Assembly (NCBI GenBank): GCA_934359255.1
Contig: CAKRLG010000004.1
Coordinates: 101,965 to 165,964, forward strand
DNA from: an uncultured Ruminococcus sp.
Lineage (GTDB): Bacteria > Bacillota > Clostridia > Lachnospirales > Lachnospiraceae
Reading direction: 5' to 3'
DNA length: 64,000 nucleotides
This document shows positions 1 through 64,000 of the stretch, piece after piece. The notes below the pieces were generated by a model. It ran no database searches. It was given only the letters and a program-made list of their open reading frames with translations, and had not been told where the DNA came from. The translations under genes were made by a program, and so were the position numbers. Position 1 is the first letter of the stretch, and the number at the start of each line of letters is the position of its first letter.

Positions 1-604
1 CACGCAGGATCGGTTTGATGCTTAAAACATTACCGATGACAGCAGCGATCCCGCTCAGACGACCGGTTCTTGCCAGGTATTTGAGATCGCCGACAGTGAA
101 GACACCGTTCATTTTTGCCTGGCAGGTTTCCAGGATGTCGGCCACTTCATCAAAAGCCATGCCTTTTTCCCGCATCTCGCTGGCATAAATGGCCAGAATG
201 CCCTGCGCAAGAGAGGCGTTGAGCGAGTCGATCATACGGATCTTCCGGGTGTATTTGCCGGATTCCATCAGGTCTTCAGCAGCGATTCGTGCAGAGTTGT
301 AGTTTCCGCTGATGTTTTTGCTGAGAGAGAAATAAAGAACATCTTTATCGTCTTCCAGAGCTTCCCGGAATGCGTCTTCAAACGTTCCGCTGCTGATCAG
401 TCCGGTTTTGATGTCGGCACCTTTGCGGATCATATCATAATAATCTTTTCCTTTCTGCCGTTCTTCCTCTTCGGTCAGATCCGGGTCGAAGCAGGTTACT
501 TCTTTGCCGTTTACCAGATTCACGAAAGAAAGTACTTTGATCTTAAATTTTTTTACAAGGTCTGCCGGAATATTTGCGGCAGAGTCAACAAAAATCTCAA
601 ACAT
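1..604 (-). CDS. DegV family protein, 3' end cut by window edge
   Basis: DegV proteins bind a fatty acid and serve fatty-acid uptake or phosphorylation. The reading frame opens with ATG at 604-602 (MFEIFVDSAANIP) and runs to the window edge for about 201 codons; the family is usually about 280 residues, so roughly the last third is missing. Family signs are the start 'FVDSAANIP', the segment 'KTGLISSGTFEDAF', the ligand-region serines in 'SLSKNISGNYNSA', and 'VGDLKYLARTGRLSG'. It stands alone on the minus strand beside the accessory island. The exact lipid ligand cannot be told from sequence. Confidence 0.9.
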   Translation of the reverse strand, partial: MFEIFVDSAANIPADLVKKFKIKVLSFVNLVNGKEVTCFDPDLTEEEERQKGKDYYDMIRKGADIKTGLISSGTFEDAFREALEDDKDVLYFSLSKNISGNYNSARIAAEDLMESGKYTRKIRMIDSLNASLAQGILAIYASEMREKGMAFDEVADILETCQAKMNGVFTVGDLKYLARTGRLSGIAAVIGNVLSIKPILR

Positions 605-784
605 AGTGTCGTTTCCTTAATATAAAAAGAGATTTTCCGAAACCGTTATAATCACCGGAAAATCAGGGTAAAATGGTTGCAAAAGGCAGTATATGAAAAA
701 TGGGGAAAAAAGTCAAGATACGTTTTTGGAAATGTGTCGTATTTTAGAAAAATTTGCAGATTAGTCATAATAATAAACAGAAAC

Positions 785-815
785 CCGAAACCTTAACGTA
801 AGTAAGAATTCGGGC
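785..815 (-). other. Weak hairpin downstream of the XRE gene
   Basis: CCCGAA at 785-790 pairs with TTCGGG at 810-815, and on the minus strand it is followed by TTTCTG. It may be a weak terminator for the XRE regulator gene. The loop is long and the T-tract is poor, so this is tentative. Nothing else is visible in 605-862. Confidence 0.3.
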
Positions 816-862
816 CTAAAAATTGAAGCAAAAGAAAAATATTTACAAATTTGATATTTTCT

Positions 863-1189
863 TTACATGTCCTGTTCTGATAGCCAGATTAAAAATTTTT
901 TAGCAAGAGAAAGTTTCTTTTTGTCGAAATAACGAAGCATATCAGAAATCTCTTTCCATTCTTCAGCTTCGGATTGATTTGTTCCTATTAAAAACTCATT
1001 TGGCGTTGTCTCAAGCGCTGAAGCAAGTCTCATAATAACTTCTGTAGAAGGAATGGAAATTCCCCGTTCGATGTTAGAAAGATATTTATAACTTAGATCA
1101 GCGCGTTCTTCAACCTCTGACTGCTTTAAACCAAGCTGTTTACGTCTGGCTGCTATGCGCTTGCCGATTTCTTTGTAATCCAGTGACAT
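863..1189 (-). CDS. XRE family HTH transcriptional regulator
   Basis: This is a 108-residue DNA-binding protein. A Cro/C1-type helix-turn-helix covers about residues 8-62 ('GKRIAARRKQLGLKQSEVEE', 'LSYKYLSNIERGISIPS', 'LASALETTPNEFL'). The C-terminus (residues 70-108) is a short lysine-rich helix of the kind seen in small Firmicute XRE regulators. The start is ATG at 1189, preceded on the minus strand by AAGGAGA. It reads away from the EF-hand lipoprotein gene across a short AT-rich gap, so it could regulate itself and the island; that is inference. Its target and signal are unknown. Confidence 0.85.
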   Translation of the reverse strand: MSLDYKEIGKRIAARRKQLGLKQSEVEERADLSYKYLSNIERGISIPSTEVIMRLASALETTPNEFLIGTNQSEAEEWKEISDMLRYFDKKKLSLAKKFLIWLSEQDM

Positions 1190-1475
1190 ATCTTCTCCTT
1201 GACTTTTCTTTTAATCATATGCAAAAATTTATCTTTTATAAACTGAACTAATAGCGAATATTCGATTATAAATACGAAAAGCAAGCAATGAAAAGAAGCA
1301 ATGACAATATAAGATGGCAGATAAAAAAGACAATAGAAAAAAGATAGATTACTTACGTTTGGTGATATCTGTTTTCAGGGAAAATAATTGTGCCAAAAAT
1401 AATATTATATATCGGATATACGACTTGAAAATAGAAAAATGTTATTATATACTATATGAAAAGGAGGTTAGAGAT

Positions 1476-2150
1476 ATGAAGAAGAGAGTAGTTGCTTTGG
1501 GTTTGCTTGAAACGGTATTAATGGGAACGGTTATAGGGTGCGGAACAACGGGAAATGCAGACAACATTGATGTGAAAGATTCGGATGGACAATACCATGT
1601 TGAGGTTGACTTCAAGGCGGATGAAGTAACGCTTGCCTGCACAATAGATACACCGGATGCTGATGGAGAAGGAACTGTAGAAAACGGAACAGCGGAGTAT
1701 TGGACTGTGTTAATAAGAGCTTGCAATAAAGAACAAGATCCAGCTATCGATTTTGATAGGATATCGTACAATACAACCTATACCATGTCAAAAGATTTTG
1801 AAAAATTATTCGAAAAATTCTGGACAAAATATTGTGTCAGAGATGATGGGATGGGAATGATGGAGGAAAATAAAGATGGTGATTTAAGCGGATCTGATGC
1901 AGAGACACTTTGCCGAATTTTGGCGTTTGGCGAATTATGGGATGAGAATCCTAAGTTATTTCCGACAGAACGCCCGGATGCAGAGGATGGTACAGATGGA
2001 GCATACGAGATTGCAGTAATGTATGAAGGAGAAGAGGAAGCGTATAAAACCGCTGACCAGGATAAAGATGGTTATATCTCAGCTCAGGAGTTTGTCAAAT
2101 TTGAGATAAGTTCCTATGAAAACATTATCGATGGAACAAAAGGAATGTGA
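1476..2150 (+). CDS. Secreted lipoprotein with EF-hand-like calcium loops
   Basis: The chosen start is ATG 1476, behind a strong ribosome site (AAGGAGG at 1461-1467); the frame stays open upstream to 1314 without such a site. The 224-residue product begins with a basic, hydrophobic signal ending in a lipobox-like 'TVIGC', suggesting a membrane-attached lipoprotein. Two EF-hand-like loops are visible: 'ENKDGDLSGSDAE' in the middle and a canonical 'DQDKDGYISAQEF' (Asp-x-Asp-x-Asp-Gly) near the C-terminus. The body is strongly acidic. I do not recognise a family for the rest. It opens the run of small plus-strand genes in the accessory island. Calcium binding is inferred from the loops alone. 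Confidence 0.7.
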   Translation: MKKRVVALGLLETVLMGTVIGCGTTGNADNIDVKDSDGQYHVEVDFKADEVTLACTIDTPDADGEGTVENGTAEYWTVLIRACNKEQDPAIDFDRISYNTTYTMSKDFEKLFEKFWTKYCVRDDGMGMMEENKDGDLSGSDAETLCRILAFGELWDENPKLFPTERPDAEDGTDGAYEIAVMYEGEEEAYKTADQDKDGYISAQEFVKFEISSYENIIDGTKGM

Positions 2151-2207
2151 GAAAATTTTTTGCATTTTACTTTAAGACACGATGGTACAAAAATAATAAG
2201 AGACATC

Positions 2208-2639
2208 ATGGAAAATATGAAAACAAGGAAAGATATAAATATAAGAATATATGAGATCGGTATATGCATAGCTATTATAGCTTTTGCAGGCTATGTATTA
2301 ATTGAAAAAATCCATATAAATATATATTCGCTTGTTCCAGAATGTTACTTTCACAAATACACAGGATACTTTTGTTTCGGTTGTGGAAGTACAAGAGCAA
2401 TTCGAGCACTTCTTAGGGGAGACATTATCAAGAGCCTGTATTACAATGCCGATATTGGATACATATTCTTTCTATATGCGACGTACATGATTTCCTATAC
2501 GTTTTATATAGTGACAAAAGGAAAAATACATGCCATGCGAATAAAACCGTTGTACGGATATATTATAATTGTCCTGTCCATTGTTCAATGTCTGTTTAAG
2601 AATTTGATGGCAGGGTGTTTTGGTATCTGGCTGTTATAA
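2208..2639 (+). CDS. DUF2752 family small membrane protein
   Basis: The call rests on the DUF2752 signature 'CYFHKYTGYFCFGCGSTRAI' followed by 'RALLRGD', flanked by three or four hydrophobic helices. The frame is open from a TTG at 2160; ATG 2208 or ATG 2217 is the likelier start, because the extra N-terminal residues are hydrophilic and no good ribosome site precedes 2160. The length of about 143 residues is normal for the family. Function is unknown; members are short integral membrane proteins with a conserved cysteine pair in a loop. It lies 57 bases after the EF-hand lipoprotein gene in the same direction. Confidence 0.75.
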   Translation: MENMKTRKDINIRIYEIGICIAIIAFAGYVLIEKIHINIYSLVPECYFHKYTGYFCFGCGSTRAIRALLRGDIIKSLYYNADIGYIFFLYATYMISYTFYIVTKGKIHAMRIKPLYGYIIIVLSIVQCLFKNLMAGCFGIWLL

Positions 2640-2686
2640 TTATTTGTTTCCTTATAGGTAAGTGATTGCGAGAGGAGAGATACATT

Positions 2687-3211
2687 GTGCTACGTAAAAT
2701 AAAAAATGTGGTTATTAAGATATTTTGTTTCCTTTGGGTTTCTTCTGTATGCTCGATTGGTGCTATTCCAAAGGAAGAGGCAGGTGTAGGGATGAATGGT
2801 TTTCTCGCCTTTGGACTGTGGGTACTGTGCATTTTTATTATGATAAAAATAAAACCTTGGATTGCTGCAAGTATAAGTACATTAGTTGTTACCGTTGTAG
2901 GGATTGTCAATAGTGAAATGACATGGGCTGGATTTTGGGAAAGTATTGAATTACCGTTAGGTACATTACTTATAACAGGAATGTTGATAAAATTATTCTT
3001 GGGAGCGATTGACGAATGGGAAGATGAATCGAATGCGAGAAATGAGAGAAAAAAGAATGCGCAAAAAAGAGGTGAGGCATATTGTCCGTGGTGCGGATCT
3101 GTAAGTATTCAATATTATCCACTTGGCATCCCATATCAGGACTATGTTGGTTCTCCGATTCAACGACTTAACCAAAAATACCATTGTAATAATTGTGGCC
3201 GTCAATGGTAA
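2687..3211 (+). CDS. Membrane protein with C-terminal zinc ribbon
   Basis: The start is taken as GTG 2687, behind GAGGAGAG at 2672-2679; the frame is open upstream to 2666. The 174-residue product has an N-terminal signal-like helix, two or three further hydrophobic segments, a charged linker ('DEWEDESNARNERKKNAQKRG') and a C-terminal four-cysteine ribbon, CPWC then CNNC. The C-terminal ribbon is presumably cytoplasmic. I do not recognise a named family. It is the first of several zinc-ribbon proteins in a row, which suggests a shared system. Confidence 0.65.
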   Translation: MLRKIKNVVIKIFCFLWVSSVCSIGAIPKEEAGVGMNGFLAFGLWVLCIFIMIKIKPWIAASISTLVVTVVGIVNSEMTWAGFWESIELPLGTLLITGMLIKLFLGAIDEWEDESNARNERKKNAQKRGEAYCPWCGSVSIQYYPLGIPYQDYVGSPIQRLNQKYHCNNCGRQW

Positions 3212-3289
3212 GAATAAAATTAATTACTAAATTTACATATTATGCAAATGAAATACGTTACAAACCAAAGAAAAAGGGAGGAAAAGAAA

Positions 3290-3757
3290 ATGTACTGTGG
3301 TAAATGTGGAAAGGAAAATAAGGAAGGTGCAATGTTCTGTGCCGGGTGTGGGGCGCCTCTTTCCGGAAAAAGACAAACGTCAGATACAACAGCTCAGCCG
3401 GATAAAGAGGAGAGAAGAGCTGATAGAATCAGTAATGACGACAATAGTGGAAATGTTAATAATATTACGATTTCCATGGGAGAGAGCGTAAAACAACACA
3501 CTCACGGATCGGGTGAGGGAGAAGGAATGGCAATTGCAGCGATGATTTTGGGAATTGTATCTCTTGTATCGTCATGCTGTTTTTACTATGTGTCGATTCC
3601 CTGTGCTGTTGTCAGTGTGGTTCTTGCAGCGGTTACATTGAAAAGCAAACGTAATGGTAGAGGCATGGCGATTGCAGGACTTGTTTGTGCTATTATCTCG
3701 TTGGTTCCGGCGATCATTATGATCTCAACGGGAGCCGCGATCATTAGTGCTTTTTAA
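3290..3757 (+). CDS. Zinc-ribbon protein with DUF4190-like membrane domain
   Basis: The start is ATG 3290 after GGGAGGAAAAG; the frame is also open to 3242 without a better site. The N-terminus is a zinc ribbon ('MYCGKCGKENKEGAMFCAGC', CxxC...CxxC). A polar, disordered stretch of about 50 residues follows, then two hydrophobic hairpins of the DUF4190 type ('GMAIAAMILGIVSLV' and 'GMAIAGLVCAIISLV', each opening with a GMAIA repeat). It is 155 residues long and likely sits in the membrane with the ribbon in the cytoplasm. It is 24 bases from the next zinc-ribbon gene and probably co-transcribed with it. Confidence 0.75.
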   Translation: MYCGKCGKENKEGAMFCAGCGAPLSGKRQTSDTTAQPDKEERRADRISNDDNSGNVNNITISMGESVKQHTHGSGEGEGMAIAAMILGIVSLVSSCCFYYVSIPCAVVSVVLAAVTLKSKRNGRGMAIAGLVCAIISLVPAIIMISTGAAIISAF

Positions 3758-3781
3758 TAAAAAATAGGGAGACATACGGAT

Positions 3782-4528
3782 ATGGATTTTTTTGATGATA
3801 TTAATAAAGCAATTGAAAATGCAGGAAACACTGCAAAACAGAAAACAAGAGATCTGACAGATGTAGTGAAAATGAATAATGCTATCAAAGAAGAAGACAA
3901 AAAGTTACAGGACATTTATCGGAGCATCGGAGAAATTTTTGTAAAAAAATACTACAGTGAAACAGAAAAAAATCTTCGTGATCTTGTGAGTCAGGCAAGA
4001 GAAACGGAACATAATATTGAGTTGTATACAACTAAAGTACAGGAAATAAAAAAAGTGGATACCTGTCCCAAGTGTGGAAAAGAGATACAGAGTGGAGCAG
4101 CGTTCTGTATGCATTGCGGAACACCGTTAACTGTGCAGAAACCATTGGCTGAGAAACCACAGAAAAAAGAATCCAGATGCGAGAAATGTGGTTCTCCGCT
4201 AGAAGAAGGAATAATGTTTTGCATAAATTGCGGAACACCTGTTGAGAATTTGCATAAGTATTCAACTTCTGAAGAGCCAACGTATCCGACAGCGACAAAT
4301 CAGCAGGCAGAAGCAGCGAAACGTATGGAAGAACCGGCAAAAATCAATATGCAATCGACAGAGAATCAGGTCGTATCGAGTGATATCATGACGGAAACAA
4401 CTCGTACAGAAACGATGGAAAAGAAAAACACGACAAAAACATTGCGGTTTTGTACAAAATGCGGAAATCAGCTGGAGGAAGGTGAGAAGTTCTGCATTCA
4501 TTGTGGAACGCCGGCTGCTGATGAGTAA
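3782..4528 (+). CDS. Soluble protein with three zinc-ribbon modules
   Basis: This is a 248-residue protein. Residues 1-90 are a charged, helical, probably coiled-coil region ('NAIKEEDKKLQDIYRSIGEIF'). Three zinc ribbons follow: 'CPKCGKEIQSGAAFCMHCG', 'CEKCGSPLEEGIMFCINCG' and a C-terminal 'CTKCGNQLEEGEKFCIHCG'. A threonine- and glutamate-rich linker of about 65 residues separates the second and third. No membrane segment is seen. Such helix-plus-ribbon proteins are common in Clostridia and uncharacterised. The ATG follows GGGAGA with normal spacing. A terminator hairpin follows the gene. Confidence 0.75.
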   Translation: MDFFDDINKAIENAGNTAKQKTRDLTDVVKMNNAIKEEDKKLQDIYRSIGEIFVKKYYSETEKNLRDLVSQARETEHNIELYTTKVQEIKKVDTCPKCGKEIQSGAAFCMHCGTPLTVQKPLAEKPQKKESRCEKCGSPLEEGIMFCINCGTPVENLHKYSTSEEPTYPTATNQQAEAAKRMEEPAKINMQSTENQVVSSDIMTETTRTETMEKKNTTKTLRFCTKCGNQLEEGEKFCIHCGTPAADE

Positions 4529-4546
4529 TTTATAAAATGAGAAAGT

Positions 4547-4582
4547 ATTCCCATATCCGTTAGCGGGTATGGGAAACTTTTT
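4547..4582 (+). terminator. Intrinsic terminator after the triple zinc-ribbon gene
   Basis: TTCCCATATCCG pairs with CGGGTATGGGAA (one G-T wobble), with loop TTAG and then ACTTTTTAAT. The position just after the stop codon fits a rho-independent terminator. Confidence 0.7.
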
Positions 4583-4589
4583 AATCACC

Positions 4590-4636
4590 AGTACATCGTT
4601 TCGTAAATAACTGTATTATTCACGAAACGATGTACT
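4590..4636. repeat. 15-bp perfect inverted repeat upstream of the subtilase gene
   Basis: AGTACATCGTTTCGT (4590-4604) is repeated in inverted orientation at 4622-4636, with a 17-base AT-rich spacer. No T-run follows, so it does not look like a second terminator. It sits 29 bases before the subtilase start and could be a large operator or a mobile-element footprint. Confidence 0.6.
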
Positions 4637-4653
4637 AGAGCGTGTTTGAAAAA
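4636..4653 (+). repeat. Solo end of the TAGAGCGTGTYTGAAAAA repeat family
   Basis: TAGAGCGTGTTTGAAAAA is one base different from the element ends at 14945 and 42509. Here it lies directly before the ribosome site of the subtilase gene (AGAGGTGG). No partner arm is seen nearby. Confidence 0.5.
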
Positions 4654-4664
4654 GAGGTGGAAAA

Positions 4665-7600
4665 ATGCGTTGTAAAAAATGTGGAAAAGAACTGAAAGAG
4701 AACGCTCGATTCTGTGGCTATTGTGGAGCACCGGTACAGCCGGAAAAGCAGAAAAAAGCCACCGGAAAAAAGAAAATGCTTGTTATGGGGTGCGCTGTTT
4801 TCGCAGTGTTGATTTTGGGAATCTTTGCAGGAAAAGTATTTTTGGATAACAGCTCTGGTAGCAGCATCCCTGGTATCAAAAAGGTGAGTGAAGATGAAAA
4901 CTGTATTGCTTATCCGGATGGCGATGTAGTATATCAGCCACAGGGAGAGAATGTAGATTGGGATGAAAAGGAAAAAGTTCTCTATTATAACAATCTGATA
5001 TCTGTATATTTGATGGAAAAATTGTCAGAAAAGGAAGAAAATCAAATTGCGGAACAGATAGATGGAGAAGTAGTCACAAGAATCCATGGAGCGGTGCAGT
5101 TTATTCAAATTAAAATTAAACCCGCAACTTATGCGGAAATAAATCAGTATATAGACAAACTGAATGAGAATGAAAAGGTAATGGATGCGTTATATGATGC
5201 GCCGAATTTTGTGAAAACGGATGAACTGGATGAAAATCCATGGAGTTCGGACGGGAAAATGATAGATGGAAGAAACACGATGCCTCCTGCCGGAAACGAC
5301 TGGTGGGCAGAAGCGGTAGATGCATATGATGTATGGAAATATGTGGATAAAAACAAAGATGATCTTAGTAAAATTACCGTGGGTATTTTAGACAATGGAT
5401 TTGATGTAAATCATGAAGATCTGGTAAATGCAGAAGGATCTGAAAAAATAACTGCACTGGAGGGATATGAAACAAATAGTGCGGAAAATCATGGAACGCA
5501 TGTAATGGGATTGATTGGAGCAAACAACAATAAGATTGGAATTCGTGGAATTGCAGATTTGGCAGATATAAAATATGCGGACTGGACACCGAACACAGAA
5601 GATTCGAAAGCGGAAAACTATATCACGCTGCTTGAAACAGGAGAATATATACATATTATAAGCAAAATGATACAAGATAAATGTGTTATTAATAATTCTT
5701 TTGGATGCAGTTCCGTGCTACTGTCGGAAAGTGAGTTTGAGAAAAAAAAGAAGGGGGAATGGTATGAGAATTTAACATATGAAAATTATAGAATATCACA
5801 TGGTGTGGAATGTAAACAGAAAGCGCGAGCTTGTATAGATATGTTGGCAAATGCATATCTGATGGGATACGACAGATATTTGATTATTCAGAGTGCAGGA
5901 AATGGAAATTCATCAATGGAGGCTTGTGAGGCCACTAAAAATGGTTTTTTTGCCAGTATAACAAAATCTTTCTTTGATACAGTTATGTCGAAACAGGAGA
6001 AAAAAGAAATTCTTGAAGAAAAAAAATATACTTATGAAAAATTAAAAGAACATATTTTAATTGTTGGAGCTGTAGAAAATCAGGATAAGGATGGAAAATA
6101 TAAACTGGCATCATATTCGAACTATGGTGATAACGTGGATATATGTGCACCGGGAGGAGGTACAACAGCAGGTTCTCAAGTATACAGTACGGTAGTTCCT
6201 GAAAAGAATCAGAATGTTGCCTATGGAGAAATAGCAGGAACCTCTATGGCGGCACCGATCGTGTCAGGTTCCGCAGCGGTATTGTGGCAGATTGAACCGG
6301 ATCTGACAGCAGCAGAGGTTAAAAAGATGCTGACAGAAACAGCCGGACAGGCGTATCCTACAGCAAAGGATGACACAAGAGAAAGTTATCCGATGTTAAA
6401 TGCCGGGGCTGCAGTGAAAAAGCTTGTTGCCGAAAAGAAAGGGGCAACAAGTGTAAAATATAAACTCGATCAGGAAGAGACAGAATACAATGGGGAAGAG
6501 ACAGTGGGCGAATATGCGACAGTTACCGGATATGACGATCTTGATCAGGTAATCTGGGAATTCCAGAGTGAAGTAGTTCCGATGACAGAGATGCCGACGG
6601 TCTATGAAATAGGTATTCACGGAGATAATTATTATCTGGAAATCGGAAATACATTATATGCATTTACGGTTTCGAAAGGAGAGAAAGTCTGGTCGCTGGA
6701 ACTGGATGGCTCTATTTCAACACATGTGTTTGATCAGGATGACAATCTTTATTTTTGCTGCTATTATGGACCGGATTTTTGCCAGGTCAACAGTGAGGGA
6801 AAACTGATAAAACAGATCAGTACTTTTTACAGAGACCCGGATGGATTGTATTGGCCGTCTGCAATCCAATATGATAAGAACAAAGTGATTATTTCCATGG
6901 ACGGAACGCCCAGTGGTGAAACGGAAACAGTAACCGTTAATCTGAAAGATTATTCCTATACAAGGTCCGATGCGGATTTTATCGAAAAAAAAGAAAAAGC
7001 AGAGAACGCAAAGTATAAATTACTAAAAGAAGTATGGAAAAAACACAAAGGGGAAGAAACAGTACCGGCGTATTGTGAATTCGATTTATCCGGAGATAAA
7101 ATTTCGGAAATTATCATACGCACTTATACAGATCAGGCAACAGAAGGTGGTCGGTATATGTATCAGATTTATCATTATGATGATAAAGTAGAATCTTATG
7201 TAGGTGGTCAGGATGAATTTTCCTCTTATTGCAGTGCAGATGCAGTTCATTATTACCTGGATGGAGAAAAAACAAAAATAATAGTGGACTGGACATTTGC
7301 GGATGAGTTATCTTTTGTGGTTTATACATATGATGATCTGCAATTAACGGAGGAAGAGGTAACAGATGATATGAGTGATTCTCCTGTCGTTGAATTTATG
7401 GATATCCAGAAAGTTGACTGGGAAATATACGATAAGAAAGAAAAAGAAAAACCTGCAGATTCCGGAAAAAAATATGATGTGGAAGAATTTATCGGGTATT
7501 ATTGCCAGGGGGTTGATGAAGAATTGCTGGATGAATATCCGAATATGAATCCGGAAGTGATTGAACTGTATTATAACGAAGACGGTACATTGGAGTCCTA

Positions 7601-7811
7601 TAGAGGATATCGGTTTGGAACAACCGGAACATCTTATTATTATCCATATGATAGTTATACGATAGAAGGAAACACATTGATATGTAAATATAGTACCGTA
7701 AGATCCTATATGGACGAAACAAGTGAAAATGGTGAACACAGGTTTCAACTTACGAATAACAAAAATCTTATTGTAGATCAGAATGTGTGGTTCCGACATG
7801 ACGTTTCATAA
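4665..7811 (+). CDS. Membrane-anchored subtilisin-like (S8) protease with N-terminal zinc ribbon
   Basis: This is a 1048-residue protein. Residues 1-25 are a zinc ribbon ('CKKCGKELKENARFCGYCG'), a basic stretch follows, and residues about 36-58 form one transmembrane helix, so the ribbon is cytoplasmic and the rest outside. The S8 peptidase triad is complete: Asp243 in 'GILDNG', His276 in 'HGTHVMG' and Ser527 in 'GTSMAAP'. A propeptide-like region (about 90-190) precedes it. Residues about 600-1048 are acidic, with a possible PQQ/WD-like stretch near 630-740, and no family I can name. It follows two other zinc-ribbon genes and precedes a polytopic membrane protein and a pseudokinase. The substrate is unknown. 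Confidence 0.9.
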   Translation: MRCKKCGKELKENARFCGYCGAPVQPEKQKKATGKKKMLVMGCAVFAVLILGIFAGKVFLDNSSGSSIPGIKKVSEDENCIAYPDGDVVYQPQGENVDWDEKEKVLYYNNLISVYLMEKLSEKEENQIAEQIDGEVVTRIHGAVQFIQIKIKPATYAEINQYIDKLNENEKVMDALYDAPNFVKTDELDENPWSSDGKMIDGRNTMPPAGNDWWAEAVDAYDVWKYVDKNKDDLSKITVGILDNGFDVNHEDLVNAEGSEKITALEGYETNSAENHGTHVMGLIGANNNKIGIRGIADLADIKYADWTPNTEDSKAENYITLLETGEYIHIISKMIQDKCVINNSFGCSSVLLSESEFEKKKKGEWYENLTYENYRISHGVECKQKARACIDMLANAYLMGYDRYLIIQSAGNGNSSMEACEATKNGFFASITKSFFDTVMSKQEKKEILEEKKYTYEKLKEHILIVGAVENQDKDGKYKLASYSNYGDNVDICAPGGGTTAGSQVYSTVVPEKNQNVAYGEIAGTSMAAPIVSGSAAVLWQIEPDLTAAEVKKMLTETAGQAYPTAKDDTRESYPMLNAGAAVKKLVAEKKGATSVKYKLDQEETEYNGEETVGEYATVTGYDDLDQVIWEFQSEVVPMTEMPTVYEIGIHGDNYYLEIGNTLYAFTVSKGEKVWSLELDGSISTHVFDQDDNLYFCCYYGPDFCQVNSEGKLIKQISTFYRDPDGLYWPSAIQYDKNKVIISMDGTPSGETETVTVNLKDYSYTRSDADFIEKKEKAENAKYKLLKEVWKKHKGEETVPAYCEFDLSGDKISEIIIRTYTDQATEGGRYMYQIYHYDDKVESYVGGQDEFSSYCSADAVHYYLDGEKTKIIVDWTFADELSFVVYTYDDLQLTEEEVTDDMSDSPVVEFMDIQKVDWEIYDKKEKEKPADSGKKYDVEEFIGYYCQGVDEELLDEYPNMNPEVIELYYNEDGTLESYRGYRFGTTGTSYYYPYDSYTIEGNTLICKYSTVRSYMDETSENGEHRFQLTNNKNLIVDQNVWFRHDVS

Positions 7812-7874
7812 ATAGTCTGCAGGCAAAAAAACGGTCTCTGTTACAAAAATATCAAAAGATAGGAGGAATATATA

Positions 7875-9161
7875 ATGAGTGGAAAAACAGTAAATGCACA
7901 AAATGCAGTGAAATATAAGTGGTGTGCGGTTTTGATAAACTGTTTGGCCATGCTGATAGCATATACAAAAGCGTGGCTTACTATTCCTGAAAAATATGTG
8001 TCGGAATTGAAAATAGGAAGTGATTTTCTGGGGAATTTTGTTGATATAGGAAACTACCTTTCTGATGATCTGAATGCAGTAAAGGATGCTCTGTTACAGG
8101 GCAAACTAACTTTACTGCAAACGTATAAAGGATTATCAGCGCTTGGAGAATTTTTAAGCGAGGAGGAATCCGTTGACGGAATGTATCTGGTTAGAATATT
8201 TTACTTTTTGATCGTGTTGTTTTTCATCATGGAAATAGTAGAAATCCTCTGGTATCTTTTGGACGAAAGGATCAGTTTCTGGGGTTCTATGATCAGTGGA
8301 ACTGCACTTGTTGGCATGGTATTCTGGGGCGTTGTCTTAGTCAATCAGGAAGTTGAAAAAACAGTAGTGAAGATGTCTGCCTGGGCATGGATCTGTCTTT
8401 TGCTTACGTTTGTATCTTCGTTTTTCTGGCATTTATACAGAAAATATGCACCGGAAGATGGCACTAACAGTAAAGAAAAAATAATGCATTTTATCCATGA
8501 GCTTGCAGAAGCAAAAGGGGAAGAAACAAATGTAGAATATGTAGGAAATACAGAGAACAGATGGATATTTTTCTTTCAAAAAAACAAAGTGATTGTGTTA
8601 GTTTCAATAATTGCGGCATTTCTTCCCGATATAACAGAGTGGCTGGGACTCAGCTATGGTTCGATAGGCTCACTTTTAAGCATAGCAGGAATTCTGTTGG
8701 AAGGAGTTGTAATCGGTCTGGCGATCATATACGCACGTGCGGAAAGATATGAATATCTGCTCGTATATGGAATCTTATCTGTGGCAGGAAACAGCATTTT
8801 TTATAAATCGTCTATCCATTATTTTTCCACACAACAACAATTAGGATATATATGGTATCCGGTTATGCTAGCTGTTGCATTGTATCTGTGTGAAAGGTTT
8901 TTAAAGAAAAATAAACTGTACGGTATGATTGCTGTGACAGCAGTGTTAAGAATCATAGGTGTTACCTGGTTGCAGATTAATGTGCTTTCGATTGGAGTTG
9001 ATATAAGTACAGTAGTTGTGATAATCGGAACGGCAGTGACACTGTATACCTATTTGTATAAAAGAACATTATTTAAAAAATTGTCAAGATGTACAGATTA
9101 CGGAATTGTAGAAAATAAAATGTTTTGTGATAAACCCAAAATCATGGAGGGAGAAAAATGA
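7875..9161 (+). CDS. Polytopic membrane protein of unknown family
   Basis: This is a 428-residue protein with about nine or ten hydrophobic helices. The first is near residues 15-35; then comes an outside-type loop of about 80 residues, three helices to about 180, a charged cytoplasmic-type loop (about 190-235) and a further helical block to the end. I recognise no motif. The ATG follows AGGAGGAATATATA with good spacing. Its last four bases overlap the start of the pseudokinase gene (ATGA-type overlap at 9158-9161), so the two are translationally coupled and probably work together. Confidence 0.65.
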   Translation: MSGKTVNAQNAVKYKWCAVLINCLAMLIAYTKAWLTIPEKYVSELKIGSDFLGNFVDIGNYLSDDLNAVKDALLQGKLTLLQTYKGLSALGEFLSEEESVDGMYLVRIFYFLIVLFFIMEIVEILWYLLDERISFWGSMISGTALVGMVFWGVVLVNQEVEKTVVKMSAWAWICLLLTFVSSFFWHLYRKYAPEDGTNSKEKIMHFIHELAEAKGEETNVEYVGNTENRWIFFFQKNKVIVLVSIIAAFLPDITEWLGLSYGSIGSLLSIAGILLEGVVIGLAIIYARAERYEYLLVYGILSVAGNSIFYKSSIHYFSTQQQLGYIWYPVMLAVALYLCERFLKKNKLYGMIAVTAVLRIIGVTWLQINVLSIGVDISTVVVIIGTAVTLYTYLYKRTLFKKLSRCTDYGIVENKMFCDKPKIMEGEK

Positions 9162-10378
9162 TAAATGATACGATACATACCATTTGGCCGGGATGGAAAG
9201 TGGTGGATAAAATAGGTAATGATTCACGAGATATGTTATTTGAAGTTATACAGTCAAATGATTCTGCTGATACACGAGGATCAGTTAAAGTAATTTCAAT
9301 TCCTGAGGAAGAGGCAGAGATCCATACACTTTTAACGAAGGGAAAGTCAGATGAGTGGATTCAGACATATCTGAAAAAAAAGACCAGTGATTATATCAGG
9401 AGAATCCAGTTTATAGCAGCTTTTCGTGGCGCATCGAATATGATTCGAATCGAAGATTGCAGAGCTGTTGAAAAAACGGATCAAACGGGATGGGAAATTT
9501 ATATCCGCATGGAATTTCTGTATCCCCTTAGTGTTTATATTCGTGAACACAGTATGACAGAACAGGAAGTTGTCAAAATGGGGATAGACGTTTGTACTGC
9601 ACTCGAACAGTATGAGAAATGTGATACAGTCCATGGAAATGTGAAAGCAGAACAGATTTTTATTGACGCATCCGGCAAATATAAACTTGGGGATTTTGAC
9701 AAATCGTGGGAAAAAGAGAATACCGTGACTGGCTATGGTCAAAAAAATGACAAGATTGAAAAAACCGAGGATGTATATGCACTTGGAAAAGTGATAAGTG
9801 AGCTATTAAATGGAAAACAGATTTCCGGGAATCTGGCACAGGTACTTTTTTACAGCTGCTCGTCGGATTCGGGTAAGCGGTTTCGATCTGTAACAGCAAT
9901 GAAAAATGCGTTAAAGAGCATATCTTATACAGCTGAAAATATTTCAGAAAAAAGATCAAATCCGGAAGTAAGAAAGGATATAAATAACGGTAAGACAGAA
10001 CATACAGTTCCCGGTGGCGAAAATGTCCCTCCGGTTGTGAGGAAAAAGGACAAAAGAAAGCAAATATTAGCATCGACGATTCTTGTGATTCTTCTGATTG
10101 CAGCCTTCATGTTTGGAAGAATATTACTGTTTACCATTCCGAATCTGATGGATGAAAAAGAGAAAAATGACAGCGAAAAAAGTGCGGCTGTTGTAGAAAA
10201 AGAAGAAGATTCAGAGAAAAACCAGCAGGAGGATGATGACAAAAAAACAAAAATTACGGAAGCGTTGAAGGAGGCAGAAGCACAAAAGCAGGTTAATGCT
10301 GTAAAAGAAAGTGGATTTGATGCGAGGATGTTTGTTACTACAGATTGGAGTAATTTGAATTCTGAAAAATGTACATAA
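9158..10378 (+). CDS. Membrane-anchored pseudokinase, apparently truncated at its C-terminus
   Basis: Residues about 12-250 resemble a Hanks-type Ser/Thr kinase: Lys44 in 'VKVIS' fits the ATP lysine, but the catalytic loop reads 'HGNVKAEQI' (His159, Asn161 instead of the catalytic Asp) and the DFG motif reads 'DFD' (179-181). Most of the glycine loop is also absent. A transmembrane helix lies at about 300-325, followed by a charged outer stretch rich in Lys and Glu. The protein ends 'DWSNLNSEKCT'. In related proteins I recall, a SPOR-like repeat continues here as 'SEKWY', and adding one G at TGTACATAA would restore W-Y-I-T. That suggests a frameshift or deletion, but this is from memory and needs alignment. 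Confidence 0.7.
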   Translation: MINDTIHTIWPGWKVVDKIGNDSRDMLFEVIQSNDSADTRGSVKVISIPEEEAEIHTLLTKGKSDEWIQTYLKKKTSDYIRRIQFIAAFRGASNMIRIEDCRAVEKTDQTGWEIYIRMEFLYPLSVYIREHSMTEQEVVKMGIDVCTALEQYEKCDTVHGNVKAEQIFIDASGKYKLGDFDKSWEKENTVTGYGQKNDKIEKTEDVYALGKVISELLNGKQISGNLAQVLFYSCSSDSGKRFRSVTAMKNALKSISYTAENISEKRSNPEVRKDINNGKTEHTVPGGENVPPVVRKKDKRKQILASTILVILLIAAFMFGRILLFTIPNLMDEKEKNDSEKSAAVVEKEEDSEKNQQEDDDKKTKITEALKEAEAQKQVNAVKESGFDARMFVTTDWSNLNSEKCT

Positions 10379-10382
10379 CTAT

Positions 10383-10428
10383 AAAAAGCAGGTGGCTATT
10401 TTAAATGAAAATAACTACCTGCTTTTTG
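10383..10428. terminator. Bidirectional terminator between the island and the ROK gene
   Basis: AAAAAGCAGGT pairs with ACCTGCTTTTT around an AT-rich loop that also pairs internally. The A-run and T-run at the two ends allow it to stop transcription from both converging genes (pseudokinase on plus, ROK regulator on minus). Confidence 0.75.
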
Positions 10429-10512
10429 ATGTGAGTGAACAGAAAACCTAAATAAGCGTGTGTTTGCAAGAAAATCTTGGAAAAGGCTGTAATTACGAGT
10501 AGAATACATGTT

Positions 10513-11664
10513 CTAAGACCCGTAAAAACAGAGCTTTTCAATGCCGAGATAATTGCCGATACATATTCGCGCAGCTCCCAGCAACACACCGATATCCTGC
10601 AGTGTAGAAATCTTTAGCTGGCAGGTGGAACGAAAACGGGAAGACAGCTTTTCCTGGATCTCGGGAAGAAGACTGGGCAGGTAAGCGGTCAGCTGGCTGT
10701 TCAGTATGATACAGTCCGGGGAAAAGAGGTTCCACAGATTATTGATCCCGCAGGCAAGGTATGTGGTGAATTCGTCCATGACCGTGAGCGCGGCGGAGTC
10801 TTTCTGGTTATAGCGCCACACCAGATCGTCAATGGAATTTTCCGCCAGACCGGAAAGCTCCTGATAGCGGGAGAGTACGGCCGGTTCGGAGATATACTGT
10901 TCCAGACAGCCCTGATTGCCACAGGGGCAGGGGCGTCCGCCTGGCTGAACGATCATGTGACCGAATTCGCCGGCGGTTCCGGCATGTCCGGTATAAAGAT
11001 GATGCTCCAGAATAATACCGGCACCGACGCCGGCGTGAATGCTGATATGGATCAGATTTTTATGATTTTCCACAAAGGTTTTTTCGGCGAGGGCGGAAAG
11101 GTTCGCTTCGTTTTCCAGCCAGACCGGAATCTGCAGTTCTTTTTCAAGCTCGCCGGCGATGGGAAGACGGGCCAGGTCATAGTTTGGCGAAAATGTGATC
11201 TCATTATGAAAGACGGTTCCGTGGATACCGATACAGATGCCCACAATGCCAAACGGGGTGGAAGGAAGCAGCCGGATCTGGTCACGGATGATCTGCAGCA
11301 GAAAATCCACAGTGTTTTCCCGTTCCGTCATACGATTATACTGATGCAGTCGACAGTTTTGTCCCAGCAGGTCGCAGATCATCAGTATTGTGCGCTCCAC
11401 GCCAAGATCTAGTGTGATCAGATAACCGTTCTGGCGGCAGAAACTCAGCAATATGGGCTTCCGGCCGTATTGTGTCTGGTCACTCCCGATTTCTTCGATA
11501 TATTGTTCATCCAGCAGATCCTGCACGATGGCAGATATCGTTGCTTTGGTAAGCCCTAACTTTTTCGAGATGGCGGCCCGGGAGAGAGGACCGTCATTGA
11601 TCACGGCCTCAAGAACCAGTTTTCTGTTCATCTCGCGGATTAGTTCTTTACTTCCTGTAACCAT
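10513..11664 (-). CDS. ROK family transcriptional repressor (XylR-like)
   Basis: This is a 383-residue protein. Residues 1-70 are a winged helix ('LSRAAISKKLGLTKATISAIVQDLLD'); the rest is a ROK sugar-kinase-like fold with 'GICIGIHG' and 'GAGIILEHHLYTGHAGTAGE', and the ROK zinc site 'CPCGNQGCLE' near residues 246-255. ROK proteins of this architecture repress sugar genes until the sugar binds. It is divergent from an isomerase-xylulokinase pair, and two AT-rich palindromes in between (11744-11764 and 11812-11832) look like its operators. The inducer is likely xylose or the isomerase substrate; this is inferred from context. Confidence 0.9.
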   Translation of the reverse strand: MVTGSKELIREMNRKLVLEAVINDGPLSRAAISKKLGLTKATISAIVQDLLDEQYIEEIGSDQTQYGRKPILLSFCRQNGYLITLDLGVERTILMICDLLGQNCRLHQYNRMTERENTVDFLLQIIRDQIRLLPSTPFGIVGICIGIHGTVFHNEITFSPNYDLARLPIAGELEKELQIPVWLENEANLSALAEKTFVENHKNLIHISIHAGVGAGIILEHHLYTGHAGTAGEFGHMIVQPGGRPCPCGNQGCLEQYISEPAVLSRYQELSGLAENSIDDLVWRYNQKDSAALTVMDEFTTYLACGINNLWNLFSPDCIILNSQLTAYLPSLLPEIQEKLSSRFRSTCQLKISTLQDIGVLLGAARICIGNYLGIEKLCFYGS

Positions 11665-11743
11665 AGAGGTACCTCCGTGATGATATATTTACATGTGCTT
11701 CCACATGAGTATGTATGTGTTCTTACTGTTTACCATACCATAA

Positions 11744-11764
11744 TTTGTTTAATAAGTAAACAAA
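11744..11764. promoter_or_regulatory. Operator-like palindrome 1 (ROK regulator)
   Basis: TTTGTTTA-ATAAG-TAAACAAA is an inverted repeat between the divergent ROK and isomerase genes, just upstream of the isomerase -35 box. A near copy lies at 11812. The spacing and type match ROK/XylR operators, which are AT-rich with the form GTTTA...TAAAC. Confidence 0.65.
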
Positions 11765-11778
11765 ATAGGAAAAACTAC

Positions 11779-11807
11779 TTGACGAACTATAGGACAAGTG
11801 CTAGAGT
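11779..11807 (+). promoter_or_regulatory. Promoter of the isomerase-xylulokinase unit
   Basis: TTGACG (11779-11784), a 17-base spacer, then TAGAGT (11802-11807). It is flanked by the two operator-like palindromes, so a bound repressor would block it. Confidence 0.6.
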
Positions 11808-11811
11808 GTAA

Positions 11812-11832
11812 TTAGTTTAATAAATAAACAAA
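11812..11832. promoter_or_regulatory. Operator-like palindrome 2 (ROK regulator)
   Basis: TTAGTTTAATAAATAAACAAA repeats the sequence and symmetry of the 11744 site and overlaps the expected transcription start of the isomerase promoter. Confidence 0.65.
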
Positions 11833-11886
11833 TACAGAGACGAACATTAAAAATGGCAGATTACATAGTCTGAAGGAGGAAAAATC

Positions 11887-13353
11887 ATGATCAACACACC
11901 GGAAGTAAAATTAGGTATCGTAGCCGTAAGCAGAGACTGTTTCCCGATCACCCTGTCCGAGTCAAGAAGAAAAGCAGTGGCAGCAGCTTATAAGGGAGAA
12001 CTGTACGAATGTCCAACCGTAGTAGAGAGTGAACTGGATATGCAGAAAGCCCTGAAAGAGGTGCAGGAAGCAGGATGTAATGCCCTGGTTGTCTATCTTG
12101 GAAACTTCGGTCCGGAGACCGCAGAGACTCTGCTGGTAAAATATTTTGACGGACCGTGTATGGTGGTTGCGGCAGCAGAAGAGCATGGAGACAATCTGGT
12201 ACAGGGACGTGGAGATGCATATTGTGGTATGCTGAACGCAAGCTACAACCTGCAGCTTCGCAATCTGAAAGCATATATCCCGGAATATCCGGTAGGAACA
12301 CCGGAAGAAGTCGCTGAGATGATGGAAGAGTTTGTTCCGATTGCAAGAGCCGTTGTTGGTCTGAAAGATCTGAAAATTATCACTTTCGGTCCGCGTCCAC
12401 AGGACTTTATGGCTTGTAATGCACCGATCAAACAGCTGTTCAATCTGGGTGTGGAGATCGAAGAAAACTCCGAACTGGATCTGTTCGAAGCATTCCACAA
12501 ACATGACGGAGACGAAAGAATCCCGGCAGTCGTTGCAGATATGGAAAAAGAACTGGGGGATGGAAACAACAAACCGACGATTCTTCCCAAACTGGCACAG
12601 TATGAGCTGACCCTTCTTGACTGGATCGAAGCACATAAAGGATCCAGAAAATACGTTGCCATCGCAGGAAAATGCTGGCCGGCATTCCAGACACAGTTCG
12701 GTTTTGTTCCGTGCTATGTCAACAGCCGTCTGACCGGAAGAGGCATCCCGGTATCCTGTGAGGTGGATATCTATGGCGCACTGAGTGAATTTATCGGAAC
12801 AATGGTAAGTAACGATGCCGTAACTCTGCTGGATATCAACAACACCGTACCGGCAGATATGTATGAAGGCGAAATTAAAGGTAAATATAATTATACACAC
12901 AAAGATACATTTATGGGATTCCACTGTGGCAATACCACAACCGGAAAACTGACTTCCTGCTCCATGAAATATCAGCTGATCATGGCAAGATCTCTTCCGG
13001 AAGAGGTGACACAGGGAACACTGGAAGGAGATATCGTACCTGGAGATATCACATTCTTCCGTCTGCAGAGTACTGCTGACGGAAAACTGCGTGCTTATGT
13101 GGCAAATGGTGAAGTGCTTCCGGTTGCAACCCGTTCCTTCGGTGGCATCGGTATCTTCGCAATCCCGGAGATGGGAAGATTCTATCGTCATGAACTAATC
13201 GAAAAAGGCTACCCACATCACGGAGCAGTTGCATTCGGACACTATGGAAAAGCACTGTTTGAAGTGTTCAAATACATCGGTGTAACACCGGATGAGATCG
13301 GATACAACCATCCGAAGGGAGACAGATATCTGACAGAAAATCCTTTCGCATAA
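11887..13353 (+). CDS. L-fucose/L-arabinose isomerase family sugar isomerase
   Basis: This is a 488-residue protein of the FucI/AraA fold: an N-terminal Rossmann-like part ('LGIVAVSRDCFP', 'ALVVYLGNFGPE'), a middle domain with 'FGPRPQDFMACNAP', and a C-terminal domain with 'FMGFHCGNTTTGKL' and 'HHGAVAFGHYGKALFE', whose Glu, Asp and His residues are the likely metal site. Members interconvert aldoses and ketoses. It lies 121 bases upstream of xylulokinase under a ROK repressor, so the product is probably a ketose that XylB can phosphorylate; the exact sugar is uncertain. It has no resemblance to the usual xylose isomerase XylA. The ATG follows AAGGAGGAAAAATC. Confidence 0.8.
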   Translation: MINTPEVKLGIVAVSRDCFPITLSESRRKAVAAAYKGELYECPTVVESELDMQKALKEVQEAGCNALVVYLGNFGPETAETLLVKYFDGPCMVVAAAEEHGDNLVQGRGDAYCGMLNASYNLQLRNLKAYIPEYPVGTPEEVAEMMEEFVPIARAVVGLKDLKIITFGPRPQDFMACNAPIKQLFNLGVEIEENSELDLFEAFHKHDGDERIPAVVADMEKELGDGNNKPTILPKLAQYELTLLDWIEAHKGSRKYVAIAGKCWPAFQTQFGFVPCYVNSRLTGRGIPVSCEVDIYGALSEFIGTMVSNDAVTLLDINNTVPADMYEGEIKGKYNYTHKDTFMGFHCGNTTTGKLTSCSMKYQLIMARSLPEEVTQGTLEGDIVPGDITFFRLQSTADGKLRAYVANGEVLPVATRSFGGIGIFAIPEMGRFYRHELIEKGYPHHGAVAFGHYGKALFEVFKYIGVTPDEIGYNHPKGDRYLTENPFA

Positions 13354-13393
13354 TTTGTATAAAAGCAGAAAAGTAAAAAGAAGTCAGGAGATG

Positions 13394-13424
13394 GAGCGTG
13401 TTTGAAGGTGTTTTGAACACGCTC
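13394..13424. repeat. Small hairpin related to the TAGAGCGTGT repeat family
   Basis: GAGCGTGTT (13394-13402) and AACACGCTC (13416-13424) form a hairpin between the isomerase and xylB genes. The arm shares GAGCGTGTTTGAA with the element ends at 4636, 14945 and 42509. It may also cut transcription between the two genes, but no T-run follows. Confidence 0.5.
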
Positions 13425-13474
13425 TCATCAATCAGAGAAGAATATACAGTTAGGAAGTATACAGGAGGAGAAAG

Positions 13475-14947
13475 ATGAAATATTATATTGGCGTAGACCT
13501 TGGAACATCTGCGGTAAAACTTCTGCTGATGGATCAGGAAGGACAGGTTGTCAATATCGTATCCAGAGAATATCCGCTGTCTTTCCCACATCCGGGCTGG
13601 TCAGAACAGAATCCGGAAGACTGGTGGGAACAGTCGAAAGAAGGAATCCGGGAACTGATCAGTAAGATCGATGCAGCAGAGGTGGCAGGTATCAGTTTTG
13701 GCGGACAGATGCATGGGCTGGTTATTCTGGACGAGAAGGATCAGGTGATCCGTCCGGCGATTCTGTGGAACGACGGGCGAACTACAAAAGAAACCGATTA
13801 TCTGAATCAGGTGATCGGCAAAGAAAAACTGTCTGAATATACGGCGAATATCGCATTTGCCGGATTTACCGCACCGAAGCTTCTGTGGGTAAAAGAAAAT
13901 GAGCCGGATAATTTTGCAAAGATTTGTAAAATTATGCTTCCGAAAGATTACCTGGCGTACTGCCTGACCGGTGTACATTGCTGTGATTACTCCGATGCGT
14001 CCGGTATGCTTCTGCTGGATGTGAAAAATAAATGCTGGTCAGAACAGATGCTGGAAATCTGTGGTGTCACCAGAGAACAGATGCCGGAACTTTTTGAGAG
14101 CTATGAAAAAGTGGGCACATTAAAACCGGAGGTGGCAAAAGAGCTGGGACTGCCGGAAACCTGTCTGGTGGCAGCGGGTGCCGGAGATAATGCGGCAGCA
14201 GCTGTGGGAACCGGTACAGTGGGAGATGGTCAGTGCAATGTATCTCTGGGAACCAGCGGAACAATCTTTATTTCCAGTGAGAACTTCGGCGTGGATCCAC
14301 ATAATGCCCTGCATGCATTTGCCCATGCGGACGGACATTATCATCTGATGGGATGCATGCTGAGTGCGGCATCCTGCAATAAATGGTGGATGGATACCAT
14401 TATCGGAACAAAAGATTATGGAAAAGAGCAGGAAACAATTGAAAATCTGGGGGAAAATCATGTATTCTTCTTACCGTATCTGATGGGAGAACGTTCGCCA
14501 CATAACGATCCGCAGGCAAGAGGTACTTTTATCGGTATGTCTATGGATACCAGCCGTGCGGATATGACACAGGCGGTTCTGGAAGGCGTGGCGTTTGCGA
14601 TCCGTGATTCTTTTGAGATAGCAAAATCTCTGGGGATTCATATCGAGAGAACCAGGATCTGCGGTGGTGGAGCGAAGAGCCCACTGTGGAGAAAGATTAT
14701 TGCCAATGTACTGAATATCAAAGTGGACCGGATCGCCTCCGAGGAAGGACCGGCCCTTGGCGGTGCCATGCTTGCTGCAGTTGCGGATGGAACCTTTGCA
14801 TCTGTGGAAGAGGCGGCTGCAAGGATCGTGAAAGTGGTGGAAACCGTAGAACCGGATCCGGAGATCGCAGCAAAATACGAGACACAGTATCGGAAATTTG
14901 AGCAGATCTATCCGACGGTGAAAGCGTTATTCCCGAAGATTTCCTAG
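13475..14947 (+). CDS. xylB: Xylulokinase
   Basis: XylB phosphorylates D-xylulose to xylulose 5-phosphate with ATP. The 490-residue protein is a full-length FGGY kinase: 'YIGVDLGTSAVKLLLMD' at the N-terminus, 'GWSEQNPEDWW', 'GISFGGQMHGLV' with the substrate-binding Met-His, 'ILWNDGRT', 'GAGDNAAAAVG', 'LGTSGTIF' and a C-terminal 'GGGAKSPLWRKIIANVL'. These are the hallmarks of xylulokinase rather than glycerol kinase. The ATG follows AGGAGGAGAAAG. Its TAG stop codon is the first three bases of a repeat element (14945), suggesting that the element was inserted at the very end of the gene. Confidence 0.93.
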   Translation: MKYYIGVDLGTSAVKLLLMDQEGQVVNIVSREYPLSFPHPGWSEQNPEDWWEQSKEGIRELISKIDAAEVAGISFGGQMHGLVILDEKDQVIRPAILWNDGRTTKETDYLNQVIGKEKLSEYTANIAFAGFTAPKLLWVKENEPDNFAKICKIMLPKDYLAYCLTGVHCCDYSDASGMLLLDVKNKCWSEQMLEICGVTREQMPELFESYEKVGTLKPEVAKELGLPETCLVAAGAGDNAAAAVGTGTVGDGQCNVSLGTSGTIFISSENFGVDPHNALHAFAHADGHYHLMGCMLSAASCNKWWMDTIIGTKDYGKEQETIENLGENHVFFLPYLMGERSPHNDPQARGTFIGMSMDTSRADMTQAVLEGVAFAIRDSFEIAKSLGIHIERTRICGGGAKSPLWRKIIANVLNIKVDRIASEEGPALGGAMLAAVADGTFASVEEAAARIVKVVETVEPDPEIAAKYETQYRKFEQIYPTVKALFPKIS

Positions 14948-15108
14948 AGCGTGTCTGAAAAAGGCTTTTCGTGAGTTGCGAGTCCCAGTTTGTGGGAGAT
15001 TTTATCCGAATGAGGGAGGCGTAGCGGGCTACGGCAACCGAATGAGGGTAAAATCTCCCGCAAACTGGGGCTTGCAGATTGCGGAAATGATTTTTCAGAC
15101 ATGCTCTA
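14945..15108. mobile_element. MITE-like element with terminal inverted repeats
   Basis: TAGAGCGTGTCTGAAAAA (14945-14962) is inverted at 15091-15108 with one difference. Inside, CCCAGTTTG(T/C)GGGAGATTTTA forms a second pair of inverted arms, and CCGAATGAGGG is present twice as a direct repeat (from about 15006 and 15039) around a GC-rich centre. The whole 164-base unit has no coding frame. The structure fits a short non-autonomous transposable element or a REP-like unit. Solo ends occur at 4636 and 42509. Confidence 0.7.
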
Positions 15109-15146
15109 GATACAGAATAATACAGACAATAAAGTGATGAAAAAAA

Positions 15147-15188
15147 CGGGCAGGAAACTAGTTTCAGATAGTATTCCTGCCTGCTTTT
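15147..15188 (+). terminator. Intrinsic terminator after xylB
   Basis: GGGCAGGAA-ACTA pairs with TAGT-ATTCCTGCC, followed by TGCTTTTAC. It ends the xylB transcript after the MITE-like element. The 341-base gap between xylB and the lyase gene holds only that element, this hairpin and a promoter. Confidence 0.7.
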
Positions 15189-15192
15189 ACAT

Positions 15193-15221
15193 TTGTGCTT
15201 TATACAGAAAACATATATAAT
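15193..15221 (+). promoter_or_regulatory. Promoter of the MalY/PatB-type gene
   Basis: TTGTGC (15193-15198), a 17-base spacer and a perfect TATAAT (15216-15221), 68 bases before the start codon. Confidence 0.65.
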
Positions 15222-15288
15222 AGAGATAACTGTGAAGGTGTGGGGCAGTTATTGATAAGAGTAATTATATACATGGAGGTTTTTACAA

Positions 15289-16503
15289 ATGAAATACGAT
15301 TTTACAACAATCATGGATCGTCACGGTATGGATGCGATTGCGGTAGATGGTCTCAGTGAAGACGGACAGGGAAGTCCGGCGAAACCAAAAGAGGGATTTG
15401 ATATTATTCCGATGTGGGTTGCGGATATGAATTTTGCGACAGTACCGACGGTACAGGAGGCAATTACGGAGCGAGTAAAGCATCCGGCATTTGGGTATTT
15501 TGCACCGCGGGAAGAGTATTTTCAGGAGATTATCGACTGGCAGATGAAACGAAACGGAGTAGAGGGACTGACTGCGGAGGCAATCGGGTATGAAAATGGT
15601 GTACTCGGCGGTGTTCTGTCTACGTTACAGGCATTTGCAAGTCCGGGGGATGCAGTGCTTTTGCACAGCCCGACTTATATCGGATTTACCGGATGTATCG
15701 GAAATTATGGATATAAGATGATTCACAGTCCACTGAAAAAAGATGCGGAAGGAATCTGGAGGATGGATTATGAAGATATGGATGCGAAGATCAAAGAGCA
15801 TCATATCCATGTAGCAGTCTTCTGTAATCCTCATAACCCGTGTGGCCGGGTATGGGAACGCTGGGAGATTGAAAAAGCGATGGAAGTATATAAGGCCAAT
15901 GACTGCGTGGTTATCTCTGATGAGATCTGGTCAGATCTGATCCTGGAAGGATATCATCATACGCCGGCACAGTCTGTCAGCGAGGATGCGAGAAACCGCA
16001 CCGTGGCGATGTATGCGCCGAGCAAAACCTTTAACCTGGCAGGCCTGGTGGGAAGTTATCATATCATTTACAATTCCTATCTTCGTGACCGGGTGATGGC
16101 AGCCAGCAGTAAATCACACTATAATGCGATGAATGTACTTTCCATGTATGCACTGATCGGTGCATATAAACCGGAAGGCTATGAGTGGGTGGATGAACTG
16201 TGCCGGGTACTGAGCGGAAATGTTTCCTATGCCTGCGATTTCATCAAAGAACACTTTCCAGGTGTCACATTAAGCCGCCCGCAGGGAACCTATATGCTGT
16301 TCCTGGACTGTGAAGAATGGTGTAAGACACATGAAAAAACCATCGACGAGGTCCTCAAAGCCGGTTGGGATGTAGGTGTGGCATGGCAGGACGGCCGCCC
16401 GTTCTTTGCCCCGTACGGCATCCGCGTAAACCTGGCACTGCCACTCAGCAGAGTGCAGGAAGCTTTTGAACGGCTGAAAAAATATGTGTTTGTAGATAAA
16501 TAA
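15289..16503 (+). CDS. MalY/PatB family PLP-dependent C-S lyase or aminotransferase
   Basis: This is a 404-residue fold-type I PLP enzyme. The MalY/PatB subgroup is shown by 'IPMWVADMNFATVPTVQEA' near the N-terminus, 'AFGYFAPREEYF', 'NPHNPCGRVW', 'VVISDEIWSDLIL' and the PLP lysine Lys246 in 'YAPSKTFNLAGL'. Members cleave cystathionine or cysteine-type C-S bonds, and some act as aminotransferases. It stands alone with its own promoter and GGAGG ribosome site. The physiological substrate cannot be told from sequence. Confidence 0.88.
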   Translation: MKYDFTTIMDRHGMDAIAVDGLSEDGQGSPAKPKEGFDIIPMWVADMNFATVPTVQEAITERVKHPAFGYFAPREEYFQEIIDWQMKRNGVEGLTAEAIGYENGVLGGVLSTLQAFASPGDAVLLHSPTYIGFTGCIGNYGYKMIHSPLKKDAEGIWRMDYEDMDAKIKEHHIHVAVFCNPHNPCGRVWERWEIEKAMEVYKANDCVVISDEIWSDLILEGYHHTPAQSVSEDARNRTVAMYAPSKTFNLAGLVGSYHIIYNSYLRDRVMAASSKSHYNAMNVLSMYALIGAYKPEGYEWVDELCRVLSGNVSYACDFIKEHFPGVTLSRPQGTYMLFLDCEEWCKTHEKTIDEVLKAGWDVGVAWQDGRPFFAPYGIRVNLALPLSRVQEAFERLKKYVFVDK

Positions 16504-16607
16504 TAATCTGAATATGCGGAGAGTCGTGAGAACGAAAAACCTGTCCTTTATCCGGCTATAGAATGGGACATAGACGAAAAGGTGAGGAAGATATCGAAAA
16601 AACACCA

Positions 16608-16631
16608 GTGTCAAGAAAAAATACTTGACAC
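16608..16631. repeat. Inverted repeat overlapping the ylxM -35 region
   Basis: GTGTCAAG (16608-16615) and CTTGACAC (16624-16631) form an 8-bp inverted repeat with an 8-base spacer; the right arm contains the -35 hexamer. A regulator binding here would block the promoter of ylxM-ffh. Confidence 0.45.
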
Positions 16632-16653
16632 CCATAAAAGATTGTTGTATGAT
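16625..16653 (+). promoter_or_regulatory. Near-consensus promoter of ylxM-ffh
   Basis: TTGACA (16625-16630), a 17-base spacer and TATGAT (16648-16653). It overlaps the ATGs at 16649 and 16652, so the translation start of ylxM should lie downstream. Confidence 0.65.
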
Positions 16654-16663
16654 GTCCAAGGTG

Positions 16664-17014
16664 ATGAACATGGATGCGCTTGCGAGACAGGCATTGTTAT
16701 ATGATTTTTATGGCGAACTGCTGACGGAGCATCAGCAGAATGTTTACGAAGATGTTGTGTTGAATGATTATTCGCTCAGCGAGGTGGCGCAGGATCAGGG
16801 AATCAGCCGGCAGGGGGTTCATGATCTGGTGAAGCGCAGTACCAGAATACTGGAAGAATATGAAGAAAAACTGCATCTGGTAGAAAAGTTCGTAGCGGTC
16901 CGCGAGAAGGTACATGAGATTCACGGACTGACACAACACTATGAGGAAAAAGATCTGAATCAGGTGATGAACCGGATCGAGACTTTATCCCACAGCATAT
17001 TAGAGGAGTTATAA
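16664..17014 (+). CDS. ylxM: YlxM family HTH protein, SRP-associated
   Basis: YlxM proteins lie next to ffh and modulate the signal recognition particle pathway. The motif is 'LLYDFYGELLTEHQQNVYEDVVLNDYSLSEVAQDQGISRQGVHDLVKRS', a helix-turn-helix of the sigma-70 region 4 type, followed by a coiled C-terminus ('LEEYEEKLHLVEKFV'). The length of about 115 residues is usual. ATG 16664 (or 16670) is chosen because the promoter -10 box covers the earlier ATGs; the leader would then be only a few bases long, so the start or the promoter could be wrong. The gene ends three bases before ffh. Confidence 0.85.
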   Translation: MNMDALARQALLYDFYGELLTEHQQNVYEDVVLNDYSLSEVAQDQGISRQGVHDLVKRSTRILEEYEEKLHLVEKFVAVREKVHEIHGLTQHYEEKDLNQVMNRIETLSHSILEEL

Positions 17015-17017
17015 TAC

Positions 17018-18364
17018 ATGGCATTTGAAAGTTTAACTGAAAAACTGCAGAATGTATTCAAAAACCTGAGAAGCAAAGGCCGTCTGACCGAGGCAGATGT
17101 AAAGGTAGCGTTAAAAGAAGTTAAGATGGCACTTCTGGAAGCAGATGTCAGTTTTAAAGTGGTAAAACAGTTTATCAAAGCGGTACAGGAACGTGCGATC
17201 GGTCAGGACGTAATGAACGGACTGAACCCGGGGCAGATGGTGATCAAGATCGTAAATGATGAGCTGGTGTCTCTGATGGGAAGTGAGACCACAGAGATCG
17301 CGCTGCGTCCGGCAGGAGAAATTACTGTTATCATGATGGCAGGTCTTCAGGGTGCAGGTAAGACAACAACCACAGCAAAGATTGCCGGAAAGCTGAAAGC
17401 AAAAGGCAGAAAGCCATTGCTTGTAGCCTGTGATGTCTATCGTCCGGCAGCGATCACACAGCTGCAGATCAACGGTGAAAAACAGGGTGTGGAAGTTTTC
17501 TCGATGGGAGACAAACAGAACCCGGTAAACATCGCCAAAGCAGCGATTGAACATGCAAAGAATCAGAACTTTAACGTTGTGATCCTTGATACTGCCGGTC
17601 GTCTTCATGTAGATGAAGATATGATGCAGGAACTGATCCGGATCAAAGAAGAAGTCAACGTGGATCAGACCATTCTGGTAGTTGATGCGATGACCGGTCA
17701 GGATGCAGTCAATGTGGCAGAATCCTTCAATCAGAAGGTGGGCATTGACGGCGTGATTTTAACAAAGATGGATGGTGACACCCGAGGCGGTGCGGCACTT
17801 TCTATCAAAGCGATCAGCGGAAAACCGATTCTGTATGTAGGTATGGGAGAGAAACTTTCCGATCTCGAACAGTTCTACCCGGATCGTATGGCTTCCCGTA
17901 TTCTGGGAATGGGCGATGTGATGAGTCTGATTGAAAAGGCTCAGCAGAACATTGATGAAGACAAAGCCCGCGAGATGGAACAGAAGATCAAGAAAGCCAC
18001 CTTTGGTTTTGACGATTATCTGGAGAGCATGAACCAGATGAAGAACATGGGCGGTATTTCCAGCGTATTGAACATGCTTCCCGGACTGGGAAACAAAGCA
18101 AAAGACATCGAGGGTATGATCGATGAGAAAGACATGGCAAGAAAAGAAGCCATCATCCTTTCCATGACTCCGAAAGAAAGAGCCAACCCGGATCTTTTGA
18201 ACCCGTCCAGAAAGAAACGAATCGCTCAGGGCGCAGGTGTAGACATTGCGGAAGTCAACCGGATGGTCAAACAGTTTGATCAGACCAGAAAAATGATGAA
18301 ACAGATGCCCGGCATGCTGGGTGGTAAAAGCGGTAAAAGAGGCGGCTTTAAGCTTCCCTTTTAA
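17018..18364 (+). CDS. ffh: Signal recognition particle protein Ffh (SRP54)
   Basis: Ffh is the GTPase that binds 4.5S/SRP RNA and signal sequences and docks with FtsY. The 448-residue protein is full length. The N domain starts 'MAFESLTEKLQNVFKNLR'. The G domain has the P-loop 'GLQGAGKTTTTAKIA' at about 108-122, 'DVYRPAAITQL', 'DTAGRLHVDEDMM' and 'TKMDGDTRGGAALS'. The methionine-rich M domain contains 'SMTPKERANPDLLNPSRKKRIAQGAG' and ends 'KMMKQMPGML...RGGFKLPF'. It is in an operon with ylxM and rpsP, the standard Firmicute order. Confidence 0.98.
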   Translation: MAFESLTEKLQNVFKNLRSKGRLTEADVKVALKEVKMALLEADVSFKVVKQFIKAVQERAIGQDVMNGLNPGQMVIKIVNDELVSLMGSETTEIALRPAGEITVIMMAGLQGAGKTTTTAKIAGKLKAKGRKPLLVACDVYRPAAITQLQINGEKQGVEVFSMGDKQNPVNIAKAAIEHAKNQNFNVVILDTAGRLHVDEDMMQELIRIKEEVNVDQTILVVDAMTGQDAVNVAESFNQKVGIDGVILTKMDGDTRGGAALSIKAISGKPILYVGMGEKLSDLEQFYPDRMASRILGMGDVMSLIEKAQQNIDEDKAREMEQKIKKATFGFDDYLESMNQMKNMGGISSVLNMLPGLGNKAKDIEGMIDEKDMARKEAIILSMTPKERANPDLLNPSRKKRIAQGAGVDIAEVNRMVKQFDQTRKMMKQMPGMLGGKSGKRGGFKLPF

Positions 18365-18416
18365 ATAAACAAATAAAACTATAATAAACAAGGATAACCT
18401 TAAGGAGGAAATTAAA

Positions 18417-18662
18417 ATGGCAGTAAAAATCAGACTGAGAAGAATGGGTCAGAAAAAAGCACCTTTCTATAGAATCATCGTTGCAGATTCCAGATCCCCA
18501 AGAGACGGAAGATTCATCGAAGAGATCGGAACATACGATCCTACCTGTGATCCGAGCGTATACAAAGTAGACGAAGAAGCAGCTAAAAAATGGCTGGCAA
18601 ACGGTGCTCAGCCTACAGAAGTTGTAAGCAAAATCTTCAAATTAGCCGGTATCGAAAAATAA
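18417..18662 (+). CDS. rpsP: 30S ribosomal protein S16
   Basis: S16 is a small-subunit assembly protein. The 81-residue product shows the whole signature: '[19 protein letters not shown]', '[21 protein letters not shown]' and '[12 protein letters not shown]'. Strong ribosome site TAAGGAGGAAATTAAAATG. It lies 52 bases after ffh in the conserved ffh-rpsP-khpA-rimM-trmD order. Confidence 0.98.
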
Positions 18663-18790
18663 TGCAGAACCGCCAGGGACTGCTGAATTATGTTGTTACT
18701 GTTCATAATTTGCTATGAGCAGTAATATCGTTTTTGCCTGATGCATTTCCATCTCAGAGAAATGCTTTGACAAATACGTGGAGGTGCGTA

Positions 18791-19021
18791 ATGAAAGATT
18801 TAGTAGAAGTAATTGCAAAATCCCTCGTAGACCATCCGGAAGAAGTGGTAGTAACCCAGACTGAAGAGAGCAATGCGATTTTAGTAGAATTGAAGGTGGC
18901 ACCTTCCGATATGGGCAAGGTGATTGGCCGTCAGGGACGCATCGCAAAGGCAATCCGAACTGTGGTAAAAGCTGCTTCCTCTAAATGTGATAAGAAGGTT
19001 GTAGTTGAAATTCTGCAATAG
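18791..19021 (+). CDS. khpA: KH-domain RNA-binding protein KhpA
   Basis: KhpA is a small KH protein that pairs with KhpB/Jag and acts on RNA in cell-size and division control in Firmicutes. The 76-residue product has the KH core 'VAPSDMGKVIGRQGRIAKAIR' with the GxxG loop 'GRQG'. The start is ATG 18791 behind GGAGGTGCGTA; the frame is open upstream to 18734 but lacks a ribosome site. It is in the rpsP-rimM interval as in other Firmicutes. Confidence 0.93.
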   Translation: MKDLVEVIAKSLVDHPEEVVVTQTEESNAILVELKVAPSDMGKVIGRQGRIAKAIRTVVKAASSKCDKKVVVEILQ

Positions 19022-19032
19022 CTGAAAATATG

Positions 19033-19061
19033 AGGATATAGCCACTGGCTATATCCTTTTT
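19033..19061 (+). terminator. Intrinsic terminator between khpA and rimM
   Basis: AGGATATAGCC-act-GGCTATATCCT followed by TTTTTC. A good stem and T-run inside the operon, so rimM-trmD may be reached by partial read-through or a separate promoter. Confidence 0.75.
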
Positions 19062-19120
19062 CATTCATTTCCGCGGGTAACAAATATCGTTGGAAACAGG
19101 AAACAAAGAGGAGTAGAGAT

Positions 19121-19627
19121 ATGGAACAATTGCTGCAGGTTGGAGTGATCTCCAGCACTCACGGGATCCGGGGAGAAGTGAAAGTATTTCCTACTACAGA
19201 CGATCCAAATCGATTCAGAAAATTAAAGCAGGTGATTCTGGATACCGGAAGAGAACAGAAGGACCTGGAAATCGAAGGGGTAAAATTTTTCAAACAGTTT
19301 GTGATTCTGAAATTTAAGGGCATTGATAATATCAATGACATCGAAAAATATAAAGGGAAGAGCCTGTATGTGACCAGAGAACATGCAGTGAAATTAAAAA
19401 AAGATGAGTATTTTATTGCGGATCTGATTGATATGCAGGTAGAACTTGAGGATGGTACTGCATTTGGAGTTCTGACAGATGTGATGCAGACAGGGGCAAA
19501 TGATGTGTATTGTATCCAGACAGAGGAACATGGAGAGGTTCTGATCCCGGCAATCAAAGACTGCATCCTTGACGTGGATGTGGAAGCAAGAAAAATGAAA
19601 ATTCATCTGATGGATGGTCTGATCTGA
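19121..19627 (+). CDS. rimM: 16S rRNA processing protein RimM
   Basis: RimM helps 30S maturation and binds S19. The 168-residue protein has the N-terminal RimM domain ('[27 protein letters not shown]') and the C-terminal PRC barrel ('[22 protein letters not shown]', 'TGANDVYCI', '[21 protein letters not shown]'). Typical length and position before trmD. Confidence 0.97.
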
Positions 19628-19717
19628 CCGTTTTTTGCGAGTACAGATTCAGAGGGGTATCCAAGTTGATAAAAAGCAGCTGTGGAAACGGCTGTATGAT
19701 TACAGGAAGGAAAGAGT

Positions 19718-20482
19718 ATGCATTATCATGTACTTACATTGTTTCCCGAGATGATCGAACAGGGTATGGGAACCAGTATTATGGGACGGGCTATGGAGCA
19801 GGGACTGATCCGGCTGACTGCAACGAACATCCGGGATTTTTCAACCAATAAACATATGAAAGTGGACGACTATCCATATGGCGGAGGAGCCGGCATGGTG
19901 ATGCAGGCGGAACCTGTCTACGGAGCGTGGAAACAGGTGACCGAATCCATCGGATACAAACCACGTGTGATCTACCTGACGCCACAGGGAAAAGTATTTC
20001 AGCAGTCGATGGTGGAAGATTTTGCCAGAGAACAGGATCTTGTATTCTTGTGCGGGCACTATGAAGGTATTGATGAACGTGTGCTGGAAGAAGTGGTAAC
20101 TGATTATGTGTCTATCGGTGATTATGTACTGACAGGCGGGGAGCTTCCGGCACTGGTCATGATGGATGCCATTTCCCGTTTTGTGCCGGGAGTGTTGAAT
20201 AATGAAGAATCCGCGGAATTTGATTCCTTCCATGACAATCTTCTGGAATATCCGCAGTACAGTCGTCCGGCGGAATGGATGGGGAAAAAAGTACCGGATG
20301 TACTACTTTCCGGTCACCATGCGAATATTGAAAAATGGAGAAGGGAGCAGTCTATCCTGCGAACTCTTCAGAACCGTCCGGAGCTTCTGGAAGATGCAGT
20401 ACTGAGTAAAAAAGAAAAACAGTATCTGGAACAGCTGCGGAAAAATATGGAGCAAGAGGATCCATCCTCCGGTGAAAAATAA
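19718..20482 (+). CDS. trmD: tRNA (guanine-N1)-methyltransferase TrmD
   Basis: TrmD makes m1G37 in tRNAs with SAM. The 254-residue protein has 'HVLTLFPEMIEQG', 'DDYPYGGGAGMVMQAEPV', 'YLTPQGKVFQQ', the SAM-binding trefoil knot 'LCGHYEGIDERV' with 'SIGDYVLTGGELPALVMMD', and 'YTRP'-equivalent 'YSRPAEWMGKKVPDVLLSGHH'. It has the normal length. rplS, often next, is not found here; spoIVA follows instead. Confidence 0.98.
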   Translation: MHYHVLTLFPEMIEQGMGTSIMGRAMEQGLIRLTATNIRDFSTNKHMKVDDYPYGGGAGMVMQAEPVYGAWKQVTESIGYKPRVIYLTPQGKVFQQSMVEDFAREQDLVFLCGHYEGIDERVLEEVVTDYVSIGDYVLTGGELPALVMMDAISRFVPGVLNNEESAEFDSFHDNLLEYPQYSRPAEWMGKKVPDVLLSGHHANIEKWRREQSILRTLQNRPELLEDAVLSKKEKQYLEQLRKNMEQEDPSSGEK

Positions 20483-20490
20483 AAAAATCT

Positions 20491-20521
20491 GGTATTAGAG
20501 AAAATTCTTCTCACATATACT
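20491..20521 (+). promoter_or_regulatory. Possible sigma-E-type promoter of spoIVA
   Basis: GGTATTAG (20491-20498) and CATATACT (20514-20521) lie 34 bases before the spoIVA start. The -10 resembles the sporulation mother-cell sigma-E box (CATAxxxT), as expected for spoIVA. This is a visual match only. Confidence 0.5.
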
Positions 20522-20554
20522 GAGTAGTAGTATAGGTGAGGAGGATTTTTTTAT

Positions 20555-22027
20555 ATGGAGCCATTTGCTGTCTACAAAGATATACAAGCCCGTACGAAGG
20601 GCCAATTCCTTCTGGGAGTGGTAGGACCGGTCCGGACGGGCAAATCCACATTTATCCGGCGGTTCATGGAACTTCTGGCACTTCCGGGAATGGAAGAACA
20701 GGATGCTGCGGAGGTGCGGGATCAGCTGCCGGTTTCCGGTTCCGGAAAGACAATTACAACAGTGGAACCCAAATTTATTCCCAGGGAAGCAGTGAATGTA
20801 AATCTGGGAGAAGAGATTCCGGTGAAAATCCGACTGATCGACTGTGTGGGATTTATGGTGGATGAAGCTACAGGGGATATGGAGCAGGAAAAAGAACGAA
20901 TGGTAAAAACCCCCTGGTATGAACAGGAGATTCCGTTTCATCAGGCGGCAGAAATCGGAACCAGAAAAGTGATCCAGGAACATTCTACCATCGGCCTTGT
21001 GGTAACCTGCGACGGTTCCTTCGGTGATATTCCGCGCAAAAATTTTGTGGATGGAGAAGAAAAGACAGTACAGGAACTGAAAAAACAAGGAAAGCCATTT
21101 TTGATTCTTGTGAATTCGAAAAAACCGTACGGGGAAGAGGCACAGAAACTGGTAAAAGAACTGGAAGAAAAATATCAGGCAGCGGTACTGGGGGTAAACT
21201 GTGAACAGCTTCGAAAAGAAGATGTGATCCGGATCCTGGAAAAGATTCTTTATGAATTCCCGGTGCGCCAGATCGAATATTACATACCCAAATGGGTGGA
21301 ACTGCTTCCGGTCACCCATTATCTGAAAGAAGATCTGTTGAAACAGATGAAAGAGAAGATGGGAACCATGGAATTCATCCGTGATATCCGGCAGGAAAAT
21401 CTGCAGATGGACAGTAGCTATGTCAAATCCGTCACACTGGAAGAAATCAACCTTTCCAACGGCGTGGTAAAAGTCCGTATTCAGATCGAAGAACCCTATT
21501 ATTATCAGGTGATGAGCGAGATGACCGGTGTGACGATAGAGAGCGAGTATCAGCTGATCCATACGCTGAAAGAGCTGGCGCAGATGAAACAGGAATATGC
21601 AAAAGTCCAGCAGGCCATCGAATCCGTACGTGGAACAGGTTATGGTGTGGTGATCCCTGAGAAAAATGAGATCATACTGGAAGAACCGGTTGTGATCCGT
21701 CAGGGAAACAAATACGGTGTCAAGATCAAGTCGGTCAGTCCTTCCATCCATATGATCAAAGCGAATATTGAGACGGAGATTGCACCTATTGTAGGAAGCG
21801 AGGAACAGGCGCAGGATCTGATCACATTTATCAAAGAAAATGAAAAAAATGCCGATGATGGTATGTGGGAGACCAATATTTTCGGAAAATCCATCGAACA
21901 GCTGGTAGAAGACGGCATTCGTACCAAGATTGCTCAGATCAGTGAAGAAAGTCAGGTGAAGCTGCAGGACACGATGCAAAAGATCGTCAATGACAGCAAG
22001 GGCGGCTTGATCTGTATAATTATCTGA
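20555..22027 (+). CDS. spoIVA: Stage IV sporulation protein A (coat morphogenetic ATPase)
   Basis: SpoIVA polymerises around the forespore with ATP hydrolysis and anchors the coat and cortex. The 490-residue length is typical. The N-terminal part is the TRAFAC-like ATPase with P-loop 'GVVGPVRTGKSTFIRRFMEL' (about residues 22-41), 'SGSGKTITTVEPKFIP' and 'IRLIDCVGFMV'. The middle and C-terminal domains end 'LQDTMQKIVNDSKGGLICIII', the usual SpoIVA terminus. This gene shows that the organism, or its recent ancestor, forms endospores. Confidence 0.97.
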   Translation: MEPFAVYKDIQARTKGQFLLGVVGPVRTGKSTFIRRFMELLALPGMEEQDAAEVRDQLPVSGSGKTITTVEPKFIPREAVNVNLGEEIPVKIRLIDCVGFMVDEATGDMEQEKERMVKTPWYEQEIPFHQAAEIGTRKVIQEHSTIGLVVTCDGSFGDIPRKNFVDGEEKTVQELKKQGKPFLILVNSKKPYGEEAQKLVKELEEKYQAAVLGVNCEQLRKEDVIRILEKILYEFPVRQIEYYIPKWVELLPVTHYLKEDLLKQMKEKMGTMEFIRDIRQENLQMDSSYVKSVTLEEINLSNGVVKVRIQIEEPYYYQVMSEMTGVTIESEYQLIHTLKELAQMKQEYAKVQQAIESVRGTGYGVVIPEKNEIILEEPVVIRQGNKYGVKIKSVSPSIHMIKANIETEIAPIVGSEEQAQDLITFIKENEKNADDGMWETNIFGKSIEQLVEDGIRTKIAQISEESQVKLQDTMQKIVNDSKGGLICIII

Positions 22028-22055
22028 AAAAAGTGCTGAGGAAAATGCAAAGAAA

Positions 22056-22084
22056 TTGACAAAGATTTGTAACAAAGTTATAAT
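22056..22084 (+). promoter_or_regulatory. Consensus promoter of the wall-hydrolase gene
   Basis: TTGACA (22056-22061), a 17-base spacer and TATAAT (22079-22084). Both hexamers match the housekeeping consensus exactly. The leader to the start codon is about 145 bases. Confidence 0.75.
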
Positions 22085-22234
22085 AAAAGCTGTGACCAAG
22101 AAACCAGTCGAAAATGATATACCGGTATGATGTCCGGATCAAAAGATTCGGGTATCAGTAATATCGAGAAAAGTGTAATGCTTCAGACATAGAAGAAAAT
22201 ACAATAGAAAAAAGTACAATAGAAGGAAGTACAT

Positions 22235-24457
22235 ATGAAGAAAAAATACGTAAGCAGATTACTGGCAGGATGCCTTACAGTTACCATGCTGACACCGACC
22301 GGAGCACTGGCAAGTGTTCCGCAGCCGGTAGTGACACAGGAAGCATCCCAGAAGGCCGGGCAGGAGAACGAAACAGAAAACAAAGAACAGGCAGAGGAAT
22401 ATGCAGCAGAGGGTGCGGCAGAGGTACAGACAGACGAAACCGAACCGGCAGCAAACGGAGCAGCTGCAGATAAGAGCAAAGAACAGGCAGAACCGCAGAC
22501 GGCACAGACCGGTGAACAGGAGGTTTCAGAGACAGAACCCCAGGCGCAGGTACAGCCAAGGGCTGTAGTGGCGGTCAATCAGTGGATCCAGAATGGAAAT
22601 CGCTGGTGGTACCGTCATGCAGACGGAAGCTATACCACCAATGGATGGGAAGTGATCAACGGAGCCTGGTATTACTTTGACGGAGCCGGCTGGATGGTGA
22701 CCGGCTGGTTAAAACTTTCCGGAACCTGGTATTATCTGACGGGAAGCGGAGCCATGGCAACGGGCTGGATCCAGACCGGTGGAACCTGGTATTACATGAA
22801 CGCCAGCGGAGCGATGGTAACCGATACCTGGATCGGAAACAACTATGTAGACGGAAGCGGAGCCTGGATCCCGGGAAAAGTAAAAGCACAGGCCGGCTGG
22901 GTACAGAACGGAAGCCGTTGGTGGTATCGCCATGCAGACGGAAGCTATACCACCAATGGATGGGAAGTGATCAACGGAGCCTGGTATTACTTTGACGGAG
23001 CCGGCTGGATGGTGACCGGCTGGTTAAAACTTTCCGGAACCTGGTATTATCTGACAGGAAGCGGAGCTATGGCAACGGGCTGGATCCAGGTAGGCGGAAC
23101 CTGGTATTACATGAATGCCAGCGGAGCGATGGTAACCGATACCTGGATCGGAAACAATTATGTAGACGGAAGCGGAGCCTGGATCCCTGGGAAAGTAAAA
23201 GCACAGGCCGGCTGGATACAGAGCGGAAACCGCTGGTGGTATCGTCATGCAGACGGAAGCTATACCAAAAATAACTGGGAAGCCATCAATGGAACCTGGT
23301 ATTATTTTGACGGAGCCGGCTGGATGGTAACCGGCTGGATAAAACTTTCCGGAACCTGGTATTATCTGACGGGAAGCGGAGCCATGGCAACGGGCTGGAT
23401 CCAGGTAGGTGGAACCTGGTATTACATGAACGCCAGCGGAGCGATGGTAACCGATACCTGGATCGGCGACAATTATGTGGACGGCAGCGGTGCATGGGTA
23501 CAGGGAAAGACCAGAGCACAGGCTTACTGGGCTCAGAATAACGGCGGCTGGCTGTATGTGCAGGAAGACGGTTCTTATGCAAAGAGCACCTGGAAAACGA
23601 TCGATGGAAAAGAATATTATTTCGGTGCTGACGGTTATATGGTAACCGGCTGGCTGAAGCAGGGAAGCACCTGGTATTATCTGAAACCGACCGCAAAGAA
23701 CAGTACAGAAAAAGTAGGTGAGAAGGCCTATAATTACTGGGTGGGAACAGCCGGGATCGGTGGTTATTACATTGATAAATACGGCAGAATGGTAGCCGGC
23801 AAAGATTACAGCCTCGGAAGTTATATTTACACGTTCGATGCCAACGGATTATGCACGAATCGGGAAAACCGTTATCTTCAGGTGACTGATGCGAATGGAA
23901 GAAAATACAATGTGGAAAAGAAGACCTATCTTTCCGATCCTCAGGTGGGCGTGGATGTAACAGAGGATGAGTTCCTTGCAGCAGCTGTTTATGCAGAGTC
24001 GGCAAACCAGGGACTTACCGGTATGACAGGTGTCGCGATGGTTATGTTAAACCGTATGCGGACCAATAAGACCAGCACGGCTCCATATCCATCAGAAGCG
24101 AAAAATATGATTTATCAGGCAACACAGTTCGAAGTGGCGAGAGACGGAGCACTGACAAGAAGTCTGAATCTCATCGTGAGCGGCAAAGGCGGTACAGCGA
24201 TGGAAAATGCAAAAAAAGCTGTTGCGAACGCCAGAGCAATCTGTGATGCTTACGATAATAATAAGACCGATGAGCTGAGCGATGAAGTGAAAGGTATACT
24301 GGAAGAACTGAAGGTGCCGGAAGGTCATACTATGCTGGAATATCTTGGCTTTATGACACCAAAAGCATTTGAGAATGCGAATCTGGATCCGGAAAAAACA
24401 TACGCATTTACCTATAAAAATACCACGTTCTACAGTACCTGGATCAAAAAATCCTGA
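22235..24457 (+). CDS. Secreted choline-binding-repeat protein with SleB/CwlJ-type hydrolase domain
   Basis: This is a 740-residue secreted protein. It has a signal peptide (residues 1-26, 'MKKKYVSRLLAGCLTVTM', cleaved near 'ALA'), an Ala/Glu/Gln-rich linker to about 115, then three almost identical 105-residue blocks of choline/glucan-binding repeats ('GAWYYFDGAGWMVTGW', 'GTWYYLTGSGAMATGW'), further degenerate repeats to about 550, and a C-terminal hydrolase_2 domain ('EDEFLAAAVYAESANQGLTGM', 'AMVMLNRM', 'TQFEVARDG') typical of SleB/CwlJ cortex- or wall-lytic enzymes. The likely catalytic Glu is in 'AVYAESANQG'. It probably remodels peptidoglycan while held at the surface by the repeats. Confidence 0.88.
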   Translation: MKKKYVSRLLAGCLTVTMLTPTGALASVPQPVVTQEASQKAGQENETENKEQAEEYAAEGAAEVQTDETEPAANGAAADKSKEQAEPQTAQTGEQEVSETEPQAQVQPRAVVAVNQWIQNGNRWWYRHADGSYTTNGWEVINGAWYYFDGAGWMVTGWLKLSGTWYYLTGSGAMATGWIQTGGTWYYMNASGAMVTDTWIGNNYVDGSGAWIPGKVKAQAGWVQNGSRWWYRHADGSYTTNGWEVINGAWYYFDGAGWMVTGWLKLSGTWYYLTGSGAMATGWIQVGGTWYYMNASGAMVTDTWIGNNYVDGSGAWIPGKVKAQAGWIQSGNRWWYRHADGSYTKNNWEAINGTWYYFDGAGWMVTGWIKLSGTWYYLTGSGAMATGWIQVGGTWYYMNASGAMVTDTWIGDNYVDGSGAWVQGKTRAQAYWAQNNGGWLYVQEDGSYAKSTWKTIDGKEYYFGADGYMVTGWLKQGSTWYYLKPTAKNSTEKVGEKAYNYWVGTAGIGGYYIDKYGRMVAGKDYSLGSYIYTFDANGLCTNRENRYLQVTDANGRKYNVEKKTYLSDPQVGVDVTEDEFLAAAVYAESANQGLTGMTGVAMVMLNRMRTNKTSTAPYPSEAKNMIYQATQFEVARDGALTRSLNLIVSGKGGTAMENAKKAVANARAICDAYDNNKTDELSDEVKGILEELKVPEGHTMLEYLGFMTPKAFENANLDPEKTYAFTYKNTTFYSTWIKKS
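22583..23527 (+). repeat. Three tandem 315-bp repeats in the wall-hydrolase gene
   Basis: Units start with TGG at 22583, 22898 and 23213, exactly 315 bases (105 codons) apart. They are almost identical at the DNA level, and the third is the most diverged. Each unit encodes one composite choline-binding block. Recombination could change the copy number. Confidence 0.9.
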
Positions 24458-24469
24458 TGCTATCCATCA

Positions 24470-24498
24470 TTGACAGCCTACAGGAAAGAGTTTATAAT
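24470..24498 (+). promoter_or_regulatory. Consensus promoter of the cobalamin operon
   Basis: TTGACA (24470-24475), a 17-base spacer and TATAAT (24493-24498). It drives the riboswitch leader and the whole cbi/cob operon. Confidence 0.8.
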
Positions 24499-24504
24499 AT
24501 TGTC

Positions 24505-24640
24505 GTGAAAAATTTATCACATACAGTTGCAGGAAAACAGGTGAAATTCCTGTACAAGTCCGTTACCGTAAAAGTCGGAGTACTCTCTGTATGGTGAGGA
24601 CTGTAAACATTTGCGGCAACCGAAGGATTACAGAATAGAA
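24505..24640 (+). ncRNA. Cobalamin (AdoCbl) riboswitch
   Basis: The leader holds the class features: a GGTGAAATTCCTGTAC segment (P3 side), TCCG-TTACCGT-AAAAGTCGGAG resembling the conserved CCCGCxACTGT...GTCGGA core, and 'GCGGCAACCGAAGG' near the 3' side. It sits between a consensus promoter and a terminator (24649-24680), directly upstream of cbiD. High cobalamin would favour the terminator and switch the operon off. The core has a few departures from consensus, so a covariance search would settle the class. Confidence 0.82.
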
Positions 24641-24648
24641 ATGAGCAG

Positions 24649-24680
24649 AAAACCGTTGTCTTTCAGACAACGGTTTTTTC
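24649..24680 (+). terminator. Riboswitch expression-platform terminator
   Basis: AAAACCGTTGTC-tttca-GACAACGGTTTTTTC. A perfect stem plus T-run after the cobalamin riboswitch and before cbiD. Confidence 0.88.
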
Positions 24681-24736
24681 AATGTATCCACGCAACAAGG
24701 TAAAGTAATAAGTAAACTGTGATTGGAAAAAACGAT

Positions 24737-25927
24737 ATGGATAAAAAAGAACATCACACCGGTCTGGAAGGGTATTATGCGGTAGATGAAAAAAACAGAA
24801 AGCTTCGTTACGGTTATACAACCGGTTCCTGTGCGGCAGCTGCGGCGCAGGCGGCGACGCGGATGCTGTTGACCGGAGAAAAAGTGGAAGAGGTGGCTTT
24901 ACAGACACCAAAAGGAATTTTACTGCATCTGCTGATCGAGGAGATTTCCATGGATGAGGGAAGGGTGCGCTGCGCCGTGCAGAAGGATGGCGGTGATGAT
25001 CCGGATGTAACGACGGGGATCTATGTGTATGCAAATGTTTCCCGCAAGGCGGCACCACAGATTACTCTGGACGGAGGGATCGGCGTAGGAAGAGTGACCA
25101 GACCGGGTCTGTGGCAGGCAGTCGGAGAGGCGGCGATCAACAAGGTTCCAAGACAGATGATACTTGAAAACGTAGAAAAGGTCTGTAAAGAGTATCACTA
25201 CACCGGAGGTCTGGATGTGCAGATTGAGATTCCGGAAGGAGTGGAACTTGCGAAAAAAACCTTTAACCCACGGCTGGGTATCGAAGGCGGAATCTCTGTT
25301 CTTGGAACAAGTGGCATCGTGATCCCGATGAGTGAGGCAGCACTGGTGGCCAGTCTCCGGCTGGAGATGAAGATGCTGGTGGAAGCTGGCGGCTCCTATC
25401 TGGTAATTACCCCGGGAAATTACGGACAGGCATTTTCCAAAGAACAGACGAAACTGGATCTGACCTATTCGATGAAATGCAGCAATTATGTGGGGGAGAC
25501 CCTGGATATGGCAAGAGAGCTTGGAGTAAAGGGCATCTTGTTTATCTCCCATATCGGCAAATTTGTGAAAGTAGCCGGCGGAATCATGAATACCCATTCC
25601 CGCCAGGCAGACAGTCGAAGCGAACTGATGGCAGCGAATGCGATCCGCGCAGGCGCAGACCTGGAGACGGCGAAAGAGATTCTTGATACGATCACCACGG
25701 AACAGAGTGTGGAGATTTTAAAGCAAAAAGGATATCTGGAAGCTACGATGCAGGAAATCAGTGACCGGATAGAATTCTATCTGAATAAAAGGGCAGGCGA
25801 ACAGCTGGAAGTGGGAACTGTCTTATTTTCCAATGTATATGGAAAACTGGCAGAGACTTCGAAAGTTCCGGAACTTGCCCGAAAAATCATGAAGCAGGCA
25901 GAAAAAAGAGGAGAAAAAAAACTATGA
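24737..25927 (+). CDS. cbiD: Cobalt-precorrin-5B C1-methyltransferase CbiD
   Basis: CbiD methylates C1 of cobalt-precorrin-5B in the anaerobic B12 pathway. Signature: 'LRYGYTTGSCAAAAAQAATRML', 'RPGLWQAVGEAAINKVPR', 'TPGNYG' and 'FISHIGKFVKVAGGIMNTHSRQAD'. The length of about 396 residues is near the family's. ATG 24737 is chosen; a GTG at 24719 in the same frame would add six residues, and neither has a strong ribosome site. It is the first gene after the riboswitch. It overlaps cbiL by four bases. Confidence 0.95.
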   Translation: MDKKEHHTGLEGYYAVDEKNRKLRYGYTTGSCAAAAAQAATRMLLTGEKVEEVALQTPKGILLHLLIEEISMDEGRVRCAVQKDGGDDPDVTTGIYVYANVSRKAAPQITLDGGIGVGRVTRPGLWQAVGEAAINKVPRQMILENVEKVCKEYHYTGGLDVQIEIPEGVELAKKTFNPRLGIEGGISVLGTSGIVIPMSEAALVASLRLEMKMLVEAGGSYLVITPGNYGQAFSKEQTKLDLTYSMKCSNYVGETLDMARELGVKGILFISHIGKFVKVAGGIMNTHSRQADSRSELMAANAIRAGADLETAKEILDTITTEQSVEILKQKGYLEATMQEISDRIEFYLNKRAGEQLEVGTVLFSNVYGKLAETSKVPELARKIMKQAEKRGEKKL

Positions 25928-26619
25928 GTGGAATATTATATGGACTTGGAGTGGGACCGGGAGATCCGGAACTGCTGACACTGAAAGCACTTCGTCTGAT
26001 TCGCGAGAATCCTGTGATCGCAGTACCGGGCAACGATATAAAAGCCAGTGTCGCTTATCAGATCGTAAAAGGAGCGTACCCAAAACTGGATGAAAAAGAA
26101 CTGATTCCGGTGGCCATGCCGATGACAAAAGACAGGGCAGTACTGGAAGACAATCATAATAAGGCAGCAGATATGGTGGAATCTTATCTGAAACAGGGAG
26201 AAAATGTGGTGTTTCTGACACTGGGAGATCCTACTATATATTCCACTTATCTGTATGTACATAAACGAATCCTGGAACGCGGTTATCAGGCGGAAATCGT
26301 GAGCGGGATCACTTCTTTCTGTGCAGTGGCGGCTCGTCTCAATATGGGACTGGCAGAGATGGCAGAACCGCTCCATGTGATTCCGGCGACCTATAAAGCG
26401 GAAGAAATGGATGATCTTTTAAAACTGCCGGGAACCAAAGTGCTGATGAAAAGCGGTAAACGCCTGAAAAAAGTCAGAGACAGCATTATAAGAAGCGGAC
26501 AGAATGCCGTAATGATCGAAAACTGCGGTATGCCGGAGGAAAAAATCTATGCATCGGCAGAAGAGATACCTGAAGAAGCAGGATATTATACCCTTCTGAT
26601 CGTAAAAGATAAAAAGTAA
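25924..26619 (+). CDS. cbiL: Cobalt-factor II C20-methyltransferase CbiL
   Basis: CbiL adds the C20 methyl group with SAM. This is a tetrapyrrole methylase of 231 residues: 'LYGLGVGPGDPELLTLKALRLI' at the start, 'TLGDPTIYSTYLYVHKRI' and 'VSGITSFCAVAARLNMGLAE', which is the CbiL/CobI pattern. It overlaps cbiD by four bases (ATGA), so it is translationally coupled. An inverted GGTG...CACC sequence lies in the short gap to cbiF. Confidence 0.95.
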   Translation: MSGILYGLGVGPGDPELLTLKALRLIRENPVIAVPGNDIKASVAYQIVKGAYPKLDEKELIPVAMPMTKDRAVLEDNHNKAADMVESYLKQGENVVFLTLGDPTIYSTYLYVHKRILERGYQAEIVSGITSFCAVAARLNMGLAEMAEPLHVIPATYKAEEMDDLLKLPGTKVLMKSGKRLKKVRDSIIRSGQNAVMIENCGMPEEKIYASAEEIPEEAGYYTLLIVKDKK

Positions 26620-26668
26620 GAAAAAAGTAAGAAGTAAGGGTGCCTGACACCAAGAGAGGAGAAAACAT

Positions 26669-27427
26669 ATGGTACATTTCGTAGGGGCAGGTTCCGGTGC
26701 ACCGGATCTGATCACACTGAGAGGAAAAAGATTTCTGGAAGAAGCAGACGTGGTGATCTATGCAGGCTCACTGGTCAATCCGCAGCTTCTTGAATACACA
26801 AAAGAAAACTGTGAGATCTACAACAGTGCGAAGATGACACTGGAAGAAGTTCTGGATGTGATCTTTGCGGCGGAAGAAAAGGGACTGACAACGGTACGTC
26901 TCCATACCGGAGATCCTTCTTTGTATGGTGCGATCCGGGAGCAGATGGATGTTCTGGAAGAAAAAAATATTGCATTTGATTATTGCCCCGGGGTCAGCAG
27001 CTTCTGTGGTGCGGCATCCGCGCTGAACCTGGAATACACACTGCCGGATGTATCACAGAGTGTGATCATAACCCGAATGGAAGGAAGAACTCCGGTACCG
27101 GAAAAAGAGAGCATCCAGTCCTTTGCGGCCCATCAGGCAACGATGGTTGTATTTTTAAGTACCGGTATGCTGGAAGAACTGAGCAGAAGACTGATCGAGG
27201 GTGGCTATACCGCAGATACTCCGGCAGCAATTGTATACAAAGCGACCTGGGAAGATCAGAAAACATTTGTTTGTACAGTGGGAACGCTGGCGCAGACAGC
27301 AAAAGAAAACAATATTACAAAGACTGCACTGATGATCATCGGTGATGTGGTGGCTCACAGCCACTATGACCGGTCAGAACTGTATAATCCGGCATTTACC
27401 ACAGAGTTTCGGGAAGCAACAAAATAA
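26669..27427 (+). CDS. cbiF: Cobalt-precorrin-4 C11-methyltransferase CbiF
   Basis: CbiF methylates C11 with SAM. The 252-residue product shows 'VHFVGAGSGAPDLITLRGKR', 'VVIYAGSLVNPQLL', 'LHTGDPSLYGAIREQMDVL' and 'PGVSSFCGAASALNLEYTLP', typical of CbiF/CobM. GAGAGGAG ribosome site. One base separates its stop codon from the cbiG start. Confidence 0.96.
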   Translation: MVHFVGAGSGAPDLITLRGKRFLEEADVVIYAGSLVNPQLLEYTKENCEIYNSAKMTLEEVLDVIFAAEEKGLTTVRLHTGDPSLYGAIREQMDVLEEKNIAFDYCPGVSSFCGAASALNLEYTLPDVSQSVIITRMEGRTPVPEKESIQSFAAHQATMVVFLSTGMLEELSRRLIEGGYTADTPAAIVYKATWEDQKTFVCTVGTLAQTAKENNITKTALMIIGDVVAHSHYDRSELYNPAFTTEFREATK

Positions 27428-27428
27428 G

Positions 27429-28532
27429 ATGAAAAAGACAGGAATCATCGCATTCACAGAACACGGCTGTGTCCTTGGAGAAAAACTTCTGAAAGATCTG
27501 CAAAAGCAGAATCTGGAAGTGTATGGCTTTGTGAAAAGTAAATATGTGGAGCTTTCTGAAAAACACCCTTTTCAGAAGGTGGAAGGAACCCTGAGAGAAT
27601 GGGCAGAAGAATGGATCCCCAGACTGGACGGAATCATCTTTTTCAGCGCCACAGGGATCGCCGTGAGAACCATGGCTCCTTTCGTGGCAAGTAAGAAAAC
27701 AGATCCGGCGGTTGTGGTGATCGACGAACAGGGAAACTATGCAATCTCGCTTCTCTCCGGTCATCTCGGCGGAGCAAATGAACTGACGGAATTTGCTGCA
27801 GAAAGCATCGGAGCGCAACCCGTGATCACCACAGGGACAGACGTAAACCACACTTTTGCGGTGGATGTCTTCGCCCGGAAAAACAAGCTGGTGATTTCTG
27901 ATATGGAGCTGGCAAAAGAGATGGCGGCGTTGCTGATCCGGGGAAAAGCCATTGCCTGGGGAGCCGGAGAAGGATTCGTCTTTCCGAAAGAGCAGACAGT
28001 TCCGGAACAGTTGAAATTCCGGAAGACAAAAAGCCCGGATGGGAAACAGGGAACTTTATGGTTTGCAATCCCCCAAAGTGACAGAGAACAGGAAGAAGCC
28101 CCGGGAACAAAGAAGATCCGGATGCTTCATCTCTATCCGAAAAATGTTTATCTTGGAGTGGGCTGCAGGAAAAATACACCGGAAGAAAAGATCGAAACGC
28201 AGATTCAGAAGTATCTGTCAGAAAATGGAATAGCTGCAGAACAGCTTGTGCTGGCAGCCAGCATCGATCTGAAAAAAGATGAGCCGGGACTGCTGGCATT
28301 CTGTGAAAAATATCACCTTCCTTTTGTGACTTACCGTGGAGAAGAACTTCAAAAAGCAAAAGGAACCTTTACGCCATCTGCATTTGTCAGCAAGATCACA
28401 GGTGTGGACAATGTATGTGAACGAAGTGCCAGCCTTGCCGGCGATGGCGGAACATTTATCATGAGAAAACAGGCCGCAGAGGGAGTGACCGCTGCGTGTA
28501 CAATAAAGAAATGGAGTGTGAGCTTTGAATAA
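27429..28532 (+). CDS. cbiG: Cobalt-precorrin-5A hydrolase CbiG
   Basis: CbiG opens the lactone of cobalt-precorrin-5A and releases acetaldehyde. The 367-residue product has an N-terminal part ('GIIAFTEHG', 'GIIFFSATGIAVRTMAPFV', 'DEQGNYAISLLSGHLGGANELT') and the CobE-like C-terminal domain ('VYLGVGCRKNTPEEKIE', 'LVLAASIDLKKDEPGLLAF'). The start is ATG 27429; an upstream extension in frame to 27342 would overlap cbiF and lacks family similarity. Its end overlaps cbiH by 8 bases. Confidence 0.95.
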   Translation: MKKTGIIAFTEHGCVLGEKLLKDLQKQNLEVYGFVKSKYVELSEKHPFQKVEGTLREWAEEWIPRLDGIIFFSATGIAVRTMAPFVASKKTDPAVVVIDEQGNYAISLLSGHLGGANELTEFAAESIGAQPVITTGTDVNHTFAVDVFARKNKLVISDMELAKEMAALLIRGKAIAWGAGEGFVFPKEQTVPEQLKFRKTKSPDGKQGTLWFAIPQSDREQEEAPGTKKIRMLHLYPKNVYLGVGCRKNTPEEKIETQIQKYLSENGIAAEQLVLAASIDLKKDEPGLLAFCEKYHLPFVTYRGEELQKAKGTFTPSAFVSKITGVDNVCERSASLAGDGGTFIMRKQAAEGVTAACTIKKWSVSFE

Positions 28533-29256
28533 ATTATATGTAATCGGTATCGGACCGGGAGAATACGAACAGATGACACTGAAGGCAATTCATGCAATGG
28601 AAAAAAGTGAAGTAATTATCGGCTATACGGTATATGTGGATCTGGTAAAAGAACATTTTCCGGGAAAAGAATTCCTGACTACTCCCATGAAAAAAGAGGT
28701 GGATCGTTGTGTGATGGCTTTTGAAGAAGCCAAAAAGGGAAAAATAGTCTCTATGATCTGCAGCGGAGATGCCGGTGTGTACGGTATGTCCGGACTGATG
28801 TATGAGGTCGGTGTCAACTATCCGGAGGTAGAACTGGAGATTATTCCCGGTGTAACAGCAGCGACCGGCGGTGCGGCAGTACTGGGTGCTCCCCTGATCC
28901 ATGATTTCTGTCTGATCAGTCTGAGTGATCTGCTGACCCCCTGGGAGAAGATTGAGGCACGTCTGCTGGCAGCGGCAGAGGCGGATTTTGTTGTGTGTCT
29001 GTATAACCCGTCCAGCAGGAAGCGAAGCGATTATCTGCAGAAAGCCTGCGATCTGATGATGCGGTACAAGAGCCCGGAGACCGTATGCGGTATCGTAAGC
29101 TACATCGGAAGAGACGGGGAACATTATGAAGTGATGGATCTGAAAACCCTCCGGGATACGAAGGTAGACATGTTTACGACCGTATGGGTGGGCAATTCAC
29201 AGACCAAAGAGATTAACGGTAAGATGGTAACACCGAGGGGATATCGAAATGTATAA
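28525..29256 (+). CDS. cbiH: Cobalt-factor III C17-methyltransferase CbiH
   Basis: CbiH contracts the ring and methylates C17 with SAM. The 243-residue product reads 'NKLYVIGIGPGEYEQMTLKA', 'VIIGYTVYVDLV', 'MICSGDAGVYGMSGLMYEV', 'IPGVTAATGGAAVLGAPLIHDF' and 'VCLYNPSSRKRSDYLQKAC', the CbiH/CobJ pattern. The start is a TTG at 28525 behind GGAG at 28513, overlapping the end of cbiG; no ATG fits near the conserved N-terminus. Its 3' end overlaps the next gene by eight bases. Confidence 0.94.
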   Translation: MNKLYVIGIGPGEYEQMTLKAIHAMEKSEVIIGYTVYVDLVKEHFPGKEFLTTPMKKEVDRCVMAFEEAKKGKIVSMICSGDAGVYGMSGLMYEVGVNYPEVELEIIPGVTAATGGAAVLGAPLIHDFCLISLSDLLTPWEKIEARLLAAAEADFVVCLYNPSSRKRSDYLQKACDLMMRYKSPETVCGIVSYIGRDGEHYEVMDLKTLRDTKVDMFTTVWVGNSQTKEINGKMVTPRGYRNV

Positions 29257-31417
29257 AGTTCTGTTGTTCGGCGGTACGGTAGAAGGACGCACCGTGGCCG
29301 AATATTTGAATGAAAATAAAATACCTTCCATGGTATGTGTTGCTACGGAATACGGAGAAAGTCTGTTGCCACAGGGTGAATATCTGGAATTGTCCCACGA
29401 ACGTCTGGATGAAAAGCAGATGGAAGAGAGGATGTTACAGATGGAGAACGGACTGGTCATCGACGCGACTCATCCGTATGCCCAGGTAGTGACGGAAAAT
29501 ATTGAGACCGCCTGTGAACGTACCGGAACTGCCTATCTGCGGGTGGTGCGTCAGGAAAGCCGGCGCCTTGAGGAAGAAGAAACGATCACATATGTAAAAA
29601 GCATCCGGGAAGCGGTGGAATATCTGGAAAAAACCAGCGGAAATATTCTGGTTACCACCGGGAGCAAAGAACTGTCTTCCTATACGGCACTGACCGATTA
29701 TCAGGAAAGAATCTATGCCAGAGTGCTTTCTCTGGTGGAAGTTGTCTCTTCCTGCGCAAAACTTGGCATCGAAGGGAAACATCTGCTGTGCATGCAGGGA
29801 CCTTTTTCCCGGGAAATGAATATTGCACTGATCCATCAGTTTGATATCGCATGGATGGTAAGTAAAGAATCGGGAAGGGCTGGAGGATTCCTGGAAAAAT
29901 ATCAGGCGGCAAAAGAAACCGGCTGCCGGATGATTGTAATCGGACGACCGAAGGAAGAACAGGGTGTGGAACTGGAAAAATGTATCGCATATCTGAACCG
30001 CCGGTTCCTCTTGAAAGAAAATGTTGGAAATGATGCAAAAATCGAAATTGTCAATACTGATACAGACAATATAGAAAATATAGAAAATACAGAGAATCCT
30101 GGCGGCGGGCAGGACTCTGTCATGCAGGAAGCAGCAACACAAAATACAGAAGCGGTAACCGAAGGAGAAGAAACTGTGGATATCCTTTCGGGACAAAAAG
30201 TGTCTCTTGTGGGAATCGGTATGGGAACTGCAGACACTCTGACACAGGAAGGAAAACAGGCACTGGAGTGTGCGGATCTTCTGATCGGAGCAGCACGGAT
30301 GGTGGAACATATCCGGAAACCGGGTCAGGAAGTCTGGACCGGATACAAACCGGAAGAAATCTGTGCCTATATTGCGGCTCATCCGGAGCACAAAAACGTG
30401 GCGATTGCTCTCTCAGGAGATGTGGGATTCTACAGCGGAGCCAAAAAACTACTGGAGACATTGCATCGGGAACTGCCCATGGTACAGAAAAAAGTGTACT
30501 GTGGCATATCTTCCATGATTTATTTCTGCGCAAAGCTGGAAACACCGTGGGAAGATGTCCATCCGGTCAGCCTTCATGGAAGAGAGTGCAATCTGCCGGG
30601 GCTTCTGCGTATATACGGGAAGATTTTTGCAATCGTGGGAACGACAGACGGCATCGCAAAATTGTGTCAGAAGCTGCAAAGCTACGGCATGGGTGATGTA
30701 CGGGTAGAAGTGGGCGAACGGCTTTCCTACCCGGAAGAAAAGATCACCCGGGGATATGCCTGGCAGCTGACAGAACTTGAGACGGACAGTCTCAGTGTGG
30801 TGTTATTTACCAGAGAGGGAAAAGAACCCATCGTGACACATGGGATCCCGGATGAAGCATTTATCCGGGGAAAAGTGCCGATGACGAAAGAGGAAGTGCG
30901 AAGCATTTCCCTGTCAAAATTACAGCTGACACGGCATTCGATTGTTTACGATGTAGGAGCCGGAACCGGTTCTGTATCTGTGGAAATGGCTATGCAGGCG
31001 GTAGAAGGTCAGGTATATGCCATCGAGAAAAAACCGGAGGCTGTGGAACTGTTATATAAAAACAAAGAAAAGTTTGCAGCAGATAATCTTGAGATTGAGG
31101 AAGGACTGGCACCGGAAGCCTGTGTGGGTCTGCCGGTACCGACTCATGCTTTTATCGGAGGCTCCTCCGGTAACATGAAAGATATCCTGGAGCTGCTTCT
31201 TTCGAAGAATCCCGGGATCCGTGTGGTGATCAACTGCATCGCTCTCGAATCCGTAGGAGAGGCCATGAACTGTCTGAATGCTTTGCCATTTGAACAGGTG
31301 GATATCGCACAGGTGCAGGTCGCAAAAGGCAAAAAAGCGGGATCGTATCATCTGATGATGGGACAGAATCCGGTCTATGTGATTTCCTGCCGGGGAAAGG
31401 AAGAAACAAATGAATAA
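29249..31417 (+). CDS. cbiJET: Triple fusion: precorrin-6A reductase (CbiJ) + precorrin-6B methyltransferase (CbiE-CbiT)
   Basis: This is a 722-residue fusion. Residues 1-255 are CbiJ/CobK ('MYKVLLFGGTVEGRTVAEYL', 'DATHPYAQVVTENI', 'GSKELSSYT', 'MQGPFSREMN'). Residues about 257-312 are an acidic, low-complexity linker rich in Asn, Glu, Thr. Residues about 316-525 are CbiE ('SLVGIGMGTADTLTQEGKQAL', 'ALSGDVGFYSGAKKL'). Residues about 530-722 are CbiT ('PMTKEEVRSISLSKLQL', 'VYDVGAGTGSVSVEMAM', 'FIGGSSGNMKDIL'). It reduces precorrin-6A, methylates C5 and C15, and decarboxylates. E-T fusion is well known (CobL); adding CbiJ is less usual. Overlaps cbiH and cbiA by eight bases each. Confidence 0.93.
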   Translation: MYKVLLFGGTVEGRTVAEYLNENKIPSMVCVATEYGESLLPQGEYLELSHERLDEKQMEERMLQMENGLVIDATHPYAQVVTENIETACERTGTAYLRVVRQESRRLEEEETITYVKSIREAVEYLEKTSGNILVTTGSKELSSYTALTDYQERIYARVLSLVEVVSSCAKLGIEGKHLLCMQGPFSREMNIALIHQFDIAWMVSKESGRAGGFLEKYQAAKETGCRMIVIGRPKEEQGVELEKCIAYLNRRFLLKENVGNDAKIEIVNTDTDNIENIENTENPGGGQDSVMQEAATQNTEAVTEGEETVDILSGQKVSLVGIGMGTADTLTQEGKQALECADLLIGAARMVEHIRKPGQEVWTGYKPEEICAYIAAHPEHKNVAIALSGDVGFYSGAKKLLETLHRELPMVQKKVYCGISSMIYFCAKLETPWEDVHPVSLHGRECNLPGLLRIYGKIFAIVGTTDGIAKLCQKLQSYGMGDVRVEVGERLSYPEEKITRGYAWQLTELETDSLSVVLFTREGKEPIVTHGIPDEAFIRGKVPMTKEEVRSISLSKLQLTRHSIVYDVGAGTGSVSVEMAMQAVEGQVYAIEKKPEAVELLYKNKEKFAADNLEIEEGLAPEACVGLPVPTHAFIGGSSGNMKDILELLLSKNPGIRVVINCIALESVGEAMNCLNALPFEQVDIAQVQVAKGKKAGSYHLMMGQNPVYVISCRGKEETNE

Positions 31418-32777
31418 CAAATGCAAAGTGCCGCGAATCCTTCTCGGGGCAGCTGCAAGCGGAAGCGGAAAGACACTGCTCACCTGCGGACTGCTGCAGG
31501 CATTAAAAAACCGAAACCTGCAGGTTGCTTCTTTCAAGTGTGGACCGGATTATATTGATCCGATGTTTCACAGCCGTGTGATCGGAACAAAAAGCAGGAA
31601 TCTGGACAGCTTTTTTGCAAAGGAAGATACCCTGCGGTATCTTCTGGAGAAAAATGCAAGAGACTGTGAGATTTCTGTGATTGAAGGTGTGATGGGTTAC
31701 TATGACGGACTTGCAGGAATCTCTCCGAAAGCCAGTGCCTATGATGTGGCGAGAATCACAAAAACCCCCGCGGTGCTGATCGTAAATGCAAAGGGAATGA
31801 GTCTGTCTGCAGCAGCTTTTGTCAAGGGCTTTGTGGAATACAGAGAAGACAGTCAGATCCGTGGTGTGATTCTGAATCAGGTATCACCAATGATGTATCC
31901 ACGGTTAAAGCAGATCATCGAAGAAACCCTGCCGGTGAAGGTGTACGGATATGTTCCGGTGGTGAAGGACTGCGTGCTGGAAAGCCGTCATCTGGGTCTG
32001 GTGATGCCGGAAGAAATCGCAGATCTGCATGATAAACTGATGAAACTGGCAGAGATCCTGGAAAGATCCGTGGATATTGACGGACTTCTGAAACTTGCAG
32101 AAGATGCAGAGAAACTTCCAGTTCAGAAACCACTGACCGGCTATCATACAAAAAGAAACGTAAGAATCGCTCTGGCGAAAGATGAGGCGTTCTGCTTTTT
32201 CTATCAGGATAACCTGGAACTTCTGGAAGAAATGGGTGCGCAGCTGATTCCCTTTTCTCCCATTCATGATGAAAAACTCCCGGAAAATATAGACGGAATG
32301 CTTTTTCATGGCGGCTATCCGGAACTGTATGCAAAAGCACTGAGTGAGAATAAAAAAATGCTTGCATCTGTCCGTGAAGCGGTACAGGCAGGCATTCCCT
32401 ATATGGCGGAGTGTGGTGGCTTTATGTATCTCCATCAGGAGATGGAAGATATGGAAGGACACAGCTGGCCAATGGCAGGTGTTATTCCCGGCAAATCCTG
32501 GCGTACGCCCCGGCTTACCAGATTTGGTTATATTACCCTGGAAGACGGAACCTGTTTCGGGAAGAATGTGGGAGAAATCCGGGCCCATGAATTTCATTAT
32601 TTCGATTCGGATAACTGCGGAGAAAGCTATACGGCCAGGAAACCCCTGAGCAGTCGATCATGGAACTGTATGCACAGTGACAAACAGGGAATGAGCGGAT
32701 TTCCGCATATGTATTATTACAGCAATCTGCAGGTGCCGGAACAGTTCTTACGCACCTGTGAGGAAAGGAAGGCATAA
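31410..32777 (+). CDS. cbiA: Cobyrinate a,c-diamide synthase CbiA
   Basis: CbiA amidates the a and c carboxylates of cobyrinate with glutamine and ATP. The 455-residue product has the N-terminal dethiobiotin-synthetase-like ATPase ('ILLGAAASGSGKTLLTCGLL', 'SFKCGPDYIDPMFH', 'VIEGVMGYYDGLAG') and a C-terminal class I glutamine amidotransferase ('GMLFHGGYPELYA', nucleophile Cys in 'PYMAECGGFMYL', and the His region 'EIRAHEFHYFDSD'). Typical length. Two bases separate it from cobT. Confidence 0.96.
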   Translation: MNNKCKVPRILLGAAASGSGKTLLTCGLLQALKNRNLQVASFKCGPDYIDPMFHSRVIGTKSRNLDSFFAKEDTLRYLLEKNARDCEISVIEGVMGYYDGLAGISPKASAYDVARITKTPAVLIVNAKGMSLSAAAFVKGFVEYREDSQIRGVILNQVSPMMYPRLKQIIEETLPVKVYGYVPVVKDCVLESRHLGLVMPEEIADLHDKLMKLAEILERSVDIDGLLKLAEDAEKLPVQKPLTGYHTKRNVRIALAKDEAFCFFYQDNLELLEEMGAQLIPFSPIHDEKLPENIDGMLFHGGYPELYAKALSENKKMLASVREAVQAGIPYMAECGGFMYLHQEMEDMEGHSWPMAGVIPGKSWRTPRLTRFGYITLEDGTCFGKNVGEIRAHEFHYFDSDNCGESYTARKPLSSRSWNCMHSDKQGMSGFPHMYYYSNLQVPEQFLRTCEERKA

Positions 32778-32779
32778 CT

Positions 32780-33829
32780 ATGACATTAGAGGAAACACTG
32801 GAGAAGATACATCCGGCAGATGAGACAGCCATGGAAGCGTCCCTGGCACACTGGAACAATATTGCCATGCCGCTGCACAGTCTGGGACGGCTGCAGGATA
32901 CGGTCGTTCGTATCGCCGGTATGACGGGGAATGCCCGGGTGGACCTGAAGAAAAAAGCTCTGGTGGTCATGTGCGCCGATAACGGTGTGGTGGAAGAAGG
33001 TGTGACACAGAGCGGGCAGGAAGTGACAAAAATCGTAGCCGAAAATTTTCTGAAAGAAAAGGCTACGGCAAGTATTCTGTGCAAGAAAGCAGGCGCAGAT
33101 ATCTTCCCGGTAGACATCGGGATTGCGACGGACAGCACCATTCTTCAGCATAAAGTGATGTACGGAACAAAAAATATGGCGAAAGAGCCTGCCATGACAA
33201 GAGAACAGGCTGTTCAGGCACTGGAAGTCGGCATTCATATGGTGGAAGAACTCAAAGAAAAAGGGTATGGAATCATAGCAACCGGTGAGATGGGAATCGG
33301 TAACACAACGACCAGCAGTGCAGTGACCGCCGTTTTACTGGAACAGGATCCGGCAAAGGTAACCGGACGCGGAGCAGGGCTTTCCGGAGCAGGGCTGAAA
33401 AAGAAGATTTCTGTGATCAGAGATGCCATTGCCTTGCATAAACCGAAGAAAGAAGACCCGATCGATGTGCTCGCGAAAGTAGGCGGACTCGATATCGCCG
33501 GTATGGCGGGGGTTTTCTTAGGCGGAGCCGCCTGTCGGATTCCGGTAGTTGCCGATGGATTTATCTCCTGTGTGGCCGCGTTGTGTGCGATCCGGATCTG
33601 CCCTGCGGTAAAGGATTATGTAATCACCTCACATAAATCAAAGGAACCGGCGACGGTGATGATCCTAGATGCACTGGATATTCCGGTATTTTTAGACTGT
33701 GATATGTGTCTGGGTGAGGGAACCGGAGCGGTAACGATTTATCCGATCCTGGATATGGCACTGGCGGTGTACGGAGATATGTGTACGTTTTCCGATAATC
33801 AGATGGAAAATTATGTGCCATTGGTGTAA
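32780..33829 (+). CDS. cobT: Nicotinate-nucleotide:dimethylbenzimidazole phosphoribosyltransferase CobT
   Basis: CobT makes alpha-ribazole phosphate for the lower ligand. The 349-residue product has 'HWNNIAMPLHSLGRLQD', 'ALVVMCADNGVVEEGVTQS', 'TGEMGIGNTTTSSAVTAVLL' and 'RGAGLSGAGLKKK', and ends with 'CDMCLGEGTGAVTIYPILDMAL' carrying the catalytic Glu. Follows cbiA closely. Confidence 0.97.
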   Translation: MTLEETLEKIHPADETAMEASLAHWNNIAMPLHSLGRLQDTVVRIAGMTGNARVDLKKKALVVMCADNGVVEEGVTQSGQEVTKIVAENFLKEKATASILCKKAGADIFPVDIGIATDSTILQHKVMYGTKNMAKEPAMTREQAVQALEVGIHMVEELKEKGYGIIATGEMGIGNTTTSSAVTAVLLEQDPAKVTGRGAGLSGAGLKKKISVIRDAIALHKPKKEDPIDVLAKVGGLDIAGMAGVFLGGAACRIPVVADGFISCVAALCAIRICPAVKDYVITSHKSKEPATVMILDALDIPVFLDCDMCLGEGTGAVTIYPILDMALAVYGDMCTFSDNQMENYVPLV

Positions 33830-33854
33830 TAAGAGAAAGTGAAGGAAATCAGAG

Positions 33855-34406
33855 ATGTTTCATGTAGTAACAGGAGGAAGCGGCAGCGGAAAATCTGCTT
33901 TTGCAGAACAGTGTATCCTGGATTGTCAGGGAAATAACAGAATCTATATTGCGACGATGTACCCGTTTGATGAAGAAAGCCACCGGAGGATCGCGAGACA
34001 TCGCGCCATGCGGGCAGAGAAAAAGTTTACGACGATTGAGCGTTATACGGATCTGGAGCATCTTACGATACCGCAGGGGGCAGATGTACTGCTGGAGTGC
34101 ATGTCGAATCTGACGGCAAATGAGATCTATCAGGAAGGCGGAGCCGGGGACAATACTGTGAAGGCGATCCTGAATGGAATCCACCATCTGCTGGAGCAGG
34201 CAGAAAATCTGGTGGTAGTGACGAACGAGGTCTTTTCCGACGGCATCACCTACGATCCGGAGACAGAAAAGTATCTGGAAAAACTTGGTGCGATCAACTG
34301 TCAGATGGCGCAGATCGCAGATACAGTCACAGAGGTTGTCTACGGAATTCCGATTTTTCATAAAAAGACAGGCGAGGAGAGAAAAAATGAAGAAATTTTA
34401 TCATAG
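33855..34406 (+). CDS. cobU: Adenosylcobinamide kinase / guanylyltransferase CobU
   Basis: CobU phosphorylates adenosylcobinamide and transfers GMP to it. The 183-residue product has the P-loop 'VVTGGSGSGKSAFAEQC', 'YIATMYPFDEESHRRIARHRAMR' (the guanylated-His region) and 'VTNEVFSDGITYDPETEKYLE'. The C-terminal segment departs from the common 'GxGIVP' form. It is full length, unlike the second cobU-like gene at 35701. It overlaps cobS by 20 bases. Confidence 0.9.
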   Translation: MFHVVTGGSGSGKSAFAEQCILDCQGNNRIYIATMYPFDEESHRRIARHRAMRAEKKFTTIERYTDLEHLTIPQGADVLLECMSNLTANEIYQEGGAGDNTVKAILNGIHHLLEQAENLVVVTNEVFSDGITYDPETEKYLEKLGAINCQMAQIADTVTEVVYGIPIFHKKTGEERKNEEILS

Positions 34407-35151
34407 TTTTCTGATTGCATTTTCCATGTATTCGAAGATCCCGATGCCCCAGTGTGAATGGAATGAAGAAAATATGGCATATGCCATGTGCTTTTTCCCA
34501 TGGATCGGTGTCGCCATCGGCGGAGTAACCTGGCTGTGGGGGACGTTCGGGGAGCGACTGGGACTTTCGGCAGCTTTTTATACCGTGATCCTGACACTGA
34601 TTCCGTGGTTGATCACGGGTGGGATTCATCTGGACGGACTGCTGGATACGGCAGACGCGATGAGTTCCTGGCAGGAGAGGGAACGTCGGCTGGAGATCCT
34701 GAAGGATTCCAATTCCGGAGCATTTGCGGTGATTACCTGTGTGGTTTATTTCCTGTTCTACTACGGCGTATACAGCCAGATCAGTACGCGGGCGCTTGCA
34801 ATGATTCCGTTTACGTTTTGTCTGTCACGGACATTAAGCGGGCTGGCGATCGTGACATTTCCGAAGGCGAAAAAGACGGGATCGGTATCAGCGATGGCAC
34901 GCGGAGCGAAAGACCAGAGGGTGAAGGTTACGATGTGTGTGTATCTGGTGGTGTTACTGATCGGAATGCTACTGGTGGATTGGAAGGTTGGCCTTCTGGT
35001 GTATGGAATCGCGGGGCTGGTTTATGTGCTTTATTATCGGAATGCGATGAAATATTTCGGAGGAACGACCGGGGACCTGGCTGGGTGCTTTTTGTCGCTG
35101 TGTGAGGTGTTTACTGCTTGCGGAGCGGTGTTGGGAGCACTTTGGATGTAA
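34387..35151 (+). CDS. cobS: Adenosylcobinamide-GDP ribazoletransferase CobS
   Basis: CobS is the membrane cobalamin synthase that joins adenosylcobinamide-GDP and alpha-ribazole. The 254-residue product has about six or seven helices, 'FLIAFSMYSKIPMP', the active-site motif 'GGIHLDGLLDTADAMSSW' and 'LEILKDSNSGAFAV', and 'YYRNAMKYFGGTTGDLAGC'. The start is ATG 34387 inside the cobU 3' end; an upstream frame to 34285 has no family similarity. A 549-base non-coding stretch full of hairpins follows. Confidence 0.95.
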   Translation: MKKFYHSFLIAFSMYSKIPMPQCEWNEENMAYAMCFFPWIGVAIGGVTWLWGTFGERLGLSAAFYTVILTLIPWLITGGIHLDGLLDTADAMSSWQERERRLEILKDSNSGAFAVITCVVYFLFYYGVYSQISTRALAMIPFTFCLSRTLSGLAIVTFPKAKKTGSVSAMARGAKDQRVKVTMCVYLVVLLIGMLLVDWKVGLLVYGIAGLVYVLYYRNAMKYFGGTTGDLAGCFLSLCEVFTACGAVLGALWM

Positions 35152-35181
35152 AAAAGAAAAAATTGATAACTAGGCTGTGGA

Positions 35182-35300
35182 GGATTTTCCCGTCGTCCCC
35201 TCTGCCATACCGCGCGGGTCTGCGCTCGGCCTGAGCCTGTAGTCTCAGACACGTGCTCGACAAGCGCTGCGGTATGGCAGAGGGGACGACGGGAAAATCC
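35182..35300. repeat. Long hairpin A: 32-bp perfect arms around a conserved 55-nt core
   Basis: Bases 35182-35213 are the exact inverted complement of 35269-35300 (32 bp). Outside these arms, ATAACTA (35166-35172) again pairs with TAGTTAT (35306-35312). The 55-nt centre (35214-35268) contains CTGAG...CTCAG and matches, with two differences, the inverted centre of hairpin B. There is no T-run, so it is not an ordinary terminator, and there is no coding frame. Confidence 0.85.
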
Positions 35301-35327
35301 AGGCATAGTTATTGGGGGAGAACGGAG

Positions 35328-35505
35328 TGGCTGGTATGGGGGTGATCGAGTAGTCTGAAAAATGATGAGGTGAACAGATATGCTCGGTACGAGAATCATG
35401 AACGTGATACAATAGGTAAGTAACATTTTTAATCTATATGGGAAAAGTCGCATATAGAAGACATAAAAGTGCATTTGCTATCGAAATGTTTTTATGTCCC
35501 AGCCA
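35328..35505. repeat. Nested small inverted repeats between hairpins A and B
   Basis: TGGCTGG (35328-35334) pairs with CCAGCCA (35499-35505) and encloses two further hairpins: CTATATG/CATATAG (35434-35457) and GACATAAAA...TTTTATGTC (35460-35498, with CATTT/AAATG inside). The whole stretch between cobS and the next gene can therefore fold almost end to end. No gene is seen. Confidence 0.55.
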
Positions 35506-35516
35506 GTACTCTTGAA

Positions 35517-35637
35517 TGGATTCGGTCGATTGCTCATCGCCTCGCAGCCAGCGCTTGTCGAGCACGAGTCTGAGACTACAGGCTCAGACCGAGCGCAGAC
35601 CCGCGGCCGCGAGGCGATGAGCAATCGACCGAATCCA
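35517..35637. repeat. Long hairpin B: 29-bp perfect arms around the same core, inverted
   Basis: Bases 35517-35545 are the exact inverted complement of 35609-35637 (29 bp). The 63-nt centre, read on the minus strand, contains the same 55-nt core as hairpin A with two substitutions. The arm sequence is unrelated to that of hairpin A. No coding frame and no T-run. Confidence 0.85.
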
Positions 35638-35700
35638 CCACAACCTACCCAACAAACTTAATTTTTTACCCTTTGATAACGTAAAAAAGGAGAACCAACA

Positions 35701-36081
35701 ATGATATTAATAATCGGCGGTGCTTACCAAGGCAAACAATCTTACGCATCGAAAACATACAACCTGACCGATCCCGACTGGAAAGACGGTCAGACCTGCA
35801 CTATAGAAGATCTGAAAACAGCAAAAGCAGTCCATCATTTCCACTTCTTTATCCGCAGAGAACTGGACGAAGGAAGATCGGTCCGGGACCTCGCAGAAAC
35901 AATATGGAAAGAAAATCCCGACCTGATCATCGTAACCAATGAAGTAGGCTACGGAATCGTCCCGATGGAGGCAAAAGACCGGGAATGGAGAGAAGCATGC
36001 GGTCGGGTATGTACAAAACTTGCGGCACATGCAACTCAGGTGGTGCGCGTCTGCTGTGGAATCGGAACACGGCTCAAGTGA
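35701..36081 (+). CDS. Short CobU-like protein, second copy
   Basis: This is a 126-residue protein resembling a shortened CobU. It has a P-loop-like 'LIIGGAYQGKQSYA', in which the residue after the Lys is Gln instead of Ser/Thr, and a CobU-type C-terminus 'VTNEVGYGIVPMEAKDREWREACGRV...GIGTRLK'. The central region with the guanylated His is missing, so it is unlikely to be a full bifunctional enzyme alone. Full-length CobU is encoded at 33855. The ribosome site is AAAGGAG. It may complement the altered C-terminus of the first CobU, or act as a kinase only; both are speculation. Confidence 0.7.
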   Translation: MILIIGGAYQGKQSYASKTYNLTDPDWKDGQTCTIEDLKTAKAVHHFHFFIRRELDEGRSVRDLAETIWKENPDLIIVTNEVGYGIVPMEAKDREWREACGRVCTKLAAHATQVVRVCCGIGTRLK

Positions 36082-36098
36082 GAAAAGGAGAAAAACAG

Positions 36099-36713
36099 AT
36101 GAGAATATATCTGATCCGGCATGGGAAAACACCCGGGAATCAGCTGAATCGCTATATCGGGATCACCGATGAACCGGTTCTGGAAGAGGATCAGGAACGG
36201 CTGAAAAAACAGAACTATCCGAAAGCAGAACGACTTTTTGTAAGCCCCCTGCTTCGCTGTCGTCAGACAGCGGCCTGTATCTATCCGGGCCAGGAGCAGC
36301 AGGTGATTCAGAACCTGAGAGAATGTGATTTCGGAAGATTCGAAAACAAAAACTGGAAGGAAATGACCGGCGATGCCGAGTATCAGGCCTGGGTGGACAG
36401 CAATGCAACCCTGCCCTTCCCGGGAGGGGAAGATCCACAGGAATTTCGGGACAGAGCCTGTCAGGGATTTCTGGAAGGACTGAAGCTCTGCGCGGAAGCC
36501 GGAACAGAATCCGCTGCTTTTGTCGTCCATGGAGGCATTATCATGGCTGTGCTGGAACGGTTCGCAGATAGAAAAAAAGCCTTTTATGAATGGCATGTGG
36601 GCAATGGAGAAGGATATGAAGCAGAGGCAGATCTGGCTGCGTGGATCGATGCATCAGGACAACAGCCGGTGCTGCGAGGGGTAAATCCGATACAAATGAC
36701 AAAACAACAGTAG
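36099..36713 (+). CDS. cobC: Alpha-ribazole phosphatase / histidine phosphatase CobC
   Basis: CobC removes the phosphate from alpha-ribazole 5'-phosphate or adenosylcobalamin 5'-phosphate. The 204-residue product is a histidine phosphatase: 'IYLIRHGKTPGNQLNRYIG' with the catalytic RHG, 'LFVSPLLRCRQTA', 'ECDFGRFENKNWKEM' and the second His in 'AFVVHGGIIMAV'. The start is ATG 36099 behind AAAGGAG; the open frame upstream to 35985 overlaps the previous gene. The assignment to cobalamin rests on context; the family alone is broad. Confidence 0.88.
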   Translation: MRIYLIRHGKTPGNQLNRYIGITDEPVLEEDQERLKKQNYPKAERLFVSPLLRCRQTAACIYPGQEQQVIQNLRECDFGRFENKNWKEMTGDAEYQAWVDSNATLPFPGGEDPQEFRDRACQGFLEGLKLCAEAGTESAAFVVHGGIIMAVLERFADRKKAFYEWHVGNGEGYEAEADLAAWIDASGQQPVLRGVNPIQMTKQQ

Positions 36714-36787
36714 TGTAGATAATAAGAACAGAAATAGAAAAGGCGTAACTGCAAAAAAGCAGATGGCTACAGAAAGAGGAAAAAAAG

Positions 36788-37756
36788 ATGAAGTGGACAT
36801 TACTTGCAGTAGTACTGGGATTCCTTATGGATCTGTGTTTTGGAGATCCCAGATGGCTGTATCATCCGGTGCGTATCATCGGACATGGGATCACATTTTT
36901 AGAGAAGATCCTGCGGAAGATATTTCCGAAAACAAAAACAGGAGAACGGATCGCCGGAGGATTGCTGGTGGTGGGGATCGTGGCGGCTTCGTCTTTTGTC
37001 CCGTGGCTGATCCTGCATCTGGCGTATGGATTCCGTACCTGGCTGGGGGTGGCACTGGAGAGCTTTATGTGTTATCAGCTGCTTGCGGCAAGATCCCTTC
37101 GTGACGAGAGTAAAAAAGTCTACGATGCGCTGCAAACCGGAGATATTGAAAAAAGCCGTTACGCTGTATCGATGATCGTGGGACGCGACACGCAGAATCT
37201 GACCGAAGAAGGCGTAACCAAAGCAGCAGTTGAAACCGTTGCAGAAAATACTTCCGACGGTATCATTGCCCCGCTTTTTTATATGATGATCGGCGGCGCA
37301 GTTCTGGGCTTTGCCTATAAAAGCGTGAATACCATGGACTCCATGGTAGGTTATGTGAACGACAGATACCAGTATTTCGGAACGGCAGCTGCAAAACTGG
37401 ACGATGTGTTGAATTACATTCCGGCAAGACTTTCCGCCTGGCTGATGATCGCAGGAGCCTGGCTGATCGGTATGGATGGAAAAAATGCAAAGAAAATCTA
37501 TCTTCGCGACCGCAGAAAACACGCCAGCCCGAACTCTGCTCAGACAGAAGCTGTGATGGCCGGTGCACTGGATATCCAGCTGGCAGGAGATGCCTGGTAT
37601 TTTGGAGAACTGCATAAAAAACCATTTATCGGTGATCCGATCCGGAAAGTAGAGATTGAGGATATCATCAGATCTCATAAACTGATGTATGCAGGAACGG
37701 TACTGTCACTTGTGGTATTTGGACTGGTGCGTGTTCTGGTCTGCGTGTTTATATAA
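36788..37756 (+). CDS. cbiB: Adenosylcobinamide-phosphate synthase CbiB
   Basis: CbiB attaches aminopropanol (phosphate) to adenosylcobyric acid at the membrane. The 322-residue product has 'GFLMDLCFGDPRWLYHPVRIIG', 'VSMIVGRDTQNLTEEGVTKAAVETVAENTSDGIIAPLFY', 'AYKSVNTMDSMVGYVN' and 'HASPNSAQTEAVMAGALDIQLAG', with several hydrophobic helices. Full length. An inverted-repeat element follows in the gap to cobD. Confidence 0.96.
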   Translation: MKWTLLAVVLGFLMDLCFGDPRWLYHPVRIIGHGITFLEKILRKIFPKTKTGERIAGGLLVVGIVAASSFVPWLILHLAYGFRTWLGVALESFMCYQLLAARSLRDESKKVYDALQTGDIEKSRYAVSMIVGRDTQNLTEEGVTKAAVETVAENTSDGIIAPLFYMMIGGAVLGFAYKSVNTMDSMVGYVNDRYQYFGTAAAKLDDVLNYIPARLSAWLMIAGAWLIGMDGKNAKKIYLRDRRKHASPNSAQTEAVMAGALDIQLAGDAWYFGELHKKPFIGDPIRKVEIEDIIRSHKLMYAGTVLSLVVFGLVRVLVCVFI

Positions 37757-37764
37757 ATATACCA

Positions 37765-37882
37765 TAACTGTTCAGTATCTTCACAGTTACGAGTCAAAAA
37801 GCATTTCTAATCACCTTCGGTGATGGCATTTTGACAAAAACATGCCAAAACACCTCGTAGAATGCTACCTGCTGAATAGTTA
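37765..37882. repeat. Inverted-repeat element with TAACTRTTCAG ends (copy 1)
   Basis: TAACTGTTCAG (37765-37775) and CTGAATAGTTA (37872-37882) are inverted with one difference. Inside, GTCAAAAAGC and GCATTTTGAC nearly pair, and ATCACC-TTCG-GGTGAT forms a tight inner hairpin. The unit is 118 bases and non-coding. A shorter relative lies at 54164-54198. Confidence 0.65.
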
Positions 37883-37935
37883 CAATATACCAATAAAAGA
37901 AAAAACAGATACGAAAAAGGAGAAACAACGGACTC

Positions 37936-38979
37936 ATGAAAGAATACATACATGGCGGAGATATCTACCGCCACCCGGATGTGCTGGATTATTCAGCTAA
38001 TATCAATCCGCTGGGAACACCGCCCGGAGTTATCCGGGCGGCAAAAGACAGCATGGAACGGGTCTGTCATTATCCGGATGCCTGTCAGGAAAAACTGAAG
38101 CAGGCACTGGCGGAATATGAACAGGTTCCGGTGGAATGGCTGATCTGTGGAAACGGGGCGGCAGAACTGATCTTTGCACTGGTGCAGGCAGTAAAGCCGA
38201 AAAGGGCGCTGGTACTGGCACCTACTTTTGCAGAATATGCCCAGGCTCTGGAAGCTGTGGGATGTGAGGTGAACAGAGAGATCCTGAAAAAAGAAGATGG
38301 ATTTACTTTGCAGGACAGGATTCTGGACAGACTGCAAAAAGAAGATCTGCAAATGGTTTTTCTGTGTAATCCAAACAACCCGACCGGTATTCTGATGGAT
38401 CCGAAACTTCTCCGAGAAATTGTAACCCTTTGTGAAAAACGACAGATTTATCTGGTGGTAGATGAGTGCTTTCTTGATTTTGTTCCGGAACCGGAAGTAC
38501 ATACCTTAAAAGGTGAACTGAAAGGAAAGAAGTATCTGTTCCTTCTGAAAGCATTTACCAAACGGTACGCGATGGCAGGATTACGACTGGGCTATGGAAT
38601 TACCTCCGGTGAAACACTGATGACACAGATCGAAGCTCAGCTGCAGCCATGGAATGTATCCACACCGGCGCAGGAAGCCGGAACTGCGGCGCTGAGGGAA
38701 ACGGCTTATGTGGAGAAGGCAAGAACACTGATCTTTCAGGAACAGCAATTCCTGCGGGAGGGATTGATGAAAATGGGATATCCGGTGCTGGACTCCCAGG
38801 CAAATTATCTGTTTTTTGAGGGAGAGGCTGATCTGTATGAAAAACTTCTGCAGGAAGGTGTAATGATCCGGGATTGCAGCAATTATCCGGGACTCTGGAA
38901 AGGCTGTTATCGGATCGCAGTGAAGCTGCATACAGAAAACGAACAATTATTAGAGAAGATTCGGAAAGTGAGGAGATAA
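37936..38979 (+). CDS. cobD: Threonine-phosphate decarboxylase CobD
   Basis: CobD decarboxylates L-threonine phosphate to aminopropanol phosphate for the CbiB step. The 347-residue product is a HisC-like PLP enzyme: 'HGGDIYRHPDVLDYSANINPLG' (the CobD-type N-terminus), 'CNPNNPTGILMD', 'VVDECFLDF' and the PLP lysine Lys209 in 'KAFTKRYAMAGLRLGYG'. Position between cbiB and cbiP supports CobD over histidinol-phosphate aminotransferase. Confidence 0.93.
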   Translation: MKEYIHGGDIYRHPDVLDYSANINPLGTPPGVIRAAKDSMERVCHYPDACQEKLKQALAEYEQVPVEWLICGNGAAELIFALVQAVKPKRALVLAPTFAEYAQALEAVGCEVNREILKKEDGFTLQDRILDRLQKEDLQMVFLCNPNNPTGILMDPKLLREIVTLCEKRQIYLVVDECFLDFVPEPEVHTLKGELKGKKYLFLLKAFTKRYAMAGLRLGYGITSGETLMTQIEAQLQPWNVSTPAQEAGTAALRETAYVEKARTLIFQEQQFLREGLMKMGYPVLDSQANYLFFEGEADLYEKLLQEGVMIRDCSNYPGLWKGCYRIAVKLHTENEQLLEKIRKVRR

Positions 38980-38982
38980 ATC

Positions 38983-40494
38983 ATGGCAAAAGCAATTATG
39001 ATACAGGGAACCATGTCCAACGCAGGAAAAAGCCTGCTGGCAGCCGGACTGTGCCGGATCTTTAAACAGGATGGCTATCGGGTGGCACCGTTTAAATCAC
39101 AGAACATGGCACTGAATTCCTTTATCACCGAAGAAGGACTGGAGATGGGACGGGCACAGGTGATGCAGGCGGAAGCGGCAGGCATCAAGCCGTCTGTTCT
39201 GATGAATCCGATCCTGTTAAAACCCACCAATGATGTGGGCAGCCAGGTGATCGTAAACGGTGAAGTCCTTGGAAATATGAGTGCACGGGATTATTTTGCC
39301 TACAAAAAGAAACTGATCCCGGATATTATGAAGGCCTATGATACTCTGGCGGCAGAAAATGATATCATTGTCATCGAAGGGGCAGGAAGTCCGGCGGAGA
39401 TTAACTTAAAGCAGGATGATATCGTCAATATGGGGATGGCAAAACTTGCAAAAGCACCGGTGCTTCTGGTGGGAGATATCGACCGCGGTGGCGTATTTGC
39501 CCAGCTGATCGGTACGGTGATGCTTCTGGAGGATGAGGAAAAAGAGATGGTAAAGGGACTGATCATCAACAAATTCCGCGGAGACAAAACCATTCTTGAT
39601 CCTGGTGTGGAGATGCTGGAAGAACGAAGTGGCATCCCGGTAGTTGGCGTGGCACCGTACCTGCAGATCGAGGTGGAAGACGAAGACAGTCTGACGGAGC
39701 GGTTTGAAAGTCAGCAGGAGGTGGGACAGATCGATATCGCTGTGATCAGAGTTCCACGGATCTCTAATTTTACAGATTTTAATCCATTTGAAAATATTCC
39801 GGGAGTTTCTCTTCGGTATGTAAAACATATTCATGAACTGAAGCATCCGGATATGGTGATTCTTCCGGGAACAAAAAATACCATGGGAGACCTGCAGTGG
39901 ATGCGGGAGAGCGGCATGGAAGCGGCAGTCCTCAAACTGGCAGCAGCAGGAACAGTGATCTTCGGTGTCTGCGGCGGCTACCAGATGTTAGGGGAAACGC
40001 TTTCCGATCCGGACGGCGTGGAAGCGGGAGGAACCATGAAAGGGATGGGACTGCTACCGATGGATACCGTATTTGCAGACGGAAAGACCAGAACCAGAGT
40101 CAGCGGTACATTCGGACAGGTAGAGGGCGAACTTTCCCAGCTTTCCGGCGTGGAGCTGGAAGGGTATGAGATTCACATGGGTGTGACGACTTTACGTGAA
40201 GGTGCATCCCCGCTGACAACGATCCGGGATCATGCAGGGACCACACAGGAAAAACAGGATGGTGCGTATACTTCCCGTGTCTATGGCACCTATGTTCACG
40301 GTGTATTTGACAAAGAAGGTGTGGCGGAGGCTGTGATCCGGGCACTGGGAGAAAAGAAGGGAATCGATACTTCAGATATGAAAGGTGTGGATTTCCAGAC
40401 GTTCAAGGAGACACAGTACGATATTCTGGCAGCAGCACTGCGGGAACATCTGGATATGAAGGCAATATATGAGATTCTGGAAGCAGGGGTATAA
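38983..40494 (+). CDS. cbiP: Cobyric acid synthase CbiP
   Basis: CbiP amidates positions b, d, e and g with glutamine and ATP. The 503-residue product has '[23 protein letters not shown]', '[12 protein letters not shown]', '[11 protein letters not shown]', '[14 protein letters not shown]' and a glutamine amidotransferase domain with nucleophile Cys in '[13 protein letters not shown]' and the terminal His region 'GTYVHGVFD'. Three bases after cobD and three before cbiC. Confidence 0.97.
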
Positions 40495-40497
40495 GTT

Positions 40498-41139
40498 ATG
40501 AAAATAGAACTGGAAAATGTAAAACCAAGAGATATTGAACGCAGAAGCTTTGAAATTATCACGGAAGAACTGGGTGACCGGAAGCTGGACCCGGACAAAG
40601 AACTGATCATCAAACGCTGTATCCATACAAGTGCAGACTTTGAATATGCGGACAGTCTGTGTTTTTCTGAAAATGTTGTGGCAAAAGCCATGGATGCGAT
40701 CCGCCAGGGTGCCTGCATCGTTACCGACACCCAGATGGGAAAATCCGGCATCAATAAACGTGCCCTCGCTCGCTATGGCGGAGAGGTTTACTGCTTTATG
40801 TCTGATGAAGACGTGGCAGCCACAGCAAAAGCAAACGGAACCACAAGAGCCACCGCAAGTATGGACAAGGCAGCACAGCTGGATAAACCACTGATCTTTG
40901 CCATCGGTAACGCTCCGACTGCTCTGGTGCGCCTCTACGAACTGATCGAAGAGGGAAAACTGAATCCGGCACTGATCATCGGTGTCCCGGTAGGCTTCGT
41001 CAACGTGGTACAGTCCAAAGAACTGATCATGAAAGCGGACGTCCCATATATCGTGGCACGGGGAAGAAAAGGCGGAAGCAATATTGCAGCGTGCATTTGC
41101 AATGCGTTACTGTATATGATCGATGATCGGAGAGATTAG
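40498..41139 (+). CDS. cbiC: Cobalt-precorrin-8 methylmutase CbiC
   Basis: CbiC moves the C11 methyl to C12 to give cobyrinate. The 213-residue product has 'ERRSFEIITEEL', 'KRCIHTSADFEYADSLCFSE' with the conserved His, 'GACIVTDTQMGKSGI' and 'FAIGNAPTALVRLYELIEEG', 'GVPVGFVNVVQSKEL' and 'GRKGGSNIAACICNALL'. It ends the cobalamin operon; the toxin-antitoxin locus begins just after. Confidence 0.97.
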   Translation: MKIELENVKPRDIERRSFEIITEELGDRKLDPDKELIIKRCIHTSADFEYADSLCFSENVVAKAMDAIRQGACIVTDTQMGKSGINKRALARYGGEVYCFMSDEDVAATAKANGTTRATASMDKAAQLDKPLIFAIGNAPTALVRLYELIEEGKLNPALIIGVPVGFVNVVQSKELIMKADVPYIVARGRKGGSNIAACICNALLYMIDDRRD

Positions 41140-41167
41140 ACGATAATAGAAAAATACAGAAATGTTC

Positions 41168-41196
41168 TTGCGAAAAATACCGTATGTGTGATAAAA
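41168..41196 (+). promoter_or_regulatory. Putative promoter of the holin-like toxin mRNA
   Basis: TTGCGA (41168-41173), a 17-base spacer, then ATAAAA (41191-41196), with TGTG just upstream as an extended -10-like element. The expected start, near 41202, places GAAAGCACTCA close to the 5' end of the RNA. Confidence 0.5.
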
Positions 41197-41231
41197 TGTT
41201 TTTTAAGGAAAGCACTCATGACGGGGTGGTA

Positions 41232-41280
41232 GCCTCCCGAGGTTATGGTACCGCTTAGCGGAATACATAAGAAGGGAGGT
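41232..41280 (+). promoter_or_regulatory. Toxin mRNA leader that can hide the ribosome site
   Basis: CCTCCC (41233-41238) is complementary to the ribosome site GGGAGG (41274-41279), and CCGC-TTA-GCGG (41251-41261) forms a hairpin between them. Folding would cover the ribosome site of the small toxin gene, as is typical of type I toxin mRNAs. Confidence 0.55.
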
Positions 41281-41286
41281 GGCGCG

Positions 41287-41403
41287 ATGACAGCTTATGA
41301 AATTCTTTCAATTGTTATTGGGATATTGGCATTATTAATAGCCCTTGGCAACTTGTTCGTAGCGTTGTTTACCTTTTTCGATAAGAGAAAGAAACGAAAA
41401 TAA
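41287..41403 (+). CDS. Holin-like small membrane toxin (type I toxin-antitoxin)
   Basis: This is a 38-residue peptide: start 'MTAYEILSIVIGILALLIAL', one hydrophobic helix (about 5-31), and a basic tail 'DKRKKRK'. This matches the putative holin-like toxin family (Hol_Tox), small membrane peptides of Firmicute type I systems. A very strong ribosome site GGGAGGTGG lies seven bases upstream and can be hidden by the leader. The opposite strand downstream carries a well-formed promoter and terminator for an antisense RNA. Toxicity and membrane action are inferred from the family and the layout. Confidence 0.75.
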   Translation: MTAYEILSIVIGILALLIALGNLFVALFTFFDKRKKRK

Positions 41404-41437
41404 AAAAGCCTATCCTGTCTCTCCCACAGGATAGGCA
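41402..41437 (-). terminator. Terminator of the antisense RNA
   Basis: GCCTATCCTGT (41408-41418) pairs with ACAGGATAGGC (41426-41436). The minus strand continues into a run of six T (A-run at 41402-41407). A second small hairpin TGTCC-GTAA-GGACA follows at about 41439-41452 on the plus side. Confidence 0.75.
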
Positions 41438-41506
41438 ATGTCCGTAAGGACATATTCTAAAGCCTAAACTCGGAGCATCCACCATTGGAGTGAGTGCTTT
41501 CTGTTT
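41402..41506 (-). ncRNA. Antisense antitoxin RNA of the holin-like toxin locus
   Basis: A minus-strand promoter (41513-41541) predicts a start near 41506, giving an RNA whose first bases read AGAAAGCACTCACTCC; the toxin mRNA leader carries the same GAAAGCACTCA (from 41208). The RNA would end at the hairpin 41408-41436, followed on the minus strand by TTTTTT. It overlaps the 3' part of the toxin transcript. This is the convergent layout of Fst/par-like type I systems. No coding frame is needed. Confidence 0.6.
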
Positions 41507-41512
41507 GATTAA

Positions 41513-41541
41513 ATATTATCACTTTGTATCAAAGAATTCAA
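41513..41541 (-). promoter_or_regulatory. Promoter of the antisense RNA
   Basis: Read on the minus strand: TTGAAT (41541-41536), a 17-base spacer, TAATAT (41518-41513). Confidence 0.65.
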
Positions 41542-41608
41542 GTATTTTATATGTTGATATTGATAAAAAATCGAAAGAGAACGATAGCGAGGACAGGCGA
41601 TAAAGGAT

Positions 41609-42511
41609 ATGAAACAACAGTTACAAAGAAAAGCAATTAACCAATTCCCATACGGCGAAGCCCACATGCACATTTTCATGAACGGCACAGACTATAAAAA
41701 AGCCGTAGCCGACCAGAAAAATGGTGTCTGCGACCGGGTGATCCACGCGCATCTTGCGGAATACCGGAAGCGCGGAATCACCTGGTTGCGGGAAGGTGGG
41801 GATATCTACGGAACATCAAAACGGACGATGGAACTGGCACCTGCCTATGGGATCACCTACCGGACACCGATCTTTGCCATTCACAAAAAGGGGCACTACG
41901 GAGCGATCGTGGGAAGAGGTTACGAAACCATGCAGGAGTACAGGGAATTGATCGGGGATCTGCGCCGGCAGGGCGGACACTTCGTGAAAATTATGATCTC
42001 CGGCATCATGGACTTTACTCATGGAGGTCTGACGGAACCTTCACTTGCCGACAGTGAGATCCACGAACTGATCCATATTGCCCATGAAGAAGGTTTCCCC
42101 GTCATGGCACATACAAACGGCAGTCAGGCAGTCCGGGCAGCAGCTCTCGCAGGTGTGGACAGTATCGAACATGGAAACTTCTGCGACGAAGATGCGCTTC
42201 AGGCACTTGCAACTTCCGATGCTGTCTGGGTACCTACGATAGTAACAGTAAAAAATCTTCTCGAAGACGGACGGTTTCCGGAACAAGTAGTGAAAAATAT
42301 CTGGGAAGGACAGAAAAAAGCATTACTCCGCGGGTATCAGCTCGGAGCAAAACTTGCTCTCGGAAGTGATGCCGGAGCCTATCGTGTCCTCCACGGTCAG
42401 GGACTTCTTGATGAATACCAGGCTTTCCGGGAGATTCTGGAAGAAGACTTCCCGGACTGGGAAAAGCGGATCCGGAACGGTGACCGGCTGATAAAAGAAA
42501 GATTTTCTTAG
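41609..42511 (+). CDS. Amidohydrolase family metal-dependent hydrolase
   Basis: This is a 300-residue TIM-barrel amidohydrolase. Metal-ligand motifs are visible in order: 'AHMHIF' (HxH), Lys in 'HFVKIMISGIMD', His in 'FPVMAHTNGS', His in 'GVDSIEHGNF' and Asp in 'LALGSDAGAYRV'. These fit the imidazolonepropionase/dipeptidase-like subgroup; the substrate is not evident. It is slightly short because it lacks the usual outer beta-sandwich domain. Its TAG stop codon is the first three bases of a TAGAGCGTGTCTGAAAAA repeat end (42509-42526). It is not clearly linked to its neighbours. Confidence 0.82.
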   Translation: MKQQLQRKAINQFPYGEAHMHIFMNGTDYKKAVADQKNGVCDRVIHAHLAEYRKRGITWLREGGDIYGTSKRTMELAPAYGITYRTPIFAIHKKGHYGAIVGRGYETMQEYRELIGDLRRQGGHFVKIMISGIMDFTHGGLTEPSLADSEIHELIHIAHEEGFPVMAHTNGSQAVRAAALAGVDSIEHGNFCDEDALQALATSDAVWVPTIVTVKNLLEDGRFPEQVVKNIWEGQKKALLRGYQLGAKLALGSDAGAYRVLHGQGLLDEYQAFREILEEDFPDWEKRIRNGDRLIKERFS

Positions 42512-42526
42512 AGCGTGTCTGAAAAA
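42509..42526 (+). repeat. Solo TAGAGCGTGTCTGAAAAA repeat end at a stop codon
   Basis: Identical to the left end of the MITE-like element at 14945. In both places the TAG is the stop codon of the upstream gene. No matching right end is seen here. Confidence 0.6.
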
Positions 42527-42551
42527 GAACCCTACAGGCAGGAATTCCCGG

Positions 42552-42579
42552 TTGCAAAAAAATAAAAAGCTGTTATAAT
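42552..42579 (+). promoter_or_regulatory. Promoter of the ABC transporter locus
   Basis: TTGCAA (42552-42557), a 16-base spacer and TATAAT (42574-42579), about 120 bases before the binding-protein gene. Confidence 0.6.
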
Positions 42580-42699
42580 AAAGAAGATTTTAATTAGTAT
42601 AAAAATGCACTCACACTGTATAGATATGCAGAAGGATGAATCAGACGGAAAACTATATGCAGATTCGTGAGTACACAAGAATAACAGGAGGATAAGAGT

Positions 42700-43482
42700 A
42701 TGAAAAAGGCAGTTGTATTTGCAATGACAGGTATTATGGCAGTATCCATGTTCGGATGCGGCAGCAAAAAACAGGTAGAGGTATCCAGCGTTGATGATCT
42801 GAAAGATCTGACCATCGGCGTGCAGACCGGTACTACCGGAGACAGCTATGCCAGCGATGCAGTAGCAAGTGATTCTCAGATGAAACGTTATAACAAAGGT
42901 GCGGATGCCATCCAGGCTCTGAAGACCGGTAAGATCGATGCGGTTGTGATCGACTCTCTGCCGGCTCAGAAGTTTGTAGATGCCAACGATGACCTGAAGA
43001 TCGTAGAAAATATCTGGGAGCCGGAAGAATATGCGATCTGTCTGAAAAAAGGAAATACAGAACTGACAGAGAAAATGAATGCGGCTATCGAGGAACTGAA
43101 AGAGGATGGCACTCTGGATAAGATCATGGCAAACTACATCGGTGATGACCAGGGAAGCTATCAGTACGAGACTCCGGAAGGAACCGAGTATACCAACGGT
43201 ACTCTGACCATGGCTACTAATGCAGAATTCGAGCCATGGGAGTATAAAGAGGGAGATAATATTGTAGGAATCGATGCAGATATGGCGAAAGCAATCTGCG
43301 ACAAGATGGGTTATGATTTGAAGATTGACGATATGGCATTCGAATCTATCCTGGCAGCAGTTTCCAGTGGTAAGGCTGAATTTGGTGCGGCTGGTATGAC
43401 TGTGACAGATGAGAGAAAAGAGAGTGTTGATTTTACGGATACTTATGCGAATGCGTCTCAGGTTGTGATTGTTAGAAAATAA
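42700..43482 (+). CDS. Amino-acid ABC transporter binding lipoprotein, circularly permuted
   Basis: This is a 260-residue binding lipoprotein with lipobox 'MAVSMFGC'. In the SBP family 3, the chain normally starts with 'ATNAEFEPWEYK...' (lobe I) and ends with 'LKEDGTLDKI' (lobe II and tail). Here the order is swapped: 'VDDLKDLTIGVQTGTTGDSY' through 'IEELKEDGTLDKIMANYI' comes first (about residues 28-148), then a linker 'GDDQGSYQYETPEGTEYTNG', then 'TLTMATNAEFEPWEYKEGDN' to 'ANASQVVIVRK' at the end (about 167-260). The break falls at the hinge after lobe I. Both halves look complete, so the fold should form. It likely binds a polar or basic amino acid. Confidence 0.9.
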   Translation: MKKAVVFAMTGIMAVSMFGCGSKKQVEVSSVDDLKDLTIGVQTGTTGDSYASDAVASDSQMKRYNKGADAIQALKTGKIDAVVIDSLPAQKFVDANDDLKIVENIWEPEEYAICLKKGNTELTEKMNAAIEELKEDGTLDKIMANYIGDDQGSYQYETPEGTEYTNGTLTMATNAEFEPWEYKEGDNIVGIDADMAKAICDKMGYDLKIDDMAFESILAAVSSGKAEFGAAGMTVTDERKESVDFTDTYANASQVVIVRK

Positions 43483-43502
43483 ATGGGTGGCTACCCGGGA
43501 GG

Positions 43503-43635
43503 GGTTCTCTGGAGTCTTCCATACTCCGACCCGCTCTCGCTCAGCTGGTCCTGGCAGCGGTACTAAGGCAGCAAAATACGCTGCCTAAGGACCGGCCGGC
43601 CCAGATGGTCTGCGTATGGAAGACTCCAGAGAACC
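43503..43635. repeat. Long hairpin C: 22-bp perfect arms around an 89-nt structured core
   Basis: Bases 43503-43524 are the exact inverted complement of 43614-43635. The centre holds a second hairpin (GGTCC...GGCAGCG pairing with CGCTGCC...GGACC). The centre is not the same as that of hairpins A and B, but the architecture is alike. It lies in the 308-base gap between the binding protein and permease genes, with no T-run. Confidence 0.8.
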
Positions 43636-43790
43636 TTCGCAGACGGGAGGATGTAAAATATATTTTCTGACAATGGGGATGGCTTTTATGTTAGTGAGGC
43701 TTTGTAAGGTGAAAGATAATCCCCGGGATATGAGAGATGAAGTGAAAAATATACGAAAAGACCTTGTAAAAGGAGTGTAAGGGAAACGAT

Positions 43791-44483
43791 ATGGGATCTT
43801 TAAGTCATTGGGTTCACAGGTATTTTGTGGATAATGGGGCTTCCAGTTGGTGGTTGACGGGTTTGCGGAATACGTTGCTGATTACGGTGCTGGCACTTTG
43901 TATTGGTGTGGTGCTTGGGTTTACGGTGGCGATTATCCGGTCGACTTATGAGCAGACAGGGAAGCTGAAGGTGCTGAATGCGATTTGTAAGGTGTATCTG
44001 AGTGTTATCCGTGGTACGCCTACGATGGTTCAGGTGCTGATTTTTAACTTTGTTATTTTTGCTTCCGTCGCGGTAAATGAAGTTATCGTTGGTGGTGTGG
44101 CATTTGGTATTAACTCCGGTGCGTATGTGGCGGAGATCGTGCGGTCGGGTATCATGTCTATCGATAAAGGACAGATGGAGGCCGGACGGAGTCTGGGACT
44201 TAGTTCCGGGCAGACGATGAAGCTGATCATCATGCCGCAGGCATTTAAAAACGTGCTGCCGGCGTTGATCAATGAGATGATCGTGCTGTTGAAAGAGACA
44301 TCAATCATCGGTTACATTGGTATGACCGATATCACGAAAGCAGCGACACTGGTACAGAGCCGTACTTACAGCGCATTTGTACCGCTGATTTCTGCGGCTG
44401 TGTTCTACTGGGTATTGGTAACGATTCTGACGCACTTTATGAGTAAACTGGAGAGGAGGTTGAGAAAAAGTGACCGCAAATAA
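43791..44483 (+). CDS. Amino-acid ABC transporter permease
   Basis: This is a 230-residue membrane permease of the HisM/GlnP type: '[20 protein letters not shown]' at the start, about five helices, and the ATPase-docking EAA loop '[33 protein letters not shown]'. It follows the binding-protein gene across hairpin C and overlaps the ATPase gene by 14 bases. Confidence 0.93.
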
Positions 44484-45216
44484 AGGAAAAGTTTTATTGC
44501 AGGTACAGGGACTGGAAAAACGATTCGACGATAATCAGGTTCTGGACGGTATCACCACGGATATCTGTCAGGGCGAAGTGGTAGCGGTCATCGGTCCTTC
44601 CGGTTCCGGAAAATCTACTTTTCTTCGTTCTCTGAACCTTCTGGAAGTTCCTACCGGTGGTAAGATCCTTTTTGAAGGTGTGGATATTACCGATCCGAAA
44701 GTCGATATCAACCGTCATCGCCAGAAAATCGGTATGGTATTTCAGCAGTTTAACTTGTTTCCACATAAGACCGTCAAGGAAAATATTATGCTGGCTCCGG
44801 TTACTCTCGGACTGATGAAAGAAGACGAAGCTGCGAAAACAGCGGAAGAACTTCTCGCCCGTGTCGGACTTCCGGACAAAGCGGATGCATACCCGGACAG
44901 CCTTTCCGGTGGACAGAAACAGCGTATTGCCATCGCACGAGCCCTGGCGATGAATCCGGATGTGATGCTCTTTGACGAGCCGACTTCCGCGCTGGATCCG
45001 GAGATGGTTGGAGAAGTACTGGAGATCATGAAAGAACTGGCCCAGACAGGCATGACCATGGTGGTTGTCACTCACGAGATGGGCTTTGCCAGAGAAGTGG
45101 CCACCAGAGTACTTTTTATCGATGAAGGAAAGATCCAGGAAGAAAATACACCGGAAGAATTCTTCGCACATCCGAAAAATGCGAGACTGCAGGAATTCTT
45201 ATCAAAAGTATTATAA
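44470..45216 (+). CDS. Amino-acid ABC transporter ATP-binding protein (GlnQ-like)
   Basis: This is a 248-residue ABC ATPase: Walker A '[19 protein letters not shown]', Q-loop '[13 protein letters not shown]', signature '[16 protein letters not shown]', Walker B '[14 protein letters not shown]' and H-loop '[12 protein letters not shown]'. The start is a GTG at 44470 behind GAGGAGG, within the end of the permease gene. It powers uptake with the permuted binding protein and the permease. Confidence 0.95.
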
Positions 45217-45221
45217 CAGAC

Positions 45222-45258
45222 AATGAGCAATGGCTGGGGATGGTCGTTGCTCATTTTT
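45222..45258 (+). terminator. Terminator of the ABC transporter operon
   Basis: AATGAGCAA pairs with TTGCTCATT, followed by TTTCTG, just after the ATPase stop codon. The rest of the 320-base gap to the exopolysaccharide cluster holds a promoter and no convincing gene. Confidence 0.65.
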
Positions 45259-45422
45259 CTGTATGGTATCCGGGAAAATGAAACGGTGGCTTGTCTGAAC
45301 CCCACAGAGCACCGGAGAAAACAGAGATACCGTAAGTTTATACAGAAAAATGTCAGATACAGGATAAAAAAATTGAAAAACGACGAAAAAGAGCAATTCA
45401 TGCAAAAAGATTTAAACTTATA

Positions 45423-45451
45423 TTGAAAATGCACAAAACGTGAGTTATACT
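45423..45451 (+). promoter_or_regulatory. Promoter of the exopolysaccharide cluster
   Basis: TTGAAA (45423-45428), a 17-base spacer and TATACT (45446-45451), about 85 bases before the initiating transferase gene. Confidence 0.6.
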
Positions 45452-45536
45452 TTTGGATAGTATGATAAATAAGTAAAGAAAAAGTAATGAGAGAACATAA
45501 GGAAAGCTCTCGTTTTCTGAGGGGGAAAACAAAAAG

Positions 45537-46988
45537 ATGTACAAAAAAGACTCGAAGGGTTGGTTAAAACACTTTGATTTTATTTTGCTGGATATGATCT
45601 GTCTTCAGATCGCATTCCTGCTTGCCTATGTGATCCGGCATGACAGCAGTAATCCTTACATGGTTCCACTATACCGGAACATGGCGATTTTTATGGAATT
45701 GCTGGATATTGCGGTGATGTTTTTCTGTGAGACATTATCCAATGTTTTGAAACGGGGATATTTTAAAGAGTTCGCAGCGACGGTACAACATGCGATCCTG
45801 GTGGAACTGATCGCAGTGCTGTATCTGTTTACGATGCAGGAAGGTCAGGCATATTCCAGAACCGCATTGTATCTGACCGGTGTGATCTATGCGATTCTCA
45901 CTTATATCGTTCGGATCATCTGGAAAAAAGTTCTTCGTAGCCGGATGAGTGAAGGAAACCGTTCCCTGCTGATCGTGACAACAAAGGATATGGCAGAGCA
46001 GGTCATCCACAATATCCGGGAAAATAACTATGAGCGTTTTGCATTGTCCGGTCTGGCAATTATCGATGATGATCTCTGCGGTACCAGAATCGCAGGTGTC
46101 CCAGTGGTAGCCAACGAAAAAAATGCAGCCGCTTATGTCTGCCGAGAATGGATTGACGAAGTATTTGTCATTCCGGCGACGAATATTCCTTATCCGTATT
46201 CTCTGATGGAACAGTTCACAGAAGCCGGTGTAACCGTACATCTGAATCTGGCGAAAGTCTCCGAGGCAATGGGTGGTAACAAACAGCTGGTGGAAAAAGT
46301 CGGACCGTATACCGTCCTGACAACCAGTATCAACTATGCGTCTTCAAAACAGATGTTTATGAAACGTGCGATCGATATCGTCGGTGGTCTGGCTGGCTGT
46401 CTGTTGACTCTGCTGATTACTTTGTTTGTAGGTCCTGTCATTTACCTGAAGTCCCCGGGTCCGATCTTCTTCGCCCAGGAACGTGTCGGTAAAAACGGTA
46501 AGAAATTTAAAATGTACAAATTCCGCAGCATGTATATGGATGCGGAAGAACGCAAAGCCGAACTGATGAAACAGAACCGTGTCAGCGATGGCATGATGTT
46601 CAAACTGGACTTTGATCCGCGTGTGATCGGAAATGAGATCCTGCCGGACGGAACGAAGAAAACCGGTATCGGAAACTTCATCCGTGTCACCAGCCTGGAT
46701 GAATTTCCACAGTTTTTTAATGTCCTGAAGGGTGACATGAGCATCGTGGGAACCCGTCCGCCGACACTGGATGAGTGGAATAAGTATGAACTTCATCACA
46801 GAGCACGACTTGCGATCAAACCAGGCATTACCGGAATGTGGCAGGTGAGTGGTCGAAGTGAGATCACCGATTTTGAAGAGGTTGTGAAACTGGATACAGA
46901 GTATATCAGCGAGTGGAATGTCGGAATGGATATTCGGATACTCTGGAAGACAGTGGTTTCGGTGATTAAGCGGGATGGGTCGATGTAA
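45537..46988 (+). CDS. Exopolysaccharide initiating sugar-phosphate transferase (WbaP-like)
   Basis: This enzyme transfers a sugar phosphate to undecaprenyl phosphate and starts repeat-unit synthesis. The 483-residue product has four N-terminal helices, a CoA-binding-like middle domain ('SLLIVTTKDMAEQVIHNI'), a fifth helix near 'FMKRAIDIVGGLAGCLLTLL', and the catalytic C-terminal domain 'GPIFFAQERVGKNGKKFKMY', 'KFRSMYMDAEERK', 'SLDEFPQFFNVLKGDMSIVG' and 'IKPGITGMWQVSGRSEI'. Its GC-richer codon use resembles the chromosome, whereas the glycosyltransferase genes after it are AT-rich. Confidence 0.93.
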   Translation: MYKKDSKGWLKHFDFILLDMICLQIAFLLAYVIRHDSSNPYMVPLYRNMAIFMELLDIAVMFFCETLSNVLKRGYFKEFAATVQHAILVELIAVLYLFTMQEGQAYSRTALYLTGVIYAILTYIVRIIWKKVLRSRMSEGNRSLLIVTTKDMAEQVIHNIRENNYERFALSGLAIIDDDLCGTRIAGVPVVANEKNAAAYVCREWIDEVFVIPATNIPYPYSLMEQFTEAGVTVHLNLAKVSEAMGGNKQLVEKVGPYTVLTTSINYASSKQMFMKRAIDIVGGLAGCLLTLLITLFVGPVIYLKSPGPIFFAQERVGKNGKKFKMYKFRSMYMDAEERKAELMKQNRVSDGMMFKLDFDPRVIGNEILPDGTKKTGIGNFIRVTSLDEFPQFFNVLKGDMSIVGTRPPTLDEWNKYELHHRARLAIKPGITGMWQVSGRSEITDFEEVVKLDTEYISEWNVGMDIRILWKTVVSVIKRDGSM

Positions 46989-46995
46989 GAGAAAA

Positions 46996-47166
46996 ATGGA
47001 AAATTCTATGTTTGGTCAAAAACGATTGAGCAGAGAAGGCGGAATAGAAATTGTAGTAAAAGAACTTTGCACAAGAATGGTACAGAGTGGTTGTACGGTT
47101 ACCTGCTATAACAGGTCTGGACATCACGTAAGTGGTGCAGAGTATATGGCACAGCGGAAGGCATAA
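46996..47166 (+). pseudogene. 5' fragment of a family 4 glycosyltransferase gene
   Basis: The 56-codon remnant 'MFGQKRLSREGGIEIVVKELCTRM' and 'VTCYNRSGHHVSG' matches the N-terminus of a full-length family 4 glycosyltransferase, then stops at 'MAQRKA'. The remaining 300 or so residues are missing. The 190 bases to the next gene hold no continuation, so it is a deletion remnant, probably of an earlier capsule type. Confidence 0.7.
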
Positions 47167-47356
47167 AAAACCAGCCGCTGTTTGCTTTGTCTAATGAGAA
47201 AAAAGTAAAAAGTGAGAGATGAAAAAAGAAAACAGAGAATATAAAGGTGAATAGTATTTCGGGGAGCGGCACTTGGGTGGTGGAGCTGTGATGTGAGATT
47301 CATCACCCCGGAGTTTTTATTATATAAAGATAAAATCAAAAGAAGAGGTTAGAGAA

Positions 47357-48571
47357 ATGCAGCATGTATTTATTGTCGGCTCCAAATCGCTGGGAGCGTA
47401 TGGAGGATATGAAACATTTGTTTATAAACTTACACAGTATCATCAAAATAATGCAAATATTAAATATCATGTAGCTTGCAAGGCAAATGGAGACGGCTGC
47501 ATGGATGAAACCAAACTGGAGGGTGTGACAAAAATAAGCGATTCTGAATTTGAATTTCAGAATGCTCACTGTTTCAAAATCAAGGTTCCGAACATTGGAC
47601 CAGCAGTTGCAATCTACTACGATGTTGCAGCACTTAAGTATTGCTGCAAATATATTGAGAAGAATCATATAGAACAACCTATTGTATATATACTTGCTTG
47701 TCGTATCGGACCACTCATGGGGTATTTCTATAACAAGATACATAAACTGGGCGGAAAAGTTTATTTAAATCCAGATGGACATGAGTGGATGAGAGCTAAA
47801 TGGTCAGCACCGATTCGGAAATACTGGAAGATTTCTGAGCAAATGATGGTTAAGCATTGTGATCTGGCAATCTGTGATTCAGTAAATATCGAGAAGTATA
47901 TTCATGAATGCTATGATGGTAAGGGGATTAAGGGGAGAAATCCAGAGACTACATTTATTGCCTATGGTGCAGATACATGTAAGAGCGTATTAAGTGATGA
48001 CGACGAGAAGTTGTTGTCTTGGTATCATGAAAAAGGTCTGACACCAGGAGAATTTTATCTGGTTGTAGGTAGATTTGTTCCTGAGAACAATTATGAAACC
48101 ATGATTCGTGAATTTATGAAAAGTAATAGTAAGAAGAATTTTGCAATTATAACGAATGTTAATGACAAGTTTTTGGATGAGTTGGAGCAGAAACTGCATT
48201 ATAAGACAGACTCAAGAATTAAATTTGTGGGGACTGTGTATGATCAGGAACTGCTTAAGAAGATTAGAGAAGATGCATACGGATACTTCCATGGACATGA
48301 AGTCGGTGGAACCAATCCATCGCTTTTAGAGGCACTAGGAAGTACAAAGCTGAATCTTTTGTTAAAAGTTGGGTTTAACCAAGAAGTAGCAGAGGATAAT
48401 GCATTGTATTGGACAAAAGATGCAGGAAATTTGGCAAGTTTAATTGAAAAGGCAGATCAAATGAGTGCAGAGGAAATTGATAAACTAGGAGAAAAAGCAA
48501 AAAAACGTATTGCTGATACTTATAGCTGGAATCATATTGCAGAAAGATATGAGAAAACTTTTTTAATATAG
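47357..48571 (+). CDS. Glycosyltransferase, DUF1972/Cps2T-type rhamnosyltransferase
   Basis: This is a 404-residue GT-B enzyme. The N-terminal DUF1972 domain reads 'VFIVGSKSLGAYGGYETFV', 'HVACKANGD', 'IKVPNIGPAVAIYYDVAALKY', 'LACRIGPLMGYF' and 'KVYLNPDGHEWMRAKWS'. The C-terminal domain has 'YLVVGRFVPENNYETMI' and the nucleotide-sugar motif 'HGHEVGGTNPSLLEALGS'. Members of this type are beta-1,4-rhamnosyltransferases that add the second sugar. It is the first intact transferase in the AT-rich part of the cluster. Confidence 0.85.
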   Translation: MQHVFIVGSKSLGAYGGYETFVYKLTQYHQNNANIKYHVACKANGDGCMDETKLEGVTKISDSEFEFQNAHCFKIKVPNIGPAVAIYYDVAALKYCCKYIEKNHIEQPIVYILACRIGPLMGYFYNKIHKLGGKVYLNPDGHEWMRAKWSAPIRKYWKISEQMMVKHCDLAICDSVNIEKYIHECYDGKGIKGRNPETTFIAYGADTCKSVLSDDDEKLLSWYHEKGLTPGEFYLVVGRFVPENNYETMIREFMKSNSKKNFAIITNVNDKFLDELEQKLHYKTDSRIKFVGTVYDQELLKKIREDAYGYFHGHEVGGTNPSLLEALGSTKLNLLLKVGFNQEVAEDNALYWTKDAGNLASLIEKADQMSAEEIDKLGEKAKKRIADTYSWNHIAERYEKTFLI

Positions 48572-48596
48572 AAATGAATAAGAAGGATTTTACGAT

Positions 48597-49931
48597 ATGC
48601 GAATACTACATTATGCACTTGGATTTCCGCCTTATAGAACTGGTGGAATGACAAAGTTTTGTATAGATATAATGGCTGAACAACAAAAAATGGGACATGA
48701 TGTGGCATTGATGTGGCCAGGTCAGATGCGGCTGTTTGATAGGAAGGTTTGTGTGAGGAAACGAAAGTCAAACAATGGTATAGGAAGCTATGAGATTATA
48801 AATCCGCTTCCGGTTTCCTATGACGAAGGAATTGTTGAGATACGGGAGTTTTGCAAACCATGTGAGAAAAATGCTTATAAGCAAATTCTAATGGAATTCA
48901 ATCCGGATGTGATTCATGTTCATACTCTTATGGGATTACATAAGGAATTTTTAGAAGTGGCGAAAGAGATGAATATTAGAACAGTGTTTACAGTTCATGA
49001 TTTTTTCGCAATTTGTCCTAAGGTTACAATGTTTCGTGATGGTGAACCGTGTAATTCCGTGGAATCATGTGAGCAATGCCCTAAATGTAATTTGACAGCC
49101 TTATCCCTTAAGAAAATTTATCTGTTACAGCACCCATTGTATCGTCTATTGAAAAACAGTGCTCTTGTAAAAAAACTGAGAAAGGGACACAGAGATCAGT
49201 ATTTAAGTGGAGAAAGTCTTTTGCAGGTTAGCAATGATTTGGTTACAACGGTTGCTGACGATTACAAAGTTTTGAGAACATATTACGGTGAAATGTTGAA
49301 ATTCATAGATGTGATTCACACAAACAGTAGTGTTACAAAGACCGTATTTTCATCTATATACAATGTAAATAACATGAAAGTAATCTCTATTTCTCATGCG
49401 GATATTCAAGACCACAGAAAGACTAAGAAATTTACACAGGACAAGTTGAGAATAACATATATGAGTCCGGCTAGTGCTGGGAAAGGATACTTTGTTTTAA
49501 AAAAGGCATTGGATCGCTTGTGGGAGAGTAAGAGTCGACAGTTCAGTTTGAATGTTTTCTTTGAGTTAGAGGAAATACCGTCTTATATGAATACTCATGG
49601 ACGATATGATTATTCCGATTTAGAGAAGATTTTTGATGAAACGGATGTGCTGGTTGCACCAAGCATTTGGTATGAAACATTTGGTTATACAGTATTGGAG
49701 GCATTAAGCTATGGTGTGCCAGTAATCGTTAGTGATCATGTAGGAGCAAAAGACATTATTCCGGACAAAGGTGGCATTATCATTGAAAATATGGATGAGG
49801 AAAAGCTATACGAGGCTATTAAAGGATTAACTTTCGAAAAGTTAGTTGAGATGAATGCAAATATTGTTAAATTTGCTTCAATCATGACTGAAAAAAATAT
49901 GACAGAAGAAATTATGAGTCAATGCTATTAG
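48597..49931 (+). CDS. Family 4 glycosyltransferase
   Basis: This is a 444-residue GT-B protein: 'ILHYALGFPPYRTGGMTKFCIDI' at the start, 'VIHVHTLMGLHKEFLEVAKE', 'TVHDFFAICPKVTMF' with a Cys cluster ('SCEQCPKC') and a C-terminal 'DVLVAPSIWYETFGYTVLEALSYGVPVI' carrying the E-x7-E nucleotide-sugar motif. Donor and acceptor cannot be assigned. The middle cysteine cluster is common in capsule transferases of this subgroup. Confidence 0.88.
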   Translation: MRILHYALGFPPYRTGGMTKFCIDIMAEQQKMGHDVALMWPGQMRLFDRKVCVRKRKSNNGIGSYEIINPLPVSYDEGIVEIREFCKPCEKNAYKQILMEFNPDVIHVHTLMGLHKEFLEVAKEMNIRTVFTVHDFFAICPKVTMFRDGEPCNSVESCEQCPKCNLTALSLKKIYLLQHPLYRLLKNSALVKKLRKGHRDQYLSGESLLQVSNDLVTTVADDYKVLRTYYGEMLKFIDVIHTNSSVTKTVFSSIYNVNNMKVISISHADIQDHRKTKKFTQDKLRITYMSPASAGKGYFVLKKALDRLWESKSRQFSLNVFFELEEIPSYMNTHGRYDYSDLEKIFDETDVLVAPSIWYETFGYTVLEALSYGVPVIVSDHVGAKDIIPDKGGIIIENMDEEKLYEAIKGLTFEKLVEMNANIVKFASIMTEKNMTEEIMSQCY

Positions 49932-49947
49932 AAGGGTGATACGAGGT

Positions 49948-50943
49948 ATGTTTGTGAAGGAAGATATTGTTAGCATTATTGTTCCAGTTTATAAGGTGGA
50001 AAATGAAATAGATAGATGTATTCAGAGTATTTTAAATCAGACATACACTTCTATTGAAATCATATTAGTTGATGATGGAAGCCCGGATAAGTGTCCACAA
50101 ATTTGTGATGAATATGCAAAGCAAGACAAGAGAATTAAGGTGATACATAAAGAAAATGGCGGCCTTTCAGATGCAAGAAATGTAGGACTTGATATGGCAA
50201 AAGGAGAGTATATTGCTTTCATAGATAGTGACGATTGGGTTGAGGAAAGTTTTATCGAGCAATTATTAACAAATCTAATATCTACTAATTCGGATATTTC
50301 TATCTGTGGATACACATTGGTGAATGAAAATAATCAAAAGCGTCACTATTCTGCTCAGAAAGATTTGGAAATATTAGAAAATGAAGAGGCTCTACGGGAA
50401 TTGTTTACCCAAGAGAAATTCGGATGTATGGTTTGGCAGAAACTATATCGAAAAGAACTCTTCAAAGACATTCGTTTTCCTGTGAATAAATTATATGAGG
50501 ATGTGGCGGTAAGTCTTCCATTATTTATAAAGAGCAAACAGTGTGTGATATCAAACAAAGAACTATATTTTTACTTTCAACGTAATAGCAGCATTGTAAA
50601 TTCAAGATTTAACAAAAATAAATTGGATATGCTTGAGTTTATTCAGAATATGATAGATTATTCACATGCCAATGAACACAAATTCGATAATGAAACAGAA
50701 GCATTTTATCTTAAAGCTGTTTTGATGAATATACTTCAGAGCTACAAAGACAACTCGTCTAAAGAAGCAAAAGAGTGTGCAAAGTATTTGAAAGGTGAAC
50801 TTAAAAAACATAAAAAATATATATGGGGAAATAATTATTTAGAAAGACGTAGAAAAGTAGTTATATATGCTATTATAATGAATTTCCCGGCAAGAATATT
50901 GGTTGAAATATGGGAAGCAAGGATGAAAGCAAAGTATGAATAG
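49948..50943 (+). CDS. Family 2 glycosyltransferase
   Basis: This is a GT-A enzyme of about 331 residues: 'VSIIVPVYKVENEIDRCIQSIL', 'IILVDDGSPDKCPQICDEY', 'ENGGLSDARNVGLDMAKGEYIAFIDSDDWV' with the DxD metal site 'DSDD'. ATG 49948 is chosen (GAAGGG at 49931); a GTG at 49936 would add four residues. It overlaps the next gene by eight bases. Sugar specificity is unknown. Confidence 0.9.
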   Translation: MFVKEDIVSIIVPVYKVENEIDRCIQSILNQTYTSIEIILVDDGSPDKCPQICDEYAKQDKRIKVIHKENGGLSDARNVGLDMAKGEYIAFIDSDDWVEESFIEQLLTNLISTNSDISICGYTLVNENNQKRHYSAQKDLEILENEEALRELFTQEKFGCMVWQKLYRKELFKDIRFPVNKLYEDVAVSLPLFIKSKQCVISNKELYFYFQRNSSIVNSRFNKNKLDMLEFIQNMIDYSHANEHKFDNETEAFYLKAVLMNILQSYKDNSSKEAKECAKYLKGELKKHKKYIWGNNYLERRRKVVIYAIIMNFPARILVEIWEARMKAKYE

Positions 50944-51889
50944 TAAGATTAGTATAATTGTTCCAGTTTATAATTCAGAAAAATATATTGGGCGTTGCCT
51001 AGATAGTATCCTTTGGCAAACGTATACTGAACTTGAAGTTATCATTGTGGATGACGGATCGTGTGATAGAAGTGGTGAAATTTGTGATGAGTATGCCCAT
51101 AAAGACGATAGGGTTAAAGTTTGGCATACAGAAAATGCCGGGGTTTCAGTAGCTAGAAATTATGCCCTTAAAAAGGTTACGGGAGATTATGTTATGTTTG
51201 TTGATTCCGATGATTGGATAGATTCAACAATGTGTGAAGAAATGATCCTTGTTGCACTTCAAAAAGATTCGGATATGTTGATTACAAATGCAAAAAATTG
51301 GCAAGTTATTAATAATGAACTTATTGCGGATTCATCTAACAAGTCTTCTGAATCTAAAGTACAGCAAATAGACTTGGAAACTAAATTTTCCTTTTTGGAA
51401 CAATATGCATTTGGTGTAGTATGGGGAATCTTATATAAAAAGTCAATTATAGATGGGATTTTTTTTGATACAGATTTAATAGTGGGTGAGGATACATACT
51501 ATTTTGCTAAGTGTATTAAACGCAGCAAAAGGGTTTTTTATTCAAATAGCCTATATTACAATTATGTTATTTATGAAAATTCCGCCGCGCATGGAGAAAT
51601 GACGGAAGGCAGAATGACCTGCTTAAAAGCGTGGAACAGAGTTGCATTCTTATTTAATGATAATCGACGAATTAGTGAATCAGCTAAAGGTGCATATGGA
51701 CGTCAGTGTGTTTATTACATAAAGGAACTTGAAAAGCAAAGTCCTTTTTATTTGACTTGTAAACAAGGAATTAGAAAGAATATTCGATATATGTTAATGA
51801 CACCGAGTGTAAAAGAAAAAGTAGATTATTTAGGATATTATTTTTCGCCAAGTTTATGGGGGAAAATCAGAAAAAAATTAAAATCTTGA
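50936..51889 (+). CDS. Family 2 glycosyltransferase
   Basis: This is a 317-residue GT-A enzyme: 'ISIIVPVYNSEKYIGRCLDSIL', 'VIIVDDGSCDRSGEICDEYA', 'GVSVARNYALKKVTGDYVMF' and 'VDSDDWID'. Its C-terminal half is similar in style to that of the 53161 enzyme ('FGVVWGILYKKSIIDGI', 'VGEDTYYFAKC', 'ENSAAHG'), so the two are paralogues. Overlaps the preceding gene. Confidence 0.9.
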   Translation: MNSKISIIVPVYNSEKYIGRCLDSILWQTYTELEVIIVDDGSCDRSGEICDEYAHKDDRVKVWHTENAGVSVARNYALKKVTGDYVMFVDSDDWIDSTMCEEMILVALQKDSDMLITNAKNWQVINNELIADSSNKSSESKVQQIDLETKFSFLEQYAFGVVWGILYKKSIIDGIFFDTDLIVGEDTYYFAKCIKRSKRVFYSNSLYYNYVIYENSAAHGEMTEGRMTCLKAWNRVAFLFNDNRRISESAKGAYGRQCVYYIKELEKQSPFYLTCKQGIRKNIRYMLMTPSVKEKVDYLGYYFSPSLWGKIRKKLKS

Positions 51890-51922
51890 AGCATTAGTTT
51901 TTCATATTAGAGGGAATATTTG

Positions 51923-53125
51923 GTGATAAAAATGAATGAAATGCAAAGTAGAACAATAGAAAGCCGTGAAAAAACATATAAAATGTTAAGATATACAATA
52001 AACAAGTATTCGTTATTTATAGGGATGTATACAGTTTTTCTTATAAAAAACTTGATTTTTGCAGGCACTACTGTAGTAAATTTGTTTGATGAGAAAACGT
52101 TAAACTATATGACGCTATTCATGCATTTGATTATATTATTTATTTGTGCCATTTTGATTGCTAATAATTACAAGTATAGTTGGAAACAATTGTTTGTAAT
52201 GGGGATTCTTCTCTTTATTGGAATTGGAGTGTATTATAGTACGAAATCTCCGGGCTTTTTAGATTTTATGTTGATTTTATTTGCTGCTCAAAATCTCGAT
52301 ACACATTTTTTGATAAAAAAAATATTTAAGATTCAGACTGTTATACTTATTTTTTTGTGGGCATTAGCAACAATCGGCATAATTAAAAATGCAGAATATA
52401 TTAGGTATGATTCAGGAGGAATAAGATATTCAGGGGGATTTACGCATGCAAATGGATTTGGAATAATGATATTTAGTTGGATTTGCATGTATCTTTACTT
52501 AACAATTGATAAAAAAAGAATTAAAAAGTATGTTATTGCATTAGCAGCAACGATTATAACATTTCTGTATTGCAAGTCATATACAGCGTTTGCTTTATCG
52601 ATTCTAGCAATTGCACTATTATATTTTTTTGAAAACAGTAAATTTAGACCGAGTCATCGGTATTTGAAACTAGTTATTAAAGTAGGAATCGCTTTAGGAA
52701 TACTGTTAACGGTTTTAATAATATGGTATTTATGGGGACATCGGGATATTATTGTAGGAAGTTCATTGTTGTCAAGAATAATACTGATAGAATCTTATTT
52801 TTCAGCATATGACGTGAACCTATTTGGAAATATTTTAATACAAGGTGGATGGACGCAATTACCAGGGCTTCCATATGGCTACTATTTTCTTGATAATTCA
52901 TATTTAACAATTCTGTTAGGACAAGGAATTCTAGCATTTCTGGCAACTATGAGTTTATATTTATTATGTATTAGAGAAAATGTTAAAAGTAAAAATATTT
53001 GTCTTGTAATTATTTTTAGTGTTTATGCAATTTATGCTTTATTGGAGCCGACAGCACTGTATTTAGTTTATAATGTATTTTTGTTAGAGTTTAGTAGAAT
53101 CATTTTTGATAAAAATATCTTATAA
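51923..53125 (+). CDS. Polysaccharide polymerase (Wzy-like) membrane protein
   Basis: This is a protein of about 400 residues with ten or more hydrophobic helices and a longer outside loop near 'YIRYDSGGIRYSGGFTHANGFG', the kind of pattern seen in O-antigen/capsule polymerases and ligases. There is no strict motif, so the call rests on topology and on its place between glycosyltransferases and the flippase in a cluster that otherwise lacks a polymerase. A GTG at 51923 behind AGAGGGA is the likely start; ATG 51932 is the alternative. It is very AT-rich. Confidence 0.75.
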   Translation: MIKMNEMQSRTIESREKTYKMLRYTINKYSLFIGMYTVFLIKNLIFAGTTVVNLFDEKTLNYMTLFMHLIILFICAILIANNYKYSWKQLFVMGILLFIGIGVYYSTKSPGFLDFMLILFAAQNLDTHFLIKKIFKIQTVILIFLWALATIGIIKNAEYIRYDSGGIRYSGGFTHANGFGIMIFSWICMYLYLTIDKKRIKKYVIALAATIITFLYCKSYTAFALSILAIALLYFFENSKFRPSHRYLKLVIKVGIALGILLTVLIIWYLWGHRDIIVGSSLLSRIILIESYFSAYDVNLFGNILIQGGWTQLPGLPYGYYFLDNSYLTILLGQGILAFLATMSLYLLCIRENVKSKNICLVIIFSVYAIYALLEPTALYLVYNVFLLEFSRIIFDKNIL

Positions 53126-53160
53126 GATGGTTGACAATACCGAGAAGGAGTTATGTCACA

Positions 53161-54147
53161 ATGAATTATAAAAACCAATTAGTTAGTATAATTGTTCCGG
53201 TCTATAATGCGGAACACGTATTAAACAGATGTATTAAGAGTCTTTTAAATCAAACGTATAACGAGCTTGAAGTTGTTGTTATAGATGACGGATCGACAGA
53301 TAAAAGTGCCGAAATTTTAGATGAAATTGCACAGAATGAGCCTAGGATAAAAGTATATCATATTGATAATGGTGGTGTAAGTGAGGCTAGAAATTTTGGG
53401 ATTTCTGTTGCAACTGGAGAATATATTTCTTTTGTAGATGCTGATGATATTGTTGCACCACAATATATAGAACGATTGTTGGAAGTGCTTTTGTTAACAG
53501 GGACTGATGTTTCGACTTGTTGTGCGAAAGATGTGTTGGAAAGTAAAGTTAAACAAGAATGGGAGATTTCTTTGACACAACCAAGTGTGTTGGCTATAGA
53601 ACCAAAAACGTCTTTTGAACAGTTATTTGACTATGCATTGCCAAATAGCCATTGTGTAGTATGGGGGGCGATATACAGAAAAAGTATAATTCAAGGCATA
53701 CAGTTTTCAAATAAATTACAAGTGGGAGAAGATACATTATTTTTTGCACATGTGCTCAAAAATGCTCGTAGAGTTTCTTTTGTAGGGGAACCACTATATT
53801 GTTATGTGCAATATGAAGAATCAGCAGCACATGGAGTTTTAAATCAGAAAAAATTTTCAGAGATAGAAGCAAGAAAACAGGTTTGTGAGTTGTTTGAAGA
53901 TGAAAACAAAAGATTTTTGTATGAAGCTAGAGCTTCATTGGCTATGATTGCTAAGAAATTTCTTACTGAGATGAAAAAGCAAAATTATAATGACAATGAA
54001 ATGTATCGAAAGAATATCGGATTATTGAGAAAGAATATAGTTCCTGTTCTTTTTTCAGCATATAGTTTAAATGCTAAAATTGCACTTTTTCTTTGTAGTG
54101 TTGTACCAAACTTATATTTGTACATTATGGGGATAATCAAGCGATAA
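53161..54147 (+). CDS. Family 2 glycosyltransferase
   Basis: This is a 328-residue GT-A enzyme: 'VSIIVPVYNAEHVLNRCIKSLL', 'VVVIDDGSTDKSAEILDEI', 'GGVSEARNFGISVATGEYIS' and 'FVDADDIV'. The C-terminal half repeats features of the 50936 enzyme ('HCVVWGAIYRKSIIQGI', 'VGEDTLFFAHV', 'EESAAHG'), indicating a duplication within the cluster. ATG 53161 follows AAGGAG; an open frame upstream from 53131 lacks a ribosome site. Confidence 0.9.
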   Translation: MNYKNQLVSIIVPVYNAEHVLNRCIKSLLNQTYNELEVVVIDDGSTDKSAEILDEIAQNEPRIKVYHIDNGGVSEARNFGISVATGEYISFVDADDIVAPQYIERLLEVLLLTGTDVSTCCAKDVLESKVKQEWEISLTQPSVLAIEPKTSFEQLFDYALPNSHCVVWGAIYRKSIIQGIQFSNKLQVGEDTLFFAHVLKNARRVSFVGEPLYCYVQYEESAAHGVLNQKKFSEIEARKQVCELFEDENKRFLYEARASLAMIAKKFLTEMKKQNYNDNEMYRKNIGLLRKNIVPVLFSAYSLNAKIALFLCSVVPNLYLYIMGIIKR

Positions 54148-54163
54148 TTAAGAATTCAAGAGG

Positions 54164-54198
54164 TAATTATTCAGCGGCTGCGGGACACTGAATAGTTA
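54164..54198. repeat. Inverted-repeat element with TAACTATTCAG ends (copy 2, short)
   Basis: TAATTATTCAG (54164-54174) and CTGAATAGTTA (54188-54198) are inverted with one difference, around a 13-base GC-rich loop. The right end is identical to that of the 37765-37882 element. It may be a deleted copy of the same family or a hairpin of independent origin. Confidence 0.5.
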
Positions 54199-54282
54199 TA
54201 AACTTGATTATGTTTACCGAGAATCATTTTACTGTTAAAAGGATTTTCCGTAGAAGTAATGAGAGAGGAGAATTAAAGCATT

Positions 54283-55374
54283 TTGACTAGTGCTACAATC
54301 ATAACAATTTACGATCCAAATCCAAATTATGGAAACAGACTACAGAATTATGCGGTTCAAACTGTCATTGAAAATATGGGTATTAAGGTTAACACAGTAT
54401 CATTCATGGATTCCAAACTTGGGATAAAAGGAGAGCTAAAGTATATTGTTCAGAAAATGACGCTATACAGTTTGCCAGGAGACAAAGCATATTGGCGTAA
54501 TGTACCTCCAAGAATTCATATATTTGAAAAGTTCAATAAACAGTATATTCATACTGAAAAAATAAAAAAAATAGAAGATGTTAAGTCGACAGATTATTAC
54601 ATTCTTGGTTCTGATCAGGTGTGGAATCCGGACTGGTATTCAGAATCCGAACTAAAGAAAGATTTGTTTTTATTAACATTTTGTAAACCAGAGCAAAAGG
54701 TTTGTTTTTCGCCAAGTTTTAGTATTGATTCGTTGCCTAATGAGTGGGAACAATGGTTCAAAAAATGGCTTCCGACATTTCCTATTTTAGGTACTCGTGA
54801 GGAATCTGGAGTGAGAATTATTAAATCATTAACAGGACGAGATGCAGAAGTAACTATAGATCCAACCTTAATGCTGGACAAAGAAGAATGGATGAAAATT
54901 TCAAAGAAACCCAAACATGTTAATTGTGATAGAAAGTACATATTAACGTATTTCCTTGGTGGAATAACAAAGGAAATCGAACATGATGTACAAGAATACG
55001 CAAAAGAACTGGGTGATTTACAAATTTACAACTTATTAGATTATTCACAGCCCGATATTTATATTTCCGGACCATCGGAATTTGTTTATCTGATAGAGAA
55101 TGCCGAAATTGTGCTGACAGATTCTTTTCATGCATGTGTATTCTCTTTCTTATTTGCTAAACCATTTCTCTGCTATGATCGTAATGGGGTAGAGAATAGT
55201 ATGAATTCACGCATAGAAACATTGTTTTCAAAATTTGATTTGCAGAGGAAGTATGTTAATAGTGGATTGAGCAATGACTTATTGGAATGTGATTACTCGC
55301 ATGGTTATGAACAACTTAAAGTAGAACGAGAAAAGTTAATGGCATTTTTAAAAAAATCTATGAAGGTACAATAG
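54283..55374 (+). CDS. Polysaccharide pyruvyl transferase family protein
   Basis: Members add pyruvate ketals (or related groups) to surface polysaccharides. The 363-residue product has 'IYDPNPNYGNRLQNYAVQTVI', 'YYILGSDQVWNPDWYSES', 'FSPSFSIDSLP', 'GTREESGVRIIKSLTG', 'DPTLMLDKEEWMK' and the terminal 'VLTDSFHACVFSFLFAKPF'. The start is a TTG at 54283 with GAGAGGAG about 14 bases upstream; no ATG or GTG lies near the conserved N-terminus. Confidence 0.88.
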   Translation: MTSATIITIYDPNPNYGNRLQNYAVQTVIENMGIKVNTVSFMDSKLGIKGELKYIVQKMTLYSLPGDKAYWRNVPPRIHIFEKFNKQYIHTEKIKKIEDVKSTDYYILGSDQVWNPDWYSESELKKDLFLLTFCKPEQKVCFSPSFSIDSLPNEWEQWFKKWLPTFPILGTREESGVRIIKSLTGRDAEVTIDPTLMLDKEEWMKISKKPKHVNCDRKYILTYFLGGITKEIEHDVQEYAKELGDLQIYNLLDYSQPDIYISGPSEFVYLIENAEIVLTDSFHACVFSFLFAKPFLCYDRNGVENSMNSRIETLFSKFDLQRKYVNSGLSNDLLECDYSHGYEQLKVEREKLMAFLKKSMKVQ

Positions 55375-55410
55375 TGGGAATGTTATTTACAGTAAGATGA
55401 GGAAATTGTA

Positions 55411-56961
55411 ATGAAAATAGAAAGAACCAAAAATGCAGCTAGAAATATTGTATTCGGTGTTGTGTTAAAATTGTATCAGATATTTATACCATTTCTTATG
55501 CGTACTGCAATGATTTATTTCATGGGTGTACAGTATCTTGGACTTAACAGTTTGTTTACATCTATTTTGCAGGTGTTGAATCTGGCAGAACTTGGAGTTG
55601 GCAGTGCAATGGTGTTCAGTATGTACAGGCCAATTGTAGAGGATGATTCGAAGACGATATGTGCATTGATGCATTTATATAGAACCTATTATAATGTAAT
55701 CGGTGTGATTATAGCAGTTGTCGGTATTGTGGTAACTCCGTTTATTCCCCATCTTATTAAGAGTGATCTTCCACCTGAATTGAATGTATATGTGTTGTAT
55801 TTGCTAAATCTGGCGGCAACTGTTTTGTCATACTGGCTTTTTGCGTACAAGAATGCATTGTTTCAGGCACATCAGAGAAATGATATCACAAGTAAGATTA
55901 CATTGATAACATCGACCATTCAGTATGCAGTGCAGTTAGCTGTAATCGTCTGGATAAAGGATTACTATCTTTATGTAATTGCGGCACTTGCTACCCAGGC
56001 GATTACCAATATCGTCACTGCGCTTGCAGCCAATAAGATTTATCCGGATTATCATCCGAAAGGGAAACTGGACAAAATTGTGGTTCGGGATATTAATCAT
56101 CGGATTAGGGATTTGTTTACATCGAAGCTTGGTGCTGTAATTGTGAATTCGGCGGATACAGTTGTGATTTCAGCTTTTCTTGGACTTACTGTGTTGGCGG
56201 TGTATCAGAATTACTATTTCATATTAACATCTGTCATTGGAGTTGTTTCCATTATTTTTCAGGCATGCACAGCCGGAATTGGGAATAGTGTTTTGGTGGA
56301 AACGAAAGAGAAGAATTTTAACGACCTGAAGAAATTTACATTTTTGATTGCTTGGATTGCTGGTTTTTGTACTTGTTGTTTTTTATGTTTATTCCAGCCA
56401 TTTATGAGAATTTGGGTTGGAGAGGATTTAATGCTCGCATTTCCGGCAGTGGTTTGTTTTTGCGCTTATTATTTTATTTATGAAATTAATCAGCTTTTTA
56501 CTACATATAAGGATTCTGCTGGAATTTGGCATAAAGATCGATTTCGAACACTTATAACTGCTCTTACTAATTTATTCATGAATCTGATTATGGTGCAGTT
56601 TTGGGGGATCTATGGAGTGCTATTATCAACCGTTCTTTCAACACTTGTAATAGGTATGCCGTGGCTTCTTCATAATTTGTTTACAATGTTATTCGACAAG
56701 AAAGATTTGCCGGACTATCTACGTAGTTTATTTCGCTATCTTATAGTCATATTGATTAGTTGTGTGAGTTGTTATTGTATTTGCCAACTATTTAAGTTAT
56801 CTGACTGGCTTACTTTATTTGTTCGCGCAGGTATATGCTGTATTATTCCAAATGTCATTTATTTTGTCGCATATAGGAAGTGTGAAGAATTTAAGCAATG
56901 TGTTCAGTTGATTGATAGAATTACAAAAGGAAAATTAGGGTTGGAAAGAAAGATTTTCTAG
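55411..56961 (+). CDS. Polysaccharide flippase (Wzx/MATE-like)
   Basis: This is a 516-residue membrane protein with about twelve or more helices. The N-terminus 'ARNIVFGVVLKLYQIFIPFL' and 'GVQYLGLNSLFTSILQVLNLAELGVGSAM' match Wzx-type lipid-linked oligosaccharide flippases. It would move the undecaprenyl-linked repeat unit across the membrane for the polymerase. Confidence 0.9.
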   Translation: MKIERTKNAARNIVFGVVLKLYQIFIPFLMRTAMIYFMGVQYLGLNSLFTSILQVLNLAELGVGSAMVFSMYRPIVEDDSKTICALMHLYRTYYNVIGVIIAVVGIVVTPFIPHLIKSDLPPELNVYVLYLLNLAATVLSYWLFAYKNALFQAHQRNDITSKITLITSTIQYAVQLAVIVWIKDYYLYVIAALATQAITNIVTALAANKIYPDYHPKGKLDKIVVRDINHRIRDLFTSKLGAVIVNSADTVVISAFLGLTVLAVYQNYYFILTSVIGVVSIIFQACTAGIGNSVLVETKEKNFNDLKKFTFLIAWIAGFCTCCFLCLFQPFMRIWVGEDLMLAFPAVVCFCAYYFIYEINQLFTTYKDSAGIWHKDRFRTLITALTNLFMNLIMVQFWGIYGVLLSTVLSTLVIGMPWLLHNLFTMLFDKKDLPDYLRSLFRYLIVILISCVSCYCICQLFKLSDWLTLFVRAGICCIIPNVIYFVAYRKCEEFKQCVQLIDRITKGKLGLERKIF

Positions 56962-56996
56962 CATTTATTGAGAATTTAGAGATGGAGGACAAAGGT

Positions 56997-57956
56997 ATGA
57001 GCGTGTTTCCGGTGGTTATGGCTGCAAGGAACAGAGATGACCAGATAAGGGGGAAGAGTTCGTCTGGTGGAATATTTTACCTGTTGGCAGAATATGTGAT
57101 TTCGCAAGATGGTGTTGTATTTGGAGCTAGATATGATGAGACATGGCAGGTAATACATGACTATGCAGAGAATATGGAGCAGGTACAGTTATTTTTAGGC
57201 AGTAAATACGTACAGAGCGATATGGGAACTTGCTATCGGAAGGCTAGAGAGTTTCTAGAGCTGGGGCGTAAGGTTTTATTTTCAGGTACTCCATGTCAGA
57301 TTTACGGATTAAAATCTTTTTTATCTAAACAATATGAGAATTTGATGACGGTGGATATTATCTGCCATGGTGTGCCAAGTCGTTCTGTATGGCGGGAGTA
57401 TTTGAAGAGGTGTGCTTCTGGAAGAAAGATTACGAATGTAAATTTTCGTGAGAAGACAGAAGGGTGGCTTCTATTTTCGCTGAAGGTGGTTTTTGCGGAT
57501 GGTACTGTCTATCGGAAAAATCAGACAGAAGATTTGTACATGAAGGGATTCCTGCAGGATATTTATCTGCGTCCATCCTGTTATGAATGTAGATTTAAGG
57601 GCTTAAAAAGAGAATCAGATATTACATTAGCAGATCTGTGGGGCTGTCAAAACATACTTCCGGATATGTTCGACGATCGGGGAACATCATTGGTTTTAAT
57701 TCAATCTGAATTGGGAATGCATGTATGGGAAGCTGTGCATCAGCACATAGACTCATGTAGAATAGAGACAGAGGATTATCAGCAATATAACCCGAATATG
57801 ATGATTTCGGCTGTTAAATCGGATAAACGAAGGTTATTTTATCAGAAAGGCCTGGGTTCTATTGAAAAATTGACAAAACCATCATTTCGTCTGCATAGAA
57901 GAATTCTGGGCAAAATTAAGAAACTTGTTAAGAAAATGTTTAAGAAGAGTGAGTGA
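56997..57956 (+). CDS. FrhB-like (F420 hydrogenase/dehydrogenase beta family) protein
   Basis: This is a 319-residue protein with 'SSGGIFYLLAEYVISQDGVVFGARYDETWQV', 'GSKYVQSDMGTCYRKAREFL', 'FSGTPCQIYGLKSFL', 'MTVDIICHGVPSRSVWREYL' and a cysteine motif 'SCYECRFKGLKRESDITLADLWG'. These FrhB-type proteins bind flavin and are common in capsule clusters, usually with two ferredoxin [4Fe-4S] sites fused at the N-terminus. Here the ferredoxin part is a separate gene directly after it. The start is ATG 56997 behind GGAGG at 56984-56988. Its role in polysaccharide modification is unknown. Confidence 0.85.
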   Translation: MSVFPVVMAARNRDDQIRGKSSSGGIFYLLAEYVISQDGVVFGARYDETWQVIHDYAENMEQVQLFLGSKYVQSDMGTCYRKAREFLELGRKVLFSGTPCQIYGLKSFLSKQYENLMTVDIICHGVPSRSVWREYLKRCASGRKITNVNFREKTEGWLLFSLKVVFADGTVYRKNQTEDLYMKGFLQDIYLRPSCYECRFKGLKRESDITLADLWGCQNILPDMFDDRGTSLVLIQSELGMHVWEAVHQHIDSCRIETEDYQQYNPNMMISAVKSDKRRLFYQKGLGSIEKLTKPSFRLHRRILGKIKKLVKKMFKKSE

Positions 57957-57958
57957 TT

Positions 57959-58153
57959 ATGAAAGAGATACCGGTTTTGTTTGAAAGAAAAGAGCTCTGC
58001 TGTGGTTGCACTGCTTGTTGTGCAGCTTGTCCAAAAGATGCTATTATTATGGTAGAAGATGAGGAAGGATTTGATTATCCACAAATCAAAGATGAGATGT
58101 GTATTCGGTGTCACTTATGCATAAGGGTGTGCCCAATTAAAAAAATTAATTGA
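57959..58153 (+). CDS. Small 2x[4Fe-4S] ferredoxin
   Basis: This is a 64-residue protein with two iron-sulfur motifs: 'CCGCTACCAACPKDAI' and 'CIRCHLCIRVCPIKK', each CxxCxxCxxxCP. ATG 57959, or a GTG six bases upstream. It starts two bases after the FrhB-like stop codon and is almost surely its electron partner. In most relatives this domain is the N-terminus of the same protein. Confidence 0.88.
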   Translation: MKEIPVLFERKELCCGCTACCAACPKDAIIMVEDEEGFDYPQIKDEMCIRCHLCIRVCPIKKIN

Positions 58154-58187
58154 GAAGTTATAAATAATGCTATGAACGAATGAGGGA

Positions 58188-60041
58188 ATGACTATGTTGT
58201 GTGCTAAGAGAATGAAAAGGTTTGCTTTGAGTAGTATGTTTTTAATGATTGCTGTGTTTGGAATAGGGGAACAAGACATTGCAAAAGCAGAAGATAATCC
58301 AAGTGACAGTAAGCAGGAAGAGGTATTCTACCAAAATCCGATTTATGATGATGTAACTGATGAACAGACATTGAAGCAGGAACTTTTGCAGCTTCATGAG
58401 AATGGGGTGGCGTTATACTCAGATGAAGTCTATGATTCCGTGGATGAAGCTGGCGATTACATGAGAGAACAGATGGTGAATCGATGCAATAATATTTCCG
58501 TTTCATTTGTGAATCGAGAAAATTATGATTCAGGCAGTATACCGAAAAAACTGTTTTGTGATGCTATTGAATACAGTGAGTCCTCCAACGGTCAGGAGGC
58601 AGATGCATTGCGTTTTGTATATGAGGGCTGGAGTTGCTCGTATTATTATAGGGCTGGAGTCTGGACCGTGGAGTATACTGTGAAGTATTATACGACCTAT
58701 GAACAGGAGCAGGAGCTTACAACAGCAGTTAATCAGGCCTTAAATACTTTAAACCTTGTTGGGGAAACACCGGCGGGAAAGGTTAAAAAGATACATGACT
58801 ACATCTGTAATGAAGTAGCATATGATTATGATAATTTAGATAATTCTGATTATCAATTGCAATATACAGCATATGCAGCATTGATAAATAAGAAATCGGT
58901 TTGTCAGGGATATGCGGTGTTATTCTATAGGATGTGCAGGGAAGCCGGATTGTCAACGAGGATTATCACGGGTGCTACAAGTCGTGGTGCACATGCATGG
59001 AACATTGTTAAGATAGGAAATACATATTATAATCTGGATACAACATGGGATGATCAGGTGACATACATTTCTTATGATTATTATTTGAAGTCAAATACCG
59101 ATTTTTCTGATCATTATGCAGAGTCAGAGTATAAGACGTTAGAGTTTACATCTAAGTTTCCAATCTCTCAAACATCTTATAATGAAACGGAAAAGCAATT
59201 GACAATATCAGCAAAAGCTAGCAGAGATCAGTTGCAAGTAGGAGAAACAATGTTGCTTTCGGCAGTTGCAGATGGTGGCAGTGGAAGTTATACATATAGT
59301 TATCTTGTACACAATAAAGATAATGACAGTTGGTATCGGCTTACTCCTGCCTTTATAGATGGTAATTCATTTACATGGAAAGCGACGACTGCTGGAAATC
59401 GAGAGTTTTTTGTTGAAGTGAAAGATTCCTTGGGAAAAGTGGTAAGAAGTGATGCTGTTAATGTATGTACCGCGGACGCGCTTAGAATCAGTGGAACTGC
59501 TAGTAGAAATCAGATAATGGTAGGCGATAAGATTGTATTATCTGGAATAGTTAGTGGGGGGAGTAAGGACTATACCTACAGCTACCTTGTACACAACAAG
59601 GACAATGATAGCTGGTATCGGTTTACACCATCATTTATAAATAGTAATCATTATACATGGAAAGCCACAACTGCTGGAAATCGAGACTTTTTTATTGAGG
59701 CGAAGGATGCTTCTGGGAAAATAGTAAGAAGTACGGCAATCAGTGTTTGTACAACAGATAAGCTTAAGATAAGCGCGAAAGCCAATAGAGTGCAGTTGAC
59801 AGTTGGCGATACCGTTGAGATATCGGGAAGTGCAATTGGTGGAAGCAAAGACTATACCTACAGTTACCTTGTACATAACAAAGATAACAATAGCTGGTAT
59901 CGCTTTACTCCACAATTTATAGAGAGTAATACATACACATGGACAGCAGGAAGCATAGGAAATCGAGAGTTTTTTGTTGAAGTAAAGGATGCAACAGGAC
60001 AGATGGTTAGAAGCAATGCCGTTAATGTTGTTGTAAAATAA
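58188..60041 (+). CDS. Secreted transglutaminase-like protein with C-terminal repeat domains
   Basis: This is a 617-residue secreted protein with an N-terminal signal ('RFALSSMFLMIAVFGIG', cut near 'AKA'). A transglutaminase-like core follows with a full Cys-His-Asp triad: Cys239 in 'KSVCQGYAVLFYRMC', His269 in 'RGAHAWNIV' and Asp284 in 'YNLDTTWDD'. Residues about 330-617 are three beta-type repeats of about 95 residues ('YTYSYLVHNKDNDSWYR', 'TTAGNREFFVEVKDSLGK'). The same repeat family is in the next gene. It probably acts at the cell surface on peptide or wall substrates. Confidence 0.85.
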   Translation: MTMLCAKRMKRFALSSMFLMIAVFGIGEQDIAKAEDNPSDSKQEEVFYQNPIYDDVTDEQTLKQELLQLHENGVALYSDEVYDSVDEAGDYMREQMVNRCNNISVSFVNRENYDSGSIPKKLFCDAIEYSESSNGQEADALRFVYEGWSCSYYYRAGVWTVEYTVKYYTTYEQEQELTTAVNQALNTLNLVGETPAGKVKKIHDYICNEVAYDYDNLDNSDYQLQYTAYAALINKKSVCQGYAVLFYRMCREAGLSTRIITGATSRGAHAWNIVKIGNTYYNLDTTWDDQVTYISYDYYLKSNTDFSDHYAESEYKTLEFTSKFPISQTSYNETEKQLTISAKASRDQLQVGETMLLSAVADGGSGSYTYSYLVHNKDNDSWYRLTPAFIDGNSFTWKATTAGNREFFVEVKDSLGKVVRSDAVNVCTADALRISGTASRNQIMVGDKIVLSGIVSGGSKDYTYSYLVHNKDNDSWYRFTPSFINSNHYTWKATTAGNRDFFIEAKDASGKIVRSTAISVCTTDKLKISAKANRVQLTVGDTVEISGSAIGGSKDYTYSYLVHNKDNNSWYRFTPQFIESNTYTWTAGSIGNREFFVEVKDATGQMVRSNAVNVVVK

Positions 60042-60091
60042 TCTGATGAGGGATTCTCAAAGTTTTTGAAATTTATCCATGCAATTAATAG

Positions 60092-60120
60092 TTGTTAGGC
60101 GTTCAAATAGATGATATAAT
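60092..60120 (+). promoter_or_regulatory. Promoter of the large repeat-protein gene
   Basis: TTGTTA (60092-60097), a 17-base spacer and TATAAT (60115-60120), 60 bases before the start codon. Confidence 0.65.
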
Positions 60121-60179
60121 AAAGTTAGAGTTTACAAAAACTTAAATGATTTAGCAACTTATAGAAAAGGGGGAAGAGA

Positions 60180-62651
60180 ATGAAGATTGCAAAACGACAA
60201 TTGATGGGATTCCTAATTGCGTTATTATTTATGTGTTCATCGTTCGTATTTGTCTCTAACACTGCACAGGCGGCAATGACTCAGGCGGATTACGACAGTA
60301 AAGTGAACGGCTTTATTAATGATGCAAGATGGAGAAATGGAATATGGTGGGGATCAGGGCAACCACCAAAATTATCAACATATTCTTGCGCAGAATGTTT
60401 TGCATATGCATGTGATTTTACAAAGTATGTATATGGAATTAATAGTTTACGTTCCGGTAGTAAATATACTAATATTTCAGAAATTCGACAAGGCGATGTT
60501 GTATATATGACAGGACACTATTTTGTTGTATTATACCGAGATGGTGACTACTTATATACAGCAGAGGGAAATAACTCTTCTAAAGTACGAATCGCAAAAT
60601 ATGGTTACAAGATTTCTAATGGAAGATTGTATTCTGTTTATGGAAATTCATCTTATGCTCAGAATTTTATAAATGGATGGCATTATACAGATATAGTATC
60701 ACATACACATAGCTATGCGAGCGCGATTACAAAACAGCCAACCTGTACGAACACTGGTATAAAAACATTTACCTGTTCGTGTGGTGCTTCGTATACAGAA
60801 AGTGTGCCTGCAACAGGACACAAATATGTTAATACTGTTGTTCCGCCAACGACAACAGATAAGGGATATACATTACATACATGTTCTGTGTGTGGCAATA
60901 GTTACAAGGACAGCTATACAGATCCAATATATGAGGAGGACGGGTGGTATTATACAACTGTCTTGCCTGAGAATGTAGATTCAACATCATATGATATTCA
61001 GTATAAGAATTATTACGAGAAAATACAACAGAGTTCACCGGGAGCGGGTTGGGTTAATGCAGGACTCGTTGAATCAAAGTGGGTGAATTCTGGTGGAACC
61101 TATGAGGACTATCATACGTTACAGACATCTAGCAACAAAGTGCTTGTAAATTATTATTACTTCCATTTTTGTGGTCCATCTGCAGGCTCACGTGTAAACT
61201 ATACATTATCCAGTCCTTATGTTCATTATGATGATATAAGAAATGTAAACTCGGTAAATGTAGTTTCATCTGGAACCGATGATGATGGTACGACCATTCC
61301 GTATTATATTCTCAATTGGACGAATGGTCAGGGGGCATTTTGCTCATCTGGTACCACATGCAATGGTTCAAATGGAACACATGGTGCTCGAAGTAAGGTC
61401 TGGTATCGAATGAATGTATATCAGAATAGAGTGCAGGTAAATAATTATAAATTTACGAAAGAAAGCGATTGGGTAGATGCAAAGGATTCGACTGCAAAAT
61501 CTACACAGATAAGATATACCTTGAAAAATCCGTTGAAGGCATTTATTAGTACAGACAAGTCGGAGGCTTCAGTAGGACAGAATGTTACACTTCGCGCAAA
61601 TGCAACGGGTGGAGTGACGGGATATACATATAGCTTTTTAGTACACAACACAGATACAAATCTATGGAGTAGAATACAGTCATTTGCAAGCAACTCAACA
61701 CTTGTATGGAAAGCGGGAAGTGCAGGAAACCGAGAGTTTTATGTAGAGGTGAAGGATTCAACCGGAAAAGTAACAAGAAGTGAAGCTGTGAAGGTGAAAG
61801 TATCTTCTGCTCTGGAATTGACAACGAAAGTTGACAAGTCCAGTCTTGCAGTAGGAGAGAAACTGACAGTTACGGGATACGGAAAAGGTGGAAGTGGAAA
61901 CTATACATATAGCTTCTTAATTCACAATACAGATACCAATGAATGGTACAGAATTCAGTCATTTAAAAGCAATTCAAGCCTTGAGTGGACAGCAGGAAGT
62001 GCAGGAAACAGAGAGTTTTATGTAGAGGTGAAGGACTCAACCGGAAAAGTAACAAGAAGTGAAGCTATGAAGGTAAAAGTATCCTCATCAGCGCTGGGAT
62101 TGACAACGAAAGTTGACAAGTCCAGTCTTGCAGTAGGAGAGAAACTGACAGTTACGGGATACGGAAAAGGTGGAAGTGGAAACTATACATATAGCTTCTT
62201 AATTCACAATACAGATACCAATGAATGGTACAGAATTCAGTCATTTAAAAGCAATTCAAGCCTTGAGTGGACAGCAGGAAGTGCAGGAAACAGAGAGTTT
62301 TATGTAGAGGTGAAGGACTCAACCGGAAAAGTAACAAGAAGTGAAGCTATGAAGGTAAAAGTATCCTCATCAGCGCTGGGATTGACAACGAAAGTTGACA
62401 AGTCCAGTCTTGCAGTAGGAGAGAAACTGACAGTTACGGGATGCGGAAAAGGTGGAAGTGGAAACTATACATATAGCTTTTTGATTCACAATACAGATAC
62501 CAATCAATGGTGTAGAGTTCAGTCATTTACAAGCAACTCAACACTTGTATGGACAGCAGGAAGTGCAGGAAACCGAAATTTCTATGTGGAAGTGAAGGAT
62601 ACTACAGGAAAGGTAGTAAGAAGCGAAGCCATTCGTGTTGTTACATACTAG
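60180..62651 (+). CDS. Secreted cysteine-peptidase-like protein with tandem surface repeats
   Basis: This is an 823-residue secreted protein with a signal peptide (residues 1-31, 'LIALLFMCSSFVFVSNTAQA'). Residues about 35-170 look like a CHAP/NlpC-type fold: Cys70 and Cys73 in 'YSCAECFAYACDF', 'IRQGDVVYMTG' and His113 in 'GHYFVVLYRDGDYLYTAEGN'. Two short Cys-x-Cys modules follow ('TFTCSCGASYTE', 'HTCSVCGNSYKD'), an unassigned middle part, and about four C-terminal repeats ('YTYSFLVHNTDTN', 'GSAGNREFYVEVKDSTGK'). Whether the N-terminal part is an active peptidase or amidase is uncertain. Confidence 0.78.
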   Translation: MKIAKRQLMGFLIALLFMCSSFVFVSNTAQAAMTQADYDSKVNGFINDARWRNGIWWGSGQPPKLSTYSCAECFAYACDFTKYVYGINSLRSGSKYTNISEIRQGDVVYMTGHYFVVLYRDGDYLYTAEGNNSSKVRIAKYGYKISNGRLYSVYGNSSYAQNFINGWHYTDIVSHTHSYASAITKQPTCTNTGIKTFTCSCGASYTESVPATGHKYVNTVVPPTTTDKGYTLHTCSVCGNSYKDSYTDPIYEEDGWYYTTVLPENVDSTSYDIQYKNYYEKIQQSSPGAGWVNAGLVESKWVNSGGTYEDYHTLQTSSNKVLVNYYYFHFCGPSAGSRVNYTLSSPYVHYDDIRNVNSVNVVSSGTDDDGTTIPYYILNWTNGQGAFCSSGTTCNGSNGTHGARSKVWYRMNVYQNRVQVNNYKFTKESDWVDAKDSTAKSTQIRYTLKNPLKAFISTDKSEASVGQNVTLRANATGGVTGYTYSFLVHNTDTNLWSRIQSFASNSTLVWKAGSAGNREFYVEVKDSTGKVTRSEAVKVKVSSALELTTKVDKSSLAVGEKLTVTGYGKGGSGNYTYSFLIHNTDTNEWYRIQSFKSNSSLEWTAGSAGNREFYVEVKDSTGKVTRSEAMKVKVSSSALGLTTKVDKSSLAVGEKLTVTGYGKGGSGNYTYSFLIHNTDTNEWYRIQSFKSNSSLEWTAGSAGNREFYVEVKDSTGKVTRSEAMKVKVSSSALGLTTKVDKSSLAVGEKLTVTGCGKGGSGNYTYSFLIHNTDTNQWCRVQSFTSNSTLVWTAGSAGNRNFYVEVKDTTGKVVRSEAIRVVTY
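61818..62651 (+). repeat. Tandem 282-bp repeats in the secreted protein gene
   Basis: Units begin with TTGACAACGAAAG at 61818, 62100 and 62382 (282 bases, 94 codons). The first two are almost identical; the third changes at its 3' end, and a diverged earlier copy lies before 61818. The gene is thus open to copy-number change by recombination. Confidence 0.88.
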
Positions 62652-62682
62652 AATAGATTGCGTGATTAGAGATAATAAAGGA

Positions 62683-62717
62683 GCCCTGATGAGAGTGTTT
62701 TCATCAGGGCATTTTTT
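62683..62717 (+). terminator. Intrinsic terminator after the repeat-protein gene
   Basis: GCCCTGATGA pairs with TCATCAGGGC and is followed by ATTTTTTGC. Confidence 0.82.
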
Positions 62718-62750
62718 GCAAGACCTTTTTGCATAGGAGGGCGGAGATAA

Positions 62751-63344
62751 GTGGTCGATATCATAAAGAATATTATTACAAACGTGCTTACAGCACTATA
62801 TCAGCCATTTGGATTCTCTGTTCTGCTGGCAGTATTATTTATGTTTCTGTACTTATATGCAATGGAGTATGGCTGGAAAGAATCTTGGTTGAAGTGGTGG
62901 AGAGCATTCAGAACCGATGTGACATTCCGGAGAACTTTCTTTCTTGCATTTTATACGGCTATGATACTTTTCAGAACACTGCTGAACCGAAACCTGTGGA
63001 TGAATCCTTTATCAGACGTTATGGGCGGATGGTTTCTACATAATGAAAAGGGTGAACTTTCAACAGAGCCGATAGAGAATTTGATGTTATTTATTCCATT
63101 TGTAGTATTGCTGTTATGGGCATTCAGGGATAAACTATTAGGAGAGAATCATCATAGTGCTGCCAGGATACTATGGCAGTCGGTCAAGGTTACCTTTGTG
63201 TTTTCACTTGGAATTGAGTTTGCACAGTTATTTCTGCGGTTAGGAACATTCCAGTTGGCGGATGTGTTTTATAATACGTTGGGTGGATTGCTTGGCGGAG
63301 TGGTGTATGCTGTGTTAGATTGGAATCACTACCGGCATAAGTGA
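62751..63344 (+). CDS. VanZ-like membrane protein
   Basis: This is a 197-residue integral membrane protein with about five helices and the VanZ-type features 'AFYTAMILFRTLLNRN', 'PIENLMLFIPFVVLLLWAF' and 'GIEFAQLFLRLGTFQLADVFYNTLGGLLG' with the conserved E-x-x-Q and D-x-x-x-N-x-x-G. The start is GTG 62751 behind GGAGGGCGGAG. VanZ of enterococci gives low-level teicoplanin resistance, but most members of the wider family have no known role, so resistance should not be assumed. Confidence 0.88.
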   Translation: MVDIIKNIITNVLTALYQPFGFSVLLAVLFMFLYLYAMEYGWKESWLKWWRAFRTDVTFRRTFFLAFYTAMILFRTLLNRNLWMNPLSDVMGGWFLHNEKGELSTEPIENLMLFIPFVVLLLWAFRDKLLGENHHSAARILWQSVKVTFVFSLGIEFAQLFLRLGTFQLADVFYNTLGGLLGGVVYAVLDWNHYRHK

Positions 63345-63426
63345 GGAAACTGAAATTTTTAAAAACGAATTGTATTTAGCCTGGATTATCATGAACAATA
63401 ATAGAAATGAATGGTGCTGTAACTGT

Positions 63427-63461
63427 AAAAAATAAATAAAGGTGCTGAAAAATCAGCACCT
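63427..63461 (-). terminator. Terminator downstream of the tRNA-like gene
   Basis: AGGTGCTGA (63440-63448) pairs with TCAGCACCT (63453-63461). On the minus strand it is followed by TTTATTTATTTTTT. It would end the tRNA-like transcript. Confidence 0.75.
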
Positions 63462-63466
63462 GTTGT

Positions 63467-63538
63467 TTTCGTAGCGGGATTCGAACCCGCATCTAATTGT
63501 TAGTTAGACAATCGCTCTGTCCATTAAGCTATACGTCC
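63467..63538 (-). tRNA. Degenerate tRNA-like gene (possible pseudo-tRNA, anticodon loop reads AAC)
   Basis: On the minus strand the D arm (GCTT...GAGC), the anticodon stem (ATTGT/ACAAT) and a perfect T arm (GCGGG-TTCGAAT-CCCGC) are clear. The anticodon loop CTAACTA gives AAC with U at position 37 (rare). The acceptor stem starts GGACGTA but ends TACGAAA, so only four of seven pairs form, and CCA is not encoded. A dedicated terminator follows. It is either a decayed tRNA, perhaps damaged by integration at its 3' end, or a tRNA-derived RNA. Confidence 0.55.
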
Positions 63539-63738
63539 GTTTTGGTTTTTCCCAAACGGGTAAATTTATAATAGCATTTTTTTTATAAAATGTCAAATCA
63601 ACGGTGATAAGACATTGATGTCAGGCAGATGGTTGTCCTACAATCATAGATTTATTTCAGAGAGAAATAAGGATTTGTCTTTGAAATAAATTTATGATAA
63701 CTAAGACCTTAAAGTAAGAATTAAATGGGAGAGAAATA

Positions 63739-63861
63739 TTGATAGGGATTATAGCTCAGGATATTTACGATACATTTGCATATTGGGGGTCAGGTTTGTT
63801 TGGCGCAGTTCTTCTTACTATAAGGTATAGTCTGGTGCTCGGTACACGAAAAAAAGAGTAA
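63739..63861 (+). CDS. Possible small membrane peptide, 40 residues
   Basis: A TTG at 63739 follows GGGAGAG and opens a frame with a hydrophobic centre ('FAYWGSGLFGAVLLTIRYSL') and a basic end 'GTRKKE'. The size and shape resemble small membrane peptides, but I recognise no family and the start codon is weak. Apart from this and the tRNA-like gene, 63345-63908 shows no gene. Confidence 0.3.
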   Translation: MIGIIAQDIYDTFAYWGSGLFGAVLLTIRYSLVLGTRKKE

Positions 63862-63908
63862 AGAAGCGTTGAAAATTATATAATGTAGCAGAGGATAAGG
63901 AGGCAACA

Positions 63909-64000
63909 ATGAAAGATTATCTCGAACATCGACAGTATGTAATTCATGAGCTTCCAAAGGCTGAAGTAAATGAAAAGATTGAATTGTTTGTTCGTTTACT
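63909..64000 (+). CDS. Start of an unidentified gene, cut by window edge
   Basis: ATG 63909 behind AAGGAGG opens a frame that is still open at the window end (30 codons, 'MKDYLEHRQYVIHELP'). The segment is too short to identify. Confidence 0.6.
   Translation, partial: MKDYLEHRQYVIHELPKAEVNEKIELFVRL

Follow-up and report, generated by a model that had tools for sequence, protein, structure and literature searches.

The IS1182-family element IS1272 of Staphylococcus moves by stem-loop (IR) replacing transposition (PMC5678879); the term MITE is absent from the main text of that paper. RUP, ERIC, BIME and the Rickettsia palindromic elements are short, dispersed, mostly extragenic, multicopy sequences that form hairpins (PMC10969869). 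Template-switch mutations, which have been studied in RNA genes, create and maintain hairpin stems (PMC8794818). The two hairpins described here, A and B, are located in an uncultured Ruminococcus sp., in a 64,000-nucleotide stretch of DNA that was analysed as a whole and is called the window below. They represent two oppositely oriented copies of a dispersed element, which shares some properties with each of these systems.

The hairpins sit between cobS and a cobU-like ORF (Table 1), that is, among the cobalamin genes, where an earlier note made from the sequence of the window had placed them. The note's description of the two structures was confirmed. Perfect pairing extends over 32 bp in A and over 29 bp within the 33-bp arms of B, and the cores that they enclose are inverted copies of each other, 96% alike over 57 nt with two substitutions, and contain a small internal CTGAG/CTCAG hairpin. 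The arms of A and B do differ: the repeat search reported nothing common to them, and by eye they share just GGATT at the outer ends. Predicted RNA folding energies were −87.5 kcal/mol for A and −93.9 kcal/mol for B (z of −10.8 and −12.2, respectively, against 200 shuffles each), and B was also far better folded than its shuffles when treated as DNA. In agreement with the view that neither hairpin is a simple terminator, 0 terminator-like sites were found between positions 34900 and 35800 by a scan restricted to loops of 3-8 nt, and no T-run adjoining A or B could be seen by eye. An 8-bp direct repeat, also read by eye, surrounds the A-B segment; it is possibly a target duplication and may be due to chance.

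Table 1. Features of the cob locus in the window (window coordinates).
Feature	Position	Strand	Basis or remark
cobS, upstream of insertion	34387..35151	+	PF02654; start codon chosen within listed ORF 34285-35151
TTGATAAC, left copy of 8-bp direct repeat around A-B segment	35163..35170	+	read by eye
Hairpin A, whole	35182..35300	+	perfect 32-bp arms enclosing core
Hairpin A, arms	35182-35213 / 35269-35300		32 nt, 100% complementary, 55 nt between
Core of A	35213..35269	+	covariance model R1 match 35211-35270, 69.6 bits; core among the 13 sequences used to build R1
Spacer A-B	35301..35516	.	sequence comparison
Hairpin B, whole	35517..35637	-	33-bp arms (29 bp perfect); orientation opposite to A
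Hairpin B, arms	35517-35549 / 35605-35637		33 nt, 97% complementary; perfect 29-bp stretch inside
Core of B	35549..35605	-	covariance model R1 match 35548-35607, 75.7 bits; core among the 13 sequences used to build R1
Part of right arm of B, single copy in O. intestinalis (L062/L097)	35615..35637	+	locus comparison
TTGATAAC, right copy of same 8-bp direct repeat	35673..35680	+	read by eye
cobU-like ORF, downstream of insertion	35701..36081	+	matches C-terminal part of PF02283 profile

Other structures were seen elsewhere in the window. A third long hairpin at 43503-43635, flanked by genes for a solute-binding protein and a permease, has 29-nt arms (93%) with 75 nt between them and a different core; a pattern derived from this core had no exact match among 288 loci. 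At 14944-15109, an inverted repeat of 82 nt (76%) with just 2 nt in its loop starts at an ORF's 3′ end, and an AdoCbl-II riboswitch match at 24521-24592 lies upstream of the cobalamin genes.

A search of Lachnospiraceae genomes with the core, as proposed in the earlier note, showed that it recurs elsewhere. The covariance model of the core (R1), built from 13 copies, matched at least 6 of 397 sampled Lachnospiraceae genomes, five of them strongly; since 13 candidates were scored per genome, six is a lower bound. With the best 150 candidates or fewer scored per genome, the six matching genomes had 79, 38, 45, 3, 3 and 1 (weak) copies. The core was found three times in Oliverpabstia intestinalis (G001), and G004, of the same genus, has three copies and a partial one. 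When a 4-kb query with two copies was run against 20 genomes from the genus to which G351 belongs, nine of them had at least 24 listed matches (15 candidates scored each; the rows listed for G403 correspond to flanks only). The distribution is patchy, ranging from 0 to 79 copies per genome. A DNA query of the 397 genomes matched seven at E <= 0.01; two of these, G380 and G094, were rejected, since the model search did not support them and no such hairpin could be seen at the loci by eye. A weak model match at L106 (G304, 1400-1650) corresponds to a long hairpin of another kind in which, as judged by eye, a pair of perfect 24-bp inner arms is nested within separate outer arms.

Outside of bacterial genomes, the element was not seen in viral, plasmid or phage collections at the sensitivity of the searches made. 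In detail, 60 stretches of viral contigs contained GCTCGACAAGCGCTG, none with flanking inverted arms, and three longer patterns retrieved nothing from these contigs. The core had no match in plasmid records and one 18-nt match in phage records, with no inverted repeat in the surrounding 818 bases, and the consensus element was without a match in either. Rfam gave no match at cut-off for the window hairpins or for the family; there were only matches far below cut-off, and those to miRNA families were taken as long-hairpin artefacts. Within the literature searches made here, no recognised description of the element family was found. By these searches, this family of palindromic, gene-less elements is new.

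Consensus sequences of 40 G351/G033 copies and of 35 G320 copies both form a near-perfect hairpin of ca. 155 bp, composed of outer arms that are similar between the two groups, inner arms and a conserved tip. The outer arms, whose consensus is GGAGCTGTCGCATTA and GGGGCTGCCGCATTA, are only moderately conserved by column. Flanking arms are a regular part of the element: in a check for cores without flanking inverted arms, which the earlier note had named as a finding that would count against it, the arms scored above all 830 shuffles in 79 of 83 distinct copies, the exceptions being L166, L157, L148 and L158.

The ends of the consensus resemble those of IS1182-family elements. Genes at two loci, L272 and L268, pass NCBIfam NF033551 (IS1182-family genes). 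The elements at L272 (G403) and L185 (G004) have GGGGCTGTCGCACTAA at one end and GGGGCTGTCGCTTTAA at the other, both within hairpins, and GGGGCTGTCGG is present at 11 of the 12 ends of six IS1182-type copies in G406. The GGAGCTGTCGCATTA/GGGGCTGCCGCATTA ends of the G351/G033/G320 copies resemble GGGGCTGTCGCACTAA of L272 and L185. By eye, A and B lack such terminal repeats; their ends are not clearly IS1182-like, the only resemblance being a weak GGCTGT next to A. No IS1182-type (PF13751) gene was found in G320, G351, G405, G408, G416 or G417, genomes that may be incomplete; the latter five are among the nine genomes with the listed matches (at least 24) mentioned above. G033 has a single PF13751 gene, with no IS1182-like ends in the 3.4 kb around it.

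Related genomes differ in whether they carry the element at a given site. Thirteen of the 20 genomes were compared at the site of the second copy of locus L190, where the element is present in five (G351, G033, G408, G416 and G401) and absent in eight. In G033, a 150-nt element is located exactly between GTCGAGCA and AGACTG, at the place of a 31-nt stem-loop of G416, and G408 has the same nested arrangement with one extra G. The resident tip is kept in G351, G416 and G401; in G416, the 31-nt tip is CAGCTTTGAGACTACAGGCTCAAAGCTGCGC. The nested copy brought its own arms, the outer arms of the resident remain around it, and there are no duplicated bases at the junctions. The replacement in G033 and G408 is presumably one inherited event. 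The nested state should be later than the tip-only state, since losing the nested copy would not bring back the conserved tip. At the site of the first copy of L190, G351, G033 and G401 have a full copy, and G416, G414 and G405 have differing short stumps consisting of one longer arm and a truncated partner, with the core absent. The L116 locus of G004 was considered as an empty site and rejected as not clean, other genes being located there.

Paired copies were also observed elsewhere. Among the matches listed for G320, neighbours less than 1 kb apart were arranged as + then - in six cases (L136-L141), which is the arrangement of A and B, as + + in one and as - + in none; L141 contains a further + + pair. 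The A-B spacer had no match to the six G320 spacers outside of the cores and no tandem repeat listed; in the three of these six that were scanned for repeats (L137, L138 and L139), tandem repeats of 50-58 bp are present.

The arms diverge far more than the core and yet stay complementary, orthologous loci included. Mean identity between copies from Oliverpabstia and the window (n=8) was 0.94 for the core, 0.60 for the left arm, a value raised by two orthologous pairs in the set, and 0.56 for shuffled sequence. The corresponding values were 0.89, 0.62 and 0.56 for G320 (n=35) and 0.88, 0.79 and 0.60 for G351 and G033 (n=40). Agreement between the two arms of the same copy, over 30 nt, was 0.90, 0.80 and 0.79 in the three sets, respectively. 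It follows that the variable-arm pattern is extreme in Oliverpabstia and just partial in the G351 group. The earlier claim of a constant core with differing, self-complementary arms therefore stands for Oliverpabstia and the window but not for the 40 G351/G033 copies, which share arms.

Paired change is seen both between orthologues and across the alignments. Orthologues L080 and L085 differ by two paired changes in place, together with one changed pair that is now mismatched and some one-sided differences; L079 and L082 differ on one side only; and at the second L190 site, comparison of G351 with G416/G401 and with G033 revealed paired replacements in place. In the inner arms, two-sided changes occupy 54 cells in G351/G033 versus 12 expected if the arms were independent (51 are Watson-Crick), and 172 versus 84 in G320 (113 Watson-Crick). 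The outer arms, which align less well, have 170 versus 124 and 208 versus 144, respectively. Two-sided changes are unevenly distributed among copies; since the one-sided ones are also uneven in G351/G033, tract-wise rewriting is not proven by this. By eye, L167 has a length change in both arms, which is too weak for use, and at L082 (G004) a truncated copy lies directly upstream of a full copy, joined to it within the right arm.

Pairing could be maintained by compensatory selection if the element acted as RNA, either as a structured RNA in its own right or as a hairpin at the 3′ end of host transcripts (a terminator or an RNase III site), with the core as its functional loop. The core stem does covary, with two-sided changes in 5 of its 15 pairs, the G351/G033 consensus resembles a bidirectional terminator in being flanked by runs rich in A and in T, and 48 of 71 classed copies lie less than 200 bp from the 3′ end of a gene, as estimated by a crude ORF call without a background control. 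The absence of any terminator-like site found at A or B and the patchy presence and variable copy number of the family point the other way, as do the intermediates. One-sided changes in the inner arms gave 16 G-U and 15 A-C in G351/G033 and 27 and 25 in G320, 43:40 in all, the remainder being transversions (36 and 53); counted as distinct variants per column, there were 33 G-U and 29 A-C. G-U:A-C ratios were 71:70 and 58:43 in the outer arms and 15:46 and 3:1 in the core of G351/G033 and G320, respectively. Counted more crudely, across whole arms, there were 127 G-U versus 111 A-C overall and, in G320 alone, 61:38, an excess that leans towards RNA in that genome. All of these counts pool copies from either host transcription strand; a very small control of five tRNAs gave 3 G-U and 0 A-C. 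The missing G-U bias of one-sided inner-arm changes speaks against a dedicated RNA and is in line with template switching on DNA, and the arm changes as a whole fit the latter somewhat better. Since, in addition, Rfam contains no match at cut-off, the suggestion in the earlier note of a structured RNA family with free stem sequence was not upheld, and we consider an RNA origin of the pairing unlikely.

Two further explanations concern the source of the arms, and the cob locus bears on both. A CobS protein scan retrieved 17 loci, with G001 as the nearest at 93%; G004 stands at 98%. Upstream of the hairpins, the window resembles G004 (90%) more than G001 (85%), and downstream it resembles G001 (94%) more than G004 (87%); judged by sequence, its cob neighbourhood is a mosaic. 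The site is empty in G004, which has neither arm of A or B and no hairpin with such arms, and likewise in the more distant L063, L064 and L098. The A-B pair was probably gained here as DNA. Were the core alone (ca. 50 bp) mobile, replacing the tips of pre-existing hairpins, the arms would belong to the target. Non-orthologous L079 and L080, with cores identical over 48 nt and unrelated arms, look like this, and after the single tip replacement the inserted copy is still surrounded by the outer arms of its target. However, in that sole replacement the newcomer brought its own arms, the empty G004 site lacks a hairpin bearing A or B arms, and in G351/G033 the arms adjoining the core are common to different loci, which makes mobility of the core alone quite improbable. 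The other explanation, also raised in the earlier note, is that insertion creates an inverted copy of flanking DNA, each arm being local sequence. It could draw on the part of one B arm that is present singly beside cobS in O. intestinalis. This single arm reads as a deletion stump, as it resembles the stumps at the first L190 site, at which related species carry the element in full; GATGAG, common by eye to the G004 flank and the B arm, is a possible deletion point; and G004 is without either arm. For the cob locus, the idea was thus not borne out, and we regard it as very unlikely in general. A weaker version of this idea would be that one arm is copied onto the other once the element has inserted.

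We lean towards the view that A and B are old copies of a non-autonomous palindromic element of Lachnospiraceae that was moved by IS1182-type transposition and whose arms were rewritten by template switching. Judging from its termini, the element would be moved in trans by a candidate IS1182-family transposase. A new copy would replace the tip of a stem-loop, including that of a resident related copy. The arms may then be kept paired mainly by template switching during replication, one arm being copied onto the other, with selection on RNA probably not the main cause of pairing and the core at the tip being the putative constrained part. A further proposal is tentative and, on present evidence, rather doubtful: that the tip (ca. 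45 nt) is inherited as sequence and the stem as complementarity only, the arms being rewritten while copies swap stem-loop tips and nest in each other.

The preferred account relates the family to the systems introduced above. The element ends resemble the terminal GGGGCTGTCG of the IS1182-family elements examined, and, as described for IS1272, a stem-loop target was replaced, without target duplication in the one event observed (PMC5678879). Unlike IS1182 and IS1272, the element is gene-less, ca. 155 bp long and palindromic throughout, with a conserved core, and its target, unlike that of IS1272, was the tip of another copy of the same element. It is short, dispersed, mostly extragenic, hairpin-forming and multicopy like RUP, ERIC, BIME and the Rickettsia elements (PMC10969869), but differs from palindromic MITEs and REP-like repeats in that, within one genus, copies keep the loop but have arms with almost no relation from one copy to the next. 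A RAYT origin was not supported in the copy-rich genomes G320 and G351, with 0 matches to PF01797 (Y1, TnpA_REP); G033 has four such matches, and G001 and G004 two each. The template-switch model (PMC8794818) predicts that stems are perfect and that several bases change together in pairs, with no G-U intermediates; it was studied in RNA genes, whereas the present case concerns a mobile, repetitive element of which many copies exist in parallel.

Dozens of parallel copies, together with orthologues in sister species, constitute a natural experiment on how pairing of long hairpins is maintained, since the one-sided intermediates expected under compensatory selection differ from those expected under template switching. 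The family also provides a second natural case of stem-loop replacement beside IS1272, here by a small element without a transposase gene.
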